From positions 1 through 64,000 of the forward strand of contig JAEPOM010000008.1 of the NCBI GenBank assembly GCA_017642885.1: a stretch of 64,000 nt of DNA. Reading direction: 5' to 3'. The stretch comes from Henriciella sp. (GTDB lineage: Bacteria; Pseudomonadota; Alphaproteobacteria; Caulobacterales; Hyphomonadaceae). The number at the start of each line of letters is the position of its first letter. Positions within the stretch are counted from its first letter, which is position 1. Below, one piece after another: positions 1-64,000 of this stretch. The position numbers and the translations under genes were made by a program. The notes beneath the pieces were generated by a model. That model had not been told where the DNA came from, did not search any database, and worked only from the letters and a program-made list of their open reading frames with translations.

Positions 1-47
1 CTCGCCAAGCCTCAAACTATGAACTATGGAAAGGCCAGACTCTCATT

Positions 48-437
48 ATGAGTGAGGGACCCAAGGGTCTCAGGTCAACTGAGACACTACAGCTTGGGTT
101 GATTGATGATTGGGGAGATGGATGGGTTCGGAAAAGTTGGACGCCGAAGCCTGAGCTTTTGCAGACAGATGAAACGATGTTTGGCGGTTACATTTCTGCA
201 CTCTATGACCAAATATTCGCGTTCGCGACCATGACGGTTATTGGCGAACATGAAGCCTATCGAACTAGCAATCTGAATGTTTCGTTTTTGAGCCTCTCTC
301 GAAACGAAAAAGTAGCTATGGACGCGAGAGTGGTGTCTCGTAGTCGGCAATTAATCACGCTAGAGGGCAAGATGCTTGGAGAAAATGGTAAGGTTCGCAG
401 CATCGCTACAGCGCAACAAATCACGACGAAGCGTTAG
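48..437 (+). CDS. PaaI/hotdog-fold thioesterase-like protein
   Basis: A 129-residue protein of the size of single-domain hotdog thioesterases. Residues 46-54 (GGYISALYD) resemble the Gly-Gly...Asp stretch on the central helix of PaaI-type acyl-CoA thioesterases, with D54 as the likely catalytic acid; a beta-rich C-terminal half follows. The family hydrolyses acyl- or aryl-CoA thioesters in the cytoplasm; the substrate here cannot be read. The gene converges on the phosphatase gene and their stop codons overlap at 434-437. Base composition is visibly AT-richer than in the core genes further right. Family call moderate; substrate unknown. Confidence 0.6.
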   Translation: MSEGPKGLRSTETLQLGLIDDWGDGWVRKSWTPKPELLQTDETMFGGYISALYDQIFAFATMTVIGEHEAYRTSNLNVSFLSLSRNEKVAMDARVVSRSRQLITLEGKMLGENGKVRSIATAQQITTKR

Positions 438-1006
438 AACTCGCTGATGATGCCCGCAGAAAACTGGAAAACGGCTTCGTGCGAGTCGCCCTTCGCACTC
501 ACATCTTCGAACGGTTTTCCTGAGTATTCAGACCGCAAACCCATTCCCGTCCAACCGTGTGACACAGCAATTGTCAGTGTTTTCGCGTTCTCGATTTCTC
601 GGAGCCAACTCTGTAAGCGCCCCAAGAATTCGTCTTTCGCTTCGCCGCCTGGTGCTCTGTAAGCCCACTCAAACCTTCCCGTGCCGTCGAGTGCGCCGGG
701 ATGAGTAAATTCGATGTCTTCCATCGTCATACCCTCCCAATCACCAATACCGATCTCTTTGAGCCGCTCGTCTGTTTTTTGAGCAGAAACATTCACGTAA
801 TCACGTAGGATGATCGCGGTTTCTCTTGCCCGCCCCAGTGGGCTGACGTGCAGGATCACGCTATCCGTACCAATTATCGACTTCAATTTAGCGCCTACCG
901 TGTGCGCTTGTTTCTGACCGCGTTCAGTCAACGGTGAGTCCATCCACCCTTGTAAACGTCCAGCCCAATTCAGCTCGGTCTGACCATGTCGGGTTAAATA
1001 CAGCAT
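434..1006 (-). CDS. Histidine phosphatase family protein (phosphoglycerate mutase-like)
   Basis: A 190-residue protein opening with the RHG signature (LTRHGQT, catalytic His at residue 7), then GRARET carrying the second phosphate-binding Arg, an acidic IGIGDWEG stretch that fits the catalytic Glu region, and a late SHG motif with the second active-site His. All elements of a working branch-2 histidine phosphatase are present. Members act on small phospho-metabolites (phosphoglycerate, alpha-ribazole phosphate, sugar phosphates); nothing nearby identifies the substrate. It lies in the AT-richer left end of the window. Confidence 0.75.
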   Translation of the reverse strand: MLYLTRHGQTELNWAGRLQGWMDSPLTERGQKQAHTVGAKLKSIIGTDSVILHVSPLGRARETAIILRDYVNVSAQKTDERLKEIGIGDWEGMTMEDIEFTHPGALDGTGRFEWAYRAPGGEAKDEFLGRLQSWLREIENAKTLTIAVSHGWTGMGLRSEYSGKPFEDVSAKGDSHEAVFQFSAGIISEF

Positions 1007-1139
1007 GCAAAAGACCTATCGCGTCTTTCTAGTTGGCACCAATTACAATTGAGACGAACGACCGGTTTAGGGCGTTTCCCGCCTCTTGCTCAGAGTCCGA
1101 TGTGGGGCGATTTTAAGCCGCTCGCGATGTGTGTGTGCT

Positions 1140-1499
1140 CTAGGAGCACGCTCTGCCTGCGTTACTCACAATGACCTGCGCAAGAATAATGCGCTTCGTA
1201 GAGCGATTGAGCTTTTGCCAATCTTCTATATCCGACAACAATTCAACAGTTGATGGATCCAAGGTCTGGGGGTCACCCGCTTGAGCGGCTAGCTCTTCAA
1301 TTTTGGAAATCAGGCAGTTCCCACCATCTGTGTAGTATGCAGCGAGTTCACCTGGAATGTTGATTTGCAATTCCTGCAAAGTCAAAGGATCAGTCCCATT
1401 GCGGTCAACATTGTAAAAAGGTGGCTCGCTGATTTCAGCGCCATCCGGCGAACATCCTGCAATCAGAACCAGCGCAAGAAACATCGAATTGATCTTCAT
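1140..1499 (-). CDS. Small predicted lipoprotein of unknown function
   Basis: A 119-residue protein with a clear lipoprotein signal: MK, a hydrophobic core and the lipobox LIAGC with the acylated Cys at residue 16. The mature part is mildly acidic and has two further Cys residues, in GGNC and at the extreme C-terminus (ACS), which could form a disulfide in the periplasm. I do not recognise the family. It stands alone between the phosphatase and SDR genes on the same strand, with about 130-140 bases on either side, so it probably has its own promoter. Confidence 0.55.
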   Translation of the reverse strand: MKINSMFLALVLIAGCSPDGAEISEPPFYNVDRNGTDPLTLQELQINIPGELAAYYTDGGNCLISKIEELAAQAGDPQTLDPSTVELLSDIEDWQKLNRSTKRIILAQVIVSNAGRACS

Positions 1500-1639
1500 T
1501 TTCCACCTCAGATTGCTTTTCTAGTTCTCTCTAAGTCGCATGTTCCAGTTAAGTTCATGCGACCCGGTAAGACCGTCCTCACTCGGCGTCATTGCTGCCA
1601 GTGTGCGAAATGAAAAGGGAGCCAATATGTTCTCAAACG

Positions 1640-2371
1640 TTAATCGTCCTTTTGAATGGCCGACCGAGCTACAGATGGAAACCAGCGAATAAGAAATGGC
1701 AACAGTCGCGCCTTACCGACGTAAATCTTGTCTTTGCCTTTCCTTATGCCCGTAATAATTTGTGAGGCGGCTTCTGATGCCGATATTTTTCCTGATCCGC
1801 GTCCCTCAGTCATAGGGGTGTCAACAACCGGAAGAATGACTTCTTGGATCAACAGATCACTTTCAGTTTGAACGCGCAATCCTTCCGAAAAAAGATGAAG
1901 CCCAGCCTTGGTCGCGCTGTAAACGGCTGACGTTTTCTTTGGAATAAGCGCTAGTCCACTTGATACATTTACAATGCGGGCGTCACGTTGAGCCTCGAGA
2001 TGCTTTAGGAATGCGTGTGCCAAACAAACAGGAGCAGTCAGATTGATCCGAATCTCGGTTTCAATGCGCGCAGCTCCGTAGGCGGGATCATCAAAGCGCA
2101 CACTATCTGAGACGCCCGCATTGTTTACTAAAACTGCTATGGATGGATGCTCGCTGATCATTCGTTGAGCAAAGCCGCTGATTTTATCGATTTGCGAAAT
2201 ATCGAACTCCACTGGCGAAATGTTCTCAGACAGCGCCGCAAGCTTTGAGAGGCGTGTTGAATTTCTACCGACGGCGATCACTTTGCCGCCTTCACTTGCC
2301 AAGCGCTTGCTGAGCTCAAAGCCAATCCCAGAGCTGGCACCCGTAATAAGATAGGTGGTTTTTCGATCCAT
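1640..2371 (-). CDS. Short-chain dehydrogenase/reductase (DltE-like)
   Basis: About 243 residues with a classical SDR Rossmann fold: TGASSGIG (residues 10-17) for NAD(P) binding, NNAG in mid-protein, and an active-site Ser followed by YSATK near residue 150 carrying the catalytic Tyr and Lys. The C-terminal membrane-proximal tail resembles DltE/YbbO-type SDRs. The frame is open from a TTG at 2389, but the ATG at 2371 is preceded by GAGAGA at good spacing and gives the normal N-terminus, so I use it. Substrate unknown. A startless reading frame ends just upstream on the same strand. Confidence 0.8.
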   Translation of the reverse strand: MDRKTTYLITGASSGIGFELSKRLASEGGKVIAVGRNSTRLSKLAALSENISPVEFDISQIDKISGFAQRMISEHPSIAVLVNNAGVSDSVRFDDPAYGAARIETEIRINLTAPVCLAHAFLKHLEAQRDARIVNVSSGLALIPKKTSAVYSATKAGLHLFSEGLRVQTESDLLIQEVILPVVDTPMTEGRGSGKISASEAASQIITGIRKGKDKIYVGKARLLPFLIRWFPSVARSAIQKDD

Positions 2372-2381
2372 AATGTTTCTC

Positions 2382-2633
2382 TCAAGCAAGGCGTTTTATA
2401 TTTTTACGAAAAAAGCAGGCAATCGGATGTAAATGGCCAGGGTGCCGGATCGCTATTCGGAATTTTTCTAACGTCTTCTTTTGTTCGGTTCGCAGAAACT
2501 GCAGAAGGTTGAGAAGAGGCGGGTCAACCAAGTCCCCGTTTTGATGGTTGCCGAAAACACTTAGCCCGATAGAGCCGCTCTCTTTGACCTGCCGCGTGGT
2601 TGATCTGTGGCCGATTCGCGAAAGAATGCTGAA
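2382..2633 (-). pseudogene. Startless open frame upstream of the SDR gene, possible gene remnant
   Basis: An 83-codon open frame ends with TGA eleven bases before the SDR start, the spacing of an operon partner. It has no ATG or GTG; a TTG in mid-frame would leave only about 49 residues. The translation is basic and amphipathic with a possible helix-turn-helix-like stretch (SRIGHRSTTRQVKE). I do not recognise a family. It may be the 3' end of a truncated gene, or chance. The surrounding 2385-2861 interval otherwise holds no gene; it contains the 12-G run and runs up to tRNA-Asn. Confidence 0.2.
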
Positions 2634-2691
2634 TTAGGCGTCGTATGCTCGACCGAATAAGTGCGATTGTCGGTGAAGTGTGCCTCCGCAA

Positions 2692-2703
2692 GGGGGGGGG
2701 GGG
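2692..2703. repeat. 12-base poly-G tract
   Basis: Twelve consecutive G residues lie in a non-coding stretch between the SDR gene and tRNA-Asn. Long G runs are rare in this window and are prone to replication slippage and to sequencing error. No convincing open frame spans it. Confidence 0.9.
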
Positions 2704-2861
2704 CGAGCATGCACGAGCGTGGACTGCACCCGACGCGCGGTATGATGCGGTTTGTACTCTAGTAGCGTTCGGTGTTCAAAATAGTTGGTGGGTTTTATGG
2801 TGGGTGAGCTCACCCAATCGGACTAAAACTTCTATAAAAACAAAAGCTTGTGAGAGTGAAG

Positions 2862-2937
2862 TGGCTCCGCGAGTAGGACTCGAACCTACGACCGGGCGAT
2901 TAACAGTCGCCTGCTCTACCAACTGAGCTATCGCGGA
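2862..2937 (-). tRNA. tRNA-Asn (GTT)
   Basis: On the minus strand the 76 bases fold as a cloverleaf: 7-bp acceptor TCCGCGA/TCGCGGA, D-arm with AGCTCAGTTGGTAGAGC, anticodon loop CTGTTAA giving GTT, TψC arm with GGTTCGAGTCC, discriminator G and an encoded CCA. Its 3' end faces the AT-richer left end of the window, the orientation expected if that stretch entered at this tRNA. Confidence 0.97.
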
Positions 2938-2998
2938 ACAGCGAGCCGCCTCATTACCAAAACCGATTACCCTGTCAAACCGGGAAAGTCATCTGACT

Positions 2999-3033
2999 GA
3001 AAAAAAATTGGCGGAACATAAAAATGTTCCGCC
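2999..3033 (-). terminator. Rho-independent terminator downstream of tRNA-Cys
   Basis: A perfect 10-bp stem (3010-3019 with 3024-3033) and a 4-base loop, followed on the minus strand by a run of Ts (3009-3001). It would stop transcription leaving tRNA-Cys about 150 bases upstream, before it reaches tRNA-Asn. Confidence 0.85.
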
Positions 3034-3184
3034 GAGGCATTGGGTGATGGTGGGTGTCTCCAATAGAAGACATTAACTTTCTCGTACAGAATGGTTAACA
3101 AGCCTTAAACGAATTCAAAAAGATTTAAGCGAATCCGCAAATATCTTCAGGAAACGCCTGGTTCTGGTGGGGATTTGGTAAGGT

Positions 3185-3258
3185 TGGAGGCTCCGGCCGG
3201 AATCGAACCGGCGTACACGGATTTGCAATCCGCTGCGTCACCACTCCGCCACAGAGCC
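3185..3258 (-). tRNA. tRNA-Cys (GCA)
   Basis: A 74-base cloverleaf on the minus strand: acceptor GGCTCTG/CGGAGCC with one G-U pair, anticodon loop TTGCAAA giving GCA, TψC arm GGTTCGATTCC, discriminator T as expected for cysteine, and an encoded CCA. Confidence 0.97.
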
Positions 3259-3398
3259 TCGCTGGTGAGCGGGGTGCATAGCAGCGACATGACCGGGTTG
3301 CAATCGGGTAAAGTGCAATCTGCAAAATCGCCATATTGCAGCACGGGAATCCTGTGCTATTGCCGCGGTTGGAAGAGAGTTTCTTAAAGGGCTACCAC

Positions 3399-4052
3399 AT
3401 GGACTTTGCAAATCTTCGCCAGGTCATGGTCGATTCACAGGTTCGCGTTAATGATGTGACGTCGACGGAAGTGGTGAGCGCGTTTTCAAACGTGCCGCGC
3501 GAAGTGTTCGTGCCCAAAGGTATGCGCTCCTGCGCGTACGCCGAACTAGAGATCGAAACCAGCGAAGACCGCGCCATGTGGTTGCCGCGAGACCTGGGCA
3601 AGATCCTCCGCGGGCTCGAGCCGCAATCGAGTGATGTCAGCCTCGTGATTGGGGCGGGCGCCGGCTATGGTGCGGCGCTCCTTGGCTATGCCACTGACGC
3701 TGCAATTGCGTTGGAAGATGATGAGGCATTGGTTGATGCGATGGCGGAACGCTTCGCTGAAATCGGTATGGATGAAGCCGTTGCAGTACAGGGCGATTTG
3801 AGTGCCGGTCTTCCCGACCAGGGACCTTTTGATGTAATCCTCGTGGCTGGCATGGTTGAAACGGTGCCGCAGGCCTGGCTTGATCAGCTTTCTGAAGGTG
3901 GTCGCCTCGGCGTCGTGGTCGCCACGGGGCGTAGCGTTGGGGCAGCCCGCATCTATAGGCGCGCGGGCGAAACATTCTCCTATCGGGAAGCGTTCGAATG
4001 CTGCCCGCCCGTCCTGCCGGGCTTTGAGAAAAAGTCTGAATTCGTCTTTTAG
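3399..4052 (+). CDS. pcm: Protein-L-isoaspartate O-methyltransferase family protein
   Basis: 217 residues from the ATG at 3399; an in-frame upstream extension from 3336 lacks a ribosome-binding site. The N-terminus (MVDSQVR...V..AF..VPRE.FVP) is the usual opening of alphaproteobacterial PIMT-family proteins, followed by the SAM-binding loop GAGAGYGAALLG and the acidic LEDDE after strand 2. PIMT repairs isoaspartyl residues with SAM in the cytoplasm. The C-terminal substrate region is short, as in the group that often precedes tolC, though no tolC is present here. Family certain; repair activity probable only. Confidence 0.8.
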   Translation: MDFANLRQVMVDSQVRVNDVTSTEVVSAFSNVPREVFVPKGMRSCAYAELEIETSEDRAMWLPRDLGKILRGLEPQSSDVSLVIGAGAGYGAALLGYATDAAIALEDDEALVDAMAERFAEIGMDEAVAVQGDLSAGLPDQGPFDVILVAGMVETVPQAWLDQLSEGGRLGVVVATGRSVGAARIYRRAGETFSYREAFECCPPVLPGFEKKSEFVF

Positions 4053-4209
4053 GCGCGGCGCAGCCGCTTAGTCGGTCAGACATCGAACAGCATTTCCAGA
4101 AACGATGTTCAGCGTCGAAGCGGACGTGCGTGACATCGTATGGGAGTTCACCCTATGCCATGCCGAGGCGGCCAGCTAAGAACGGATCATGTTGTAAGGA
4201 CGCCTCTTG

Positions 4210-4947
4210 ATGAGCCGACTTTTTGAAGAACTGGACTACCGCGACACGCCAATCGGCCCGATCAGCCTTCGGCGACGATTTCATTTGACGATGAAAGTTG
4301 ACGTCTACGAAATTATCCTTGGCGAAGAGCACCTGATGTCCAGCCTGTTTAACGTGTCGGAGGTCGCGCTGGCGCGTCTGGGACTTGAAAAAATTGACTC
4401 TCTGAGAAACGAAACCGAAGAGCGCTGGGATATTGTGGTTGGCGGGCTTGGGCTCGGCTACACCGCCGCCGCGGTGCTCGAAAGCCCGCAAGTCGGGTCT
4501 TTGCTTGTCGTTGAGCTGCTCGATGCTGTCGCTGACTGGCACGAAGCCGGGCTGGTTCCGCTTGACCCGCCTTTGAGCGCTGATCCCAGGTGCCGCGTCC
4601 TGACAGACGACTTCTTCGCGCTGGCACAATCTGATCAAGGCTTCGATCATACAACCCCCGGACGGCAATATCATGCCATTCTGATCGACATTGACCACAC
4701 ACCTGATTGGCTGCTCGACGCTCGCAGCGGTCATTTCTACAGCGAAGACGGATTGAAGCAGCTCCGTCAGCACTTGAAACCAGGCGGCGTCATGGGGCTT
4801 TGGTCCGATGTTGTGCCGGATGACAAATTTCTTCGCAGGCTGTCTGAGGTCTTCGCTGAGGCATGGGCCGAGCCGGTGACGTTCCATAACCCGCTTCAAA
4901 ACAACGACTACACACAGACAATATATCTCGCCAGAACCAGATCCTGA
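4210..4947 (+). CDS. Spermidine synthase-like SAM-fold protein
   Basis: 245 residues. The ATG at 4210 has AAGGA about nine bases upstream; the TTG just before it is ignored. A spermidine-synthase-like Rossmann domain is visible: GGLGLGYTA (motif I), LLVVELLDAV (acidic ribose contact), a disordered-loop region, then LIDIDHTPD and a LKPGG turn. Family members move aminopropyl groups, but many such standalone proteins are uncharacterised methyltransferase relatives. It may be co-transcribed with the pcm-family gene 157 bases upstream. I would not assign polyamine synthesis on this evidence alone. Confidence 0.65.
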   Translation: MSRLFEELDYRDTPIGPISLRRRFHLTMKVDVYEIILGEEHLMSSLFNVSEVALARLGLEKIDSLRNETEERWDIVVGGLGLGYTAAAVLESPQVGSLLVVELLDAVADWHEAGLVPLDPPLSADPRCRVLTDDFFALAQSDQGFDHTTPGRQYHAILIDIDHTPDWLLDARSGHFYSEDGLKQLRQHLKPGGVMGLWSDVVPDDKFLRRLSEVFAEAWAEPVTFHNPLQNNDYTQTIYLARTRS

Positions 4948-5083
4948 GCGCTTGCGGAAGGGCAGGCGGTGCATCCGCGATCTGGTATCCGAGTGACGCT
5001 CGAACTGGTCTGATCGCGGCGAACCTTCAGTTTACCAAATCTGCGATAGTTTGGGCCGCAAGAGATAGATGGACCGGACCGTG

Positions 5084-5773
5084 ATGACAGACCCCGTGCG
5101 TGAAACCGACTTGTACGAGCCAATTAAAAAGTTTCTTCAAGGCCAGGGTTATGTGGTGAAGGGCGAGATAGGCGCAGTCGACGTGGTTGGCTGCCGCGGC
5201 GATGAGGCACCGGTTTTAGTCGAGTTGAAAACTGCCTTTTCGCTGTCCTTGTTTCATCAGGCGATGGAACGGCTCGCGGTGTCGGACCTGATTTACATTG
5301 CTGTTCCGCACAAGCCGGGAAAGGTCTTCGCGCGCTCCCTAAAACGGAACATCGCGCTGTGCCGGCGGCTCGGGATCGGACTGCTCACGATCCGTCTAAA
5401 AGACGGGTCGGTATTTCCGCATGCTGATCCTGGCCCATACCGCCCACGCCGCTCGGCCGTAAAGAAACAAAGATTGCTCAAGGAGTTTGCGAAACGTGTC
5501 GGCGACCCCAACACGGGCGGCGCGACCCGGCGCGGCTTGATCACGGCCTATCGTCAGGACGCCCTACGCTGTCTTGGCCATTTGGGCGTGCACGGCGCGA
5601 CCAAAGCTTCCATCGTGGCCAGCGCTACCGGCGTTGAAACCGCGCGCCGGATTATGGCCGACGACCATTATGGCTGGTTTGAGCGCGTCAAAACCGGCAT
5701 CTACGACATCACGCCTAAAGGCGAAACGGCGATCCGAGACTACAAAGCAGAGCTCACAAAACTGGCAGCTTAA
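5084..5773 (+). CDS. DUF2161 protein with PD-(D/E)XK nuclease-like fold
   Basis: 229 residues from ATG 5084 (an in-frame ATG at 5069 is possible). The opening ETDLYEPIKKFLQGQGYVVKGEIG, then AVDVV and ELK about 20 residues on, match the DUF2161 family and give the D...ExK arrangement of PD-(D/E)XK phosphodiesterases. The C-terminal third, from about residue 145, looks like a winged helix. The family is chromosomal and poorly characterised; nucleic-acid cleavage is inferred from the fold only. No restriction or defence partner lies beside it. Confidence 0.65.
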   Translation: MTDPVRETDLYEPIKKFLQGQGYVVKGEIGAVDVVGCRGDEAPVLVELKTAFSLSLFHQAMERLAVSDLIYIAVPHKPGKVFARSLKRNIALCRRLGIGLLTIRLKDGSVFPHADPGPYRPRRSAVKKQRLLKEFAKRVGDPNTGGATRRGLITAYRQDALRCLGHLGVHGATKASIVASATGVETARRIMADDHYGWFERVKTGIYDITPKGETAIRDYKAELTKLAA

Positions 5774-5900
5774 CATGCCTCAAGTCGACAGCAGAGCCCG
5801 CCAAATTTGGAATCGTTTCTGGAATAGTCTACCCGTATTTCGATCGGAGGCGGGTGTGCTTTCCGGCTTAAGGATACGCTGAAGAGCGTGGGGTGCCAAA

Positions 5901-7145
5901 ATGGGGATCATTCCCGGAAACAATGTTGACCGTCGCGTCTTCCTCAAGCTCGCCGCGGCATCCGCCTCCTTGGCAGCTTGCTCGCGCCAAGCCAATTCGC
6001 AAAAGAAGCATGTTGCAGTGATCGGAGGAGGGATCATTGGAACATCTATCGGGTACCATCTGGCCATTGGCGGAGCAGATGTGACTTTGCTGGAACGGGG
6101 AAAACTCGCCGAGCGCGCCAGCCGCGGTACTTTCGCGTGGATCAATGCAACCTGGGCCAAGCAGCCGAAACACTATCACTCGTTAAATCAATCGGGGCTG
6201 GCGGGCTGGAAGCGATTGCAATCTGACTTGGGCATTCCGGTGCGATGGGGTGGATCGCTGGAGTGGTTCGGTTCGGCGGAGCGGCAAGCTCGGTTGGAAG
6301 AACAAATTGCCGAACAGATCGAATGGGGCGAGCCGGCTGAGATGATAGGCCCAGACGCGCTGACGGAGCTTGAGCCGAACGTCCATTTTGGTGGAGCAGA
6401 ATCCGCAGCATATTCACCAAATGATGGCGCAATTGACCCGGTGCTTGCCGCACGAATGCTCGCCGACGGTGCCAAACAAACAGGCGCAATCATTCGAGAA
6501 GATTGCCAGGTCGAGGCGGTGCAAGCGTTAAACGATGGCATGGTCGAACTAGCCACCTCTTGCGGCCCGGTGACTGTCACAGACTTTGTGCTCGCGACGG
6601 GCGCAGACCCAGACGCCACAGAGAAGCTCGCTGGAATGAATATTCCGCAAAGGAGCACGCCCGGAGTCATCGTCGTGACGAGACCTTTGCCTCCGATCAT
6701 CAATCGCATTATCGTTGCGCCAGGCGTTCATATTCATCAAAGAGATGATGGACGAATTGTCTTGGGAGAACAGGACGGCGCACCCGATACCGACGCGCAT
6801 GCCGAACGATTGCGTCATCGTCCCAACCGGTTTCCGGAACCAATCCTCGCCGAGCAACACGCGTTTCGCATTTTGGGTGTCGCGGAACAATTTGTTCCGG
6901 GAATTCTGTCCGCTGAAATTGAAGATGTGTTTATTGGCTGGCGGCCACTTCCGGTCGACGGTCACCCCGTCTTAGGACGAAGCTCTGCCGAGCCGTCAGC
7001 CTACCTCGCCATAATGCATAGCGGTGTCTCCCTGGCTCCGATTGTCGGAGAGCTCGTTGCCATGGAAATTCTCAGCGGGCAGCAGGCTACTGGTATCGAA
7101 GAATATCGCCCAGACAGGGACTTTCAGTCCATACGGCGATATTGA
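5901..7145 (+). CDS. Tat-exported FAD-dependent oxidoreductase (DAO family) with a lipobox
   Basis: 414 residues. The N-terminus carries a twin-arginine motif (DRRVFLK, residues 10-16), a short hydrophobic stretch and LAAC with Cys at 27, which together read as a Tat lipoprotein signal. Then comes the dinucleotide loop VIGGGIIG and the rest of a D-amino-acid-oxidase/glycine-oxidase type FAD domain, ending with the usual GWRP...DGHPVLG segment. Export through Tat fits a protein that folds around FAD in the cytoplasm. Substrate unknown, probably an amine or amino acid. No dehydrogenase partner is adjacent. Confidence 0.75.
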   Translation: MGIIPGNNVDRRVFLKLAAASASLAACSRQANSQKKHVAVIGGGIIGTSIGYHLAIGGADVTLLERGKLAERASRGTFAWINATWAKQPKHYHSLNQSGLAGWKRLQSDLGIPVRWGGSLEWFGSAERQARLEEQIAEQIEWGEPAEMIGPDALTELEPNVHFGGAESAAYSPNDGAIDPVLAARMLADGAKQTGAIIREDCQVEAVQALNDGMVELATSCGPVTVTDFVLATGADPDATEKLAGMNIPQRSTPGVIVVTRPLPPIINRIIVAPGVHIHQRDDGRIVLGEQDGAPDTDAHAERLRHRPNRFPEPILAEQHAFRILGVAEQFVPGILSAEIEDVFIGWRPLPVDGHPVLGRSSAEPSAYLAIMHSGVSLAPIVGELVAMEILSGQQATGIEEYRPDRDFQSIRRY

Positions 7146-7241
7146 TTTCCTGATCCGGGGAGTGTTCCAGTTCGGGTTTCCATGCCAAAGAGGATCGCTG
7201 ATCAAGCGTCTCAAATCCTACCCTATACGCAACCGGCCTTG

Positions 7242-7291
7242 CGTCCGCTGACAAACCGAAACGGACGTCTCCTTTCGGCGTCAAAGTGGAC
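7242..7291. repeat. Two degenerate palindromic units
   Basis: Two adjoining hairpin-forming units: CGTCCG (7242-7247) with CGGACG (7262-7267), and a 9-bp arm 7267-7275 with 7283-7291 containing one mismatch. The arms resemble the unit at 8222-8245. The two sites flank the membrane-protein gene at 7375-8157. The rest of the 7146-7374 interval shows no gene. Confidence 0.5.
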
Positions 7292-7374
7292 GTAAGCGAT
7301 TAGCTGCGGTCCCTGCGTCAGGCCAAAACTAATACGATCCTAGGCGCGGACCCATTCTGGGATGACATTGCAGG

Positions 7375-8157
7375 TCATGGGCTGCCTTCAAAAAATGTTT
7401 CGAACCCCGCCCTGACTTCGGTATTGCTTGTGAGTAAAGCAGACAAATCGGATTCAATATTGAGAGTCCGCAGACGCAGCAATGCAATCAGCATATCGTG
7501 GGATCTGAGCGTGCTGGCCGCCTCGGCAAGCACCTCCGGCGCGAGCTCTGTTTTGCACTCGTAGTCGAGCATATTCACAATCGATTCAAAATCGCCAATG
7601 AGAATAATCTTGTCCCCACAGTGTTCAGTAAGTGCGTTTTGAACGTTAAGTGGAAGCGCCATCCGAAACGCCACCCTATAGCGCGAATTCATCCCTTCAC
7701 TTGTGAGGTTTGCGAATATTGGGACGCTGTAAATCCGGACGGCCGACGTTCGTAATTCCTGGTCACGAATAAGGCTCATCGTGCCGGTGGATGTCAGCTC
7801 ATCATAGGTTGCACGGCGGCGATAGACTTCCTGGTATTGCGTTGCCCGATAGGCGCTAATCAAAAGCGCTTCGTCGGATGCCTCTTGCTCGCCTTCAAGG
7901 ATCGCTAGGGCCTTGTATGCGTGGGTGAGAACGTCGTCATAATACTCAACCATGAGCTGGAAGTTCCAAGCTTCCTCGCGAAGGTCAGCAATCAAGCGCT
8001 CAGAAAACTCAGCTGACAGGTGATTGGTGGATTGCCGCTCGTTCCAAGTATTGACCTGAAGACCGACAAACACACCGATCACAACGATCACGAAATCAAT
8101 TCCGACCGCCAACCAGTTCTGGTCCTTAACGTGTTTAGTTATACGTCTTAGCAACAT
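7375..8157 (-). CDS. Single-span membrane protein of unknown function
   Basis: 260 residues. A basic start (MLLRRITKHVKDQNW) leads into one transmembrane helix at about residues 18-36 (VGIDFVIVVIGVFVGLQV), then WNERQ and a long, mostly helical soluble part, probably periplasmic. This opening is one I associate with an abundant uncharacterised family in marine alphaproteobacteria, often present in several copies per genome. No catalytic motif is visible. Flanked on both sides by palindromic repeat units. Confidence 0.6.
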   Translation of the reverse strand: MLLRRITKHVKDQNWLAVGIDFVIVVIGVFVGLQVNTWNERQSTNHLSAEFSERLIADLREEAWNFQLMVEYYDDVLTHAYKALAILEGEQEASDEALLISAYRATQYQEVYRRRATYDELTSTGTMSLIRDQELRTSAVRIYSVPIFANLTSEGMNSRYRVAFRMALPLNVQNALTEHCGDKIILIGDFESIVNMLDYECKTELAPEVLAEAASTLRSHDMLIALLRLRTLNIESDLSALLTSNTEVRAGFETFFEGSP

Positions 8158-8221
8158 GACTCATTCCCCAAGCGTAAGGCGAAATGCATGAGGCACTAGA
8201 CAGAGTTTGGCAAAGCCTAAT

Positions 8222-8245
8222 GTCTGCTTCTGCCCCAAAGCAGAC
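8222..8245. repeat. Palindromic repeat unit (8-bp stem)
   Basis: GTCTGCTT (8222-8229) pairs perfectly with AAGCAGAC (8238-8245) around an 8-base loop. Translated, the site reads CFCPKADV, a string that recurs in spurious ORFs of many alphaproteobacteria because this palindrome is dispersed in their genomes. That association comes from memory. Confidence 0.6.
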
Positions 8246-8270
8246 GTCCTGGCTTCTTCTGCGCGGCACC

Positions 8271-9071
8271 CTAAGCTGTGTTCGCTGTTTCGGCTTCGGG
8301 GGTGGCGATCGTGCCTTTGTCGGGATCAGGTAGCAGCTTGGTGGCTTGGACGTCTGTGCCCCGCGCCTCTGCGATCAGCTCCGCAGAGCGGGTCTCGACG
8401 GCTTCCGTCAAACGACGAAGCGCCTCTTCCTTCGGTAGGCCAGCAGGGATGGGCTCGAGAAACTCAATGACGGCGGTGCCCGGCGTTTTTTCGATCTCCT
8501 CCTGGTTCCAGAAGCAGTTGAGGTTGGTCGCGACCGGTACGATCGGGACATCCATCGCCTGTTGCATGTGCCAGACGCCGGGCTTGTAGCGGAAATGAAA
8601 TCCGACCGGTGCGAGGTGACCTTCCGGATAGATCAGGACGCGGCGTCCGTCTTCGCGCGCACGGCTCATGCCTTCGGCCAATGATGCGGCCTTGCGTTCG
8701 CCCCCGCCACATGTGTCGATGACGATGGCGCCGAGCTTTCGCAGAATGCCGCCGATCAACGGAAATCGCTCGAGATGGTCGCCGGTCACAAAAGCCAGGT
8801 TCTTCACTTCGGGATAGACCATGAAGCCATCGCCCCAGCTGGCATGTTTGGGGGCGAGGATGAAGGCGCCATCAGGCAGGTTCTCGCGTCCGCGAACTTC
8901 CTTTTTGACACCGCCGATCAGGTGCAGAGCATGGTTCACCGCGCGGGTATAAGAGCGGATGATTGCTGTCACCGGACCACGCCCGGGCAGGGCGAGGAAA
9001 GGCAGGGAGGCGATGACGTAGATGAAAGACAGGACGTAATAGACGCCTGTGAAAAGCAGACCGCGGATCAT
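8271..9071 (-). CDS. 1-acyl-glycerol-3-phosphate acyltransferase family protein (PlsC-like)
   Basis: 266 residues with an N-terminal hydrophobic segment (about 5-30), the acyltransferase box HASWGD (HX4D, near residue 76), a central glycerolipid-binding region, and the YPEGH block (near 149). This family acylates lysophosphatidic acid or related lipids at the inner membrane. It follows the TetR gene by 19 bases on the same strand, so the pair is probably one operon and TetR may control it. The genome may hold another, housekeeping plsC. Confidence 0.85.
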   Translation of the reverse strand: MIRGLLFTGVYYVLSFIYVIASLPFLALPGRGPVTAIIRSYTRAVNHALHLIGGVKKEVRGRENLPDGAFILAPKHASWGDGFMVYPEVKNLAFVTGDHLERFPLIGGILRKLGAIVIDTCGGGERKAASLAEGMSRAREDGRRVLIYPEGHLAPVGFHFRYKPGVWHMQQAMDVPIVPVATNLNCFWNQEEIEKTPGTAVIEFLEPIPAGLPKEEALRRLTEAVETRSAELIAEARGTDVQATKLLPDPDKGTIATPEAETANTA

Positions 9072-9090
9072 TGTGATGTCTCCTGGTGAC

Positions 9091-9681
9091 TTACTTCTGA
9101 AGAAGGATGGCCATGATGGTGCGGGTGAAGGTCTCAGTATGCCGACTGAATGGACCGGGCAGGCGGTTGTAGATCTTGTTCAGGCCTGACTGCATGACGA
9201 CACCCAGCGACATCGCAGCGATGAGCGCTGGATCACCTTTCGGGATTTCACCGCTGTCCATCAGCATCGTGACTAGCCGTTCGACGACTGACACGGGATC
9301 ATCATCGCGGCGCGTATCGTGCGGGATGAATTTATTGAGCGAGACGAGATGAAAACTGAACAAGAGCCAGTCTTCGTCGGCGAGCTCGCAATAGGCCGTA
9401 ACGGCGCGGCGAACACGTTCTTCGATTGTGCCCTCTTGTGAAAACGCCTCAAGCATCATTTCAGCGAGACGGTTATGCGTCTCCATGAACAAGGCGAGCG
9501 CCAGCTCATCCTTGCCTTTATAATGCCGATATAGAGCGCCTTCGGAAACACCCGCCTCGTCGGCGATCTCGCGTGTCGTGGCGGCATCAACGCCCTCGCT
9601 GATAAACAGTTTGAGCGCGGCGCGTTCAATCTTTGGTCGCGCATTTCGGGCGCGGGGACGTTTCTGATCTGCAGTAACCAT
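9091..9681 (-). CDS. TetR family transcriptional regulator
   Basis: 196 residues. The N-terminal helix-turn-helix is canonical (AALKLFISEGVDAATTREIA, then SEGALYRHYKGKDEL), with a variable ligand-binding C-terminal domain. It is transcribed divergently from the HD-domain gene at 9823 and in tandem with the acyltransferase gene, so its targets are likely these two units through the 141-base intergenic region. The ligand is probably a lipid or hydrophobic compound, judging only by the neighbour. Confidence 0.9.
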   Translation of the reverse strand: MVTADQKRPRARNARPKIERAALKLFISEGVDAATTREIADEAGVSEGALYRHYKGKDELALALFMETHNRLAEMMLEAFSQEGTIEERVRRAVTAYCELADEDWLLFSFHLVSLNKFIPHDTRRDDDPVSVVERLVTMLMDSGEIPKGDPALIAAMSLGVVMQSGLNKIYNRLPGPFSRHTETFTRTIMAILLQK

Positions 9682-9701
9682 AGGGTATCAGCTCCAATTA
9701 G

Positions 9702-9790
9702 TGAGCGTTTGATAACATGTTGATTCTGGAATTGCAAGTGATTAATTGCTCACAATAACTGTTTGACCCTCCTTCGCGTCAATGAGCAAT
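9702..9790. promoter_or_regulatory. Candidate TetR operator region in a divergent promoter
   Basis: The TGAGC word occurs at 9702-9706, inverted within ATTGCTCA at 9745-9752, and again within TGAGCAAT at 9783-9790; the last two are an exact 8-base inverted pair. The region separates the divergent tetR and HD-domain genes. The HD-domain start at 9823 has GGGAG just upstream. The operator role is inferred. Confidence 0.35.
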
Positions 9791-9822
9791 CTGGAACAAT
9801 AAAAACATCATGGGAGTGATTA

Positions 9823-10419
9823 ATGGCCGACGGACATACGCCAGTGCAGGCAAAATTTCGCGAAATGCTGGAAGGCACGAAGGAAGACTGGGACATCATT
9901 GCGGAGCACGCAAAAGGTTTCAACAAAGGTTTGGCGAACCGCGTTCTGGATCATTTGAGATTGTTGGATGGCGACTATGGCGGGTTCCCGGTCGATCGAC
10001 TGACCCATTCGCTGCAAACGGCGACGCGCGCTCATCGAGATGGCCGGGACGAAGAGTATGTTGTTTGTGCGCTTCTGCACGACATTGGCGATACACTTGG
10101 CAGCTACAATCACCCGGATGTCGCGGCGGCGATTTTGAAGCCGTTCGTGTCGGAAGAGAACCACTGGATGGTTGCCAATCACGGCATGTTCCAGGGCTAT
10201 TATTTTTTCCATCACCTGGGTCTGGATCGAAATATGCGAGATCAGTTCAAAGATCATCCTTATTACGAATACACCGCGCAATTCTGTCACTTGTACGATC
10301 AGGCAGCTTTCGATCCTGATTATGAAAGTGAATCACTGGAGTTTTTCGAGCCGATGGTTGAGCGTCTGTTTTCTCAACCCAAGAACTCGATGTATTTGAA
10401 AGCGCTGGAAGAAAACTAG
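9823..10419 (+). CDS. HD-domain protein resembling mixed-valent diiron oxygenases (PhnZ-like)
   Basis: 198 residues. Candidate metal ligands are H62, H86-D87 (LLHDIGD), H97, H120 and D159. The first pair is 24 residues apart, as in PhnZ, and the VANHGMFQGYYFFHHLG segment resembles the HD-oxygenase branch rather than HD phosphohydrolases. Known relatives cleave aminophosphonates or myo-inositol with O2 at a diiron centre. No phosphonate gene is adjacent, so the substrate is open. It is divergent from tetR and may be its target. Fold confident; oxygenase activity tentative. Confidence 0.6.
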   Translation: MADGHTPVQAKFREMLEGTKEDWDIIAEHAKGFNKGLANRVLDHLRLLDGDYGGFPVDRLTHSLQTATRAHRDGRDEEYVVCALLHDIGDTLGSYNHPDVAAAILKPFVSEENHWMVANHGMFQGYYFFHHLGLDRNMRDQFKDHPYYEYTAQFCHLYDQAAFDPDYESESLEFFEPMVERLFSQPKNSMYLKALEEN

Positions 10420-10568
10420 GGCCTGTCAGGACAAGTTTTCCGATATCGCCTCTTGAATCGCGTCATCTTTCACGTGATCTGAGGCGCGAGTGAACGCATT
10501 CGCCCAATTGCTAAAGGGCGGGGGCGTGGATATACGAGCGCAATTGATTTGTTGAAGGTGACTCTTTC

Positions 10569-10931
10569 ATGCGGAAAATTGCTTCCCTGACCCTCGCGAC
10601 GCTGGCGCTTTCGCCAGCAGCGTTCGCCCAAGAAGCTGCAGCCGGCGGCGGGCTCATGTCGAGCCTGATTATGTTCGTGCCGCTGATCTTGATCTTCTAT
10701 TTCCTGCTTATTCGGCCACAACAACAGCGTCAGAAAAAGCACCGGCAAATGATCGAGGCTGTGAAAAAGGGCGACACGGTCGTCACCGCAGGCGGCCTGA
10801 TCGGTAAGGTCACGCGTGTCGCTGATGCCGAAATTACGATCGAGGTTGCGGACGGTGTCCGGGTGCGATCACTCAAAGGCATGATTGCTGACGTTCGGGA
10901 CAAAAACCCACCTGTTGCAGCAAACGACTAA
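10569..10931 (+). CDS. yajC: Preprotein translocase subunit YajC
   Basis: 120 residues. A signal-like N-terminus (about 1-20, ending AAFA) precedes the membrane helix SLIMFVPLILIFYFLLIRPQ and the family hallmark RPQQQRQKKH, then the small beta domain (VKKGDTVVTAGGLIGKV). YajC associates with SecDF at the inner membrane. It is the first gene of yajC-secD-secF, with 18 bases to secD. The extra hydrophobic segment ahead of the usual helix is seen in some alphaproteobacteria and could be a cleaved signal. Confidence 0.95.
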   Translation: MRKIASLTLATLALSPAAFAQEAAAGGGLMSSLIMFVPLILIFYFLLIRPQQQRQKKHRQMIEAVKKGDTVVTAGGLIGKVTRVADAEITIEVADGVRVRSLKGMIADVRDKNPPVAAND

Positions 10932-10949
10932 AATAAGGGCCTTGTTGCC

Positions 10950-12623
10950 ATGTTGAATTTCCCGCTCTGGAAAGTCGGAATAATCGTCGTCGTCTTGTTG
11001 TGGGGCACCGTGCTGGCCCTGCCAAACATGTTCTCGGACGGATTCCTCGGGGTTCAGCCGAAGGAAGTCTCGGATCCGACCAATACGGCAGCTGTCGCGG
11101 CCTATGAGCAGCAACTGCAAGAGGCTGACCAGTCCTGGTGGTTCCTGCCGAGCGGGAAGCTCAATCTCGGTCTCGACTTGCAGGGCGGTGTTTACCTCCT
11201 CATGGAAATCGATCCAGCGGAGATCGCGGCGAACCGTCTGGAAACAGTGCAGGCGGACATTCGTTCAGCCTTCAACCGCAATCCTCTGATTGAACGGAAC
11301 CCTCCGGTTCAGAACGAAGACCGGCTGACGATTGAAATCCTCAATCCGGAAGAGGACATGGACGAGGCGGTACGTCGTCTTAATCGGCTGAACCCGACCA
11401 TCGGTACGACTCAGACCGAACTGTTCGACGTCCAGCAAACGGGCGACCGGTTCATCCAGCTGACCGTTACGGGCAATGCAAGAACAGCGCTCGCCTCTGA
11501 CGCGCAAAGCAAGATGATGGAGATCATTCGCCGCCGGATTGACCCCGATGGCGTCGCAGAAATCTCGATCACACCTCAAGGCGATAACCGGATTATTCTG
11601 GAAGCGCCGGGTGAGGCGGATCCTAAGCGGATCAAGGATATTCTCGGTCAGGCGGGTCGCTTGACCTTCAACATGGCCAATCTTGATAGTTCGGCGATCC
11701 AGGCCGCGATAAACTCGGGCCGAACGCTTCCGAGACAACAACTGGTCGATTCAGTCGACTATGGGCAAATCCTGATCAATCGGATCCCGGAACTCACCGG
11801 GGCGGATATCGCAACGGCCAATCGCTGCTTTGATGAAGCGAACTTCCCAGCGGTTTGTTTCCGGTTGAACAGTTCTGCGGCGACCAAGTTTTACAATCTC
11901 ACACGCAACAATACCGGCAAGAACTTTGCCATCGTTCTCGATGGTACGTCGATGTCTTCACCGACGATCCGGACGCCGATTCCGGGCGGTAATGTGATCA
12001 TCGAGGGACGCTTCACGATTGAGGAAGCCGAAGACCTTGCTGCGATTATTGAAGCGGGTGAGCTGCCTGCAAAACTGAACTTCCTAGACGAGCGGACCGT
12101 CGGGCCAACGCTTGGTGCGGAATCGATCGCGGCCGGCTCACGTGCCAGCTTGATCGGCCTGGCTTTTGTTGGGCTTTTCATGGTTCTCGCTTACGGGCTC
12201 ATTGGCGGGTTTGCCGTCGGATCTCTGCTCTCGAACATCGTTCTAATCATTGGCGCGCTGTCAGGCTTTGGTGCGACGCTGACGCTTCCTGGTATTGCCG
12301 GGATCATCCTGACAATCGGTATGGCGGTGGACGCGAACGTGATCGTGTTCGAGCGCATCCGAGAGGAGCAGGCCTCCGGACGATCGCCCGCAACCGCGAT
12401 TCAGGCAGGCTATGAACGCGCGCTCTCCGCTATTCTCGACGCGAACATCACGACCTTCATCGCTGCTTCAATCCTCTACATGGTTGGATCTGGTCCGGTG
12501 AAAGGTTTTGCCGTGACCCTGGCGATCGGGATCCTGACCTCTGTGTTCACGGCGTTCGTCGTAACGCGTTGGCTCACGGTTATGTATCTTCGCACCATGC
12601 GCCCCAAGCGGCTGTCCATGTAA
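10950..12623 (+). CDS. secD: Protein translocase subunit SecD
   Basis: 557 residues: first membrane helix at about 7-25, then LGLDLQGGVYLLMEID, the large periplasmic P1 domain, and five C-terminal helices of RND type, including the GMAVDANVIVFERIREE motif that supports proton-driven function. SecD with SecF pulls translocated protein out of SecYEG using the proton gradient. It is slightly longer than short SecDs, as is common in alphaproteobacteria. Translated with yajC and secF in one operon. Confidence 0.97.
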   Translation: MLNFPLWKVGIIVVVLLWGTVLALPNMFSDGFLGVQPKEVSDPTNTAAVAAYEQQLQEADQSWWFLPSGKLNLGLDLQGGVYLLMEIDPAEIAANRLETVQADIRSAFNRNPLIERNPPVQNEDRLTIEILNPEEDMDEAVRRLNRLNPTIGTTQTELFDVQQTGDRFIQLTVTGNARTALASDAQSKMMEIIRRRIDPDGVAEISITPQGDNRIILEAPGEADPKRIKDILGQAGRLTFNMANLDSSAIQAAINSGRTLPRQQLVDSVDYGQILINRIPELTGADIATANRCFDEANFPAVCFRLNSSAATKFYNLTRNNTGKNFAIVLDGTSMSSPTIRTPIPGGNVIIEGRFTIEEAEDLAAIIEAGELPAKLNFLDERTVGPTLGAESIAAGSRASLIGLAFVGLFMVLAYGLIGGFAVGSLLSNIVLIIGALSGFGATLTLPGIAGIILTIGMAVDANVIVFERIREEQASGRSPATAIQAGYERALSAILDANITTFIAASILYMVGSGPVKGFAVTLAIGILTSVFTAFVVTRWLTVMYLRTMRPKRLSM

Positions 12624-12638
12624 GGAAAGACACGCATT

Positions 12639-13616
12639 ATGCTTTTACGACTATGGCCTGAAAAAACTGCTGTCTCATTCATGAACCTTCGCTTCATTGC
12701 GCTGGTCGTTTCCGTCATCGCATTGCTTGCGTCGGCCGCGTTTCTTACCACGCGAGGGCTCAATCTGGGCATCGACTTCGCGGGTGGAGCTGTCATCGAA
12801 ATCGACAAGCCCGAAGACGTTTCTGCGGATCAGATCCGTAACCGGGTGACGGAGCTGGTGACAGGCGATGTGCAGGTGAACTCTGCGCGCGGCACCGGAG
12901 CAAATGCGCCGGAAATCGCCGTTATCCGGTTTGAGCCGCAACCTCCCGTCGGCGATGAAACGCCCGATGAAGCCCAGAACCGGGCAGGGGATGTTGTGAG
13001 CGCTGCGATGCGCGAGCTGGTCGGGGCGGAGAGATTCAATCTACGTTCGGAAGCCTCCGTTGGGCCGAAAGTGTCCGGAGAACTGTTTCGCTCCGGTATC
13101 ATCGCGCTGACGGTGGCCCTGACGCTGATGATGATCTACATCTCGTTCCGGTTCCAATGGCAGTATGCGCTGGGCGCAGTGGCGGCGCTTTTCCATGACG
13201 TCATCCTGACCATGGGCATGTTCGCGTTGACGGGGTTCGAGTTTAACCTCGCCACCATCGCGGCCTTGCTGACGATTGTTGGTTACTCGATGAACGACAC
13301 CGTGATCGTTTTCGATCGCGTCCGGGAAGAAGCGCGAAAATACAAAAAGCTTGAATTGGCCAAAGTTGTGGATCTCGCGATTAACGCGACCATGTCACGG
13401 ACATTGCTGACGTCGAGCACGACTTTGCTAGCGCTACTCTCGATCTTCTTGTTCGGTGGTCCCGTGCTTCGCGGCATGAGCTTCGCGCTCATCTTCGGCG
13501 TGATTGTCGGGACGTATTCTTCGATCTTCGTGGCTTCAGCCGTTGTATTGCTGCTGGGCATTGATCGCGGCGACCAGCCAAAGCGTGAAGTCGAAGGGTT
13601 TCAGGGCGTCAGTTAG
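12639..13616 (+). CDS. secF: Protein translocase subunit SecF
   Basis: 325 residues with GLNLGIDFAGGAVIEI after the first helix, a short periplasmic domain, and the SecF signature GYSMNDTVIVFDRVREE before the last helices. Fifteen bases after secD. The stop codon lies inside a 7-bp hairpin (GGGCGTC 13604-13610 with GACGCCC 13616-13622) followed by TTT, a modest terminator closing the operon ahead of the convergent Hpt-like gene. Confidence 0.97.
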   Translation: MLLRLWPEKTAVSFMNLRFIALVVSVIALLASAAFLTTRGLNLGIDFAGGAVIEIDKPEDVSADQIRNRVTELVTGDVQVNSARGTGANAPEIAVIRFEPQPPVGDETPDEAQNRAGDVVSAAMRELVGAERFNLRSEASVGPKVSGELFRSGIIALTVALTLMMIYISFRFQWQYALGAVAALFHDVILTMGMFALTGFEFNLATIAALLTIVGYSMNDTVIVFDRVREEARKYKKLELAKVVDLAINATMSRTLLTSSTTLLALLSIFLFGGPVLRGMSFALIFGVIVGTYSSIFVASAVVLLLGIDRGDQPKREVEGFQGVS

Positions 13617-13625
13617 ACGCCCTTT
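13604..13625 (+). terminator. Weak terminator overlapping the secF stop
   Basis: A 7-bp perfect GC-rich stem with a 5-base loop and three Ts. The stop codon sits in the loop and first stem base. The T run is short, so termination may be partial. Confidence 0.5.
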
Positions 13626-13640
13626 CAAATTGATTGGTGC

Positions 13641-14135
13641 TTAGGCGTGTAGGCGTCCGCGAACTTGGTCTTCGAGGGCCTGACAGACTGCATCGGCCAC
13701 GTCATCAGCTGAAGACCCGTCACCCAGCGCAGCAGCGCGGCAGGCCTGAACGTGCAGGTTCACCAGCGCCGCTTCGGTCTGCAGGTCATCAACGCCAGTC
13801 ACTAGCTCCTGCAGGGATCCTGACAGGCGAGTGAGTGCGCCGCCACCATACGCGCCAGAGGCGCCATGCAGATTGTGAAGCGCGCGTCGAAACGCGTCAG
13901 CAGATTCGTCATCTGCCGGTTCTGCGCAACAGGCTTCCCAGGTGCTCTGCAGCAGGTCGAGATCATTCTGTTTCCAGGATTCGACGGCTTCGGATGGCTC
14001 AAGCTCAACTTCATTAGGGGCGGGCGCTTCAGACTCAGCTTCGGCGGCACCAACCACTCGCGTGATATCGAGCTTGGTGAGGAGATCAGAGCCGGATTTC
14101 GGCTTCTTGAACATATTCAGTAGCGACTTAACCAT
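13641..14135 (-). CDS. Hpt-domain-like phosphotransfer protein
   Basis: 164 residues from ATG 14135 (a GTG at 14156 is also in frame). A charged, Glu/Ala-rich N-terminal half is followed by a helical bundle carrying ALHNLHGASGAYGG, which fits the Hpt signature HxxKGxxxxxG with His in place of Lys. Such domains relay phosphate between hybrid kinases and response regulators. No kinase is adjacent. It could instead be a structural relative, so the call rests on this motif and the helical pattern. Confidence 0.5.
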   Translation of the reverse strand: MVKSLLNMFKKPKSGSDLLTKLDITRVVGAAEAESEAPAPNEVELEPSEAVESWKQNDLDLLQSTWEACCAEPADDESADAFRRALHNLHGASGAYGGGALTRLSGSLQELVTGVDDLQTEAALVNLHVQACRAAALGDGSSADDVADAVCQALEDQVRGRLHA

Positions 14136-14198
14136 GCTGCCAGCTATAGCAAACACGGCTTAACAAACGACTGATTAAATGGCGAAAAAGGGTTAAGC

Positions 14199-14963
14199 TC
14201 AGAAGGCGAATTGTTCACGCAATATGCGCTCATCGAGCGCGTGCCCGGGATCAAACAGCATGGTCAGGTGCTGAGTTCGATCAGCGCGGATGGACACGCG
14301 CGTGACGTCTCTGACTTCCTGATTGTCAGCCGCGGCAGCGACCGGGCGTCGCCGCGGGGCGATAACGTCAATGTCGACTTGAGCATCATGTCGGAGCAAC
14401 GCACCGCGCCATCTACGGGGGCGAAATGCGCTAACCGGGGTGAGCGCGAGCAAATTAGCTCCAATCGGAAGGATCGGGCCATGCGCCGAGAGATTGTACG
14501 CGGTTGAGCCAGCGGGGGTCGCGACCATGACGCCGTCGCATGAAAGCTCGGCCATTCGCTCCTTGCCGTCGACTATGATCCGGAGCTTTGCGGTTTGTGC
14601 GGTCTGGCGCAGGATGGACACTTCATTGATTGCCAGCCGTTGATGGGTTTGGTCGTGCACATCCGTCACATCCATTCGGAGCGGCATGACGGAAGCGCGT
14701 TCAGCGCGATCGATGCGCGCGATCAGATCGTTTTCGTCATATTCGTTCATGAGGAAGCCGACTGTGCCACGGTTCATTCCGTAAACCGGCTTGTGGTCTT
14801 CAAATCGCCGGCGCATTGCGTCGAGCATCGCGCCGTCGCCGCCCAGTGCGACAATGACATCGGCTTTGTCCTCATCATACTGCCCATACTTCTTAGTCAG
14901 ACGGCTGAGCGCTTCCTGGGCTTCCGGGCGTTTTGAGGCGACAAAGGCGATACACGTGGTCAT
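14199..14963 (-). CDS. nadK: NAD kinase
   Basis: 254 residues with the diagnostic GGDGAML motif, the NE.S dinucleotide-contact segment (LAINEVSILR), and the DGVMVATPAGSTAYNLSAHGPI block that holds the substrate. The enzyme makes NADP from NAD and ATP in the cytoplasm. Length fits the compact alphaproteobacterial form. Monocistronic, with 35 bases to the Hpt-like gene downstream on the same strand. Confidence 0.93.
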   Translation of the reverse strand: MTTCIAFVASKRPEAQEALSRLTKKYGQYDEDKADVIVALGGDGAMLDAMRRRFEDHKPVYGMNRGTVGFLMNEYDENDLIARIDRAERASVMPLRMDVTDVHDQTHQRLAINEVSILRQTAQTAKLRIIVDGKERMAELSCDGVMVATPAGSTAYNLSAHGPILPIGANLLALTPVSAFRPRRWRGALLRHDAQVDIDVIAPRRRPVAAAADNQEVRDVTRVSIRADRTQHLTMLFDPGHALDERILREQFAF

Positions 14964-15071
14964 GCGCCCCTATGTCGGGGGCATCGGACGCGGGGTCAAG
15001 CATCGGCTTCAATTGCCCAAACGGAAGCTTGTCGGTACAATGGCGTCAACAGATACACCGGAGGAAAGTCC

Positions 15072-15848
15072 ATGGCAGACGGAATGCAGATCACCAGCCT
15101 TAAAGGTCAGGTTAGCGAAGAAGAGTGGAAAGTTCGCGTGGATCTCGCTGCGATGTACCGCCTGACGGCCTTGCATGGCTGGACGGATATGATCTTCACG
15201 CACATTTCGCATCGTGTTCCCGGTCCGGATCATCACTTCCTGATCAATCCATATGGCATGTTCTTCGAAGAGATTACGGCGTCCTCGCTAGTCAAGGTAG
15301 ACCTTGAAGGAAACGTGGTTCAGGAAACGCCCTATTTCATCAACCCTGCCGGTTTCACTATTCATTCTGCTATCCATGCCGCACGGGACGATGCGCACGT
15401 TGTTATGCACTTGCATACAAATGACGGCGTTGCTGTCTCCTGCAACAAAGAGGGTCTGTTGCCGCTGAGCCAGACCAGCATGCTGGTGCGTCACGACCTG
15501 GCATTTCATGACTATGAAGGAGTTGCGCTAGACCATGGAGAGCGCGAGCGCCTGGTCGCGGACATTGGTGGTAAGAACAATATGCTGTTGTACAATCATG
15601 GTACTCTGACGGTCGGCGGTACCGCAGCTGAGTGCTTCCTGCGCATGTTCTTCTTGGAGCGCGCTTGTTCTATGCAAGTGCGAGCACTGACGGCGGGACG
15701 TGAAAATATGGTCATTCCGTCGCAAGAGGTGCAGGATGTCGTGAAGGGACAGGCGAATCCCGAAGGCACCAAGACGCTTGCAAATATGCTCGCATGGCCA
15801 GGCTTGTTGCGGAAACTGGATCGCGAAGCCCCAGGCTATGACGTCTAG
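15072..15848 (+). CDS. Class II aldolase/adducin domain protein
   Basis: 258 residues with the zinc-binding pattern of the family: HLHTN in the middle (two His) and NHGTL further on supplying another His. It lacks the N-terminal and tail regions of the L-fuculose-phosphate and ribulose-phosphate enzymes and matches the widespread stand-alone group of unknown substrate. It starts after GGAGGAAAG at 15060-15068. Divergent from nadK. Expected role: reversible aldol cleavage or a related lyase step in the cytoplasm. Confidence 0.8.
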   Translation: MADGMQITSLKGQVSEEEWKVRVDLAAMYRLTALHGWTDMIFTHISHRVPGPDHHFLINPYGMFFEEITASSLVKVDLEGNVVQETPYFINPAGFTIHSAIHAARDDAHVVMHLHTNDGVAVSCNKEGLLPLSQTSMLVRHDLAFHDYEGVALDHGERERLVADIGGKNNMLLYNHGTLTVGGTAAECFLRMFFLERACSMQVRALTAGRENMVIPSQEVQDVVKGQANPEGTKTLANMLAWPGLLRKLDREAPGYDV

Positions 15849-15858
15849 AGAAAATTTT

Positions 15859-15878
15859 TATACGGGTATTCCCGTATA
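15859..15878. promoter_or_regulatory. 20-base perfect palindrome ahead of hemA
   Basis: TATACGGG (15859-15866) and CCCGTATA (15871-15878) form an 8-bp stem with a TATT loop, followed by GGTTTT. It is either a weak terminator for the aldolase gene or an operator for hemA, whose start is 90 bases on. The sequence alone does not decide. Confidence 0.4.
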
Positions 15879-15968
15879 GGTTTTCGCAGTAGTGCGTCCA
15901 TTGATACCGTTTCAAATTTAAGGGCTATCCCTTACATCCCGGTTCGTACGCAACGGAACAGATCTGCC

Positions 15969-17189
15969 ATGAAACACTTGAAAGCTTTCGAAAGCGCGCT
16001 GGATACCATCCACGATGAAGGGCGCTACCGGGTATTTGTCGATCTGCATCGGCACAAGGGCGAGTTCCCGAAAGCAACTGCGCGGTTCGAACATGGCGAA
16101 CGAGAAATAATCGTCTGGTGTTCAAACGACTATCTCGGCATGGGCCAGGATGATGATGTCATTGACGCCATGCATGAGGCAATCGACAGTTTCGGCGCGG
16201 GCTCCGGCGGCACACGAAACATTTCGGGGACGACCCGTTACCATGTTGATTTAGAGCGCGAGCTCGCTGATCTGCATGGCAAATCAGGCGCGCTGTTGTT
16301 TACGTCTGGCTATGTGTCGAATGACGCCACGCTGTCGACGCTCGGCAAGATCCTGCCAAATCTGATCATCTATTCTGATGCACTGAACCACGCCTCGATG
16401 ATTGAAGGTATTCGCCGTTCTGGTGCGGACTATCGCGTATTCCGACACAATGACGTCGAACATCTTCGCGCGTTGATGGAAAACGATGAGCCGGAACGAC
16501 CGAAAGTGATCGCTTTTGAGAGCGTCTACTCAATGGACGGCGACGTTGGTCCGATCGAGGTGATTTGCGATCTGGCGGATGAATTTGACGCGCTGACCTA
16601 TCTCGACGAAGTACACGCCGTTGGCATGTATGGCGAAGAAGGTGCGGGCGTTGCGCAACGCGACAATGTCATGCATCGTCTCGACATTGTTGAGGGCACA
16701 CTTGGCAAGGCATTCGGCGTGATGGGCGGTTATATCGCCGCGCACGAAACGATCATCGACGCAATCCGTTCGACGGCTTCAGGGTTTATCTTCACAACGT
16801 CCACGTGCCCCGTCATGGCGGCTGGCGCCCTGGCAAGCATTCGCAAGCTCCGCTCTGATGAAGGTCGTAAGCTACGCAAATCGCATCAGGCGCAGGCGGC
16901 TCTGTTGAAGCAGAAGCTCCGGGATGCCGGACTTCCACTGATGGAGAGCGAGACTCACATCGTTCCGCTTCTGGTAGGCGATCCTGAGAAGTGTAAGGCC
17001 TTGTCAGATACGCTGCTGTTCGACTTCGGCATCTACGTTCAGCCGATCAACTATCCCACCGTTCCAAAAGGGACAGAAAGGCTGCGGTTCACACCGGGGC
17101 CGGTCCATACGGAAGCGATGATGGACGACTTGGTCGCCGCGATCCTCGCGGTCTGGAAGCAGCTGGGATTGGACGAGCAGGCCGCCTAG
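15969..17189 (+). CDS. hemA: 5-aminolevulinate synthase
   Basis: 406 residues, the normal length of alphaproteobacterial ALAS. PLP-enzyme landmarks are in order: [10 protein letters not shown], the glycine-rich [13 protein letters not shown], the [11 protein letters not shown] segment with the PLP-contacting Asp and His, and the lysine motif in [12 protein letters not shown]. It condenses glycine and succinyl-CoA to 5-aminolevulinate, the first haem step (Shemin pathway). The stop overlaps that of the convergent mucR-like gene (17186-17189). A palindrome lies about 100 bases upstream. Confidence 0.97.
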
Positions 17190-17590
17190 TCGGCGCGCTT
17201 TCGACCAAGCCCAATTTCCTTCGCAAAGGCTGAGCGCCGCTTCGCATAATTAGGCGCCACCATCGGATAGTCACTCGGTAGTCCCCAACGTGCCCGGTAT
17301 TCCTCCGGCGTAAGATTGTAACGGGACCGCAAGTAGCGTTTGAGCATTTTCAGCTTCCGACCATCTTCAAGGCAGATGATGTGATCCGGCGTGATCGATT
17401 TCGAAATCGCGACTGCAGGGTCTGGGCGAGGGGGGGCGGCAGGTTCATCTGAGGCCAGTTCCAATACAGTTTCGTGCACTGTCTGGATCAGATCAGGCAG
17501 TGCGCTCGTAGGGACCGGATTGTTGGCTACGAATGATGCGACAATATCGGTCGTCATCTCGAGCAACTCGGCATTTGATTGCTGGGGCAT
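17186..17590 (-). CDS. MucR/Ros family regulator lacking zinc ligands
   Basis: 134 residues with the MucR layout: an N-terminal oligomerisation part, then [23 protein letters not shown], then [29 protein letters not shown], which is strongly conserved in the family. C73 and D76 are present, but the two zinc His of the LKRHLxTH motif are Y86 and R90. Family members bind AT-rich DNA and control cell-cycle, envelope and virulence genes. Zinc-free homologues that still bind DNA are known in Mesorhizobium. Family certain; zinc status read directly. Confidence 0.85.
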
Positions 17591-17800
17591 GTGTCGGCTC
17601 TTTAATATTTATCTAGAAACCCGCTCTCCGTCGGGCTCGGAAACTATAAAAGCATCGAATCGAGCAAGAATTCAACCTTAAGGGGGCAATAAAACCCAGA
17701 TTTAAATCCTATTGGTCGCATAGTATTCAGAACCGAAAAAGACTCCTTGCAGGGCGCGGCGTGTCGCCGTACATGATCGATCAGAATTAGGAATTGCGAC

Positions 17801-19108
17801 ATGCCAGACACCAGCCATCCCGCACGTTTCGATACTGCGACTTTCTTTTCTCAATCCCTTCAAGAGAGAGATCAGGACGTATTCGCCGCGATTGCAAAAG
17901 AGCAAACGCGCCAGCAGCACCAGATCGAACTCATTGCCTCCGAGAATATCGCCTCGCAGGCTGTTCTCGACGCACAAGGCACCGTGCTGACCAATAAGTA
18001 TGCCGAAGGCTATCCTGGCCGGCGCTACTATGGTGGCTGTGAATATGTCGACATTGTCGAGGACATCGCACGTGATCGCGCCAAGCAAATGTTTGAGTGC
18101 GGGTTCGCGAACGTCCAACCAAATTCGGGTTCGCAGGCCAATCAGGCGGTCTTCCAGGCGTTGATTCAACCCGGCGACACGATCTTGGGAATGAGTCTGG
18201 ACGCTGGCGGGCATCTGACCCATGGCGCACGGCCGAACCAATCAGGTAAGTGGTTCAACGCGATCCAGTACGGCGTGCGCGAAGATGATCATCTGATCGA
18301 TTTCGAGCAAGTCGAAACGCTTGCGAAAGAGCACAAACCGAAGCTGATCATCGCGGGCGGTTCGGCCTATCCGCGTCAAATTGATTTTGCGCGGTTCCGG
18401 GCCATTGCAGATGAAGTCGGCGCAATCTTCATGGTTGATATGGCGCACTTTGCTGGTCTGGTGGCCGGCAGTGCGCACCCTAACCCGCTCGATCATTGCC
18501 ATGTTGCCACGACGACTACGCATAAAACTCTACGTGGACCTCGCGGGGGCATGGTGCTGACCAATGATGCCGACATCTCCAAGAAAGTGAACTCAGCCGT
18601 CTTTCCCGGGATCCAAGGTGGTCCTCTGATGCACGTCATTGCTGGGAAGGCTGTGGCATTTGGTGAGGCACTCACGCCGGAGTTCAAGCAGTATGCTGCA
18701 GATGTGGTCGAGAACGCGAAAGCGATGGCGGCGGCGGCGAAAGAGTCGGGAATGGATCTCGTCTCGGGCGGCACAGACACGCATGTGGCGCTGATTGACC
18801 TGCGCCCGAAAGGTGTAACGGGTCGCGATGCCGAACAGGCGTTGGAGCGGGCCTACATCACCTGCAATAAGAACGGCGTTCCGTTCGATCCAGAGAAACC
18901 AATGGTCACGAGCGGAATTCGTGTTGGCTCTCCGGCAGGGACGACTCGAGGCTTTGGCGTTGAAGAGTTCACTCAGATCGGAAAATGGATCGGCGAAGTG
19001 GTCGACGCGGTCGCCACGGGTGACAGTTCAGCGACTGAAACGAAAGTTCGCGCAGAAGTTGAAAAGATGACGGCTAAGTTCCCGATTTATAACGGGCTGG
19101 GGGCCTAA
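17801..19108 (+). CDS. glyA: Serine hydroxymethyltransferase
   Basis: 435 residues with [21 protein letters not shown], the folate/PLP contacts, and [11 protein letters not shown] holding the PLP lysine. It interconverts serine and glycine with tetrahydrofolate, supplying one-carbon units and, with hemA close by, glycine. The 210-base leader shows no riboswitch that I recognise. The nrdR TTG start follows the stop by four bases, so the downstream nrdR-rib genes may be partly read from the glyA promoter. Confidence 0.98.
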
Positions 19109-19112
19109 CCGA

Positions 19113-19571
19113 TTGCGTTGCCCTTTCTGCGGTTCTGAGAATACAGCGGTCAAGGATAGCCGCCCCGCAGAAGACAATACCGCTGTGCGCCGTCGACGTG
19201 GCTGCGACAGCTGCGGAGCGAGGTTCACCACGTTCGAGCGCGTTCAGCTGCGTGAAATCATGGTCGTTAAGCGCGATGGAAAACGGGTACCGTTCATGCG
19301 CGAAAAGCTCGCCCGAGTGATCGCCATTGCCTTGCGCAAACGCCCGGTCTCGACGGAGCAAATTGATCAGATCGTCTCCGGAATTGCTAGAAAGCTCGAG
19401 AGCAGCGGAGAGATTGAAGTTGCGTCCCAGGACATCGGCGAGCTGGCCATGGAAAGCCTCCGGGTTGTCGATCCGGTCGGATATGTACGCTATGCCAGCG
19501 TGTATCGCGACTTCGACGCGCCATCCGATTTTGCGGCCTTTATCAAACAATCCGAGTTGGATGAGGACTAG
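19113..19571 (+). CDS. nrdR: Transcriptional repressor NrdR
   Basis: 152 residues. The zinc ribbon CPFC...CDSC is complete and is followed by the ATP-cone. The TTG at 19113 is taken as start because NrdR proteins begin MRCP, which this codon reproduces exactly, and GGGG lies just upstream. NrdR represses ribonucleotide reductase genes in response to dATP/ATP. First gene of nrdR-rib-nusB-thiL, a common alphaproteobacterial arrangement. Confidence 0.95.
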
Positions 19572-19577
19572 CCGATA

Positions 19578-20237
19578 ATGTCCCGCCCACAGGTTACGCT
19601 GAAAATTGCCACCAGCATGGATGGACGGATCGCGCTCGCAAATGGCGTCAGCCAATGGATCACGAATAGCGAAAGCCGCGCGCGGGTGCACCGCATGCGC
19701 GCTGACCATGACGCAGTTTTGGTAGGTGTTGGAACCGTCCTAGCCGATGATCCATTGTTGACGGCGCGAACCGTTCCTCCGCCAGAGCGGCAGCCCGTTC
19801 GGATTGTTGCCGACAGCCGACTGCGAACACCGGCGCATGCTCGGCTTTTGACGTCTCAAGGTTTGGGGCAGGTTATTTTGGCCAGCGCGGAGTCTCCATC
19901 AGGCTATCCGGAACGTGCAGCTCAAGACGGTCCAGAAATCTGGGTCGTGCCAGGCGAAGACGGCAAAGTCTCGCCGCAGCGACTGTTGGATCGATGTGCG
20001 GTCGAAGGAATTTCGCGGATATTTCTCGAGGGAGGCGGAAAGCTCGCCGCGAGTTTCATCAAGTTGGGCCTCGTCGACACGATCCACTGGTTTCGGGCGC
20101 CAATTCTGATCGGCGGGGATGGCTTGCCTGCCGTCGGGGCGCTCGGCCTATCGGACATGCCAGATGCGCCGCGTTGGCGCACTGCCGCCACGGAACGGAT
20201 TGGGGATGACACCCTGGAGACTTATGTTAGCGCCTAA
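19578..20237 (+). CDS. ribD: RibD C-terminal reductase domain only
   Basis: 219 residues covering only the 5-amino-6-(5-phosphoribosylamino)uracil reductase half of RibD: VTLKIATSMDGRIA at the very start, GVGTVLADDPLLT, and FLEGGGKLAASF near the end. The N-terminal zinc deaminase (HAE and PCxxxxxxxxC motifs) of normal RibD, about 140 residues, is absent; the frame starts right after nrdR with no room for it. The deaminase must be encoded elsewhere if riboflavin is made here. Confidence 0.85.
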   Translation: MSRPQVTLKIATSMDGRIALANGVSQWITNSESRARVHRMRADHDAVLVGVGTVLADDPLLTARTVPPPERQPVRIVADSRLRTPAHARLLTSQGLGQVILASAESPSGYPERAAQDGPEIWVVPGEDGKVSPQRLLDRCAVEGISRIFLEGGGKLAASFIKLGLVDTIHWFRAPILIGGDGLPAVGALGLSDMPDAPRWRTAATERIGDDTLETYVSA

Positions 20238-20255
20238 GCTCGACAGGAGGGCTCT

Positions 20256-20900
20256 ATGTTTACAGGTCTGGTGACCGATGTCGGCACGATTCGGAAAGCG
20301 GAAGATCGTAATGGATTGCGCCGTTTTGAAGTTGGATGTTCCTATCCCGTCGAGAGTATCGAGATGGGCGCGTCGATCATGCACGCAGGAGTGTGCCTGA
20401 CCGTTGTGGATTTTGGCGCGGATGGGGATGGCAGCTGGTTCGCTGTCGAAGCGGTGCCTGAAACCTTGTCTCTGACAATCCTGGGAGGATGGGAGGCAGG
20501 AAGTGCCGTCAATCTGGAACAGAGCCTGAAGCTCGGACAAGAGCTTGGCGGCCACTTTGTTTTCGGACATGTGGACGGCGTTGGTGAAGTCATTTCCGTC
20601 GAGCCAGAGGGCCAGAGCTACCGGATTACCATTCGCCCGCCGGCCGACATCGCCAGATACTTTGCAAAAAAGGGGTCGGCAGCCATAAATGGCGTTTCGT
20701 TGACCGTCGCTGATGCGCTTCCGAATGGAGACTTTCAGGTTGCCATCATTCCACACACTTGGGACGTAACCACGCTTAGAGAATTACAGCCGGGGTCCCG
20801 GGTTAATCTTGAGATCGATATGCTGGCGCGCTACGTGGCTCGCATGATTGGCGTCGATGCGCCGACCCCGCATGACGCTGAAGGAGCCAAAGATGGCTGA
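20256..20900 (+). CDS. ribE: Riboflavin synthase, alpha subunit
   Basis: 214 residues in two repeated beta-barrel halves: MFTGLVTDVGTI at the start with GVCLTVV in the first half, and the second repeat with GHVDGVGEV and INGVSLTV. It dismutates two 6,7-dimethyl-8-ribityllumazine molecules to riboflavin. AGGAG lies before the ATG. The 3' end overlaps the ribBA-type gene by eight bases. Confidence 0.95.
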   Translation: MFTGLVTDVGTIRKAEDRNGLRRFEVGCSYPVESIEMGASIMHAGVCLTVVDFGADGDGSWFAVEAVPETLSLTILGGWEAGSAVNLEQSLKLGQELGGHFVFGHVDGVGEVISVEPEGQSYRITIRPPADIARYFAKKGSAAINGVSLTVADALPNGDFQVAIIPHTWDVTTLRELQPGSRVNLEIDMLARYVARMIGVDAPTPHDAEGAKDG

Positions 20901-22023
20901 AGACTTTTCTGCAGCAATTTCTAGCATTGATGAGATCATCGAGGACGCCCGAAACGGCAAGATGTACATCCTTGTCGATGCGGAGGATCGCGAGAATGAA
21001 GGCGATCTTATCATTCCAGCGAACTTCGCGACGCCAGAAGCCATCAACTTCATGGCTAAGTTCGGCCGAGGGCTGATCTGTCTGGCAATGACCGGAGAAC
21101 GCGGACGGGCTCTCAACCTGGATATGATGGCGCGCGAAAACCGGGAAAGTATGGGAACCGCGTTCACGGTCTCGATTGAGGCTGCTGAAGGCGTCACCAC
21201 CGGCATCTCCGCGCACGATCGTAGCCATACGGTGCAAGTCGCGATTGATCCGATGTGCGATGCCGCTGATATTGTTTCGCCAGGCCACGTGTTCCCGCTG
21301 ATCGCCAAGGATGGCGGCAGCTTGGTCCGGGCCGGACACACAGAAGCCGCGGTGGATATCTCGCGCATGGCGGGCCTCTATCCCGCCGGCGTGATCTGCG
21401 AGATCATGAATGATGATGGTTCCATGGCGCGTCTGCCGGAGCTGGTTTCATTTGCGCAGCTTCATGGATTGAAGATAGGTACAATCGCCGATCTGATTGA
21501 GTATCGCCGAAAGCACGATCGGTATCTTGAGCGCCGCGTCGAAGCACCGCTTGAGAGCGCTTATGGCAACGGATTCAAAACGGTCATCTTCCGCAACGCT
21601 CTCGATGGAAGCGAACACATCGCGATTGTCCATGGTGGGATTGAGCCGGACAGCACGACGATGGTTCGAGTACACCGCACCGACGTGCTTGCCGATATCC
21701 TTGGCGAAAAAGGACCACGCGAAGGGCTGGTCGAGCGGGCGATGAAGATTATCGCAGACGCCGATGAGCCAGGCGTTGTTGTTTTCGTCAACACGATGCG
21801 CCCGAATGCTCTGGCTGAACGTCTCGGCATGAAAACCTCGGAGCCAAGCGACACCCATGCGCCTTTGCGTGAATACGGGGTTGGTGCTCAGATTCTGCGC
21901 GAGCTTGGTGTGCGCAAAATGATTTATCTCTCAGATACCGAACCGACGCGAGTGGCCGGACTGGATGGCTATGGGCTGTCGATCGAAGGCTGGCGTCCCC
22001 TCTCTGACAAGGAACCGAATTAA
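20893..22023 (+). CDS. ribBA: RibBA-type fusion: active DHBP synthase with degenerate GTP cyclohydrolase II domain
   Basis: 376 residues from ATG 20893, which has AAGGAG upstream; the longer frame from 20848 is not used. Residues 1-205 are a complete 3,4-dihydroxy-2-butanone-4-phosphate synthase ([38 protein letters not shown]). The C-terminal half has the GCHII outline, but the segment that should carry the three zinc Cys (HSxCxTGD...CDC) reads [13 protein letters not shown] with none. This matches the RibBX type known from other proteobacteria, so a separate ribA is expected. It overlaps ribH by TAATG. Confidence 0.88.
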
Positions 22024-22460
22024 TGGCACGTCATCGCATTTTGATTGTGAACTCTCCGTACTACGCGCACATCTCCGACGAGCTCGAGCAAGGCGCGCGC
22101 GAAGCTTTGGACGCATCCGACGATGAGTGCGAGGTAGAGACCATCATGGTTCCCGGCGCATTTGAGGTTCCGGGTGCCATCGCGATGGCCGCCGATAGTG
22201 CTAAATATGACGGCTATATCGCTCTGGGCTGCGTGATCCGTGGAGAGACAACCCACTATGACTATGTATGCGGTGAGAGCGCGCGCGGATTGATGTTTCT
22301 GTCTACCGATCGCCGGCTTGCGATCGGTTACGGCATCGTCACCGTTGAGAATGAAGCTCAGGCGCTAGCACGCGCCGAGCGGACCCAGAAGAATAAAGGC
22401 AAGGATGCCGCAATCGCTTGCCTTGAGATGCTGAAACTTCGCAAGAAGTTCGTTCGGTAG
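22023..22460 (+). CDS. ribH: 6,7-dimethyl-8-ribityllumazine synthase
   Basis: 145 residues with [24 protein letters not shown] (catalytic His) and [13 protein letters not shown], all standard for lumazine synthase. It condenses the RibB product with the pyrimidine intermediate. Start and upstream stop overlap (TAATG), implying translational coupling with ribBA. The C-terminal [14 protein letters not shown] helix is normal. Confidence 0.96.
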
Positions 22461-22537
22461 ACACAAGCGCAACTAATCGCAGTGTCCCTGCACAAAAGGG
22501 CATGGCTTTTTCGGACCACCGATGGCAAGGACGCGCG

Positions 22538-23014
22538 ATGAGCGATCAGAAACTCCCATTTGAGGTCATTCGCGCCCGGCGTGCCGGTGCGCGGCTTGCG
22601 GCTGTGCAAGCCTTGTATCAAATGGAACAGACCGGCCAGAGCGGGAAAGCGGCAATCCGCGACCTTATGGATGACCGTCTCGGTCTCGGCCCAGATGAAG
22701 CTCCTGTTGAAGAGGCCGATCCGGACCTCTTCAAATCAATCGTTAATGCCACGATCGAGCACCAGAGCGTGGTCGACAAGGCAATTCTCGCGCGCCTGTC
22801 CAAAGGTTGGAAATTGTCGCGTCTCGATTCGACGACGCGGTCCATATTGCGCGCCGCGACTGCGGAACTGGTCGCGCATCAAGAACTTTCCCGGCGCATA
22901 CTGCTGGATGAATATGTCTCACTCGCCCACGATTTCTTCGACAAGACTGAAGCGAATTTCGTCAACGCCGTTCTCGACAATGTCTCAAAAGACTTGCGAC
23001 CCGAAGAGGCTTAG
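22538..23014 (+). CDS. nusB: Transcription antitermination factor NusB
   Basis: 158 residues from ATG 22538, with AAGGA just upstream; the frame opens earlier at 22502 without a site. All-helical NusB fold with AVQALYQMEQ, the LSRLDSTTRSILRAATAEL region, and the C-terminal ILLDEYVSLAHDFFDKTEANFVNAVLD signature, which is nearly invariant. NusB with NusE loads onto boxA RNA for rRNA antitermination. It follows ribH in the usual order. Confidence 0.95.
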   Translation: MSDQKLPFEVIRARRAGARLAAVQALYQMEQTGQSGKAAIRDLMDDRLGLGPDEAPVEEADPDLFKSIVNATIEHQSVVDKAILARLSKGWKLSRLDSTTRSILRAATAELVAHQELSRRILLDEYVSLAHDFFDKTEANFVNAVLDNVSKDLRPEEA

Positions 23015-23039
23015 GTCTTAGTCTCTGGTGGAGACAGTG

Positions 23040-23936
23040 ATGGACGAAACTGCCTGGATCAGACGCTATATCGCGCCCCTCGTGACCGCTGTGGGGGCAG
23101 ACGAATTACGCGACGACGTCGCGCTGTTGACCGCGCTTGGACCAACCATCGCAACCATGGACACTCTGGTCGAGGGTGTGCACTTCCTGCCGGCGGACCC
23201 GATATCCACAGTGGGCCAGAAGCTCGTCCGTGTGAACGTTTCCGACATCCACGCCAAAGCAGCTGAGCCTGTAGAGGCGCTTTTGTCCATCGCTTGGCCG
23301 CGAGGACGATCCGAGCAGGCGTTCAGCGAGCTTTTGTCAGGGATTGCGAAAGATCTCGATGAATTTTCGGTGTCCCTCATTGGAGGCGATCTGGTTCAGC
23401 ATTCAGGCCCGCTGACGTTGACCCTCGCCATAACCGGGCGGTGCATCGGAAAATCACCAATCCGTCGAAGCGGCGGACGGATTGGCGACGTCTTGTACGT
23501 CAACGGGGAGATTGGTTGGGGACAATTGGGTTTGCAGGCGGCGCGGGTAGGCGGGGATGAGCAGATCGCAGAGCGCTATAGAATCCCGCGGATCAGCCCA
23601 TCTTTTTCCGCCCGGACGGTCGCAGACGTTGCTTCGGCGAGTATGGACGTCTCGGACGGCCTCTTGATCGACGCTTTGCGCCTCGCGGAAGCATCCAAAT
23701 GTGGTGCGCGGATTGATTTGGACCGAGTGCCTCTCGCCGCGCCATCGGAAGAGTTGGCGACCATTCTGGCGCAATGTACGGGTGGAGATGACTACCGAAT
23801 CCTCATCAGTGCTCGACCAAATCTAGAGATTCCGGGCTTCTGGGCGATTGGAGAGCTGACCGAATCACATGGTCTCTCAATCCGACATCGCGGGCAGCAA
23901 GTTAACCCTCCATCAACCCTTGGGTTTGAGCATTAG
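23040..23936 (+). CDS. thiL: Thiamine-monophosphate kinase
   Basis: 298 residues from ATG 23040, preceded by GGTGGAG. Fold landmarks: DDVALLT, TMDTLVEGVHFLP, NVSDIHAKAA, GGDLVQ, MDVSDGLLID, and the late GGDDYRILISA with Asp for substrate binding. It phosphorylates thiamine phosphate to the active diphosphate in the cytoplasm. Last gene of the nrdR-rib-nusB-thiL operon. The C-terminus is a little shorter than in E. coli. Confidence 0.93.
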   Translation: MDETAWIRRYIAPLVTAVGADELRDDVALLTALGPTIATMDTLVEGVHFLPADPISTVGQKLVRVNVSDIHAKAAEPVEALLSIAWPRGRSEQAFSELLSGIAKDLDEFSVSLIGGDLVQHSGPLTLTLAITGRCIGKSPIRRSGGRIGDVLYVNGEIGWGQLGLQAARVGGDEQIAERYRIPRISPSFSARTVADVASASMDVSDGLLIDALRLAEASKCGARIDLDRVPLAAPSEELATILAQCTGGDDYRILISARPNLEIPGFWAIGELTESHGLSIRHRGQQVNPPSTLGFEH

Positions 23937-24074
23937 GCAGAATTGTAGAGTTACGACTCGCGCCTAGCGCGATTATCCTTGCGAATGCGCTATGGCTGTA
24001 GCAGTCATGGTCTCACAAACACACAAGGCAGGGCTGAGAGAGATCTGTCTGATATAACAGGGAGGAAGGGCTAA

Positions 24075-26225
24075 ATGACCCTCTGGTTTTGGATAGCCTT
24101 AGTCGCGGCTGTGCTCGCGATTGGCTTTGGATGGCTGCAGAGCCAATCCATTATGAAAGCGGATGCGGGTAATGACCGCATGAAAGAGATCGCAGCAGCG
24201 ATCCAGGAAGGCGCGAACGCCTATCTCAGTCGTCAGTACCGTACGATTGCGATCGTGGGTGTTGGCGTGGTTGTGATCTTGGCGGTTTTGTTCCGTAATT
24301 GGGAAGTGCCACTGGGTTTTGTGATTGGCGCGGTGCTGTCGGGCGCAGCTGGCTTCATCGGCATGAAAGTGTCCGTGCAGGCCAATGTTCGCACAACTCA
24401 AGCGGCCAGCGTTTCATTGCAAGACGGCCTGTCTATGGCGTTCAAGTCGGGCGCTGTGACTGGTCTGCTCGTGGTTGGTCTCGCACTGCTAGGTGTCGCG
24501 GCTTATTACGGTCTGTTGGTCGGCGTAGTTGGCTATGAAGAAGGCAGCCGTAAGGTCGTCGATGGTCTTGTGGCTCTTGGTTTTGGCGCTTCATTGATCT
24601 CCATTTTTGCGCGTCTTGGCGGCGGTATCTTCACTAAAGGTGCTGACGTTGGAGGCGATATGGTTGGTAAAGTGGAAGCTGGTATCCCAGAGGACGACCC
24701 GCGTAACGCTGCAACCATCGCAGACAATGTGGGCGACAATGTCGGCGATTGTGCCGGTATGGCCGCCGACTTGTTCGAAACCTATGCTGTGACAATTGTT
24801 GCGACCATGGTTTTGAGCGCGATCTACTTCGCTGGAACAAGCTACCTCGGCGCGATCCTGCTCTTCCCACTAGCGATTTGCGCAGTGTGTATCATCGCAT
24901 CGGTCATCGGCACGTTTTTCGTGAAGCTCGGTAAAGGGTCCACCAATATTATGGGCGCCCTTTATAAAGGGCTCATCGTGACGGGCCTTCTGACTGTGGT
25001 TGGTCTCGGTGTCGCTGTGAACTATGCGCTGCCGACCGGCTTTGGTGAGCTTCCTGGTGCCGCAGCCGCGCTCGGTTTGACCGGAGCAGTCACCGGCATG
25101 GATCTATTCCTATGCGGTGTCGCTGGTCTGGTTGTCACGGCGCTGATCGTGGTGGTTACGGAATATTATACCGGCGTCGATTATCGCCCGGTGAAGTCAG
25201 TGGCTGAAGCTTCCACTTCTGGCCACGGTACGAACGTGATCCAGGGCCTGGCCGTCTCGCTTGAGTCAACCGCGCTCCCAGCGATCACGATCATGGCAGG
25301 CATCATCCTGACCTTCAATCTGGCTGGCTTGTTCGGTATTGCGATCGCAACGACCACCATGTTGGCGCTCGCTGGTATGATTGTCGCCCTCGACGCGTTT
25401 GGTCCTGTGACCGACAATGCCGGCGGGATCGCTGAAATGGCTGAGCTGCCAAGCTCTGTTCGTGACACGACGGACGCTCTCGACGCTGTCGGGAACACGA
25501 CGAAAGCCGTGACTAAGGGTTACGCTATCGGATCTGCGGGCCTCGGTGCGCTGGTGCTGTTTGCGGCATATAATGAGGACCTCAAATACTTCGCTGTGAA
25601 CGCAGCGGAGAGTTCGATCCTGCATGGCGTAACGGTCGATTTCTCGATCGCTAACCCATACGTGGTGGTCGGTCTGCTGTTCGGTGGTCTGCTACCATTC
25701 CTCTTCGGCGGCATGTCGATGATGGCAGTTGGCCGTGCCGCGCAAGCGGTGGTTGAAGAAGTCCGGTCCCAGTTCAAGAATGATCCAGGCATCATGGCTG
25801 GTACGTCCAAGCCGAATTACGGCAAGGCCGTGGATATTCTAACCTCGGCAGCGATCAAGGAAATGATTGTTCCGTCACTGTTGCCAGTTCTGTCACCGGT
25901 GGTGCTATTCCTGCTGATCTGGTGGATTGCAGGTGTTCCTGCAGCACTTGCTGCAGTTGGCGCAATGCTCCTCGGTGTCATCGTGACTGGCCTTTTCGTG
26001 GCCATCTCAATGACCTCAGGCGGCGGAGCCTGGGACAATGCCAAGAAGTATATCGAAGACGGTAATCATGGCGGTAAGGGCTCCGAAGCCCACAAAGCCG
26101 CTGTGACCGGCGATACTGTCGGTGATCCTTACAAGGATACAGCAGGCCCTGCCGTGAACCCGATGATCAAGATCACTAATATCGTGGCGCTCTTGATGCT
26201 CGCTGTTCTGGCCGGTGGTCACTAG
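24075..26225 (+). CDS. hppA: K+-independent proton-pumping inorganic pyrophosphatase
   Basis: 716 residues with about 15-16 membrane helices. The PPi site is intact ([23 protein letters not shown], then [21 protein letters not shown]). GNTTKA at residues 473-478 has Lys where K+-dependent forms have Ala, the accepted marker of K+-independent H+ pumps. The enzyme couples PPi hydrolysis to proton export across the inner membrane. GGGAGGAAGGG lies before the start and a strong terminator follows. Confidence 0.97.
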
Positions 26226-26249
26226 ATCCGACTGAGACTTAAATAGTTA

Positions 26250-26278
26250 AAACCCGCGTTTTCGGACGCGGGTTTTTT
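26250..26278 (+). terminator. Rho-independent terminator after hppA
   Basis: A perfect 10-bp stem (26250-26259 with 26266-26275) and a six-base loop, followed by TTTTTT. It starts 25 bases past the hppA stop. Confidence 0.95.
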
Positions 26279-26350
26279 CATGGCCAATCGTTAACGATGA
26301 TTGGTCTGGAATTTGCTGTGTATTCGGGGGCTAGCAATAGATGAACCCGA

Positions 26351-27379
26351 ATGGTGTTAACGAGTCTAACAAATTTTGCGCATTCTGAGCAAACAAATGG
26401 TCGTTATGTTCTGACGCCGTTTGTTTGGGTGTTTGCGCTTATGTTCTCGCTTGGCCAGTGGGCGACACTCGATTCCACACCGTCCTTTGGCATGGTGGCA
26501 ATCGCGCCGGATAAGGTTCCAGACGACCTCGTCACAGTAGACCCAGCAGACGAGGTCGCACCGCTTGATGCGACGAGTGATAGCGTAAATATCGTCCCGG
26601 TTCGCCCAGCACCCTCGCCGCAGCCGCGACCCATCCGGCGCGGATCGTTTTTCGCGGACTTGCGCAAGCCGCTCGATTTCAATCAGTGGCGGGTCTCCAC
26701 CCATAAGAACGACAAACAGAGTGATTATTACGGCGGCCCGTGGCAGATCGAGAACATCGTTCAAGAGCCCGATCGGTTGATCCTGAAAGTGATTGCGGGC
26801 AAGGACGGGCAGCGTCCGAGTATGGCGGAGATGCAGACCCGCCAGAAATATCACTATGGCCGCTACGAAGTTATCATGCGCCCCTCGGCGGAAAGCGGTG
26901 TGGTCTCAACTTTCTTCACCTATACCGGCCCTTGGGCTGGTGATCCGAAGGATGAAATCGATATCGAATTTGTCGGTAAGCGACCGGAAACGGTGGAGTA
27001 CAATTACTGGAAAAACGCCCGAAAAGGGGCCTATAGCCGCGAGCCCCTCGACTTCGACATTTCATCGGGATTGAACTTGTACGCGTTCGAATGGCACCCC
27101 GACGAGATCATCTGGTTCGTGAACGGTGAAGAGCACTACCGATCACCACGGGATGCTTCGCGTATTCCATCCCATGCCGGCAATATATTCATCAGCGCAT
27201 GGACCGGGGTCGAGGGGATGTACGCCTGGACCGGACCAGCGCGGTTCGAAGAGAGCGCACAGGCCGAATACGCGTGCGTGTCTTTCACCCCATTCGACGG
27301 GGATTCTTATTCATGCTCAGATTTGTGGGCTCAAGATCCGCAGTTTCAAAGCGATAATCTGAACATATCCAGCGACTAA
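26351..27379 (+). CDS. Glycoside hydrolase family 16 protein with N-terminal membrane anchor
   Basis: 342 residues. A hydrophobic segment at about 23-42 acts as uncleaved anchor or signal; a Pro- and acid-rich linker follows to about residue 100. The catalytic domain shows the GH16 pattern ExDxE as DEIDIEFVG, with WKN and YAFEWHPDEIIWFVNG typical of beta-glucanases. Members cut beta-1,3/1,4-glucans or similar polysaccharides. The C-terminus has two Cys that may pair. Start uncertain. The stop overlaps that of bamE (27376-27379). Confidence 0.82.
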   Translation: MVLTSLTNFAHSEQTNGRYVLTPFVWVFALMFSLGQWATLDSTPSFGMVAIAPDKVPDDLVTVDPADEVAPLDATSDSVNIVPVRPAPSPQPRPIRRGSFFADLRKPLDFNQWRVSTHKNDKQSDYYGGPWQIENIVQEPDRLILKVIAGKDGQRPSMAEMQTRQKYHYGRYEVIMRPSAESGVVSTFFTYTGPWAGDPKDEIDIEFVGKRPETVEYNYWKNARKGAYSREPLDFDISSGLNLYAFEWHPDEIIWFVNGEEHYRSPRDASRIPSHAGNIFISAWTGVEGMYAWTGPARFEESAQAEYACVSFTPFDGDSYSCSDLWAQDPQFQSDNLNISSD

Positions 27380-27852
27380 CGGCGTCCGGTTGGGTTGCCT
27401 GGCGTGCGTTCATCTGTCTGGGGCAGAGCGACCGCACCGACGGTACCGAAGATCTGCTCAAGTAGGCCTAGCTCGCGGCCACGCGTCGGGGTCTCTCGAG
27501 AAGCGTAACGAATGACCGAGCCATCTGATTCGTCATAAGTCAGGAGCTCTTCGACGACATCGTCTTCACCAAACCGGATGGCTGTGATCGAGCGCGCTTT
27601 TGTCCGCGGCGTCAGGAATGCAATCCGCTCTCTCTGGGTGGTGATGTAAAACCAGGTGTTCTCATCGAAAACGCTTTCCGTTGAGGCCGACCCAAGCTGC
27701 GCCAGGACGCTGGCTCGCGAATCCTCTCCAACTTTGATATCCCGCGGCAGAATCTCGTCGGCGGTATACCCGTGATAGTCCTCGATCGGGCTAATGCAGG
27801 CCGTTGTGAGGCTTGCGAGTGCTAAGGATGCGAGAATGACACGTCGCGCCAT
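27376..27852 (-). CDS. bamE: Outer membrane protein assembly factor BamE
   Basis: 158 residues from ATG 27852, with AGGAG eight bases upstream; the longer frame to 27966 is discarded. A lipoprotein signal ends in LTTAC. The SmpA/OmlA fold is visible: hGYT..., VGEDSRASVLAQLGSAS, and NTWFYITTQRERIAF. BamE is a lipoprotein of the BAM complex that inserts beta-barrel proteins. It is divergent from the bc1 chaperone gene across about 97 bases, the usual alphaproteobacterial neighbour. Confidence 0.9.
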   Translation of the reverse strand: MARRVILASLALASLTTACISPIEDYHGYTADEILPRDIKVGEDSRASVLAQLGSASTESVFDENTWFYITTQRERIAFLTPRTKARSITAIRFGEDDVVEELLTYDESDGSVIRYASRETPTRGRELGLLEQIFGTVGAVALPQTDERTPGNPTGRR

Positions 27853-27949
27853 GGGGGAACTCCTGATAACTGAGCTGGAGATAAGGCCGAAAAGCTGTAA
27901 ATGGCAAGCGTCAGGAAACACCAGAGACGGGACGAAAATAGGGCGGTTC

Positions 27950-28462
27950 ATGTTTGGTTGGTTCAAGAAAACGAATGCGGACGCGCTTGCGGTCCGAAAT
28001 TGGCGAGATGCTGTTACTGTAATGGCGCGGGAACCCGAGCCATTTTTGCGGGGCTGGATAGCAGATACGATCTATGGTCGCTTTCATATGGTCGCCCTTG
28101 TCGCGACGCTGGCAATGCGCAGGTTCAGGGAGCAGGGGCGTGAGGGTCAGGCGCTGTCCAAGGCTTTTTCCGAGATGTTGTTCTCAGACTTCGACCATTC
28201 ATTGCGCGAGCACGGAGTCGGGGATTCATCGATTGCCCGTCGCATTCGAAAAATGGGAGAGGAGTTTTATGGTCTTGCAACTGCGGTAGACGAAGCGTTG
28301 GAGCAAGGTGGACCGGACAAACATCTTGCTGAGGTCATTCGGCGCAATATCCAGCCTGATCGCGACAAAGCGTTGATGCTTGCGACTTATGTTCTCGATT
28401 TGAACGAGCGGATGGAGCGCGTTCCAGCCGAACTCATTCTCGTTGGACCCGACGAAATGTGA
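27950..28462 (+). CDS. Ubiquinol-cytochrome c chaperone family protein
   Basis: 170 residues starting MFGWFKK at ATG 27950; the upstream extension is antisense to bamE. The all-helical CBP3-like domain is recognisable by DTIYGRFHMVALVATLAMRR, MLFSDFDHSLREHGVGDSSIARRIRKMGEEFYG and a C-terminal helix. The mitochondrial counterpart helps cytochrome b assembly; the bacterial role is inferred from that. In many relatives a yceD/DUF177 gene sits between this and plsX; here only about 100 bases remain. Confidence 0.85.
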   Translation: MFGWFKKTNADALAVRNWRDAVTVMAREPEPFLRGWIADTIYGRFHMVALVATLAMRRFREQGREGQALSKAFSEMLFSDFDHSLREHGVGDSSIARRIRKMGEEFYGLATAVDEALEQGGPDKHLAEVIRRNIQPDRDKALMLATYVLDLNERMERVPAELILVGPDEM

Positions 28463-28566
28463 CTTCGCGTAAACTTAGCGCCAGCGCAGCACATTCTATC
28501 CGTTGCCTTTCCGAACGGTCGCGAATAGGTTGCGCCGACTTTTAGGGCTTTGTGGAGTTCCGCCGA

Positions 28567-29604
28567 ATGGCCAGCCTTATACTGTCAATCGACGCCATGG
28601 GCGGCGATGCGGCCCCAACGGTCGTACTTGACGGTTTGAAAATTTTTGCCTCGCAGCGAAAGAATGTCCTGTTCGAAGTGCACGGACGGGCACAGGATAT
28701 TACACCCGGAATCGAAGCGCGCGGTTTGACGGATCGCTGCACCGTTTTTCACCACGATGATGTCGTCGATATGAGCGAGAAGCCGTCGGCGGCATTACGC
28801 CGGGCCAAGACGACCAGCATGTGGGGCGCCGTGCAGGCTGTAAAAGCCGGACGTGCCGGGGCCGCAGTTTCGGCGGGCAATACCGGCGCGTTAATGGCGT
28901 TTTCGATGATGTCGCTGCGAAAGATGGACGGAGTCCACCGCCCAGCCATGACGGCGATCTGGCCAACTATGGAAGGCCGGTCTGTCGTGCTCGACGTAGG
29001 CGCAAACCTCGATGCGGATTCAGATCAGTTGGTGACATTCGCTATCATGGGAGAAGCCTACGCTCGAGCCGTGACCGGAAAGGCCAAGCCTTCGATCGGA
29101 TTGCTGAATATCGGCTCAGAGGATGGCAAAGGGCGCGACACGCTGAAACTGGCAGCCGAGCGGCTACGGGAGTCGGAGTTAGGGCTCGACTTTCGGGGCT
29201 ATATCGAAGGCAATGACATTGCGCTGGGCGCCGTAGATGTCGTTGTAACCGACGGATTCACCGGGAACGTGGCGCTCAAGACCGCCGAAGGGACCGCTCG
29301 TTTGGTGGCGTCTTACGTGCGCGAAGCGCTGACGTCCGGCGTGATTTCGAAGGTCGGCGCAGCGCTCGCCAGTTCGGGTCTTAAGCGGCTCAAAGAGAAA
29401 ATGGATCCGTCAAATGTGAATGGCGGTGTGCTTCTCGGACTAAACGGCGTTGTGGTCAAAAGCCATGGCGGGACCGATGCTGACGGATATGCGACGGCTG
29501 TCAGGCTGGCCGCAGATCTCGCCGCAAGTCGGTACATGGAAGAAGTCGCTGCCGGTCTCAGCCGAGATCGCGTCGAAGTGAGTTTAAGCGAGGTCTCAGA
29601 ATGA
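28567..29604 (+). CDS. plsX: Phosphate acyltransferase PlsX
   Basis: 345 residues from ATG 28567, with GGAG nine bases before. Typical blocks are [40 protein letters not shown] and [10 protein letters not shown]. PlsX converts acyl-ACP to acyl-phosphate for phospholipid synthesis at the membrane surface. Its last bases overlap the fabH start (ATGA), so the two are coupled. Confidence 0.97.
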
Positions 29605-30575
29605 GTGCCATCAGAAGTGTCATTCGCGGTACCGGTGGTTATCTGCCCGAGCGGGTGATGACCAATGCCGAAATGTCGACCATTGTTGAGACATCGGACG
29701 AATGGATCCATGAGCGGACCGGAATTCGGCAACGCCATATCGCGGCTGACGGCGAACTAACATCAGACCTCGCCACGAAGGCCGCGCAATCGATCCTGAG
29801 GGATGCGAGCATCGCAGCGGACGACGTGGACCTCATCGTCCTCGCAACGACCACGCCGGACAAAACGTTCCCCGCGACAGCGACAGCAGTGCAAGCCAAT
29901 CTTGGAACGGGCCCGGGAGCTGCTTTCGACGTCCAGGCGGTTTGCTCCGGGTTTCTGTTCGCGCTCGCCGCGGCGGATTCCATGCTGAAGACGGGATTGT
30001 TCAAAACCGCTTTGGTCATTGGAGCAGAAACATTTACACGCATTCTCGATTGGTCGGATCGCGGCACATGCGTTCTCTTTGGCGACGGTGCCGGCGGCGT
30101 GGTGCTCACCGCTGAGAGCGAAAGCGATGCAGGCGGTCGCGGGATCCTGACGCACCATATTCGGACGGATGGCACCAAGAGTGAGCTGCTGCATGTCGAT
30201 GGCGGCGTGTCCTCGACGGGCACGATCGGACATGTTCGGATGCTCGGAAACCAGGTGTTCAAGCACGCCGTGACGAATATCTCGAGCGCGATCAATGCGG
30301 TCTACGAAGAAACCGGAATTAACTCAGACGATGTCGACTGGTTCGTGCCGCATCAGGCCAATCAGCGCATTTTGAACGGCGTCGCCAAGAAGATGAAGCT
30401 TGATGAGAATAAAGTCATCTCGACGGTTAGCCAGCACGGCAACACGTCTGCGGCTTCAATTCCACTTGCTTTACACACGGCTGTCAGCGATGGTCGTATT
30501 CAACCGGGCCATTTGGTGCTCAGCGAAGCCATGGGCGGCGGATTTTCCTGGGGCGCAAGCCTCTTCCGCCTCTGA
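29601..30575 (+). CDS. fabH: 3-oxoacyl-[acyl-carrier-protein] synthase III
   Basis: 324 residues with the complete catalytic triad of KAS III: Cys in [10 protein letters not shown], His in PHQANQRI and Asn in QHGNTSAAS. It condenses acetyl-CoA with malonyl-ACP to start fatty acid synthesis. The start overlaps the end of plsX. Confidence 0.97.
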
Positions 30576-30632
30576 TCTTTTGGATTTCGTTAAGAACTCG
30601 GTCGCTATTGTTAAGGAAGAGGAGCTCTAAAC

Positions 30633-30923
30633 GTGACGAATGAAACGCTCACCCGTGTGGAACTAACCGACGCGATTGTGCGTGAGGTCGGTCTGACACG
30701 GCAGGAATCCTCGCACTTGCTCGACCGAATGCTGGAAATGATCAGCGAGAACCTGGAACAGGACGGGACGGTAAAACTGTCTCGCTTTGGCAATTTCAAT
30801 GTCCGAAAGAAAGCGGCCCGCGAGGGGCGCAATCCAAAGACAGGGATTCAGGCAACAATTTCGGCGCGCAAGGTTGTGACTTTCAAACCTTCTCCGATGC
30901 TAAAAGATCGCGTCGGAGGCTAA
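30633..30923 (+). CDS. ihfA: Integration host factor alpha subunit
   Basis: 96 residues from a GTG at 30633 with AGGAAGAGGAG ahead of it. The HU/IHF fold ends in the beta-arm GRNPKTGIQATISARKVVTFKPSPMLK, where the Pro that intercalates in DNA is present. It bends DNA at specific sites with IHF-beta. The order fabH-ihfA-merR is standard in alphaproteobacteria. Confidence 0.96.
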   Translation: MTNETLTRVELTDAIVREVGLTRQESSHLLDRMLEMISENLEQDGTVKLSRFGNFNVRKKAAREGRNPKTGIQATISARKVVTFKPSPMLKDRVGG

Positions 30924-30942
30924 ACGCGAGACCAAACAAGAC

Positions 30943-31443
30943 ATGCCGAGTTCTGCCGCCCGCAAGATTGAAAAATCCGCTGATGCCTATCGTTCAATCG
31001 GGGAAGCTGCTGAAGAGCTAGGCTTACAACCGCACGTCTTGCGCTATTGGGAAACCAAGTTTTCGAAATTCGTGAAGCCGCTGAAACGCCGCGACGGACG
31101 TCGCATGTTCCGTCCAGAAGACATGGCCGCTCTTCGGGCCATTCAGTCGCTCGTGCACGATCAAGGCATGACGCTGAAGGGCGCTGGAAAGCTGCTCAGC
31201 GAACAAGGCGTAGACTCTGTTCTTGGCGGCGAGGCACGTATTGTAGCGCCCGCAGACTCAGGCGAGGTTGAAGCGTCCATTAGTCCGGCAAGAGAGATGC
31301 AGGAAACCGTGCGCAAAGCCTTTGAAGCATCACCCTCGGATATGCCTGCAAGTGGCACACAGGAACGTCTGGAGACGATCCTCTCTGATCTGACCGACAT
31401 CAAGGCCCGTCTCGACGCGGTGCGCCTGAAGAACGCGGCCTGA
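30943..31443 (+). CDS. MerR family transcriptional regulator
   Basis: 166 residues. The N-terminal winged helix [41 protein letters not shown] is diagnostic; the C-terminal half is Ala/Glu-rich with a final coiled coil and no metal-binding Cys. This is the form that regularly follows ihfA. Its regulon is not known to me. Nineteen bases after ihfA. Confidence 0.9.
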
Positions 31444-31512
31444 ACAACACAAAGAGCGCCGTCTTTTTCCATTGCCAATTTTGAAGATGCGCCTATACCA
31501 CCGGGCTTGGTC

Positions 31513-31589
<77 letters not shown>

Positions 31590-31592
31590 ATC

Positions 31593-31715
31593 CTAGCTGA
31601 TGATCAGGTAGGTTAAACCACCAAACAATAAGAAGAGTGGCCCGTAACAAACCAGCGTTACAAGGATCGCGTTATACCGTTTCTTTTGCAATGGTCGCAG
31701 CATAACGACATCCAT
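31593..31715 (-). CDS. Possible 40-residue single-span membrane protein
   Basis: Between the two tRNA genes, on the opposite strand, an ATG at 31715 opens a 40-codon frame ending in TAG at 31593. A basic N-terminus (LRPLQKKRYN) is followed by about 22 hydrophobic residues (AILVTLVCYGPLFLLFGG and on to the C-terminus), the layout of small inner-membrane proteins. No strong ribosome-binding site is seen. I do not recognise a family. Confidence 0.35.
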   Translation of the reverse strand: MDVVMLRPLQKKRYNAILVTLVCYGPLFLLFGGLTYLIIS

Positions 31716-31810
31716 GCATAGATGGTGCCAGTAAGGATTCTGTTAACCTGTTCGGTTCGCGCAAAAGGGCGCTTGTCTCGCGCCGCAAGCCCGTTTAACG
31801 AGGGCGCCGT

Positions 31811-31899
31811 GCCCGCGTGGTGAAATTGGTAAACACAGCGGACTTAAAATCCGCCGCCTATTATTGGGCTTGCCGGTTCAAGTCCGGCCGCGGGCACCA
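31811..31899 (+). tRNA. tRNA-Leu (TAA)
   Basis: An 89-base class II tRNA with a long variable arm: acceptor GCCCGCG/CGCGGGC, anticodon loop CTTAAAA giving TAA, TψC arm GGTTCAAGTCC and encoded ACCA. Confidence 0.97.
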
Positions 31900-31963
31900 C
31901 TTTCTCATTTCAAGCCTAGCCTAAGGCCTTGCGCCCGCCCGGCGATCAAGCCAAACAGGCGAA

Positions 31964-33340
31964 ATGAGCGAGACCCCAGATAAACCCGTCCCGGATGACG
32001 AAGAGCAGCGCGCGCAACTTGCGAGCGACTTGCGCGATGCCATCGATCTTGGGGAGGGAGACTGGATCCGCGACACGCTGGACGATATGCACCCTGCGGA
32101 TGCGTCGGACTTGCTGGAGCACTTGTCGACGGAGCGGTTTGAGGCAGCGGTTGAGCTGCTGGATGGCGAGCTACCTTCAGAAATCCTGATCGAGCTACGC
32201 GAAGAATATCGCGAAGACGCGGTTGAGATAATGAGCGACGAAGCGGTCGTCGAAGCGCTTGATGATCTCGAAACCGACGATGCGACAGCCGTTCTTGAAG
32301 ACCTCGATGAGGATCGTCGGGAGCGCATTCTTGATGAATTGGAGCCGGAAGACCGGGCTGTTCTCGAAGCGAGTTTCGAATTTGAGGAAGACACCGCTGG
32401 TCGTCTCATGCAGCGAGAATTCCTGGCGGCACCGGAATTCTGGACAATTGGGCAAACAATTGATTTTGCTCGAGATAATGCCGCCGACCTTCCAACCGAT
32501 TTCTACGAAATCTATGTGGTCGACCCGACAAACAAGCCCCTCGGATACGTCCTCCTGTCACAGCTCCTGCGAACCGGACGAGACGTTAAACTGGCCGATA
32601 TTATGGGGTCGTTCAACTCCGATATTCATGTCGATCAAGACCAGGAAGAAGTCGCTTACCAGTTCCAGAAATATGCGCTCGCTTCTGCCCCAGTGAAAGA
32701 TCATGAGGGTCGGCTCGTCGGGATGATTACAGTGGATGATATGGTCCACGTCATCCAGGAAGAAAACACGGAAGACCTCCTGGCGCTGGCGAACGTGTCG
32801 TCGGCGGATGGCTCGGACACCGTCTGGGAGTCGGTCAAAGCGCGTGCGCCATGGCTCGGGATCAATCTCATCACAGCCTTCGTTGCGTCTGCCATCATTG
32901 CTCTCTTTGAAGGAACGCTCGATCGACTTGTTCAACTCGCCATTCTGATGCCGGTCGTGGCCGCTCTGGCCGGCAACGCGGGCAGTCAGGGGCTCGCCGT
33001 CGCGGTGCGCGCCATTGCAGAGCGTGAAATGGAGGGCAAAGCCGGACGTCGCGCAGTCGTGCGGGAAACGCTTACCGGTGTGGTCAATGGTGGAATATTT
33101 GCGATCGGCGTGGCATTGGTCGCCCTGTTTTGGTTCCAGGACGTCAAACTTTCTATCATCCTGGGCGTCGCCATGTTTGCGAGCTTTGTCTGGGCGGGTG
33201 TCTCAGGAATTCTCGTTCCGCTGACCCTGAAACGTATGGGTGCGGATCCGGCCGTGGCGTCATCGGTCTTCGTCCTGACGCTTACCGACGTGATGGCATT
33301 CTTCAGTTTCCTCGGGCTCGCGACACTATTTTTGTTGTAA
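31964..33340 (+). CDS. mgtE: Magnesium transporter MgtE
   Basis: 458 residues in MgtE order: an acidic N-domain of helical repeats (about 25-145), two CBS domains (about 150-275), and five membrane helices (about 300-458) with the pore-lining GNAGSQGLAVAVRA motif. It conducts Mg2+ through the inner membrane; the cytosolic domains close it when Mg2+ is high. Stand-alone; the sigma-54-like site for the next gene begins just after its end. Confidence 0.95.
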   Translation: MSETPDKPVPDDEEQRAQLASDLRDAIDLGEGDWIRDTLDDMHPADASDLLEHLSTERFEAAVELLDGELPSEILIELREEYREDAVEIMSDEAVVEALDDLETDDATAVLEDLDEDRRERILDELEPEDRAVLEASFEFEEDTAGRLMQREFLAAPEFWTIGQTIDFARDNAADLPTDFYEIYVVDPTNKPLGYVLLSQLLRTGRDVKLADIMGSFNSDIHVDQDQEEVAYQFQKYALASAPVKDHEGRLVGMITVDDMVHVIQEENTEDLLALANVSSADGSDTVWESVKARAPWLGINLITAFVASAIIALFEGTLDRLVQLAILMPVVAALAGNAGSQGLAVAVRAIAEREMEGKAGRRAVVRETLTGVVNGGIFAIGVALVALFWFQDVKLSIILGVAMFASFVWAGVSGILVPLTLKRMGADPAVASSVFVLTLTDVMAFFSFLGLATLFLL

Positions 33341-33358
33341 AAACGGGTGCTTGCAGCC

Positions 33359-33374
33359 CGGCGCATAGATTGCA
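33359..33374 (+). promoter_or_regulatory. Sigma-54-like promoter ahead of the spmX-like gene
   Basis: CGGCGCATAGATTGCA has GG (33360-33361) and GC (33372-33373) exactly ten bases apart, with TTGCA at the -12 end, close to the consensus TGGCAC-N5-TTGCA. Transcription would start near 33385, about 37 bases before the ATG at 33422. In Caulobacter, spmX is activated by TacA with sigma-54, which supports the reading. Confidence 0.5.
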
Positions 33375-33421
33375 CTCAACTCAGGAATGGATAGATAATC
33401 TGTCCCAAACCGGAGCAGGTG

Positions 33422-34627
33422 ATGGCATTGAATATGCGCACATCTCAAGCGGGACTTGACGTCATCAAGGCGTTTGAGGGGTTTCGCGCACGCTCAGAAG
33501 CATTGCCCAATGGTCGCTGGATCATTGGATACGGCCACATGCGCCGTGCTCGCCAGGGGATCCGGGTCAGCGAAACGGAAGCTGAGGCGATCCTCCGGGA
33601 GTACGATCTGCCGCCGGTTGAACGGTATGTGATGCGGTGCGTCCTCGCGCCGATGTCTCAAAACGAATTCGACGCGCTTGTCTCACTGGCGTTCAATATC
33701 GGTCCGAAAGCATTTGCCAGTTCAGACGTTGTGGCGGGTATCAATGGCGGAAATCGCCTCGATGCAGCCGAGTCGTTTGATCTCTGGCGCCGCGCCAAAA
33801 TTGGCGGCCGCATCCAGATTGTCGATGCTCTCGTCCGGCGACGCGCCGCCGAGAAGGCGCTGTTCCTGAATGCGCCAGGCAGGATGCCGGTGGCCTCGTC
33901 CAGGCTGTATCGCGCGCTGCACGATTCCGACGCGTTGTCCTACACGCCTGAACCACGTGAAATCCTGGTTGAGCATCATCCAGGAACACCTCAAAAACCC
34001 ATGCAGATCGACGATACGCCCGAACAACCGAACCGCACCGCAACAGAAGAAGCGGCAGAATCGGTACGCCAGCAAATGGTTCGCATCCTTGGCGAAACGC
34101 AGGACCAAAGTGAACGCGACGACTCAACCGACGGTGCGACGCCTGAAGAAATCACAGCAGCAATCTCAGAGCTAGCGGGTGAAGATCAGGCCCGAGGCGT
34201 CCAGAAATCCGTCTGGCCACAACGCGAAGATCTGCCGCCTCCGCCATTCATGGACGAGGACGCCTTCGACGCTGCGCCAGATGCAAACTTCGCAGCAGCC
34301 GAGCTGACTCCGGAAGTCATCGACGATTTGGAAGAGGTAGAAGTTTCACAAGACAGCATCAATCGCGCCATCGAAGTGAATGAGGCCATCGAAGCCGAAG
34401 AGAGAACGGGGAGCATCCTCGCCGCGCTTCCATTTGGTGTGCTGGCTCTGATCGGGGCTGTGCTGGGTGGATATGGTGTGGCGGGCCAGTTTGGCCTGAT
34501 CAACAGCCGAGAATCCGGGAACAGCGGCTTGGAGAACTTCTTGCCTATCTTCTTGATCTTGATCGGTCTGATCCTGCTCGGTGTGATGGGCTATTACTTC
34601 ATTCGAACATTGATGTCGGACGACTGA
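33422..34627 (+). CDS. spmX: SpmX-like polar protein: lysozyme-fold domain, acidic linker, two C-terminal membrane helices
   Basis: 401 residues from ATG 33422 (GTG 33419 adjoins). Residues 6-155 form a T4-type (GH24) lysozyme domain: IKAFEGF with the catalytic Glu at 19, then LPNGRWIIGYGH. The usual Thr before IGYGH is Ile (34), and no Asp stands where the catalytic one is expected. A Pro- and acid-rich stretch (170-330) leads to membrane helices at about 332-359 and 374-396. This is the architecture of SpmX, which in Caulobacter localises and activates the DivJ kinase at the stalked pole. A sigma-54-like promoter precedes it. Confidence 0.78.
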   Translation: MALNMRTSQAGLDVIKAFEGFRARSEALPNGRWIIGYGHMRRARQGIRVSETEAEAILREYDLPPVERYVMRCVLAPMSQNEFDALVSLAFNIGPKAFASSDVVAGINGGNRLDAAESFDLWRRAKIGGRIQIVDALVRRRAAEKALFLNAPGRMPVASSRLYRALHDSDALSYTPEPREILVEHHPGTPQKPMQIDDTPEQPNRTATEEAAESVRQQMVRILGETQDQSERDDSTDGATPEEITAAISELAGEDQARGVQKSVWPQREDLPPPPFMDEDAFDAAPDANFAAAELTPEVIDDLEEVEVSQDSINRAIEVNEAIEAEERTGSILAALPFGVLALIGAVLGGYGVAGQFGLINSRESGNSGLENFLPIFLILIGLILLGVMGYYFIRTLMSDD

Positions 34628-34648
34628 CTGCAAACGCAATTGGCAATA

Positions 34649-34673
34649 ATGCGAGCGATTGATACGCTCGCAT
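34649..34673. repeat. 9-bp hairpin between the spmX-like and LprI-like genes
   Basis: ATGCGAGCG (34649-34657) pairs perfectly with CGCTCGCAT (34665-34673) around a 7-base loop. No T run follows, so a Rho-independent terminator is doubtful; it may protect the upstream mRNA end or be an operator for the next gene. Confidence 0.45.
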
Positions 34674-34708
34674 CTCATTGATCAATGTAACGATTTACGA
34701 GGTGGGCC

Positions 34709-35203
34709 ATGTTTCGGTTGTCTTTGCTTTCATTCATGAGCCTCTGGTTTTCAGCGGCATCTCTTGCGCAAGAGGATGCACCGCCACTTTCCAGCACCGC
34801 AGCTGAAGCACTTGAGCAGTGTCTCGCGCAAGATGATGTCGAAACCTGTACCGGGGCTTGGGTCGCTCCGTGCAGCGAAGACGCACTGACAACGGTGGAT
34901 ATCCTTGCCTGCTACGCGCCAGAACTCGCGTTCTGGGAGGCGCGTTTGTCCACGGTTCTGGTTGAACTCGAACAGATATATGTCGAACTAGATCAATTCG
35001 ATGATGCAGCCCGCGCACTGGCACCGCGCTTGGAGATTTATCAGGAGCAATGGGAGGCTTGGCGCGCCGCCAAGTGTGGCTTCGAGTATTCTAAGTTTCG
35101 CGGCGGCTCGCTCGGCCGGATAACCCATGTGGATTGTCAGCTGACTGAAACTTCGACCCGGGTTGCGGAGTTGCGAGCGTTGCTGGAAGAAGCTGGTCTG
35201 TAG
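34709..35203 (+). CDS. Secreted DUF1311/LprI-like protein (lysozyme-inhibitor family)
   Basis: 164 residues with a signal peptide (about 1-20, ASLAQ). The mature protein has the DUF1311 pattern: Cys pairs, a long helix, and EQWEAWRAAKCGFEYSKFRGGS...CQL, in which the RxWxxxRxxxC segment is the family hallmark. LprI of Mycobacterium inhibits lysozyme, but most family members are uncharacterised. The gene sits directly after the lysozyme-fold spmX-like gene. It abuts, end to end, the convergent patatin-like gene. Confidence 0.65.
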   Translation: MFRLSLLSFMSLWFSAASLAQEDAPPLSSTAAEALEQCLAQDDVETCTGAWVAPCSEDALTTVDILACYAPELAFWEARLSTVLVELEQIYVELDQFDDAARALAPRLEIYQEQWEAWRAAKCGFEYSKFRGGSLGRITHVDCQLTETSTRVAELRALLEEAGL

Positions 35204-37009
35204 CTAGACCACCTGCAGCGTACAGCATTGGCTTTTCAAATCGCTTTCCTTGAGCGCGATCATGGCCGCCTGATAGCCGGCCTCCACCGCTTCATCAAAA
35301 GCTTTCCAATCGCGCAGCTCGATATTTTTCAGCTGCGGAAGCACCAGAATGTCGACTAATTCACGCCCTGCATTCGGGTTCACACTGACTGTAGCCGACC
35401 GCATGAGTAGTCCAGCGATTGGTGGGGCGTTGGAAAAGCCGTGACGTGCGATCCAACCGAAAAATCCTGGTGGATCGACAAATTCTGAAGCATCGAGACC
35501 TTCCGGCGCGCGGGCAACATCGCATCCGACCACGAACCCACGTTGGAATTCGCGCATCACGTCGGTTGGGAAATTGTTGAGAACCGCGCCGTCCACGAGA
35601 ACTTCACCCTCGTCAATCACGGGCGGCAAGATACCGGGTAGGGCGATTGTGGCGCGAAGGGCGCCACGCAACAATCCGCGCCGGTGCACGCGATAGGCTC
35701 CGTCGGTGAGGTTTGTGGAGACTGCAAAGAAAGGGAGTTCCAGGTCGCCAATCTCGGCGTCCCCGAAATGCTCTTTCAGACGAGCATCTACGCGGTGACC
35801 CTTGACCATGCCGACGACGGGTATGTTCCAGTCACCGAGCGGATTGGTCTCCACAAAGCCCTTGCGAATGCGGTATTCGATTTCGGCATCGTCCCATCCC
35901 ATGGCCACGCAACCCGCGACGACAGCGCCCATCGAAGCGCCTCCAGCAAAATCGATCGGGATGCCGAGTTCTCGCATCGCTTTGACTACACCGATATGTG
36001 CGTAGGCGCGCGCGCCACCACCAGAGAAGACGACGCCCACGCTGCGCCCGGCAATGGTGCGCGCGAGACGATCACAATGCTCGCTGTTCACATCTTGCCA
36101 GTGGAACACGCGTGCTGCACCAGCGGCGCGCAACCAGTCTGCTGGGCGACACGCGTCGCGATCTTTGCCGTGGTGCAGGAGCAGAACATCAACCAGTTTT
36201 AGAGATTGCGCCGGAGAGTTTTCTTCCGGAAAGAGCGGGTAAGACGGTTTCGCATCTGCGCGTGCGACGACCCAGATCCTGTCGGCCTGGCGCATGGAGA
36301 GGCGATACCAGGCATTGTCTCCCAACGTCGAGATCAGAATGACAATGTCGTTTTCGGCTTCGAGGGAATCGAAAAAAGCGGAAGGTTTTTCATCGCCTTC
36401 GGATTCCTCGACGATACGCGTCTTGATGCCTAACTTCTCGAGCGAGCCACGAAGGGACTCAGCTCTCAGCCCGAGATCAATGGTCGGCGAAGTGCCCACC
36501 AAGGTGAACACTTTTGGAGCGGTGCGTCGATTGCGTTGATTGCCTTCCCGCAGACGCGACAAGATTAGGCGGATCATCGCGTTCAGAATTTCGGGTTCAG
36601 CCGAACTGATGCGCTGGAATCCCTGGCGGGAGATTTCGAGAACTTCGCTGTCCCTGAGCGCATAGACTGACGAAGAATGCGGGACATTGTCGGGCGTGCC
36701 ATCGCCATCAATGTCGACGCCGCCCTGAAACATCGCCATTTCACCGACCGGTTCGCCGGCGCGAATATGACCCATGAACTCGCTGCGACCGTCGCGCATG
36801 GCTTTAAAGGCGCCAAAGGACCCAGACAATACGAAGAAAATTGAGTCCGACATCTCGCCAGCGCGGAACAAAGGCCAGCCCGCCGGCACGGAAAACCAAC
36901 GCGCTTCCTTGCCCGCTGCCCGCAAGGCGCGGCGCGGGACATCCTCAAGGAACTTAATTGAGGCAAGGGCAGGCACTACGTCCAAACTCATGCCGCCAAA
37001 TATACGCAT
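35204..37009 (-). CDS. Cyclic-nucleotide-binding-domain/patatin-like phospholipase (NTE family)
   Basis: 601 residues from ATG 37009 (GGAGA upstream; the TTG at 37039 is not used). Residues 15-160 form a cNMP-binding-type jelly roll, a linker domain follows, and the patatin domain has the oxyanion loop GGGARAYAHIG (330-340), nucleophile Ser 359 in GASMG and dyad Asp 473 in DGA. All catalytic residues are present. Members are esterases of (lyso)phospholipids at membranes. A Ca-loop-like DIDGDGTPD insertion (99-107) interrupts the cNMP domain. Confidence 0.88.
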   Translation of the reverse strand: MRIFGGMSLDVVPALASIKFLEDVPRRALRAAGKEARWFSVPAGWPLFRAGEMSDSIFFVLSGSFGAFKAMRDGRSEFMGHIRAGEPVGEMAMFQGGVDIDGDGTPDNVPHSSSVYALRDSEVLEISRQGFQRISSAEPEILNAMIRLILSRLREGNQRNRRTAPKVFTLVGTSPTIDLGLRAESLRGSLEKLGIKTRIVEESEGDEKPSAFFDSLEAENDIVILISTLGDNAWYRLSMRQADRIWVVARADAKPSYPLFPEENSPAQSLKLVDVLLLHHGKDRDACRPADWLRAAGAARVFHWQDVNSEHCDRLARTIAGRSVGVVFSGGGARAYAHIGVVKAMRELGIPIDFAGGASMGAVVAGCVAMGWDDAEIEYRIRKGFVETNPLGDWNIPVVGMVKGHRVDARLKEHFGDAEIGDLELPFFAVSTNLTDGAYRVHRRGLLRGALRATIALPGILPPVIDEGEVLVDGAVLNNFPTDVMREFQRGFVVGCDVARAPEGLDASEFVDPPGFFGWIARHGFSNAPPIAGLLMRSATVSVNPNAGRELVDILVLPQLKNIELRDWKAFDEAVEAGYQAAMIALKESDLKSQCCTLQVV

Positions 37010-37154
37010 TAATCGCTCTCCGTCATCTCGAAGGATCAATGCAAATATGGGGCAATTTCATGAAGGAATTGGTGACATTCGGTCACAAGCCCGGGATGAC
37101 AGGCCATGCGCACGCCGTTAAGGCAGGAAGAAATTGGTTGTGGGAGTAACCTTT

Positions 37155-38762
37155 ATGCCTGTCTTGAAGTCCAAGATTGATGTCGCTAGCGCAGCATATT
37201 CCGCCAATCGTCGTGCGATGGAAGCTTTGGTGGCCGACCTGCAGGGGCGCACCGCCAAAGCGGCTGAAGGCGGCTCTGAGCGGGCGCGAGAGCGGCATGT
37301 CTCGCGCGGCAAGCTGCTCCCCAGAGAGCGAGTCGAGAAACTTCTGGACCCGGCAACACCGTTCCTGGAAATCGGCGCACTGGCGGCGCACGATATGTAC
37401 GATAACGAGGCGCCTGGCGCGGGTATGATTGCCGGGGTTGGCCGGGTCGAGGGGCGTGAATGTGTGATCGTCTGTAACGACGCCACCGTTAAAGGCGGCA
37501 CGTATTATCCGATGACGGTCAAAAAGCATCTACGCGCTCAAGAGATCGCGGAACAGAACAATCTGCCTTGCATATATTTGGTCGATAGTGGTGGCGCAAA
37601 CCTCCCGCACCAATCCGAGATCTTTCCGGATCGAGAGCATTTCGGACGGATCTTCTACAATCAGGCCAATATGAGCGCGAAAGGTATTCCTCAGATTGCT
37701 TCCGTCATGGGGTCTTGCACGGCAGGTGGGGCTTATGTCCCTGCCATGTCGGATGAAACCGTGATTGTCCGTAAGCAAGGAACGATTTTTCTGGGCGGAC
37801 CACCTCTCGTGAAAGCGGCGACCGGCGAAGAGATTTCCGCTGAAGACCTAGGCGGTGCGGACGTCCACGCGCGGCAATCGGGCGTGGCGGATCACTATGC
37901 GGCCAATGATGATCACGCGCTCGCGATTGTGCGCTCTATCGTGAGGACGCTGCATCTACCCAAACCAGAAACAGTGGGTCTGCAGGAACCGACGGAACCG
38001 CTCTACGACCCGGCTGAGCTGCACGGACTGGTCCCGCAGGACGTGCGTGAACCATATGATGCGAGAGAGGTTATTGCGCGTCTCGTCGACGGATCTGAAT
38101 TCCACGAATTCAAGAAACTCTATGGCGACACACTGGTGTGTGGGTTCGCGCATCTCTACGGGATGCCCGTCGCCATTTTGGCGAATAATGGAATCTTGTT
38201 CAGCGAAAGCGCGCAGAAAGCGGCTCACTTTATCGAATTAGCCGATCAGCGCCGCATTCCGCTGCTGTTTCTGCAGAATCTGACCGGTTTCATGGTTGGG
38301 TCCAAATATGAAGCCGGTGGTATCGCCAAGGACGGCGCAAAGATGGTGACAGCTGTGGCAACCGCGTCTGTGCCTAAGTTGACGCTGGTCACGGGGGGCT
38401 CTTTCGGTGCTGGAAACTATGGGATGTGCGGGCGCGCTTATAGCCCGCGTTTCATGTTTATGTGGCCAAATGCCCGCATCTCGGTGATGGGCGGCGAACA
38501 AGCCGCATCTGTTCTGGCGACAGTCAAACGCGATGGCATGGACCGCCGCGGCGAAGACTGGTCTGCAGACGAAGAAGAGGCATTCAAAGCACCGATCCGC
38601 GATCTCTATGAGCATGAAGGGTCACCATACTTCTCTACGGCGCGCCTTTGGGACGATGGGATCATTGATCCGGCCGATTCACGTCGCGTTCTGGGGCTTG
38701 CGCTCTCCGCTGCATTGAACGCGCCGTTTGACGAACGCGGTTTCGGCGTTTTCCGGATGTAG
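37155..38762 (+). CDS. liuB: Methylcrotonoyl-CoA carboxylase beta subunit (carboxyltransferase)
   Basis: 535 residues from ATG 37155. The carboxyltransferase fold is complete, with [17 protein letters not shown] at the N-terminus, the [11 protein letters not shown] block and QNLTGFMVG / [28 protein letters not shown], which match MCC-beta more than propionyl-CoA carboxylase. With the biotin subunit at 41147 it carboxylates 3-methylcrotonyl-CoA in leucine breakdown. The other liu genes on this strand are separated from it by two EF-hand genes. Confidence 0.9.
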
Positions 38763-39002
38763 AACGCTGCGCAGAGATGCGCCCTCGGATTAATTCTCAG
38801 ATAGCCTGAACCATCAAGGCGTGAGCAAACCCTCGCATCTCGTGATGAGTCTCGGCGCATTGGCGGGCATACGCGCCATTCCTGCAAAATTGTCGTGAAG
38901 AGCGCGTCATCCAGCTTTCGGATTCGTCACGGGTTTTTGGCAATCGGGGCAGGCAGTCTCAGGGTCGCCACACAAAGTGGTGTGATTGAATTGGAGAATA
39001 CC

Positions 39003-39287
39003 ATGACCCGTTATCTTTTATTGTTAGGAATCTCGGCTTGCGCGTTTGCCGCATCTGCTGGAGAGGACGTAACGTTCCAGACCGTCGACGCCAACAAAGA
39101 CGGCTTTGTTTCCGAAAGCGAGTTTGTCAGCTGGAAAACAAGCACCGGTGAGATGTCGCCCGCGGATGCGCTGATCAAGTTCATCGAAATCGACGCTGAT
39201 GCGAGCGGTATGATCTCGGAAGCCGAAATGGACGCGGCCAAAGTGCGGAAATCAGAAGAGAAGTCTGATTCCGATAAACAAATGTAA
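39003..39287 (+). CDS. Small secreted EF-hand protein
   Basis: 94 residues from ATG 39003 with GGAG upstream. Signal peptide to about residue 18 (AASAG), then two EF-hand loops, DANKDGFVSESEF and DADASGMISEAEM, both with acidic residues at positions 1, 3, 5 and 12. Likely a periplasmic calcium-binding protein; partner unknown. Similar in layout to the next gene, suggesting a tandem duplication. Confidence 0.75.
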   Translation: MTRYLLLLGISACAFAASAGEDVTFQTVDANKDGFVSESEFVSWKTSTGEMSPADALIKFIEIDADASGMISEAEMDAAKVRKSEEKSDSDKQM

Positions 39288-39372
39288 GGCGCGAGCAAAT
39301 CTGTTGATGCCTGATGAGGAGCCCGTAGTTACGGGCTTCTCGCATGCTGATGTGGATCATTACAAAAAGGTA

Positions 39373-39410
39373 ACTACAAATGTAACACGCAAGATTGTTA
39401 CATTTGTAGT
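39373..39410. promoter_or_regulatory. Tandem TACA-N2-TGTA operators (BlaI/CopY-like)
   Basis: A perfect 14-base inverted repeat (39373-39386 with 39397-39410) around a 10-base spacer. Each arm itself contains a TACA-N2-TGTA palindrome (39376-39385 and 39399-39408), the core of BlaI/MecI/CopY-family operators. It lies 53 bases before the EF-hand gene at 39463. No such regulator is in the window. Confidence 0.55.
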
Positions 39411-39462
39411 GCGCCTCCCTTTCAAGGGCGCTCACTCAAACTGTTCCAGGGAGGAACTTTCG

Positions 39463-39765
39463 ATGAAAACCAAACTTTTGACCGGTGCGTTCGGTCTGTT
39501 TGCGGCAAGCGCGTTTGCTGTTGCTCATGCTGGTTCGCCGGCCGATTACTTTAACAAGATCGATGCAGATGCGAGCGGCGTGATCACGCAGGCGGAATAT
39601 GTTGCCTTCAAGACCGCCGACGGTAAGCACAGCGCCGAGGAAGCCGGTGCGAAATTCGCCAAGGTTGCTGGTGACGATGGCGAGATGACATTGGCCGAAT
39701 TCGAAACGGCCGTAAAAGCCAGCAAGAAGAAAAAGCACGGCGACAAGGATAAGGAGCGGTCTTAG
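39463..39765 (+). CDS. Small secreted EF-hand protein
   Basis: 100 residues from ATG 39463, preceded by GGGAGGAA; the frame opens earlier at 39304 but crosses the operator palindrome. Signal peptide to about residue 24 (AVAHAG). One good EF-hand loop (DADASGVITQAEY) and a weaker one (VAGDDGEMTLAEF), then a Lys-rich tail. Probably periplasmic and calcium-binding. The operator-like repeat upstream suggests repressor control. Confidence 0.72.
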   Translation: MKTKLLTGAFGLFAASAFAVAHAGSPADYFNKIDADASGVITQAEYVAFKTADGKHSAEEAGAKFAKVAGDDGEMTLAEFETAVKASKKKKHGDKDKERS

Positions 39766-39802
39766 AAACCGTCCTCCTTTTCTAAGCCCCACGACTCTCC
39801 AG

Positions 39803-39838
39803 GAAGCGCTCGCGATTTTCGCGGGCGCTTCTTTTTTT
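39803..39838 (+). terminator. Rho-independent terminator after the EF-hand genes
   Basis: A 13-bp stem (39803-39815 with 39819-39831, one G-U pair) and a TTT loop, followed by seven Ts. Confidence 0.93.
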
Positions 39839-39903
39839 GTCGCGGGTCAAAAGCCTTCGCTTCAGCGAATTTGGCTGTACAGTAGTGGTCTAGGAGAAGC
39901 CCT

Positions 39904-40698
39904 ATGAGCGAATACGAAACCATCAGTCTCGATGCGACCCGTGCCGGAATTGCGATCCTGACGCTAAACCGGCCAAACAAACATAATGCCTTCAACAGTC
40001 AGGTGATCGAAGAATTGACTGACGCCCTGGAGACACTGGAAGAGCAGGATACGCTGCGAATGGTGATCTTGCGCGGGGCGGGGAAAAGCTTCTCAGCTGG
40101 AGCCGACCTCGAATGGATGAAAGCGGCCCAGCACTGGACGCGCGAGGACAATGAGCAGGATGCACTGGCGCTCGCGGAAATGCTCCGCAAACTTGCCGAG
40201 CTGCCGCAAATGACCTTGGCGCTCGTTCAAGGGGCAGCGATGGGCGGCGGCGCAGGTTTGGTCGCCGCGTGCGATGTGGCCGTTGCGGTCAAAGGGACCA
40301 AGTTCCGATTTAGCGAAGTGAGGCTGGGGCTGACCCCCGCAACGATCTCGCCGTTCGTGATCAGCGCGATCGGCCCGCGCTGGGCAAAGGCCTTGTTCGT
40401 AACTGCAGAGATGTTCGACGCGGAGTATGCCGAGAAAATCGGATTGGTTCAGTATGTCGTATCCGATCTAGAAGAGCTTGCTGGCATGGAAGAGCACATT
40501 GCCGACCTGGCTATGGGGGCTGCACCTGGTGCCATTCGCGACGCCAAGAACCTGGTGCTGGACTTCACAGACGAGCCGTTCAGCCCGGCGCTTAGTCGGG
40601 CCACGGCGAAACGCATCGCTGAACGTCGTACAAGCGAAGAAGGTAAGGAGGGGCTGGCAGCCTTCCTTGAAAAGCGAAAACCCGATTGGGCGAATTAG
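39904..40698 (+). CDS. liuC: Enoyl-CoA hydratase family, probable methylglutaconyl-CoA hydratase
   Basis: 264 residues of crotonase fold. FSAGADLEWMKAA and GGGAGLVAACDVAVA give the oxyanion loops, and FRFSEVRLGLTPATISPFV is characteristic of LiuC-type 3-methylglutaconyl-CoA hydratases. With the flanking carboxylase subunits it fits the leucine pathway. GGAGAAGCC precedes the start. Its stop lies one base from that of the convergent membrane-protein gene. Confidence 0.85.
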   Translation: MSEYETISLDATRAGIAILTLNRPNKHNAFNSQVIEELTDALETLEEQDTLRMVILRGAGKSFSAGADLEWMKAAQHWTREDNEQDALALAEMLRKLAELPQMTLALVQGAAMGGGAGLVAACDVAVAVKGTKFRFSEVRLGLTPATISPFVISAIGPRWAKALFVTAEMFDAEYAEKIGLVQYVVSDLEELAGMEEHIADLAMGAAPGAIRDAKNLVLDFTDEPFSPALSRATAKRIAERRTSEEGKEGLAAFLEKRKPDWAN

Positions 40699-40699
40699 A

Positions 40700-41041
40700 T
40701 CATTCGACGCCGGGTAGCATCCCGACAGGTAAGCCGAGATCCCTCAAGAATGAGATCGCGGCATCGCATGGGTTGATGCCCGTCATGGCTTCAATCTGAT
40801 TCTGGAACACGAATACCACGACGCCGAACATGATGGCGTAGATGAGAAACTGCATCGCCGACTTGAGCAGGAAAGCGCCTGCGCTTCCGGCGACGAGTCC
40901 AACGCCGCCAAGGATCAACGCACCGCTAACCGGCGTCAGATCGCTGACGTCCGCTGCCTGCGTATATCCAATGTAACCACCAACGCCAGCTCCGATAATT
41001 CCGGCTAGGCTGCTAAGGCGAACGCCAGATGCATATGCCAT
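40700..41041 (-). CDS. Small integral membrane protein of unknown function
   Basis: 113 residues with about three hydrophobic, glycine-rich segments (GIIGAGVGGYIGY; SGALILGGVGLVAGSAGAFLL; FLIYAIMFGVVVFVF) and a short C-terminal tail with one Cys. No family recognised. It is on the strand opposite the liu genes and sits between liuC and the biotin-carboxylase gene, from which it is divergent. Confidence 0.6.
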   Translation of the reverse strand: MAYASGVRLSSLAGIIGAGVGGYIGYTQAADVSDLTPVSGALILGGVGLVAGSAGAFLLKSAMQFLIYAIMFGVVVFVFQNQIEAMTGINPCDAAISFLRDLGLPVGMLPGVE

Positions 41042-41146
41042 TTGTTTCCCCTTACTCTTTCCTCATGAATAGCTTAGGCGGTAAGAGGAGGCCGGGGCAA
41101 GGCTTTATCGCCAGCCGGCAATCTAGACGCTTAAGGACGAAGCCCA

Positions 41147-43045
41147 ATGTTTTCATCGCTCTTGATCGCTAATCGCGGCGAAATTGCGTGCCGGATTTTG
41201 CGTACCTGCCGGGCGCTCGGGATCCGGGGGATCGCTGTTTACTCCGATGCGGATGTCCACGCGAAACATGTCCGCGAAGCTGATGAAGCGGTGTGGATTG
41301 GAGCAGCCGCGGCAACCGAAAGTTATCTGGATGGTGAGCGAATCATTGCTGCCGCGAAAGAGATTGGCGCTGAAGCCATTCATCCTGGGTACGGCTTCCT
41401 TTCGGAGAATGCTGCATTTGCACGCGCGGTTGAAAAGGCCGGGTTGATCTGGGTTGGGCCAAAGGCAGAGACCATCGAAGCTATGGGCCTGAAAGACCGG
41501 GCCAAAGCGATTGCAGAAGATGCTGGCGTGCCGGTTCTACCAGGGTATCGAGGCGACGCTCAGGACGCGGCCACGTTGACCAAAGAAGCGGAGAAGATCG
41601 GATTTCCGCTGTTAATCAAGGCCGTCGCCGGCGGCGGTGGAAGAGGTATCCGACTGGTCTCAAAGTCAAAAGAGCTCGCATCCGAACTTGAAAGCGCTGT
41701 CCGTGAAGCCGAGGCCGCGTTTGGCGATGGCCGGGTGATGCTTGAGAAATTAGTCGAACAGCCGCGCCATATCGAAGTGCAGGTCTTTGGCGATCGTCAC
41801 GGCAACGCGGTTCACTTGTTTGAGCGCGATTGTTCGTTGCAACGCCGCCGTCAGAAAGTGATTGAAGAAGCGCCGGCGCCTGGAATGCCCGAGGATGTCC
41901 GCAAGGCCATGTGCGATGCGTCGGTGAAGCTTGCCAAATCCGTGGGATATGAAGGTGCCGGTACCGTTGAATTCATCGTGGATGGCGCAAAGCCGCTGGC
42001 GCTCGATACGTTCTGGTTCCTGGAAATGAACACACGCTTGCAGGTCGAGCATCCGGTCACCGAAATGGTCACTGGAACTGACTTGGTGGAGTGGCAGCTT
42101 CGCGTCGCGAATGGCGAGAAACTTCCGGCAAAGCAGAAAGATATCAAACTGCTCGGCCACTCGATTGAGGCGCGTATTTGTGCGGAAGACCCTGCCGACG
42201 GGTTCCGCCCCGGTGCTGGCCTGATCGAAGAGTTCGGAATGCTCGCCGATCAGGACGCCGATTGGATTCGCTGGGAAGCAGGCTTCGAGAGCGGCGACCG
42301 CGTGCCCGCTGTATACGACTCGATGATTGCGAAACTGGTTGTTTGGGGAGAGGATCGAGAGCAGGCGAATGACACTCTCATTGATACACTCGCGCATTTG
42401 CAACTCGTCGGTGTGCCAGCGAATATCGGCTTCTTGCGACGCTGTGCCATGGCCGACGCGTTTCTGGAAGGGACGCACCACGTAAATTGGATCGCTGAGC
42501 AAGGTGACGCGCTCAGCCAAGCCCCTGAAGCGCACCAACATGCATCTGTGATGGCTGTGTCAGATATTCTGATTGGTGAGGACGGCCACGACCCGTGGAC
42601 CGTGCGAGATGGCTGGCGCTTGAACCGAGCGTCGGTAATGAAAACTGCGGTGGCCGTAGGAGACGATGCCGATTGGTTCGACCCATCCGAGCATACGCTT
42701 GGCGAGGATCTCTCGATGCCGTTGGTCACCGACCTATCGGCGCGCCGGTTTGCAGTGACAACGGGCGGCGATAGTGTTCTCGTCGAAGTACCTGATTTCG
42801 AAGCCGAGGCCGAAGCACTCGCAGGCGGCGACGCTGTCAAAGCGCCGATGCCGGGTAAAGTCATAGCTGTTAATGTGAAACCGGGGGACACGGTTGAAAA
42901 AGGGCAAGTCGTCGCCGTGATGGAAGCGATGAAAATGGAGCACTCCCTCACCGCGCCTCGAGACGGTGTCGTCGAAGAAATCGGTGCGGATGTTGGGGCG
43001 CAAGTGCCAGAAGGCGAAGTGCTCGTGGCACTTGAAGAGACCTAA
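41147..43045 (+). CDS. liuD: Methylcrotonoyl-CoA carboxylase alpha subunit (biotin carboxylase plus BCCP)
   Basis: 632 residues: biotin carboxylase (about 1-445; HPGYGFLSENAAFA, GGGGRGIRLV, EMNTRLQVEHPVTE), a middle domain, and a C-terminal biotinyl domain with AMKMEH, whose Lys carries biotin. Length and neighbours (liuB-type carboxyltransferase, liuC) favour 3-methylcrotonyl-CoA carboxylase rather than acetyl- or propionyl-CoA carboxylase. Confidence 0.9.
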   Translation: MFSSLLIANRGEIACRILRTCRALGIRGIAVYSDADVHAKHVREADEAVWIGAAAATESYLDGERIIAAAKEIGAEAIHPGYGFLSENAAFARAVEKAGLIWVGPKAETIEAMGLKDRAKAIAEDAGVPVLPGYRGDAQDAATLTKEAEKIGFPLLIKAVAGGGGRGIRLVSKSKELASELESAVREAEAAFGDGRVMLEKLVEQPRHIEVQVFGDRHGNAVHLFERDCSLQRRRQKVIEEAPAPGMPEDVRKAMCDASVKLAKSVGYEGAGTVEFIVDGAKPLALDTFWFLEMNTRLQVEHPVTEMVTGTDLVEWQLRVANGEKLPAKQKDIKLLGHSIEARICAEDPADGFRPGAGLIEEFGMLADQDADWIRWEAGFESGDRVPAVYDSMIAKLVVWGEDREQANDTLIDTLAHLQLVGVPANIGFLRRCAMADAFLEGTHHVNWIAEQGDALSQAPEAHQHASVMAVSDILIGEDGHDPWTVRDGWRLNRASVMKTAVAVGDDADWFDPSEHTLGEDLSMPLVTDLSARRFAVTTGGDSVLVEVPDFEAEAEALAGGDAVKAPMPGKVIAVNVKPGDTVEKGQVVAVMEAMKMEHSLTAPRDGVVEEIGADVGAQVPEGEVLVALEET

Positions 43046-43097
43046 GCGATTGTGATTCCACATTGGAATCTCAGTCGGATTTCCTAAAATAGCTTTT

Positions 43098-43286
43098 AAT
43101 TATAGGTGTTTATGCCTGCGCGGGAAGGTCTCACACTTCAATACTCTAAGCGCCCTGGAGGACGAAATGTGCAGATTCGGCGCAGAAGGGTTTGTTGGCT
43201 CACCTGACCGTGTGGATGCGTTAGTATGGGCCGTGACGACGCTGATGCTCAATGGTCAGGGCACGCCTCGCATTCGCGCAATCTAG
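43098..43286 (+). pseudogene. Remnant of a phage/GTA terminase large subunit C-terminus
   Basis: The plus frame ending TAG 43284-43286 reads GKVSHFNTLSALEDEMCRF and then SPDRVDALVWAVTTLML, close to the conserved end of terminase large subunits (LEDQMC, SPDRVDALVWALT). Everything 5' of about 43119 is unlike terminase, so only some 55 residues remain. An ATG at 43167 would give 39 residues. It begins shortly after liuD and its stop overlaps that of the ParA-partner gene. Confidence 0.65.
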
Positions 43287-43708
43287 CGCCCGGTCCGAAA
43301 GGCTTTGCGACCGAGGTATTTGTTTTTCGTGGGTGCGGGCTCTTCCGCCGATGCAGCAGGTTCCGCAGCTGCGTTTGGTTCAGCGTCTCCTGATAGGACC
43401 TTGCGCACGTGTGACAATGCGGAGCTGCCTGTGTTCACTTCGATTTCTGCTGCAGTTTTATCCAGCCGTCTGGCGAGAAGCTTCACGTGATAGGGCGTCA
43501 GACTATCCAGTGTTTTCTCAAACATGTCTTCGCCGAGTGTCTCTTTTAGCGTCAGCAAATCATCGCGCGTCTGTCCGGCAGCTACAATTTGCTTTCGAGC
43601 GAGTTTGATTGCTGCTCCGGAGAGATCAGAATCTTTGACGCGCGGGAACAGGGACTCATGCGCCAGGATCGCTGAGAGCGCGGTGCGTCCGTCTGGAATT
43701 AGGGCCAT
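43283..43708 (-). CDS. Unknown protein paired with an orphan ParA
   Basis: 141 residues, mostly helical, with an Ala/Pro/Glu-rich stretch near the end (about 108-128) and a basic C-terminus. No family recognised and no ParB motif. It starts three bases after the ParA stop on the same strand, so it is probably its partner or cargo adaptor; small basic or disordered partners are usual for orphan ParA ATPases. This is inference from position. Confidence 0.6.
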   Translation of the reverse strand: MALIPDGRTALSAILAHESLFPRVKDSDLSGAAIKLARKQIVAAGQTRDDLLTLKETLGEDMFEKTLDSLTPYHVKLLARRLDKTAAEIEVNTGSSALSHVRKVLSGDAEPNAAAEPAASAEEPAPTKNKYLGRKAFRTGR

Positions 43709-43711
43709 GAT

Positions 43712-44620
43712 TTATGCTGCTGCCGGTTTTGATTGCGCCGCGAGTCGGGCTTGCACTTCCTGATATAGCATATTCACAGTCGCGAGCGCATCCCCTGGCC
43801 ACTTCTGGGCCAGCGTTGGGTTCGCGCCTAGCTCGACAGGGTTTGCTGCGAAGTCGGATTTTTGCGGGATGACCGTCTGGAAGATGTCATATTCGCTCTC
43901 TGGATCGGCAGCACCATCGCGCATGGCCTGGAGAACAATGCTCTGATGCGTTGACCCGTCAAACTTGGTCGGCAGCACAACCGGTCGGTTAGACAGGCCG
44001 CGTTTCTTGAGGCTTTCGATGATATCCCCGGTGAAGAGGTCGAGCCCCAGCGTCGACATGAAGTCAGGAATTGTTGGAACAATAATCAGATCGGAGGCGG
44101 ACAGAGTTGCCTCCGTCATGGCCGAGATACCTGGAGGGCAGTCGCAAATGACGATGTCATACTGTTTGCGAAGATCGGCCATATCCTGACGCAGACGAAG
44201 GCCAACGCGGCCTTCAATCGCCGTCATCGAATATCCCTGTTCCGTCAGAATATAGATCAGCTCTCGCTCCGCCCGGCGCAAGCCAGGCGTGGCCGGAACA
44301 AGCGACAGGTCCAGTGGTTTGCCCATAAAGCTCACATCACTCGCATGCGGCACGATGAATTTGGTCATGTGCGCAAAGCACTCGCCCAGAAAGTTCTCGC
44401 GAAGATAGTCGGATACATTGGTGTAATTGTGGATCGCATCGTAGAGGCGCTCATCGCCATTCTCGCCATAAATCAGCAAGGATGCGTTGGCCTGGCTATC
44501 CAGATCGACCACCAGGGTCTTGTAGCCTTCAGCCGCGAAGGCCTCTGCCAGAGAAACCGTTGTTGTTGTTTTGCCCACGCCGCCTTTTGAATTGGCAACG
44601 GAAATGACCCGTCCGAGCAT
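43712..44620 (-). CDS. ParA family ATPase (orphan, no HTH)
   Basis: 302 residues. It starts directly with the deviant Walker A motif (ANSKGGVGKTTTT), including the signature Lys, followed by DLDSQANAS and VICDCPPG. There is no N-terminal helix-turn-helix and no adjacent parB or parS-like repeat, so it is not the chromosome-partitioning ParA. Orphan ParAs place protein cargo such as chemotaxis arrays, carboxysomes or conjugation machinery, using the nucleoid. Cargo unknown. It forms a two-gene operon with the 141-residue protein. Confidence 0.85.
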   Translation of the reverse strand: MLGRVISVANSKGGVGKTTTTVSLAEAFAAEGYKTLVVDLDSQANASLLIYGENGDERLYDAIHNYTNVSDYLRENFLGECFAHMTKFIVPHASDVSFMGKPLDLSLVPATPGLRRAERELIYILTEQGYSMTAIEGRVGLRLRQDMADLRKQYDIVICDCPPGISAMTEATLSASDLIIVPTIPDFMSTLGLDLFTGDIIESLKKRGLSNRPVVLPTKFDGSTHQSIVLQAMRDGAADPESEYDIFQTVIPQKSDFAANPVELGANPTLAQKWPGDALATVNMLYQEVQARLAAQSKPAAA

Positions 44621-44811
44621 TGATGCCCCTTTTCATTCTACGTACCGATGTCAGAAAAAACGCTGCCCAAGCCCGCAGGCTGGGGAACCAGTACACTCCA
44701 TACCCATCAAATCGCCTGAAAAAACTTAAGAAACCGGAAACGAATCCGGCCGGGTCGCGACCGACGTAAGTTCCATACCGTTGAGAACTCTAAACGGTGT
44801 CGGAGAGGCTT

Positions 44812-44922
44812 ATGAAGCTGCCCTGGTCCAAACCAGAAATGAAAAGTGGAGAATCCTGGATCGCATTGGCCGGGTTTGAGTTTCCGGAAGCCTCTACTCA
44901 CACACTGCGCACGTCTGTGTGA
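44812..44922 (+). pseudogene. 36-codon frame resembling the start of an HK97-type portal protein
   Basis: ATG 44812 with GGAGAGG upstream opens MKLPWSKPEMKSGESWIALA and on to a TGA at 44920. The opening (MKxPW, then a polar stretch and IALAG) is reminiscent of HK97/GTA portal N-termini, which follow terminase in phage order. The rest of a portal gene is absent. It may equally be an unrelated small ORF. The 44621-45004 interval holds nothing else I can identify. Confidence 0.22.
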
Positions 44923-45004
44923 TCTACGGTGATTGGCAGTTGTTCGGAAGCGTTTCTAGATGGTCTGCATCGAACAAAGCAGAACCCGATTCAGGAGACA
45001 CAAA

Positions 45005-45439
45005 ATGAAACTCACACAAGCCGCTTTCGCAGCACTCGCGCTCGGTATGACAGGCATGATGACCGCAGCCCCCGTCAGTGCGCAAACAGCAATTGCTCAG
45101 CAAGCCGCCTTTGCGACTTCAGGCGACTTCATCAAGAAGTCCAAAAAGCTCAAAGGATCCTGGTCAGTGGTTGAGCGCGACGGGAAGTCTTTCATCGTAT
45201 TCGCAGATGACTTTCGCGCCGCCAACGGCCCAGACCTGAAGATCTTCCTGTCGCCTAAGAGCGTTTCCGACGCAACGGGTAAAAATGCCGTCGACGGATC
45301 TCTCAACATCGGCGAACTGAAAAAGACCAAAGGCGCGCAGGAATATGAAGTCCCAGCGGGTGTGGATCTGTCTCAGTATGGCAGTGTCCTGGTTCACTGC
45401 GAAGCCTATTCCGTCCTATGGGGCGGCGGCAATTTGTAG
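45005..45439 (+). CDS. Secreted DM13-domain protein
   Basis: 144 residues from ATG 45005 with AGGAG before it. Signal peptide to about residue 26 (VSAQ). The remainder is a DM13 domain: GSWSVVERDGKSFIVFADDFRAANGPDLKIFLSP and a C-terminal SVLVHCEAYSVLWGGGNL with a single Cys. DM13 is thought to bind a redox cofactor or take part in electron transfer; in bacteria the role is unproven. Periplasmic. A terminator follows. Confidence 0.8.
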   Translation: MKLTQAAFAALALGMTGMMTAAPVSAQTAIAQQAAFATSGDFIKKSKKLKGSWSVVERDGKSFIVFADDFRAANGPDLKIFLSPKSVSDATGKNAVDGSLNIGELKKTKGAQEYEVPAGVDLSQYGSVLVHCEAYSVLWGGGNL

Positions 45440-45465
45440 GCGCTCTAATCTAATCACACTCACTC

Positions 45466-45497
45466 AAGGCCGGTCAGTTTTCTGACTGGCCTTTTTT
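45466..45497 (+). terminator. Rho-independent terminator after the DM13 gene
   Basis: A 12-bp stem (45466-45477 with 45482-45493, one G-U pair) and a TTTT loop, followed by a T run. Confidence 0.93.
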
Positions 45498-45677
45498 AAT
45501 TTGGAGATCATCAATCGAACTGATATCGGAAGGCGTGTATGCACGCCTTTCGAGTGATGAGCTGCCAAGCGGGTGGCTTTCCGGCATGTCAGCACAAGGC
45601 CGAGTGGGCGAGTGGGGTTCCATTCCGGTGTGAGCAGCTTAAGTGTGCACCGGAATGAGTCCGGAACACACGCGGCG

Positions 45678-46517
45678 ATGAGTAAAGATCTTTATAAAAT
45701 TCTCGGCGTTTCGCGCACAGCTGGTGCCGACGAAATCCGTCGCGCCTATAAACGCAAAGCCAAAGACTCTCACCCTGATCTCCATCCGGATGACGCTCAG
45801 AAGGCCGAAACCTTTAAATCGGCCTCTGCAGCATATGAAATCCTCGGCGATGAGCAAAAGCGCGGGCAATATGATCGCGGCGAGATCGATGGCGATGGCA
45901 ATCCAACCGGATTTGGTGGACATCACGGGTTTGGAGGGACGGGCCAGACCGCAGGCGGTTTCCAAGGCGATCCATTTGAAGAAATCCTGTCAGGCATGTT
46001 CGGAGGCGGACGCCGCAGGCCGGGCCCGCGCAAAGGGAGTGATATTCGCTATCGCGTCGAGATTTCCTTTGAAGATGCTGTCACCGGCGCGCGTCGGGAG
46101 ATGACCGTGGCGGATGGCCGGGCGCTGAACGTTTCTATCCCTGCAGGAATAGAAACCGGGCAAACGCTTCGCCTGAAAAGCCAGGGAAATTCCTCTCGGA
46201 GCGGTGGGCCGCCAGGGGATGCGCTTCTCGAGATTATCGTTCGGAAAAGCAATATCTGGACCCGCGACGGGAATGATATTCGCATGACTGTGCCTGTGCC
46301 GTTGAAAACAGCTATTCTCGGCGGGCAGGTTGAAGTGAATACTCCGATGGGTCCGATTACCCTGAAAATTCCAGAAGGGTCTAATTCCGGCGCGGTCTTG
46401 CGTTTGCGCTCAAAGGGCGTGCAGATGCCGGGAAAAGCGGGTCATCTGTACGCGCGTCTAGAAGTGCAAATTGAAGATCCACGCGACTCCGGATTGCGAG
46501 ACTGGGCCAAGGGATAG
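45678..46517 (+). CDS. DnaJ/CbpA-type co-chaperone without zinc finger
   Basis: 279 residues from ATG 45678. The J-domain (residues 2-68) has the HPD motif in DSHPDLHP; a Gly/Phe-rich linker follows, then the two C-terminal substrate-binding beta domains. No CxxCxGxG repeats, so it is of the CbpA class, not DnaJ. It would stimulate DnaK ATPase on client proteins. The upstream in-frame extension from 45573 is not credible. Confidence 0.9.
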   Translation: MSKDLYKILGVSRTAGADEIRRAYKRKAKDSHPDLHPDDAQKAETFKSASAAYEILGDEQKRGQYDRGEIDGDGNPTGFGGHHGFGGTGQTAGGFQGDPFEEILSGMFGGGRRRPGPRKGSDIRYRVEISFEDAVTGARREMTVADGRALNVSIPAGIETGQTLRLKSQGNSSRSGGPPGDALLEIIVRKSNIWTRDGNDIRMTVPVPLKTAILGGQVEVNTPMGPITLKIPEGSNSGAVLRLRSKGVQMPGKAGHLYARLEVQIEDPRDSGLRDWAKG

Positions 46518-46587
46518 CCAGTATGACTGAATTCCATCATGGCTATTCACTATCCATTCAGAGGCTTTTGAGCATATCGTGATCGTG

Positions 46588-46899
46588 ATGAAAAAAATTG
46601 CTGCCCTCTTGATGTTTCTGGCCTTGGCGACGACGGCTGTGCCCACTCTGGCGCAGGCGCAATTGGGTAATTCTTTCACAGCCGACCAGGCCCGCGACGC
46701 CCGAGACAAGGGCAATGTAGTGCCGTTGCGCGATATCTTCCGGCAACTCAAACGTCAGTATGGTGGGTACCAGGTCGACGCAAATCTCTACAATCGGGAT
46801 GGAGGTCAGGTTTACGTCATCGACTGGATGACGGAAAAGGGCGAAAGACTGCGAATCACGGTCAATGCTCAAACTGGACGTATCATCTCTACGAGCTAG
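46588..46899 (+). CDS. PepSY-domain periplasmic protein
   Basis: 103 residues from ATG 46588 (an in-frame GTG lies at 46579). Signal peptide to about residue 25 (LAQAQ), then a single PepSY domain ending VYVIDWMTEKGERLRITVNAQTGRIIS. PepSY proteins are thought to modulate proteases or signalling in the periplasm. It lies ten bases ahead of the response regulator, the position such genes occupy upstream of feuP in rhizobia, and may act on the adjoining sensor. Confidence 0.82.
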   Translation: MKKIAALLMFLALATTAVPTLAQAQLGNSFTADQARDARDKGNVVPLRDIFRQLKRQYGGYQVDANLYNRDGGQVYVIDWMTEKGERLRITVNAQTGRIISTS

Positions 46900-46909
46900 G
46901 GTATAAATC

Positions 46910-47596
46910 ATGAGAATTCTTGTTGTTGAAGACGAAGCAGACCTTCGCCGCCAGTTAGCGGATGCGCTCACGCATGCCGGATACGCCGTCGACCTCGCGG
47001 CTGACGGAGAAGATGGGCACTTCCTGGGTGATACCGAACCCTACGATGCAGTCATTCTGGACCTCGGCCTACCAAAGATGGACGGCGTGACAATTCTTGA
47101 GCGCTGGCGCGAGGATGGCAAAACTTTCCCCGTCATGATTCTCACGGCGCGTGATCGCTGGAGCGAGAAAGTCGCTGGATTTGATGCTGGTGCAGACGAC
47201 TATGTGACCAAGCCGTTTTACACGGAAGAAGTCCTCGCGAGATTGCGAGCGCTCTTGCGGCGTGCGTCAGGACACGCGGTGGCCGCAATTGAAGCTGGGG
47301 CACTGCGTCTTGATACGAGGGCGGCTCGCGCAACAGTCAATGGCGAGCCAATCAAACTGACGGCCCATGAGTACAAGGTGCTGAGTTACTTGATTCACCA
47401 TCAGGGCCGGGTCGTTCCGCGGACAGAGCTCGTTGAACACATTTACGATCAGGATTTCGACCGCGATTCGAATACAATCGAAGTGTTCATCGGACGCCTT
47501 CGCAAGAAAATCGGCAATGATCGCATTCAGACCGAACGGGGCCTCGGATATCGCTTGGTCGTTCCGGATGATGAGCGTTCAGGCGTTGTGACCTAG
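46910..47596 (+). CDS. feuP: Response regulator, OmpR/PhoP type (FeuP-like)
   Basis: 228 residues. Receiver domain with the acidic pocket VVEDEAD, phospho-acceptor Asp in VILDLGLPKMDG, and Lys in VTKPF; then an OmpR winged helix (LTAHEYKVLSYLIHHQGRVV, DSNTIEVFIGRLRKKIG). It is followed by its kinase 25 bases on. Synteny with ccmE and degP points to FeuP, which in rhizobia controls envelope and glucan-export genes; the regulon here is unknown. Confidence 0.88.
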   Translation: MRILVVEDEADLRRQLADALTHAGYAVDLAADGEDGHFLGDTEPYDAVILDLGLPKMDGVTILERWREDGKTFPVMILTARDRWSEKVAGFDAGADDYVTKPFYTEEVLARLRALLRRASGHAVAAIEAGALRLDTRAARATVNGEPIKLTAHEYKVLSYLIHHQGRVVPRTELVEHIYDQDFDRDSNTIEVFIGRLRKKIGNDRIQTERGLGYRLVVPDDERSGVVT

Positions 47597-47621
47597 GCCT
47601 GTTTCGGGCAAGTCTTTACGT

Positions 47622-49034
47622 ATGAATACCTTGCCCCCTTTCCGAAGAAATGCGCGACGTCTATCGCTGGCGCGCCGAGTTCTGATTGGGGCGCTGGTAT
47701 GGAGCGTATTGATCGTCGCAGGTGGCGTGTTCGCTATTTCGGCGGTGTATCGCGCACAGACGATCAACCTTTTGGATGCGGATCTTGATTCGACGCTGGT
47801 GACGCTCGCGCGAGCGATAGAACCTCTGAACGACAATTCAGGACGGATCAGAGACATTCCTGAACGTCTGCCAAGTGATCCACGATTTGAGACACCATTA
47901 TCAGGCCAGTATTGGGTCATCATCGCTGTGGATGATGATGGATCATACTCTGATGATATTCGCCCGCGCAGTGTCTGGGACGGCGAACCACCGCTTCCTC
48001 CGGAGCTAGCCGCAGCGGCGCTGGCTCAGCCAGGAGCGGTCATCCGTGGGAGTGAGGCGGAAGGTCCTGCTGGGGAACCAATCCGGATCGCTGTACAGTC
48101 CATAACGATTCCCAACCGAGACAATCCGATCTTGCTGGTGGCGGCGTCGGACGTGACCCAATCGAATGCGGGGGCTGATCAGCTTCGCACGATCCTGATC
48201 ATTGCCATGACGACGCTAGCAAGTGGAACCCTGTTGGCGATGGCGCTCGGACTTCGATACGCGCTGCGTCCGTTGGACCGAATTCAATCCGACATTTCCG
48301 ATATTCGCGAAGGGCGACAGGCCAGCCTGGCAGGCGATTATCCGGAAGAGGTTCAGCCATTGAGTGCCGAGCTGAATAAGCTGCTTGAACACAACCGATC
48401 GGTTGTTTCCCGGGCCCGCACGCATGTTGGCAACCTGGCTCATGCCCTGAAAACGCCGTTGGCCGTGCTCCGCAATGAAGCGAAAGGCGACACGCAGCTT
48501 GATGATGTCGTGCGCCGACAGACTGAAACCATGCATTCCAATGTTGAGCACTATTTGCGCCGCGCTCAGGCTGCCGCGCGCGCGGAAGCTCTTGGAGTCA
48601 GGACACAAGTGCTCGAGGCCGCTGATGGCATTGCCCGCGTCATGAACAAACTGTTTGCGAGTGATGGTAAGCAGGTCACCGTCGAAATCCCGGCCGACCT
48701 CCATGTGCGCACCGAACAACAGGATCTCGAGGAAATTCTCGGCAATCTGCTAGACAATGCCTGCAAGTGGACCCGCCACCACGTCAGAGTAAGCGCAAGC
48801 TCGGATGATGATGGGATGATCGTCATCCACATCGATGATGATGGGGCGGGGCTTTCCCCGGATGAGCGCGAGCAGGCGGTGAAGCGCGGCATTCGACTCG
48901 ATGAAACCGCCCCGGGGACCGGGCTGGGTCTCTCTATCGTGGCGGATATTGCAGGCATGAATGGCGGCAGCCTGATTCTGGATGAAAGTCCGCTTGGAGG
49001 TTTGCGTGCCACGGTGAGGCTTCGCCGCGCCTGA
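47622..49034 (+). CDS. feuQ: Sensor histidine kinase (FeuQ/PhoQ-like)
   Basis: 470 residues: membrane helices at about 22-45 and 190-212 enclosing a periplasmic sensor of about 145 residues, HAMP, and a dimerisation helix with the phospho-His in NLAHALKTPLAVLRNE, the PhoQ-type H-box. ATPase boxes (NLLDNACKW, DDDGAGL, GTGLGLSIV) are intact. The sensor region has several acidic residues, as in divalent-cation sensors, but the signal is not established. Confidence 0.87.
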   Translation: MNTLPPFRRNARRLSLARRVLIGALVWSVLIVAGGVFAISAVYRAQTINLLDADLDSTLVTLARAIEPLNDNSGRIRDIPERLPSDPRFETPLSGQYWVIIAVDDDGSYSDDIRPRSVWDGEPPLPPELAAAALAQPGAVIRGSEAEGPAGEPIRIAVQSITIPNRDNPILLVAASDVTQSNAGADQLRTILIIAMTTLASGTLLAMALGLRYALRPLDRIQSDISDIREGRQASLAGDYPEEVQPLSAELNKLLEHNRSVVSRARTHVGNLAHALKTPLAVLRNEAKGDTQLDDVVRRQTETMHSNVEHYLRRAQAAARAEALGVRTQVLEAADGIARVMNKLFASDGKQVTVEIPADLHVRTEQQDLEEILGNLLDNACKWTRHHVRVSASSDDDGMIVIHIDDDGAGLSPDEREQAVKRGIRLDETAPGTGLGLSIVADIAGMNGGSLILDESPLGGLRATVRLRRA

Positions 49035-49081
49035 TCAACGTGCCGCAGGGCGCTTGGCGAATGATTGACTATATTGAACCT

Positions 49082-49522
49082 ATGAGAGCTCGTACAAAAA
49101 GACTTTACGCTGTTGGGCTAGCTGCCGCTTTGGTGATCTCAGCTGTTGCTGTCGCCGGGGTCGCGCTGCGCCAGCACGCGGATTTATTCTATACGCCGCA
49201 GCTGCTCGTAGAAAAGGGCATGCCGGAAGCCGGCCAACGCGTGCGGGTCGGGGGATTTGTACAACTCGGTTCCCGACGCAACGGCGAAGGAGCCGAAATG
49301 CTCTTCGTCATCGAAGATGGATCCGGCGAAACGGTCCAGGTGTCCTATACAGGGCTGGTTCCGGATCTCTTCCATGAAGGGGAGGGCGTGGTCGCGACTG
49401 GGCAGTTTGAAGCCGGACACACACTCTTTGTTGCCGAAGAAATCCTCGCCAAGCATGATGAGAACTATCAACCCCGCGAATTGGAAGACGTCGAACGTCC
49501 CGTAAGCGCCAACGCGTACTGA
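49082..49522 (+). CDS. ccmE: Cytochrome c maturation protein CcmE (haem chaperone)
   Basis: 146 residues from ATG 49082. An N-terminal membrane anchor (about 8-30) is followed by an OB-fold and the haem-binding AKHDENYQP, with H125 the covalent haem ligand and Y129 the axial one. CcmE passes haem to apocytochromes c in the periplasm together with CcmF/H. None of ccmF, ccmH or ccmI is adjacent, unlike the usual cycHJKL cluster at this locus, so these must lie elsewhere. Confidence 0.93.
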   Translation: MRARTKRLYAVGLAAALVISAVAVAGVALRQHADLFYTPQLLVEKGMPEAGQRVRVGGFVQLGSRRNGEGAEMLFVIEDGSGETVQVSYTGLVPDLFHEGEGVVATGQFEAGHTLFVAEEILAKHDENYQPRELEDVERPVSANAY

Positions 49523-49602
49523 TCACGACAAAGAGAGCAGCTCTTGATTGGTACGGGAGGCCGCCGCACCCTATCTTCGTCTGAGCAAGATGGAGCAGGG
49601 AC

Positions 49603-50832
49603 ATGCAAAGCGAGCGCGTGGAATTTTCGAATGCCAAAGGCGAGACGTTATCCGGGGTGATCGAAACACCCGAGGGCGACGCCCAAGCATGGGCGGTCTT
49701 CGCGCATTGCTTTACCTGTTCCAAAAAGAGTCTGGCCGCCAGCCGCGTCGCGCGAGGCCTTGCTGAGCAAGGCATTGGGGTTCTGCGGTTCGACTTTACT
49801 GGGCTCGGTGAGTCGGACGGCGATTTCTCCACCAGCGGCTTCTCGGCGAATGTCGGAGATCTGATCTCGGCGACCGAGTGGATGGCCGAAGAAAACAGGC
49901 CCGTCAGCCTTATGATTGGCCACTCCCTGGGCGGAGCAGCGGCGGTCGTCGCGGCTGGACGGGTCGATAGCGTCACGGCCGTGGTAACGATCGGTGCGCC
50001 GTCTGATGCCGGGCATGTGGTTGAACAGTTCAAGGAGAGTGTTCCGGAAATCGAGGCAAAAGGCGCCGCGCAGGTCAATCTTGCCGGTCGACCTTTCACA
50101 CTGAGCCGCGAATTCCTGACGGACGTCCGAGCCGCCAATGTCAAAGATGCCGCGGCGGCTCTGCGCAAGCCATTGCTCATACTCCATGCCCCGGGCGATG
50201 ATGTCGTCGGCATTGATAATGCGACCGGGCTGTTTCTGGCCGCGAAACACCCCAAGAGCTTTGTCAGCCTCGATCAGGCCGATCATCTGCTGACGGGCAA
50301 AGATGATGCGCGCTTTGTCGTTGATGTCATCTCAGGTTGGGCCGGACGCTATTTCCCTGAACAACCAGAACAAAAAGCGGCGGCGGCAGCGCAGGCGCAC
50401 GATATCCTTGTGCGCGAAACGCTCGCCAATGGGCCTTTCCAGAATGAAGTTGTGATCGGCGGACGGCGATTCCTTGCCGATGAACCCGCCAGCGTTGGCG
50501 GCGCTGATACAGGTCCGGACCCATACGCATGGGTTTCTGCCGGATTGGGAGCCTGTACCTCGATGACACTACGCATGTATGCAAACCGCAAAGGATGGCC
50601 GCTTGAGCGCGTCACTGTTGGACTGGAGCACGCCAAGAAGCACGCCGATGACTGCGTCGACTGCGGTCCGAAAGACCGAATCGATGTGTTCACACGTTCT
50701 ATTGAGATAGAAGGAGATCTTGATGAGGCGCAGAGGCAGCGTTTGCTGGAGATTGCCGACCGGTGTCCTGTGCATCGCACCCTTGAACATGGCGCGAAAG
50801 TGGAAACATATCTCGCCACAAATCCGGCTTAA
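49603..50832 (+). CDS. Bifunctional alpha/beta-hydrolase and OsmC-family protein
   Basis: 409 residues. Residues 1-255 are an alpha/beta hydrolase with nucleophile motif GHSLGG, the oxyanion-side HCFTCSKKS and a late DQADHLL His. Residues 270-409 are an OsmC/Ohr domain with Cys in GACTSMTLRMYA and Cys-Pro in DRCPVHRTLE, the peroxidase pair. The fusion is recurrent in proteobacteria; OsmC domains reduce organic hydroperoxides, while the hydrolase substrate is unknown. It stands where ccmF/ccmH usually occur. Confidence 0.88.
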   Translation: MQSERVEFSNAKGETLSGVIETPEGDAQAWAVFAHCFTCSKKSLAASRVARGLAEQGIGVLRFDFTGLGESDGDFSTSGFSANVGDLISATEWMAEENRPVSLMIGHSLGGAAAVVAAGRVDSVTAVVTIGAPSDAGHVVEQFKESVPEIEAKGAAQVNLAGRPFTLSREFLTDVRAANVKDAAAALRKPLLILHAPGDDVVGIDNATGLFLAAKHPKSFVSLDQADHLLTGKDDARFVVDVISGWAGRYFPEQPEQKAAAAAQAHDILVRETLANGPFQNEVVIGGRRFLADEPASVGGADTGPDPYAWVSAGLGACTSMTLRMYANRKGWPLERVTVGLEHAKKHADDCVDCGPKDRIDVFTRSIEIEGDLDEAQRQRLLEIADRCPVHRTLEHGAKVETYLATNPA

Positions 50833-50915
50833 TGATCTTTAATGAGTGTTAGGCTGTTACTTTCGTAAATTTCGTACCAGATAGGTACAACACATCTTTG
50901 GAGGCATGGAAGTCG

Positions 50916-52424
50916 ATGAAATTGTTTGGCATTTCCCGAAATGCAATGGTTGCAGGACTGGTTGGAGCGGGCGCTATGGGAGCGTTTCTACTGGGGCCGC
51001 AATTCCCAAACGCCGACGCCAACCCGATTACGTTGGAAGCGCCGAATGGCGCACCCGTATCGTTCGCTGATCTGATTGAACAGGTCAGCCCCGCGGTCGT
51101 AGGGGTTCGGGTGCGAACTGAAATTCAACTCTCAGACCGGGAACTCACCGATCGCGAGCGTTTCCTTGAGCAGTTTGGTGAGCAGTTCGGTTTGATCCCA
51201 CGCGAAGAAGCCCCGCGTCCTCGCGAAGGTTTCGGACAAGGGTCGGGGTTCTTCATTTCATCCGAAGGCCATATCGTCACAAATAATCACGTGGTCGACA
51301 ATGCGGTCGAGATCGAGGTTACGACGGATGATGGCTCAGTGCTCGAAGCTGAAATCGTCGGCGTCGACGCAGAGACCGATCTTGCTGTGTTGAAAGTCGT
51401 GACCCCAGGGCCGCACCCCTACGTCGAATTCGGAACCTCGAAAGAGCTGCGCCGCGGCGACTGGGTTGTCGCTGTGGGTAGTCCGCTGGGTTTCTCTGGC
51501 ACCGCCACCGCGGGCATCGTTTCCGCTGTTGGCGAGCCGGGAGACATTCGTCGGTCGCAATCCTACACGGATTATTTGCAGATTGATGCCGCAATTAATC
51601 GCGGGAATTCTGGCGGACCGACCTTTGATATGAATGGCCGCGTCGTTGGCGTGAATACCTGGATTGCGTCTACAACCGGTGGTTCGATTGGGCTTGGTTT
51701 TGCGATCCCATCAGAGCTGGTTGATCAAGTCGCGACGACTTTGATCAGTGAAGGCAAGGTCTCGCGCGGTTGGCTCGGTGTCACGATTGGCAATGTCAGT
51801 GAGGACATGGCCGATGCAGTTGGCCTGAAAGACAATCGAGGCGCAATCGTCTCGAGTGTTACAGAGGACAGCCCGGCTGATGCGTCCGGGCTCGAGCGGG
51901 GCGACATTATCGTCAAGGTCAATGGCCGCCAGGTCGATGATGCGACGACAACAACGCGTATGGTTGGTGCTCTGGCTGTTGGATCGAAGAACAAGTTCGA
52001 AATCTATCGCGATGGCAAACGCCGCGTCATTGACGTCACCGTCGGAGATCGCAGCGAGGGCCTCGGCCAGATTACAACGCTCGCATCTTCGGATTCATCT
52101 GAACCGGAAGAAAACGAGAGTGGACCTCTCGGTGTATCACTAAGCCCGTTGACGGCTGACGAACGCGAGCGCCTGAATCTGGACTCCAATGAAAAAGGCA
52201 TGCTGATCACGGGTCTCGATCCTGAGAGCGCGCTTTACGATGCGGGTGTCCGTGAGGGAATGGCCATTCTGGATGTTAACTACAATAAACTCGACAGCAT
52301 CGACGTGCTGGAAGAAGAGTTGGAAGAAGTCCGTTCCAGTGATCGCAATCGTTTGTTGCTGGCAATCCACGACGAACAAGTTGGCACCCGATTCGTTGCG
52401 ATCGATGTCGACGAAGACGAGTAA
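50916..52424 (+). CDS. degP: DegP/Do-like periplasmic serine protease
   Basis: 502 residues from ATG 50916 (GGAGG upstream). Signal/anchor to about residue 30, trypsin-like domain with triad His (TNNHVV), Asp (ETDLAVLKV) and Ser (INRGNSGGPTF), then two PDZ domains; an acidic linker joins them. It degrades or refolds misfolded envelope proteins. Neighbouring two-component genes on the same strand suggest shared stress control. Confidence 0.93.
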   Translation: MKLFGISRNAMVAGLVGAGAMGAFLLGPQFPNADANPITLEAPNGAPVSFADLIEQVSPAVVGVRVRTEIQLSDRELTDRERFLEQFGEQFGLIPREEAPRPREGFGQGSGFFISSEGHIVTNNHVVDNAVEIEVTTDDGSVLEAEIVGVDAETDLAVLKVVTPGPHPYVEFGTSKELRRGDWVVAVGSPLGFSGTATAGIVSAVGEPGDIRRSQSYTDYLQIDAAINRGNSGGPTFDMNGRVVGVNTWIASTTGGSIGLGFAIPSELVDQVATTLISEGKVSRGWLGVTIGNVSEDMADAVGLKDNRGAIVSSVTEDSPADASGLERGDIIVKVNGRQVDDATTTTRMVGALAVGSKNKFEIYRDGKRRVIDVTVGDRSEGLGQITTLASSDSSEPEENESGPLGVSLSPLTADERERLNLDSNEKGMLITGLDPESALYDAGVREGMAILDVNYNKLDSIDVLEEELEEVRSSDRNRLLLAIHDEQVGTRFVAIDVDEDE

Positions 52425-52441
52425 GTAGAGGAGGCTGCACA

Positions 52442-53116
52442 ATGCATGTGCTGGTAATTGAAGACGATCGTGAGCACGCTCAGTTCATTGAGAAAGTGCT
52501 TAGCGAAGCAGGACATAGCGTTGAGACCGCTGGAGACGGTGTCGGCGGCCTAAGTCGAGCGCGCGAAGACCAGTTTGATGCACTTGTGGTCGATCGCATG
52601 TTACCCGAAAAGCCGGGCCTGCAATTGGTCGAGGAATTCCGGAATGGCGGCGGAACCACCCCGGCGCTGTTCCTCTCGGCGCTCTCTGACGTCGACAATC
52701 GCGTAGAGGGTCTCAAGGTTGGCGCGGATGATTATCTATCCAAGCCGTTCGCTCCTGAAGAACTCGTCGCGCGCATCGAAGCTCTCGGGCGCCGCCAGGT
52801 TTCGGGTGAGCCTCCAGTGACAGTCCTCAAAGTCGGCGATCTCGAAATGGACCTGCTGGCGCGCAAAGTGACACGCGGTGAAACCAAGATCGACCTGCAA
52901 CCGCGGGAGTTCAAACTGCTTGAATACCTCATGCGGCATGCCGGTCAGACGGTGACCCGGACCATGCTGCTGGAGAAGGTCTGGAACTATCATTTTGACC
53001 CTCAGACCAACGTAATCGATGTCCACATTTCGCGTTTGCGTGCGAAAATCGACAAAGAATTTGAGCAGCCGCTCTTGCAGACGGTACGCGGTGCGGGCTA
53101 CTGCCTGCAGGCATGA
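52442..53116 (+). CDS. Response regulator, OmpR family
   Basis: 224 residues with VIEDDREH, phospho-acceptor Asp in VVDRMLP and Lys in LSKPF, then a winged-helix output domain (LQPREFKLLEYLMRHAGQTV). GAGGAGG precedes the start, and its last codons overlap the kinase start (ATGA). Its position after degP and before glnE is conserved in alphaproteobacteria. CpxR-like function in envelope stress is a reasonable guess only. Confidence 0.9.
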   Translation: MHVLVIEDDREHAQFIEKVLSEAGHSVETAGDGVGGLSRAREDQFDALVVDRMLPEKPGLQLVEEFRNGGGTTPALFLSALSDVDNRVEGLKVGADDYLSKPFAPEELVARIEALGRRQVSGEPPVTVLKVGDLEMDLLARKVTRGETKIDLQPREFKLLEYLMRHAGQTVTRTMLLEKVWNYHFDPQTNVIDVHISRLRAKIDKEFEQPLLQTVRGAGYCLQA

Positions 53117-54507
53117 AGTCAGGCCCCTTCGCGTTCATCCGGACCACAACGTTTCGGCTGGCGCTAGTTTATTCAATCCTATTCGCGCTGTTCTCGGCGG
53201 GGCTTCTTGCATACCTATTTCAGGCCACCGTTGGGACCATGCGTGCCGATGCTAAGGCGCGTTTGGAGGCTGAATTTCGAACGCTGGCTGTCGCTTGGAA
53301 TACGGGCGGGCCAACGCGGCTTGAACAATCCCTGCTTGAGCGTGTTCTGGTCGATTTGCGGGATTTCACCTATCAGTTCGAAGACGCCAATGGACGAACG
53401 ATCGTTGGCGACATGCCGCGCATGCCGGTTGAGCCACTCGAAGAGTACGGCACGCCGCGCGTGGTCACGTTTGAGATCGAGCGCCCGGGTCCTGAGGGCG
53501 GGACCACAATCACTCCAATCGAAGGCCGCATCGTGCGACTCGGCGATGACAGCGTCATGTTGGTCGGGATCAAGATGGACGAGCGGGTGCGCCAGGTGAA
53601 CCGGATCACGCGCGCCGTTGCGACGGCCGCGCCAATCGGATTTATTCTAGCTTTGCTCGGCGGATTTTTCAGCGCTCGCTATGCCGCGCATCGCGCTGAG
53701 AGTCTGACCAAGACAGCGGAAGGCGTGATGTCTGGCGACTTGTCACTGCGCGCGCCAGTAGGGGTCTCCGGGGACGAGTTTGACCGGTTGGCTGAACAGT
53801 TGAATGCGATGCTGGAAAAGCTGGAAACATTGATGGCCGCAACCCGTCATGCAGGCGATTCCATCGCGCACGATTTGCGTTCACCCTTGTCTCGGTTGCG
53901 CAATCAGTTGGAAGCGCGGTTGCGCGGACCGATCGATGAAGTTAGCGCGCGCGAAACGCTGGCTGAAACGGTCGAAGAGGTCGACAATGTGCTCGCGACC
54001 TTCAACGCGATCCTGCGTCTCTCTCGCGTCAATGAAGGGGCGGAGGGCAAATTGGTGCCTCTGGACCTGACCCAGCTTTGCGAGGAAATGTCGGAATTGT
54101 TCGAACCGGCCTGTGAAGATGCCGGGATCGAGTTCACAGCGAATATTGAGCGAGGCCTGGAAATGATGGCGGACCGGACGTTGATGGCGCAAGCGGTGTC
54201 CAACCTGCTGGATAACGCGGTCAAATACACACCGTCCGGGCAGAGCATACATCTCAGCGCCGCGCTGAAGGATGAGCTGATCGAGGTTATCGTCGCCGAC
54301 ACCGGGCCTGGTATTCCTCAAACAGATCTGGAACGAGTGAAAGAGCGATTTGTGCGCCTGGATGAGGCACGTACTCAGGTTGGATCCGGATTGGGGCTGG
54401 CCTTGGTCGAGGCCGTATCCGAGTTACATTCCGGGACTTTCACGCTGACTCGCGGTGATGACGATACTGGCCTAAAAGCGACCCTGACGTTTACACCCAA
54501 ACGCTAG
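53113..54507 (+). CDS. Sensor histidine kinase
   Basis: 464 residues: membrane helices at about 12-35 and 170-192, a periplasmic domain between, HAMP, the H-box SIAHDLRSPLSRLRNQLE with the phospho-His, and intact N, G1 and G2 boxes (NLLDNAVKYTP, DTGPGIP, GSGLGLALV). Coupled translation with the response regulator through a 4-base overlap. The stimulus is unknown; the pairing with degP suggests envelope damage. Confidence 0.9.
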   Translation: MKSGPFAFIRTTTFRLALVYSILFALFSAGLLAYLFQATVGTMRADAKARLEAEFRTLAVAWNTGGPTRLEQSLLERVLVDLRDFTYQFEDANGRTIVGDMPRMPVEPLEEYGTPRVVTFEIERPGPEGGTTITPIEGRIVRLGDDSVMLVGIKMDERVRQVNRITRAVATAAPIGFILALLGGFFSARYAAHRAESLTKTAEGVMSGDLSLRAPVGVSGDEFDRLAEQLNAMLEKLETLMAATRHAGDSIAHDLRSPLSRLRNQLEARLRGPIDEVSARETLAETVEEVDNVLATFNAILRLSRVNEGAEGKLVPLDLTQLCEEMSELFEPACEDAGIEFTANIERGLEMMADRTLMAQAVSNLLDNAVKYTPSGQSIHLSAALKDELIEVIVADTGPGIPQTDLERVKERFVRLDEARTQVGSGLGLALVEAVSELHSGTFTLTRGDDDTGLKATLTFTPKR

Positions 54508-54515
54508 GTGAGAGC

Positions 54516-57209
54516 TTGCTAAAACCGGTCGCCATTTCAAGTAAACCTGCCGCTGCGATCGAAGCCGCCGCAGCTGAGGCACCATATCTGGCCGACCTGG
54601 CGCACAGCGTCGATGGGTACGATGATCCTGACGCGCTCTTGGGCTCCGCATTTTCACTTTGTGAGCATGTCGCGTCGGGTGACGTTGATCCGGCAACGAC
54701 GCTGCGCCTGGCCAAGAAACAGGCGCACCTGGCCATTGCTGCGGGCGATTTGTGTGGGCGGTACTCGCTCGCTCAAACTACCCGCCAGATTACCGAGTTC
54801 GCCGATGCTAGCATGGACGCTGCTCTGAACGCCTCACTCGGCTCACGCGACTTGTCAGCAAGAGGGCTATTCGCCGTCGCCCTCGGCAAAATGGGAGCGT
54901 TTGAACTCAACTATTCCAGCGATATCGATATTGCGGTGTTTTTTGACCCGGATCTGTTTGACGGCGGAGAGCGAGAGCCTGTCGATGCCGCCATTCGCAC
55001 GGTTCGAAAAATGATTGGTCTGCTCGATGATCGTACGCCTGACGGATACGTGTTTCGGACCGACCTGCGGTTGCGCCCTGATCCTAGCTCAACTCCTGTC
55101 GCCGTTTCGACACGGCGGGCCGAGCTCTATTATGAGAGCGTCGGCCAGAACTGGGAAAGGATGGTCTGGATCAAGGGGCGCGCCGCGGCAGGCGACCTGG
55201 AGGCAGGCAGCGCGTTCATTTCCGCGTTGGAGCCTTTCGTCTGGCGCCGCCATCTCGATTATTGGGCGATTGCCGATGTCCAGGCGATCAAGAACATGAT
55301 CAATGCGAAGGCTGGTGCCCATTCGCTCGACGATGTCGCACCGGATGTAAAACTAGGCCCGGGCGGGATTCGCGAGATCGAGTTTTTCGTTCAGACCCAA
55401 CAAATCATCCTCGGAGGCCGTAATCCGTCCTTACGGGTTCGCGGAACGCTGGAAGGCTTGCAGCGATTGGTGGATCTGGGTGCGGTCGAGGTCGGCGCCG
55501 CCGCTGAGCTAACCATGGCCTATAACGCGCTTCGGATTGTGGAGCACCGGGTACAGATGCTGGATGATGCGCAAACCCACACGCTCCCGAGCTTTGAGGC
55601 GCGCCGTGCAGCGGTGGCCACACTTTGTGGCTACAGCTCGCTCGATGCATTCGACCGGCATTTGGTCGATACGCGCAAATGCGTTCACGCGCATTATCGC
55701 GCCTTGTTTGCGGATGAAGCGCAGAAAAGCCAAAGCGCCGTGGATGGAAACCTGGTTTTCACCGGCGTCGACAACGACCCCGACACGGTCAGAACTCTAA
55801 AGGAACTCGGTTTTACGGCCCCGGAAACTGTGATCGAGGCCATCCGGCAATGGCACCGCGGGCGGACGCCCGCAACGCGGACGACGCGGGGGCGAGAGCT
55901 ACTGACCGCAATCTTGCCGGACCTCCTGGCAGCAATGGGAAAGACAGGCGAACCCGATGAAGCGTTTCGCCGGTTCAGTCGATTTTTTGAGGGGTTACGG
56001 TCGGGCGTGCAGGTTCTTTCCATGCTGGTGGCTGAAACAGCCCTCATGGATGATCTTGTCACAACGCTAGCCATTGCACCGCGGATCGCAGACATTCTTG
56101 CCCGCCGGCCAGGTTTGCTGGAGGCGTTGCTATTCGTCTCTGACCGCAAAGAGACACCCAGCATCGACGCTGATACCGAATTTGAAACTGGAATGGAACT
56201 TGTGCGACGTTGGCAGGGAGAACGCGCCTTCCTGATTGGCCACCAATTGTTGCACGGACAGATTCAGGCACGCGATGCGGCCACCGCTTGGACGGAACTG
56301 GCTGATACCTGCATCGACCTGATGAGCCGGCTAGCGGAGTTTGAAACCATTCGACGATTTGGTCCGCCTCCGGGGGCATGGTCTGTGATCGGGCTAGGCA
56401 AACTGGGCGGACGTGAAATGACCGCCGGCTCTGATCTCGATATTCTTGTGATTTACGATCCGGATGACACCGTCGATGCGCAGAAATGGTTCACGCGGTT
56501 CACGCAGCGTCTGATCACTGCCTTGTCCGCAGAAACCGGAGAAGGGCGTTTGTACGAAGTCGACATGCGGCTACGGCCGTCGGGGCGCGCTGGGCCTGTT
56601 GCAACGTCGATAGCCTCTTTCGAACGATATCACATGGAGGAGGCCTGGACCTGGGAACATATGGCGCTGACCCGTTTGCGCGCTCTGGCAGGCGACCGCG
56701 AACTCGGAGACCGCATCGCCGTGATCGCCGAACGTGCGATTCAGACCGGTGACGAAGCTAAGCGGACGCAGGATATCCTCGATATGCGCGGGCGGCTTCA
56801 TCGCGATAAGCCTTCTGGGGGGCAATGGGATCTCAAGATGCGTCCAGGTGGTTTGCTTGATCTGGAATTCATCACTCAATACTCCATTCTGACCGCTCAA
56901 ACGCCGCAAACTCTGATGCCAGAGCTGAGCCGCACTCATCAACAGTTGGCAGAGACCGGTGAATGGGATGACCAGACTTATACCGCCATGTCGGAAGCCT
57001 TCACGGTCTTGCAGGCGCTCCAGCAGGTTCAACGGATAGCGCATGTAGGGGCGGTGACTGAGGCTGACTTGTCCAGCGGATTGAAAGATCGCCTATGCCG
57101 CGCCATTGGGAGCCCCGATCTTGCGGACTTATCCAATCAACTTGAAGAAACGTGCGATCGCGTCACTGCACTTTTTCAGGAAAAACTTGGATCCATCGCG
57201 ACGGATTAG
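54516..57209 (+). CDS. glnE: Bifunctional glutamine synthetase adenylyltransferase/deadenylase
   Basis: 897 residues. Two nucleotidyltransferase modules are visible: SSDIDIAVFFDPD in the N-terminal (deadenylase) half and GSDLDILVIYDPDD in the C-terminal (adenylyltransferase) half, each followed by a helical domain and an RLRPxG/S motif. It modifies glutamine synthetase according to PII state. The TTG at 54516 is the earliest in-frame start after the kinase stop and has AGGTGAGA before it; the protein is a little short at the N-terminus relative to E. coli. Confidence 0.93.
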   Translation: MLKPVAISSKPAAAIEAAAAEAPYLADLAHSVDGYDDPDALLGSAFSLCEHVASGDVDPATTLRLAKKQAHLAIAAGDLCGRYSLAQTTRQITEFADASMDAALNASLGSRDLSARGLFAVALGKMGAFELNYSSDIDIAVFFDPDLFDGGEREPVDAAIRTVRKMIGLLDDRTPDGYVFRTDLRLRPDPSSTPVAVSTRRAELYYESVGQNWERMVWIKGRAAAGDLEAGSAFISALEPFVWRRHLDYWAIADVQAIKNMINAKAGAHSLDDVAPDVKLGPGGIREIEFFVQTQQIILGGRNPSLRVRGTLEGLQRLVDLGAVEVGAAAELTMAYNALRIVEHRVQMLDDAQTHTLPSFEARRAAVATLCGYSSLDAFDRHLVDTRKCVHAHYRALFADEAQKSQSAVDGNLVFTGVDNDPDTVRTLKELGFTAPETVIEAIRQWHRGRTPATRTTRGRELLTAILPDLLAAMGKTGEPDEAFRRFSRFFEGLRSGVQVLSMLVAETALMDDLVTTLAIAPRIADILARRPGLLEALLFVSDRKETPSIDADTEFETGMELVRRWQGERAFLIGHQLLHGQIQARDAATAWTELADTCIDLMSRLAEFETIRRFGPPPGAWSVIGLGKLGGREMTAGSDLDILVIYDPDDTVDAQKWFTRFTQRLITALSAETGEGRLYEVDMRLRPSGRAGPVATSIASFERYHMEEAWTWEHMALTRLRALAGDRELGDRIAVIAERAIQTGDEAKRTQDILDMRGRLHRDKPSGGQWDLKMRPGGLLDLEFITQYSILTAQTPQTLMPELSRTHQQLAETGEWDDQTYTAMSEAFTVLQALQQVQRIAHVGAVTEADLSSGLKDRLCRAIGSPDLADLSNQLEETCDRVTALFQEKLGSIATD

Positions 57210-57257
57210 ATCGCTGCCATCGTTTTATTACTGAGTTGAAAAGAAAGGCTCATTGAT

Positions 57258-57725
57258 ATGAAGAAACTTACGATTGCAGCGCTAGTCACACTTGGTTTGG
57301 GCGGCGTTACCTACACAGCTATCGCGCAGCAGGGCGGTCCGGGACCGCACCCGCGTCTGGAGGCCGTAGATGCCAACCAGGATGGAAATATAACCAAAGA
57401 CGAAATTGCCGCACACCGCGCCGATAAGTTCCTGAGCGCGGATACGAACGGAGACAATCTCGTTTCAGCTGATGAGTTTGAAGCCTTTGCCGAAGCCGAG
57501 CGCGAACGCAAGCGCGAAGAACGTAAGGCCAAACGCTTCGCCAAGCTTGATGCGAATGGCGATGGCGTGATCTCAGCGGATGAGCATGCGAGCGCTGCAA
57601 ATGAGCGCATGGATCGCATGTTTGAACGGCTCGATACCGATGGCGACGGGGTCATCACCGAGGCTGAGCGCGAAGCTGCCAAGGGCAAAATGCGCGGAAA
57701 ACGCGGCTTTGGCCGCCGGGGATAG
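57258..57725 (+). CDS. Secreted EF-hand protein with four calcium loops
   Basis: 155 residues. Signal peptide to about residue 23 (AIAQQ), then four EF-hand loops: DANQDGNITKDE, DTNGDNLVSADE, DANGDGVISADE and DTDGDGVITEAE, with a Lys/Arg-rich connector and a basic, Gly-rich tail. All loops keep their acidic ligands. Probably a periplasmic calcium-binding protein; it immediately precedes the ECF sigma cassette and may feed into it. Confidence 0.82.
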   Translation: MKKLTIAALVTLGLGGVTYTAIAQQGGPGPHPRLEAVDANQDGNITKDEIAAHRADKFLSADTNGDNLVSADEFEAFAEAERERKREERKAKRFAKLDANGDGVISADEHASAANERMDRMFERLDTDGDGVITEAEREAAKGKMRGKRGFGRRG

Positions 57726-57765
57726 CTTACGGAGGCGGGCTTACTCATCCGCCATCATGTCCCTG

Positions 57766-57800
57766 GGCAGGTGCGAGATCTCCTCCCACTCGCACTTGCC
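57766..57800 (+). other. 12-bp hairpin between the EF-hand and ECF sigma genes
   Basis: GGCAGGTGCGAG (57766-57777) pairs with 57789-57800 (one G-U pair) around an 11-base loop. GGGGAATCC follows instead of a T run, so it is not a standard terminator. It may separate the two genes' transcripts, or control translation of the sigma factor, whose GTG start is 24 bases downstream. Confidence 0.5.
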
Positions 57801-57823
57801 GGGGAATCCGTTAGGTTATCTGC

Positions 57824-58369
57824 GTGTCAGGGATCGGAGAGAGCGACCAGATCGCCCGCGCGGCGGGTGGCGACAGAGCAGCGCAAGCGGCTCTGGTCAA
57901 TCAAAATATGCCGATTGTTTTTCGCGTTGCCTATCGCATGCTCCAGGATCGGGCTGAGGCCGAAGACGTGACGCAGGAGACATTCCTTCGGGCCTGGAAG
58001 CAACTGCCAGACTGGCAACCTAAGGCCAAATTCTCGACCTGGGCGTGCACTGTAGCCCTGAATCTCTGTCGGGACCGTTTGCGGAAAAAGAAACCAGTGT
58101 TGATGGATGAACTGCCCGAGCGCGTCGATACTGCGCTCCGCCCCGAAGAGGCGTTGGCATCGCGCCAGGGTATCGAAGGAATTGCTGAGAAGATTGCGGC
58201 ATTGCCAGAGCGTCAGCGTGAAGCCCTGACCCTGTGTGCCCTAGAAGGTATGAGCAATATTGAAGCGGCCGCCGCGATGGATGTTGGTGTCCGTGCATTG
58301 GAGAGTCTGTTGGCGCGTGCCCGAAGATCGCTGAGAGCGAGCTTAAGTGCGCAGATTGAAGGGGATTGA
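57824..58369 (+). CDS. ECF sigma factor
   Basis: 181 residues from a GTG at 57824. Region 2 (MPIVFRVAYRMLQDRAEAEDVTQETFLRAW) and region 4 (IAALPERQREALTLCALEGMSNIEAAAAMDVGVRALESLLARARRSL) are complete, joined by a short linker. It directs RNA polymerase to an extracytoplasmic-stress regulon. The downstream gene starts three bases after its stop, and the three-gene order resembles CnrH-type cassettes. Confidence 0.9.
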   Translation: MSGIGESDQIARAAGGDRAAQAALVNQNMPIVFRVAYRMLQDRAEAEDVTQETFLRAWKQLPDWQPKAKFSTWACTVALNLCRDRLRKKKPVLMDELPERVDTALRPEEALASRQGIEGIAEKIAALPERQREALTLCALEGMSNIEAAAAMDVGVRALESLLARARRSLRASLSAQIEGD

Positions 58370-58371
58370 GA

Positions 58372-58830
58372 ATGACGGTGACTGGAATGACCCATGAACG
58401 CTTGTTAGAATTGATCGCAACCTATGGCGCTGAGCCGATGGGCTGGCCCGAAGATGAACGCGACGCAGCGCGTGCTTTGCTGAGTGCAGATCCTGGTGCT
58501 TACAGCCAGGCGCTGATCGAGGCACGGGCGATCGACGGAGTGTTGAGCCTTGAGGAAGTCCCCGAACCATCTGCAGCGCTCACGCAGTCGATTTTGGCGG
58601 CAGCCCCAAGCGCCCCTCGATCGCGCACTGGTTTACTCGCAGGACTCGCCGCAATGTTATTTCCGCAGGGTCTGCGCTGGCCGGCTGGTGCAGCGCTTGC
58701 AAGTCTGGCGATGGGCCTCGTTGGCGGCTATGCTTACGCTTCGACGGGTATCGGCTATGATCAGGCCGACAGCGCATATTATGCAGCCTTCGGATTCGAT
58801 AGCGGCGAAGACTGGATTAGCCTGGAGTAG
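58372..58830 (+). CDS. Single-span membrane protein, probable anti-sigma factor
   Basis: 152 residues from ATG 58372. A cytoplasmic N-terminal part of about 100 residues, with ATYGAEPMGWPEDERDAARALL near the start, precedes one membrane helix at about 103-124 (WPAGAALASLAMGLVGGYAYA) and a short periplasmic tail. No zinc anti-sigma motif is seen. Its position between the sigma factor and a periplasmic-sensor gene argues that it holds the sigma factor at the membrane, as CnrY does; this is inference. Confidence 0.6.
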   Translation: MTVTGMTHERLLELIATYGAEPMGWPEDERDAARALLSADPGAYSQALIEARAIDGVLSLEEVPEPSAALTQSILAAAPSAPRSRTGLLAGLAAMLFPQGLRWPAGAALASLAMGLVGGYAYASTGIGYDQADSAYYAAFGFDSGEDWISLE

Positions 58831-58833
58831 GGG

Positions 58834-59349
58834 ATGAGTGACGCAAAAACATCCAAGTTGCCAATCTGGCTGGTCGTTTCGCTGATTGTGAATGCGCTCC
58901 TCATCGGCGTACTGATCGGCGGGGGCCTCGGACAACGCAAGGCTGGACCACCGCCGGGCGGACCTGGCGGTAGCGAGCAGGCTCTGATTCGCGGCATCGA
59001 ACGATCCTTGCCTGACGATCAGAGGCAGATCGTCCGCCGGGCATTTCGGCAGGCCTTTGCCGAGTCGCGTGACCAACGGATCGCCGTTCGAGAAGCGCGT
59101 CAGAGACTGGGACGACTGCTTGCAGCGGAAGCTTATGACGCTGAAGCTGTGCGTGAGAGTTTCCGCCAATTGCGCGAAGCGGACGCGGAGATGAGGGCGC
59201 AAATACAGGATGTCCTGGCCGAACAGTTCGGAACACTAACAGCTGAACAACGCCGCGCCATTCTCGAAGATCTCAATCGCCGGACTCGAAGACGCGGCGG
59301 GCCTGATGGCGGACGACGTGGGCCACCTCCGCCGCGACCTCGCGATTAG
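58834..59349 (+). CDS. CnrX/CpxP-like membrane-anchored periplasmic sensor without metal ligands
   Basis: 171 residues. Anchor helix at about 10-31, a Gly/Pro-rich linker, then a helical hairpin domain rich in Arg, Gln and Glu (residues 50-150) typical of periplasmic heavy-metal sensor and Spy/CpxP-type folds, and a Pro/Arg tail. There is no His or Cys anywhere, so the CnrX-type metal site is missing. It starts three bases after the membrane protein and is convergent with the GFA gene (stop codons overlap at 59346-59349). Confidence 0.65.
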   Translation: MSDAKTSKLPIWLVVSLIVNALLIGVLIGGGLGQRKAGPPPGGPGGSEQALIRGIERSLPDDQRQIVRRAFRQAFAESRDQRIAVREARQRLGRLLAAEAYDAEAVRESFRQLREADAEMRAQIQDVLAEQFGTLTAEQRRAILEDLNRRTRRRGGPDGGRRGPPPPRPRD

Positions 59350-59741
59350 TCTTTGGATTTATGCGACAGCGCTGCAGCGTTGGCTTCCCAGTTCTGACCG
59401 TCGAATTTGTTGATGGTGACGTTGAGGTTCATCCAGTCGTCAAGACATCGCCAGGTTACAGCATACCCATCCTGGTTGGAGCGCGGGATGTAGAAGCTCT
59501 TAATCCCGCACGTCTTACAGAAACGGTGTTTCGCACCGCCGGTATTGAATGTGTATTCGCTTAGAGTCTCGGCGCCCCGCAAAAGTCGAAACCTGGATGA
59601 CGGAACAATGACGTGGATGTTCCCGCTCATCGCGCATATTGAGCAATTGCAGTCCTCGACATCGAAGGATGGTGGCAGATCGACTTCAAACCGAACGGCT
59701 TTGCAGTGGCATCCACCCATGTGTGTTTGAAGCGCGCTCAT
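59346..59741 (-). CDS. GFA/CENP-V family zinc enzyme
   Basis: 131 residues with the GFA zinc pattern: GGCHCKAVRFE near the start, CNCSIC, and CKTCGIKSFY further on, seven Cys in total for two zinc sites. The founding member was proposed to join glutathione and formaldehyde, but most family members are uncharacterised glutathione-linked proteins. It is downstream of the amidase on the same strand by nine bases and probably co-transcribed. Confidence 0.85.
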   Translation of the reverse strand: MSALQTHMGGCHCKAVRFEVDLPPSFDVEDCNCSICAMSGNIHVIVPSSRFRLLRGAETLSEYTFNTGGAKHRFCKTCGIKSFYIPRSNQDGYAVTWRCLDDWMNLNVTINKFDGQNWEANAAALSHKSKD

Positions 59742-59750
59742 CGTCTCACT

Positions 59751-61184
59751 CTAGCCAACCCAGACAGGTGGGCGTCGATGGGCCCAAGGGGCTGCGCGCT
59801 CCAATTGCCCGGCGAGTTGATAAAGCTCCCATTCCTGTCCGCAACGCGCGCCGAACATCATCCCGATAGGCAGGTTTTCAGCCGTCCAGTGCAGCGGCAC
59901 CGACATGGCAGGAGAGCCAGCCTGGTTCGAGATCGCGCACCAGGCGGCGAACGATGTCACGGCCTCGGTGTAGCCTTCCATACTCGCAGGCGCGAGCGAC
60001 AGAACGCCCAGTTTGTCCGGGACGCGCGCTGTAGTCGGCGAAAGGATCATGTCGTAGACGCCTTCGACCAGGAAGCGGTCATAGATGAGCCCGGCTGTGA
60101 TCGACGACTGCGTGGCTTTCATCAGTTCTTTCATCGGCATCGAGTTTCCGATTTCGACAAAGCGGGCTGTGACAGGTTCCATATCGGCTGGGCCCAGGGT
60201 GCGCCCAAGCGCTTCACCGCGGGCTTCCATGACCATAGCGATGGCTGCTGATACGGTCGCCATCAGGCCTTTGCCCAAGGACTCCCCGTCAAATTCCGGT
60301 CCGGCGATTTCAACTTTATGACCTAAGTCTTCCAGCAGTTTTGCGGTTGCCGCCAAACCCGCAGCCGCATCAGAATCGGGCTTGGTGCCGTTCGGTGCTG
60401 TGTCCCAAAGCGCGATCTTGAGCGGCTTCGGATCTTTATCCAGCGCGCTCAGATAGGACCGGGTTTCGGCTGGCGCGTCATAGCGTGATCCGATCTCGCG
60501 GCCGTGCGTGACGTCTAGAAGGGCGGCGTTGTCGCGAACGCTGCGGGATACAGCGTGATGTGTCGACTGACCGTTCCAGCCTTCAGTTGTCATCGGCCCC
60601 ATGGGCGTGCGCCCGCGCGATGGCTTCATGCCAAACAAGCCTGTACAGCCCGCGGGAATGCGAATGGACCCGCCGCCATCACTGGCATGCGCGAGCGGAA
60701 TGACCCCAGCGGCGACTGTTGCGCTTGCGCCGCCAGAAGACCCACCAGACGTACGGGTCGTATCCCAGGGATTGCGCGTCTGACCGTATAGCGAGCTTTC
60801 CGTCGTGGTGGTCAGACCGAACTCGGGGCTGGTCGTCTGGCCAAACAGCGTGAACCCTGCCGCCTTGTGGCGCTCGCACATGACGCTGTCATGCGGGGCG
60901 ATGTTCCCTTTGAACGCGAGAGACCCATTCGTGATCGGCAGACCTTTGATCTCAAATCCGAGATCTTTGGCCGCCATCGGAACCCCTGTGAACGGGCCGT
61001 CAGGCAGGCCGTCTGCAATCTGCTTCTCGGCATAGGACGCAAAAATATTGGAGAAGCAATTCAGCTCCGATTGGGCCGCGTGTGCGCGGGTCACAGCGTC
61101 ATCGAGCAGCTCCGTGGCGCTTACTTCGCCTTTGCGAACCAGCCCGGCGAGCCCGAGTGCATCGTAGCTTGCATAATCGTCCAT
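59751..61184 (-). CDS. Amidase (amidase-signature family)
   Basis: 477 residues from ATG 61184 (adjacent ATG 61187), which follows GGAGGGA; the frame open to 61283 overlaps the methyltransferase gene and is not used. The Ser-cisSer-Lys triad is visible: Lys in AAKDLGF, then TSGGSSGGASATVAAG with both Ser, and DGGGSIRIPAG. It hydrolyses an amide bond in the cytoplasm; substrate unknown. The family includes GatA, but without gatB/C here that role is unlikely. Confidence 0.88.
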   Translation of the reverse strand: MDDYASYDALGLAGLVRKGEVSATELLDDAVTRAHAAQSELNCFSNIFASYAEKQIADGLPDGPFTGVPMAAKDLGFEIKGLPITNGSLAFKGNIAPHDSVMCERHKAAGFTLFGQTTSPEFGLTTTTESSLYGQTRNPWDTTRTSGGSSGGASATVAAGVIPLAHASDGGGSIRIPAGCTGLFGMKPSRGRTPMGPMTTEGWNGQSTHHAVSRSVRDNAALLDVTHGREIGSRYDAPAETRSYLSALDKDPKPLKIALWDTAPNGTKPDSDAAAGLAATAKLLEDLGHKVEIAGPEFDGESLGKGLMATVSAAIAMVMEARGEALGRTLGPADMEPVTARFVEIGNSMPMKELMKATQSSITAGLIYDRFLVEGVYDMILSPTTARVPDKLGVLSLAPASMEGYTEAVTSFAAWCAISNQAGSPAMSVPLHWTAENLPIGMMFGARCGQEWELYQLAGQLERAAPWAHRRPPVWVG

Positions 61185-61252
61185 CATTCCCTCCGAGGTC
61201 TTTGATCGAAAGGATGGACCGTAACCGGTCACTTGAAAAGCCTCACCTCGTG

Positions 61253-61864
61253 TCAGGTTTTTTCGAATACGAGTTTTGTCCATTCAATCTGATTGGCGCG
61301 GTTTTCGGCCTGGATCGATTCTGCTCGCTCATTCAGCAGATTGGTGAGACCGTGCTGTGCGGCGAGGGCGATGGTTTCTTCGCCCGAGACATCGAACATG
61401 CGCCGTCCCTCGGGCACGAGACCATGGCGTTGGCTCATGGCAATGCGGCCGCCTGTCGAAAGAAGCTTGGAGAGATTGGCCATCCCCGCGGCGCGCTCAT
61501 CTTGGGTGAGGTGCATCCAGACAGCGTGCATGAGGATGAGGTCGTAGGTCTCCCCGCGCGCCATCACATGTGGGATCGAAGGCAGGATGTCATCCAGCCA
61601 CTCAATCTCAGACGCGGGGTGTAAAACCGCAGCGCGCTCTCTGAGTTCGTCAGTTGGCTCAACGGCTAGAACCGAGTGTCCGAGGGACGCGAACCAAGCC
61701 GCATCGCGCCCGGTTCCGGCTCCGATATCCAGAATGCGCGCTGGTGCAGACGGAAATAGATGCACCCAGGGCTTGTGAATGCCCGCCGGATTTCGTGATT
61801 CATAGCGCTCGAACAGCGTGTCGACTTCATTGGCATAACCGGCATTGGAGGGGGCGCGCGTCAT
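61253..61864 (-). CDS. SAM-dependent methyltransferase (class I)
   Basis: 203 residues. Motif I is [16 protein letters not shown], the acidic end of strand 2 is AVEPTDE, and [13 protein letters not shown] is motif IV. It resembles stand-alone methyltransferase-11/25 family proteins. Its start overlaps the methylmalonyl-CoA mutase stop by four bases, so it is translationally coupled to the mutase; the functional link is unclear. Confidence 0.82.
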
Positions 61865-64000
61865 TCTGCGGCTTGAACTCCGTCATCATCGCCCAGCGCT
61901 TCCAGCATTGTCACTGCACAATCGGCGATGACGCTACCCGGCGGGAAAATGGCGACGGCGCCGGCGGCGTAGAGGGCATCGAAATCCTGCGGAGGGATTA
62001 CACCGCCAACCATGATCTTTGTCGCCGCGGCGCCTTCATTGCCAAGCGCGCGTTTCAGTTCGGGCACCAGGGTCAAGTGACCCGCCGCGAGAGACGAGGC
62101 GGCAACAATATCAACCCCCGCAGCCCGCGCGTCTTTTGCGGCTTCTTCGGGGGTCTGGAAGAGCGGACCAATCTCGACTTCCCAGCCAAGATCCATCAGC
62201 GCAGAGGCGACGACTTTCTGGCCGCGGTCGTGGCCATCCTGTCCCATCTTCGCGATATAGATTTTTGGGCGACGGCCATGCTCAGCGGCGAAGGCTTCGG
62301 CCAGGCCAACCGCTTCCTTGGCGCGCTCCGTCGTCTTTACGCCAGCACCATAGACGCCTTTGATCGAGCGGATCACCGCTTTGTGCCGGCCCTGGCTACG
62401 CTCGACCGCTTCAGAGATTTCGCCAACCGTGGCTTTCGCTCGCGCGGCATCAACCGCCAGCGCAAGCAGGTTGCCTTCTGTGCCCGCGGCAGCCGTCGCA
62501 ATCGCGTCGAGCTTGGCATCGACCTCGGCCTGGTTGCGATCAGATTTCAGCCGCGCCAGCTTGTCGAGTTGCATCCGGCGAACGGTCGCGTTGTCGACTT
62601 TCAGAACCGGCACGTCCTCGTCCTGATCGAGCAGGAATTTGTTCACGCCGACGACCGTCTGTTCGCCGCTATCGATCCGGGCCTGTGTGTTCGCCGCCGC
62701 TTCTTCGATGCGCAATTTCGGAATGCCTTCCTCGATCGCCTTGCGCATGCCGCCGAGCTTCTCAACTTCTGCGATATGCTCAAGCGCGCGGGCCGCAAGA
62801 TCGTGGGTGAGGCGCTCGACATAGTAAGACCCGCCCCAGGGATCGATTGTCTGAGCAGCCCCGGCCTCTTGTTGCAGGAAGAGCTGGGTGTTGCGTGCAA
62901 TTCGGGCCGAGAAGTCCGTCGGCAGCGCGAGCGCTTCATCAAACGAGTTGGTGTGGAGGCTTTGCGTCTGGCCACCCGCCGCGGCAATCGCTTCGAGGCA
63001 GGTACGGATGACATTGTTATAGACATCCTGCGCCGTCAGCGACCAACCAGACGTCTGGCAATGGGTTCGCAGCGATGTCGATTTCGGATTTTTCGGCGCG
63101 AATTCCTCGCTCACCAGCTTTGCCCAGATGAGGCGTGCTGCGCGCATCTTCGCGACTTCCATGAACGTATTCATGCCGATCGCCCAGAAGAAGCTGAGCC
63201 GCGGCGCAAACGCGTCGACGTCCAGGCCAGCATTTACGCCCGCGCGGATATACTCGATCCCGTCGGCAATCGTATAAGCGAGCTCAAGGTCGGCCGTCGC
63301 GCCTGCTTCCTGCATGTGATAGCCGGAAATCGAGATTGAGTTGAACTTCGGCATGTTCTGCGAGGTATAAGCAAAAATGTCCGAGATGATCCGCATGCTC
63401 GGCTTAGGCGGATAGATGTAGGTGTTGCGGACCATGAACTCTTTCAGAATGTCATTCTGAATGGTCCCGGCGAGCTTTTCCGGGCCGACACCCTGTTCTT
63501 CCGCCGCCACGATATACAGCGCCATAATCGGCAGCACGGCGCCGTTCATGGTCATCGAGACGGACATTTGATCCAGCGGAATGCCAGAGAAGAGCGTGCG
63601 CATGTCGTAAATGCTGTCGATCGCGACACCGGCCATGCCGACATCGCCACTGACACGAACATGGTCGCTGTCATAACCGCGGTGGGTCGCAAGATCGAAT
63701 GCTACCGAGAGCCCTTTCTGGCCTGCGGCGAGGTTCCGGCGATAGAACGCGTTGGAGTCTTCCGCGGTGGAGAAACCGGCATATTGGCGCACTGTCCATG
63801 GCCGCTGCGTGTACATGGTCGGGTAGGGACCACGCCCAAACGGCGCGAGACCGGGATAATCGTCGAGAAAGTCGAGGCCTTTCGTGTCTGCCGCACTGTA
63901 GGCCGCGGCGAGATCGATACCTTCTGGTGTGGGCAGCTCGCGTGGGTGAGATTTTGACGCGCTTGCTTCAAGCGCGCCGAGATCGAGTTTGGTGAAGTCA
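61861..64000 (-). CDS. scpA: Methylmalonyl-CoA mutase, large subunit (5' end outside window)
   Basis: The frame is open to the right edge; about 712 residues are visible, so only a few N-terminal ones are missing. The mutase barrel contains [21 protein letters not shown] (substrate Tyr) and [12 protein letters not shown]; the C-terminal B12 domain has [10 protein letters not shown] with the cobalt His and [10 protein letters not shown]. It converts methylmalonyl-CoA to succinyl-CoA in propionate breakdown, complementing the liu genes. A small subunit is not seen and may lie just beyond the edge. Confidence 0.96.

Follow-up and report, generated by a model that had tools for sequence, protein, structure and literature searches.

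The spmX gene and its surroundings

The window, a stretch of 64,000 nucleotides from the start of contig JAEPOM010000008.1 of a Henriciella genome, carries an spmX coding sequence on its forward strand (33422..34627), which opens with the ATG at 33422, has an alternative GTG start at 33419, and ends with a stop codon at 34627. The encoded protein has 401 residues, numbered here from the ATG. Its N-terminal part is a GH24 lysozyme-like (muramidase) domain (33431..33868, forward strand), identified by Pfam PF00959, by a profile match and by a PDB match: the Pfam Phage_lysozyme family covers residues 16–144 with an E value of 3.3e-30, and the top structure match is PDB 6h9d (E 1.3e-39). The best NCBIfam match is the SpmX equivalog NF051871 (LysLocSpmX), with 164.3 bits and an E value of 5e-48 over model positions 6–236 of 430. 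This score lies under the curated cut-off of 700 bits, which we take as having been fitted to close Caulobacteraceae copies. The closest named match comes from a Henriciella MAG, most of the nearest ones are from Henriciella or other Hyphomonadaceae, and a match is found in 98 of the 105 genomes of the family. The domain match, together with its conservation, rules out a chance origin of the reading frame. Within its own genome (3.66 Mb in 71 contigs), the SpmX-type gene is single in a search down to an E value of 10.

Downstream of the domain, the protein continues with an acidic, proline-rich linker (residues 152–333; 33875..34420, forward strand), delimited by eye from its composition and evolving faster than the domain, and with two C-terminal hydrophobic segments (residues 332–350, 34415..34471, and residues 376–394, 34547..34603, both on the forward strand) located by a Kyte–Doolittle scan. 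The preliminary description of the locus had proposed such a linker followed by two membrane helices, and composition and hydropathy agree with it. The same scan finds no hydrophobic segment ahead of the GH24 domain. Embedded in the linker is a conserved block (residues 211–251; 34052..34174, forward strand), with many invariant columns in an alignment of 14 Henriciella and Hyphomonas-group sequences. Helices are predicted at residues 207–223 and 241–251 in a low-confidence AlphaFold2 model only; this full-length model, computed from 14 sequences, has a mean pLDDT of 55, with values below 50 in the catalytic region, and is kept out of all statements on the active site. As described in an excerpt of PMC5347347, the proline-rich region of Caulobacter crescentus SpmX is required for oligomerization, possibly via a predicted isolated helix.

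The same arrangement recurs in relatives. A collection of 205 loci was reduced to 141 distinct domains, from which 10 phage enzymes and six other GH24 genes were removed, leaving 125 SpmX-type domains. At the threshold used, the proteins carrying them have two C-terminal hydrophobic segments in 96 cases, one in 23 and none in six, some of the short ones (L022, L099) ending at contig ends; a hydrophobic segment ahead of the domain occurs in 0 of the 125. Compared by description, SpmX of C. crescentus (CCNA_02255) and of Hyphomonas neptunium (HNE_1271) likewise have a GH24 domain with no leading hydrophobic segment, an acidic, proline-rich linker and two C-terminal membrane segments.

The conserved upstream neighbor of spmX is mgtE (31964..33340, forward strand; Pfam MgtE, MgtE_N and CBS). 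Of 80 named loci from several families, 78 have it upstream in the same orientation, and at the remaining two (L101 and L117) mgtE gave no match. The 80 loci are those matching the query best, so that counts taken from them lean to the query's kin. Elsewhere, mgtE is upstream of spmX in 7/7, 28/30, 14/16, 5/7 and 0/7 cases in families f1 to f5, respectively, counts that cover about 0.5–1.5 kb of upstream sequence, so a more distant mgtE would escape them. It is also upstream in the three loci whose domain is identical to that of 6h9d. Estimated from tblastn ends, the gap between the two genes mostly measures about 70–200 nt in the named loci; in 11 of them, which belong to Aquidulcibacter, Phycosocius, Robiginitomaculum, Euryhalocaulis and two other Hyphomonadaceae, it widens to about 1 kb. 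No paper in the literature searched was found to bring SpmX and MgtE together.

Neighbors other than mgtE vary between loci. In the flanks covered, which reach 4 kb at most and are often shorter, the 80 named loci have the downstream patatin gene in 19 cases, the carboxylase in 8, lprI in 5, and fabH, ihfA and merR in one each; mgtE, lprI, patatin and BamE-like genes were named by Pfam, and the other neighbors were read from their translations. In the window, a gene of the LprI lysozyme-inhibitor type (34709–35203; PF07007, E 9.5e-15) directly follows spmX. Its Pfam name prompted us to consider a functional pair of the two genes, and we rejected this idea. An lprI-like gene directly follows spmX in one named locus (L048, 53%) and lies farther away in four (L051, L053, L068 and L087); since it is seen near spmX in only 5 of 80 named loci, we do not count it as part of the finding.

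Between mgtE and spmX lies the element CGGCGCATAGATTGCA (33359..33374, forward strand), recovered by a pattern scan, with its first base 63 nt upstream of the spmX ATG. It has the GGY-N7-TTGC spacing, which we take to be the –24/–12 pattern of sigma-54. Taken alone, CGGCGCATAGATTGCA could be due to chance, the pattern with one mismatch having 16 matches in the window against 11.2 expected. Across relatives, the element is not a chance occurrence. Of 117 relatives that do not belong to family f5, 114 have GGY-N7-TTGC in the 160 nt preceding the start, and 96 have it at a distance of 55–80 nt, as compared with 42 of 4680 dinucleotide shuffles; the rows share kinship, so these counts are not independent trials. 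Replacing the spacer of 7 by 4, 5, 6, 8, 9 or 10 leaves 9, 0, 1, 0, 0 and 14 matches, respectively, within 160 nt in the 117 loci, the spacer of 8 serving as a negative control, and the upstream regions of family f5 have none (0/7). A scored scan with a loose criterion is positive for 114 of the 124 upstream regions and for 13.8% of mononucleotide shuffles. TacA acts together with sigma-54. The rpoN gene is present in the genome of the window, and in Caulobacter spmX is given as a TacA target in an excerpt of PMC7010744.

Residues at the lysozyme catalytic positions

GH24 enzymes carry the catalytic motif E-x8-(D/C)-x5-T (PMC8228626, excerpt). In the window copy, the glutamate is retained as Glu19 (codon 33476..33478), the Asp/Cys position nine residues on is occupied by Leu28 (33503..33505), and the Thr position, 15 residues after the glutamate and directly ahead of the IGYGH motif, is Ile34 (33521..33523), all three codons being on the forward strand. 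The motif of active endolysins is thus not matched. The preliminary description had read a GH24 phage lysozyme domain with Glu19 in place, isoleucine instead of threonine before IGYGH and no aspartate at the expected position, and had concluded that two of the three catalytic positions are altered; the Pfam match and the alignment bear out each of these points. Phage endolysins of GH24 (P22-type enzymes, T4 lysozyme) share the fold family and the catalytic glutamate with the window copy and differ from it in keeping E-x8-D/C-x5-T (PMC8228626, excerpt) and in having neither the linker nor the C-terminal segments.

These substitutions are clade-wide. Glutamate occupies residue 19 in all 125 distinct SpmX-type domains, and the histidine of IGYGH is kept in 96 of the 96 SpmX-type rows of our tree. 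Residue 28 is leucine in 102 domains, threonine in 10, alanine in four, methionine in three, isoleucine in two, aspartate in two, and glutamine and glycine in one each; in one of the two sequences with aspartate (L181), the loop is longer and the alignment uncertain at this point. Residue 34 is valine in 41, threonine in 37, isoleucine in 28, leucine in 14 and methionine in five. The threonine is therefore missing in the majority (88/125), and both partner residues are missing in 86/125. We note that the window copy had previously been thought to tell how far detoxification has gone outside Caulobacter, an expectation that these counts do not sustain. Because close relatives have the same altered positions, the copy is not unusually detoxified, and the non-Thr state extends to Caulobacteraceae, the SpmX domain of known structure, 6h9d, having methionine. 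The two substitutions characterize the family rather than one genome, and in place of the idea of greater detoxification outside Caulobacter stands a map of which SpmX proteins retain which catalytic residue.

On this map, the named loci of Henriciella (16/16), Hyphomonas (16/16, with Ile or Leu in all), Robiginitomaculum (6/6) and Ponticaulis (2/2) have a residue other than threonine at position 34; Hirschia is mixed (one Val, one Thr), and Aquidulcibacter has threonine in 2/2. Family f2 keeps threonine in groups g10 (6/6 loci), g21 (1/1) and g30 (1/1), and its group g53, with 15 loci, has methionine in six, serine in one and threonine in eight. Three of the g53 loci match the 6h9d chain at 100% identity.

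The 6h9d chain is named SpmX-Mur-Ae (PMC11594527, excerpt), the muramidase domain of Asticcacaulis excentricus SpmX (PMC9961711, excerpt). Like the window copy, it keeps the glutamate, has leucine at the Asp position and lacks threonine at the Thr position, where the two differ in having methionine and isoleucine, respectively. An excerpt of PMC11594527 calls the catalytic triad highly conserved in homologues including SpmX-Mur-Ae, whereas the chain as aligned here has Leu at the Asp position and Met at the Thr position.

Three further observations concern individual genomes of the collection. The protein at L187 (family f2, group g2), which has the SpmX architecture, carries aspartate at the Asp position but has valine in place of the threonine, which inverts the usual pattern. 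Two genomes of group g20 have a second GH24 gene (L190, L192), with an N-terminal hydrophobic segment and leucine at the Thr position. At an E value of 1e-10, an SpmX-type domain was not found in 12 of the 14 genomes of group g71 and in four genomes of group g21 with a completeness of 99–100%, which suggests loss or strong divergence of SpmX in these parts of family f2.

Phylogenetic placement and selection

For the domain tree (112 rows, 151 columns), the three catalytic columns were taken out; the endolysins included by name are phage enzymes. The window copy falls within a branch of 89 SpmX rows (SH-aLRT 98), which is enclosed in a branch of 96 rows (SH-aLRT 93) made up of the same 89 and seven proteins from family f5. 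Inner branches are often weak, 26 of 109 being starred. Parsimony requires at least nine changes between Thr and non-Thr among the 96 SpmX-type rows, a rough count because of the many weak inner branches, and the direction of change is taken from the threonine of the outgroup.

The preliminary description had named a grouping of the domain with active endolysins as the outcome that would speak against SpmX. When the window copy was constrained to group with the ten phage enzymes and the GH24 row L191, the resulting tree was rejected (AU test, p 0.008). A prophage or gene-transfer-agent endolysin at this locus would account for the GH24 fold of the domain and for its match to the NCBIfam model of the gene transfer agent endolysin BgtA (Bartonella, NF058676), which at 83.4 bits lies under the cut-off of 315. 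The tree and the AU test, in which phage enzymes stand for the endolysins, the mgtE synteny and the distribution over 98 of 105 genomes led us to reject it, and among the five neighbors scanned with Pfam, four gave matches, none of them to a phage family. The ten phage enzymes themselves keep Asp and Thr in nine cases and have Cys and Ser in one. We regard an endolysin origin as very improbable.

In sum, the reading frame at 33422..34627 is an SpmX orthologue in a Henriciella-type genome, as the preliminary description had proposed: it has an N-terminal GH24 domain with the conserved glutamate; hydropathy places a linker and two membrane segments after the domain and none ahead of it; the tree sets it within SpmX and away from endolysins; and mgtE and the sigma-54-type element stand upstream. 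The use of the mgtE context and of the upstream element as a test for SpmX is a comparative criterion of the present analysis, not a published definition, and the two features provide simple marks by which orthologues of SpmX can be recognized across most of the order. The gene is a normal copy of spmX, whose product is a one-time phage lysozyme taken over by stalked bacteria as a scaffold at the cell pole.

The altered positions could also be read as the drift of catalytic residues in a decaying gene, a reading that has next to no probability and that we rejected on the rates of substitution. In comparison with two relatives that are 79–80% identical overall and 96–97% identical in the GH24 domain, dN/dS is 0.015–0.022 for the domain, 0.12–0.14 for the linker and 0.21–0.32 for the membrane part, and the upstream element is conserved. 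The GH24 domain is under strong purifying selection and is the most constrained part of the protein, despite the loss of two catalytic residues.

Outside this group, the genomes of family f5 (L177–L184, L188, L189) have one to five GH24 matches each at the profile cut-off used. Two of their proteins (L183, L184) have the E-D-T residues intact and a single C-terminal hydrophobic segment. The seven SpmX-like proteins of f5 have no mgtE neighbor in the flank examined and no sigma-54-type element, and may represent an early or separate branch.

Role of the GH24 domain

A role of SpmX in the polar localization of DivJ is described for the relatives C. crescentus and H. neptunium (excerpts of PMC5347347 and PMC7200025). 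The window copy has isoleucine instead of the GH24-motif threonine. In C. crescentus, the lysozyme domain binds PopZ and DivJ; the substitution E19R abolishes binding and E19A makes localization more bipolar; lysozyme activity was not detected, and the protein was argued to be largely cytoplasmic (all from the excerpt of PMC5347347). The disordered region of SpmX sequesters DivJ (PMC8849385, excerpt). In H. neptunium, polar DivJ foci depend on SpmX (PMC7200025, excerpt), and cells without SpmX have no morphological defect (legend S5 of the same paper), so that the importance of the scaffold to this family may be small. As the 16 Hyphomonas loci have Ile or Leu at residue 34, an SpmX without the threonine very probably does the polar DivJ job in H. 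neptunium, judging from the loci of the genus. All 41 genomes examined, including that of the window, have a gene of the PopZ family (PF10691).

Taking together the SpmX identity, the residue states, the purifying selection, the synteny, the upstream element, the PopZ-family gene and rpoN, we consider it highly likely that the single-copy spmX of Henriciella-type Caulobacterales encodes a membrane-tethered scaffold with roles toward PopZ and DivJ, in which Glu19 serves mainly fold or assembly. PopZ and DivJ binding, the polar position, the cytoplasmic side and the absence of strong muramidase activity are carried over here from the published relatives. The phage-derived GH24 domain would most likely sit on the cytoplasmic side and bind PopZ at the old pole, the linker would aid self-association and DivJ sequestration, and the two C-terminal segments would form the membrane anchor. 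The lysozyme site would have lost its Asp equivalent, a loss common to nearly all SpmX, and subsequently, in several lineages, its Thr equivalent as well. The part assigned to Glu19, in fold or assembly and not in hydrolysis, is suggested by its conservation alone, and fits a glutamate that is fixed while its two partner residues are free to go. A scaffold with little or no hydrolysis would be the simplest reading of these features.

Alternatively, SpmX might have kept a weak activity, as a muramidase or a transglycosylase, that depends on Glu19 and is of importance to the polar cell wall. The invariance of Glu19 (125/125) and of the IGYGH histidine (96/96) is compatible with such an enzyme, and the account of the phage origin of SpmX by Randich et al. 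(2019) reportedly has an attenuated activity retained; if this were true of copies without the threonine, the reading of little or no hydrolysis would be wrong. Weighing the other way, both partner residues of Glu19 are replaced in the window copy, as in the 86 domains counted above, no hydrophobic segment precedes the domain by hydropathy, and the excerpt of PMC5347347 has no activity detected for C. crescentus SpmX and argues for a location mostly in the cytoplasm. We regard a functional residual activity as unlikely, and favor the scaffold.

How a scaffold with such a site could have arisen can be outlined tentatively, in a scheme that we put forward at somewhat less than even confidence. 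Detoxification may have taken place in two steps: the aspartate would have gone early, at the root of the family, and aliphatic residues would later have taken the place of the threonine on several independent occasions. Glu19 would meanwhile have been fixed for a task other than catalysis (fold and assembly with PopZ, DivJ and itself), so that most natural SpmX proteins would act purely as scaffolds, their lysozyme site being a fossil. The remaining interest of the window copy is comparative, and lies in what appears from the alignments to be a fixed Glu19 with Asp and Thr partners that are free to go. Thr-keeping and Thr-less SpmX proteins, found even within one genus, provide natural test pairs for residual muramidase activity.
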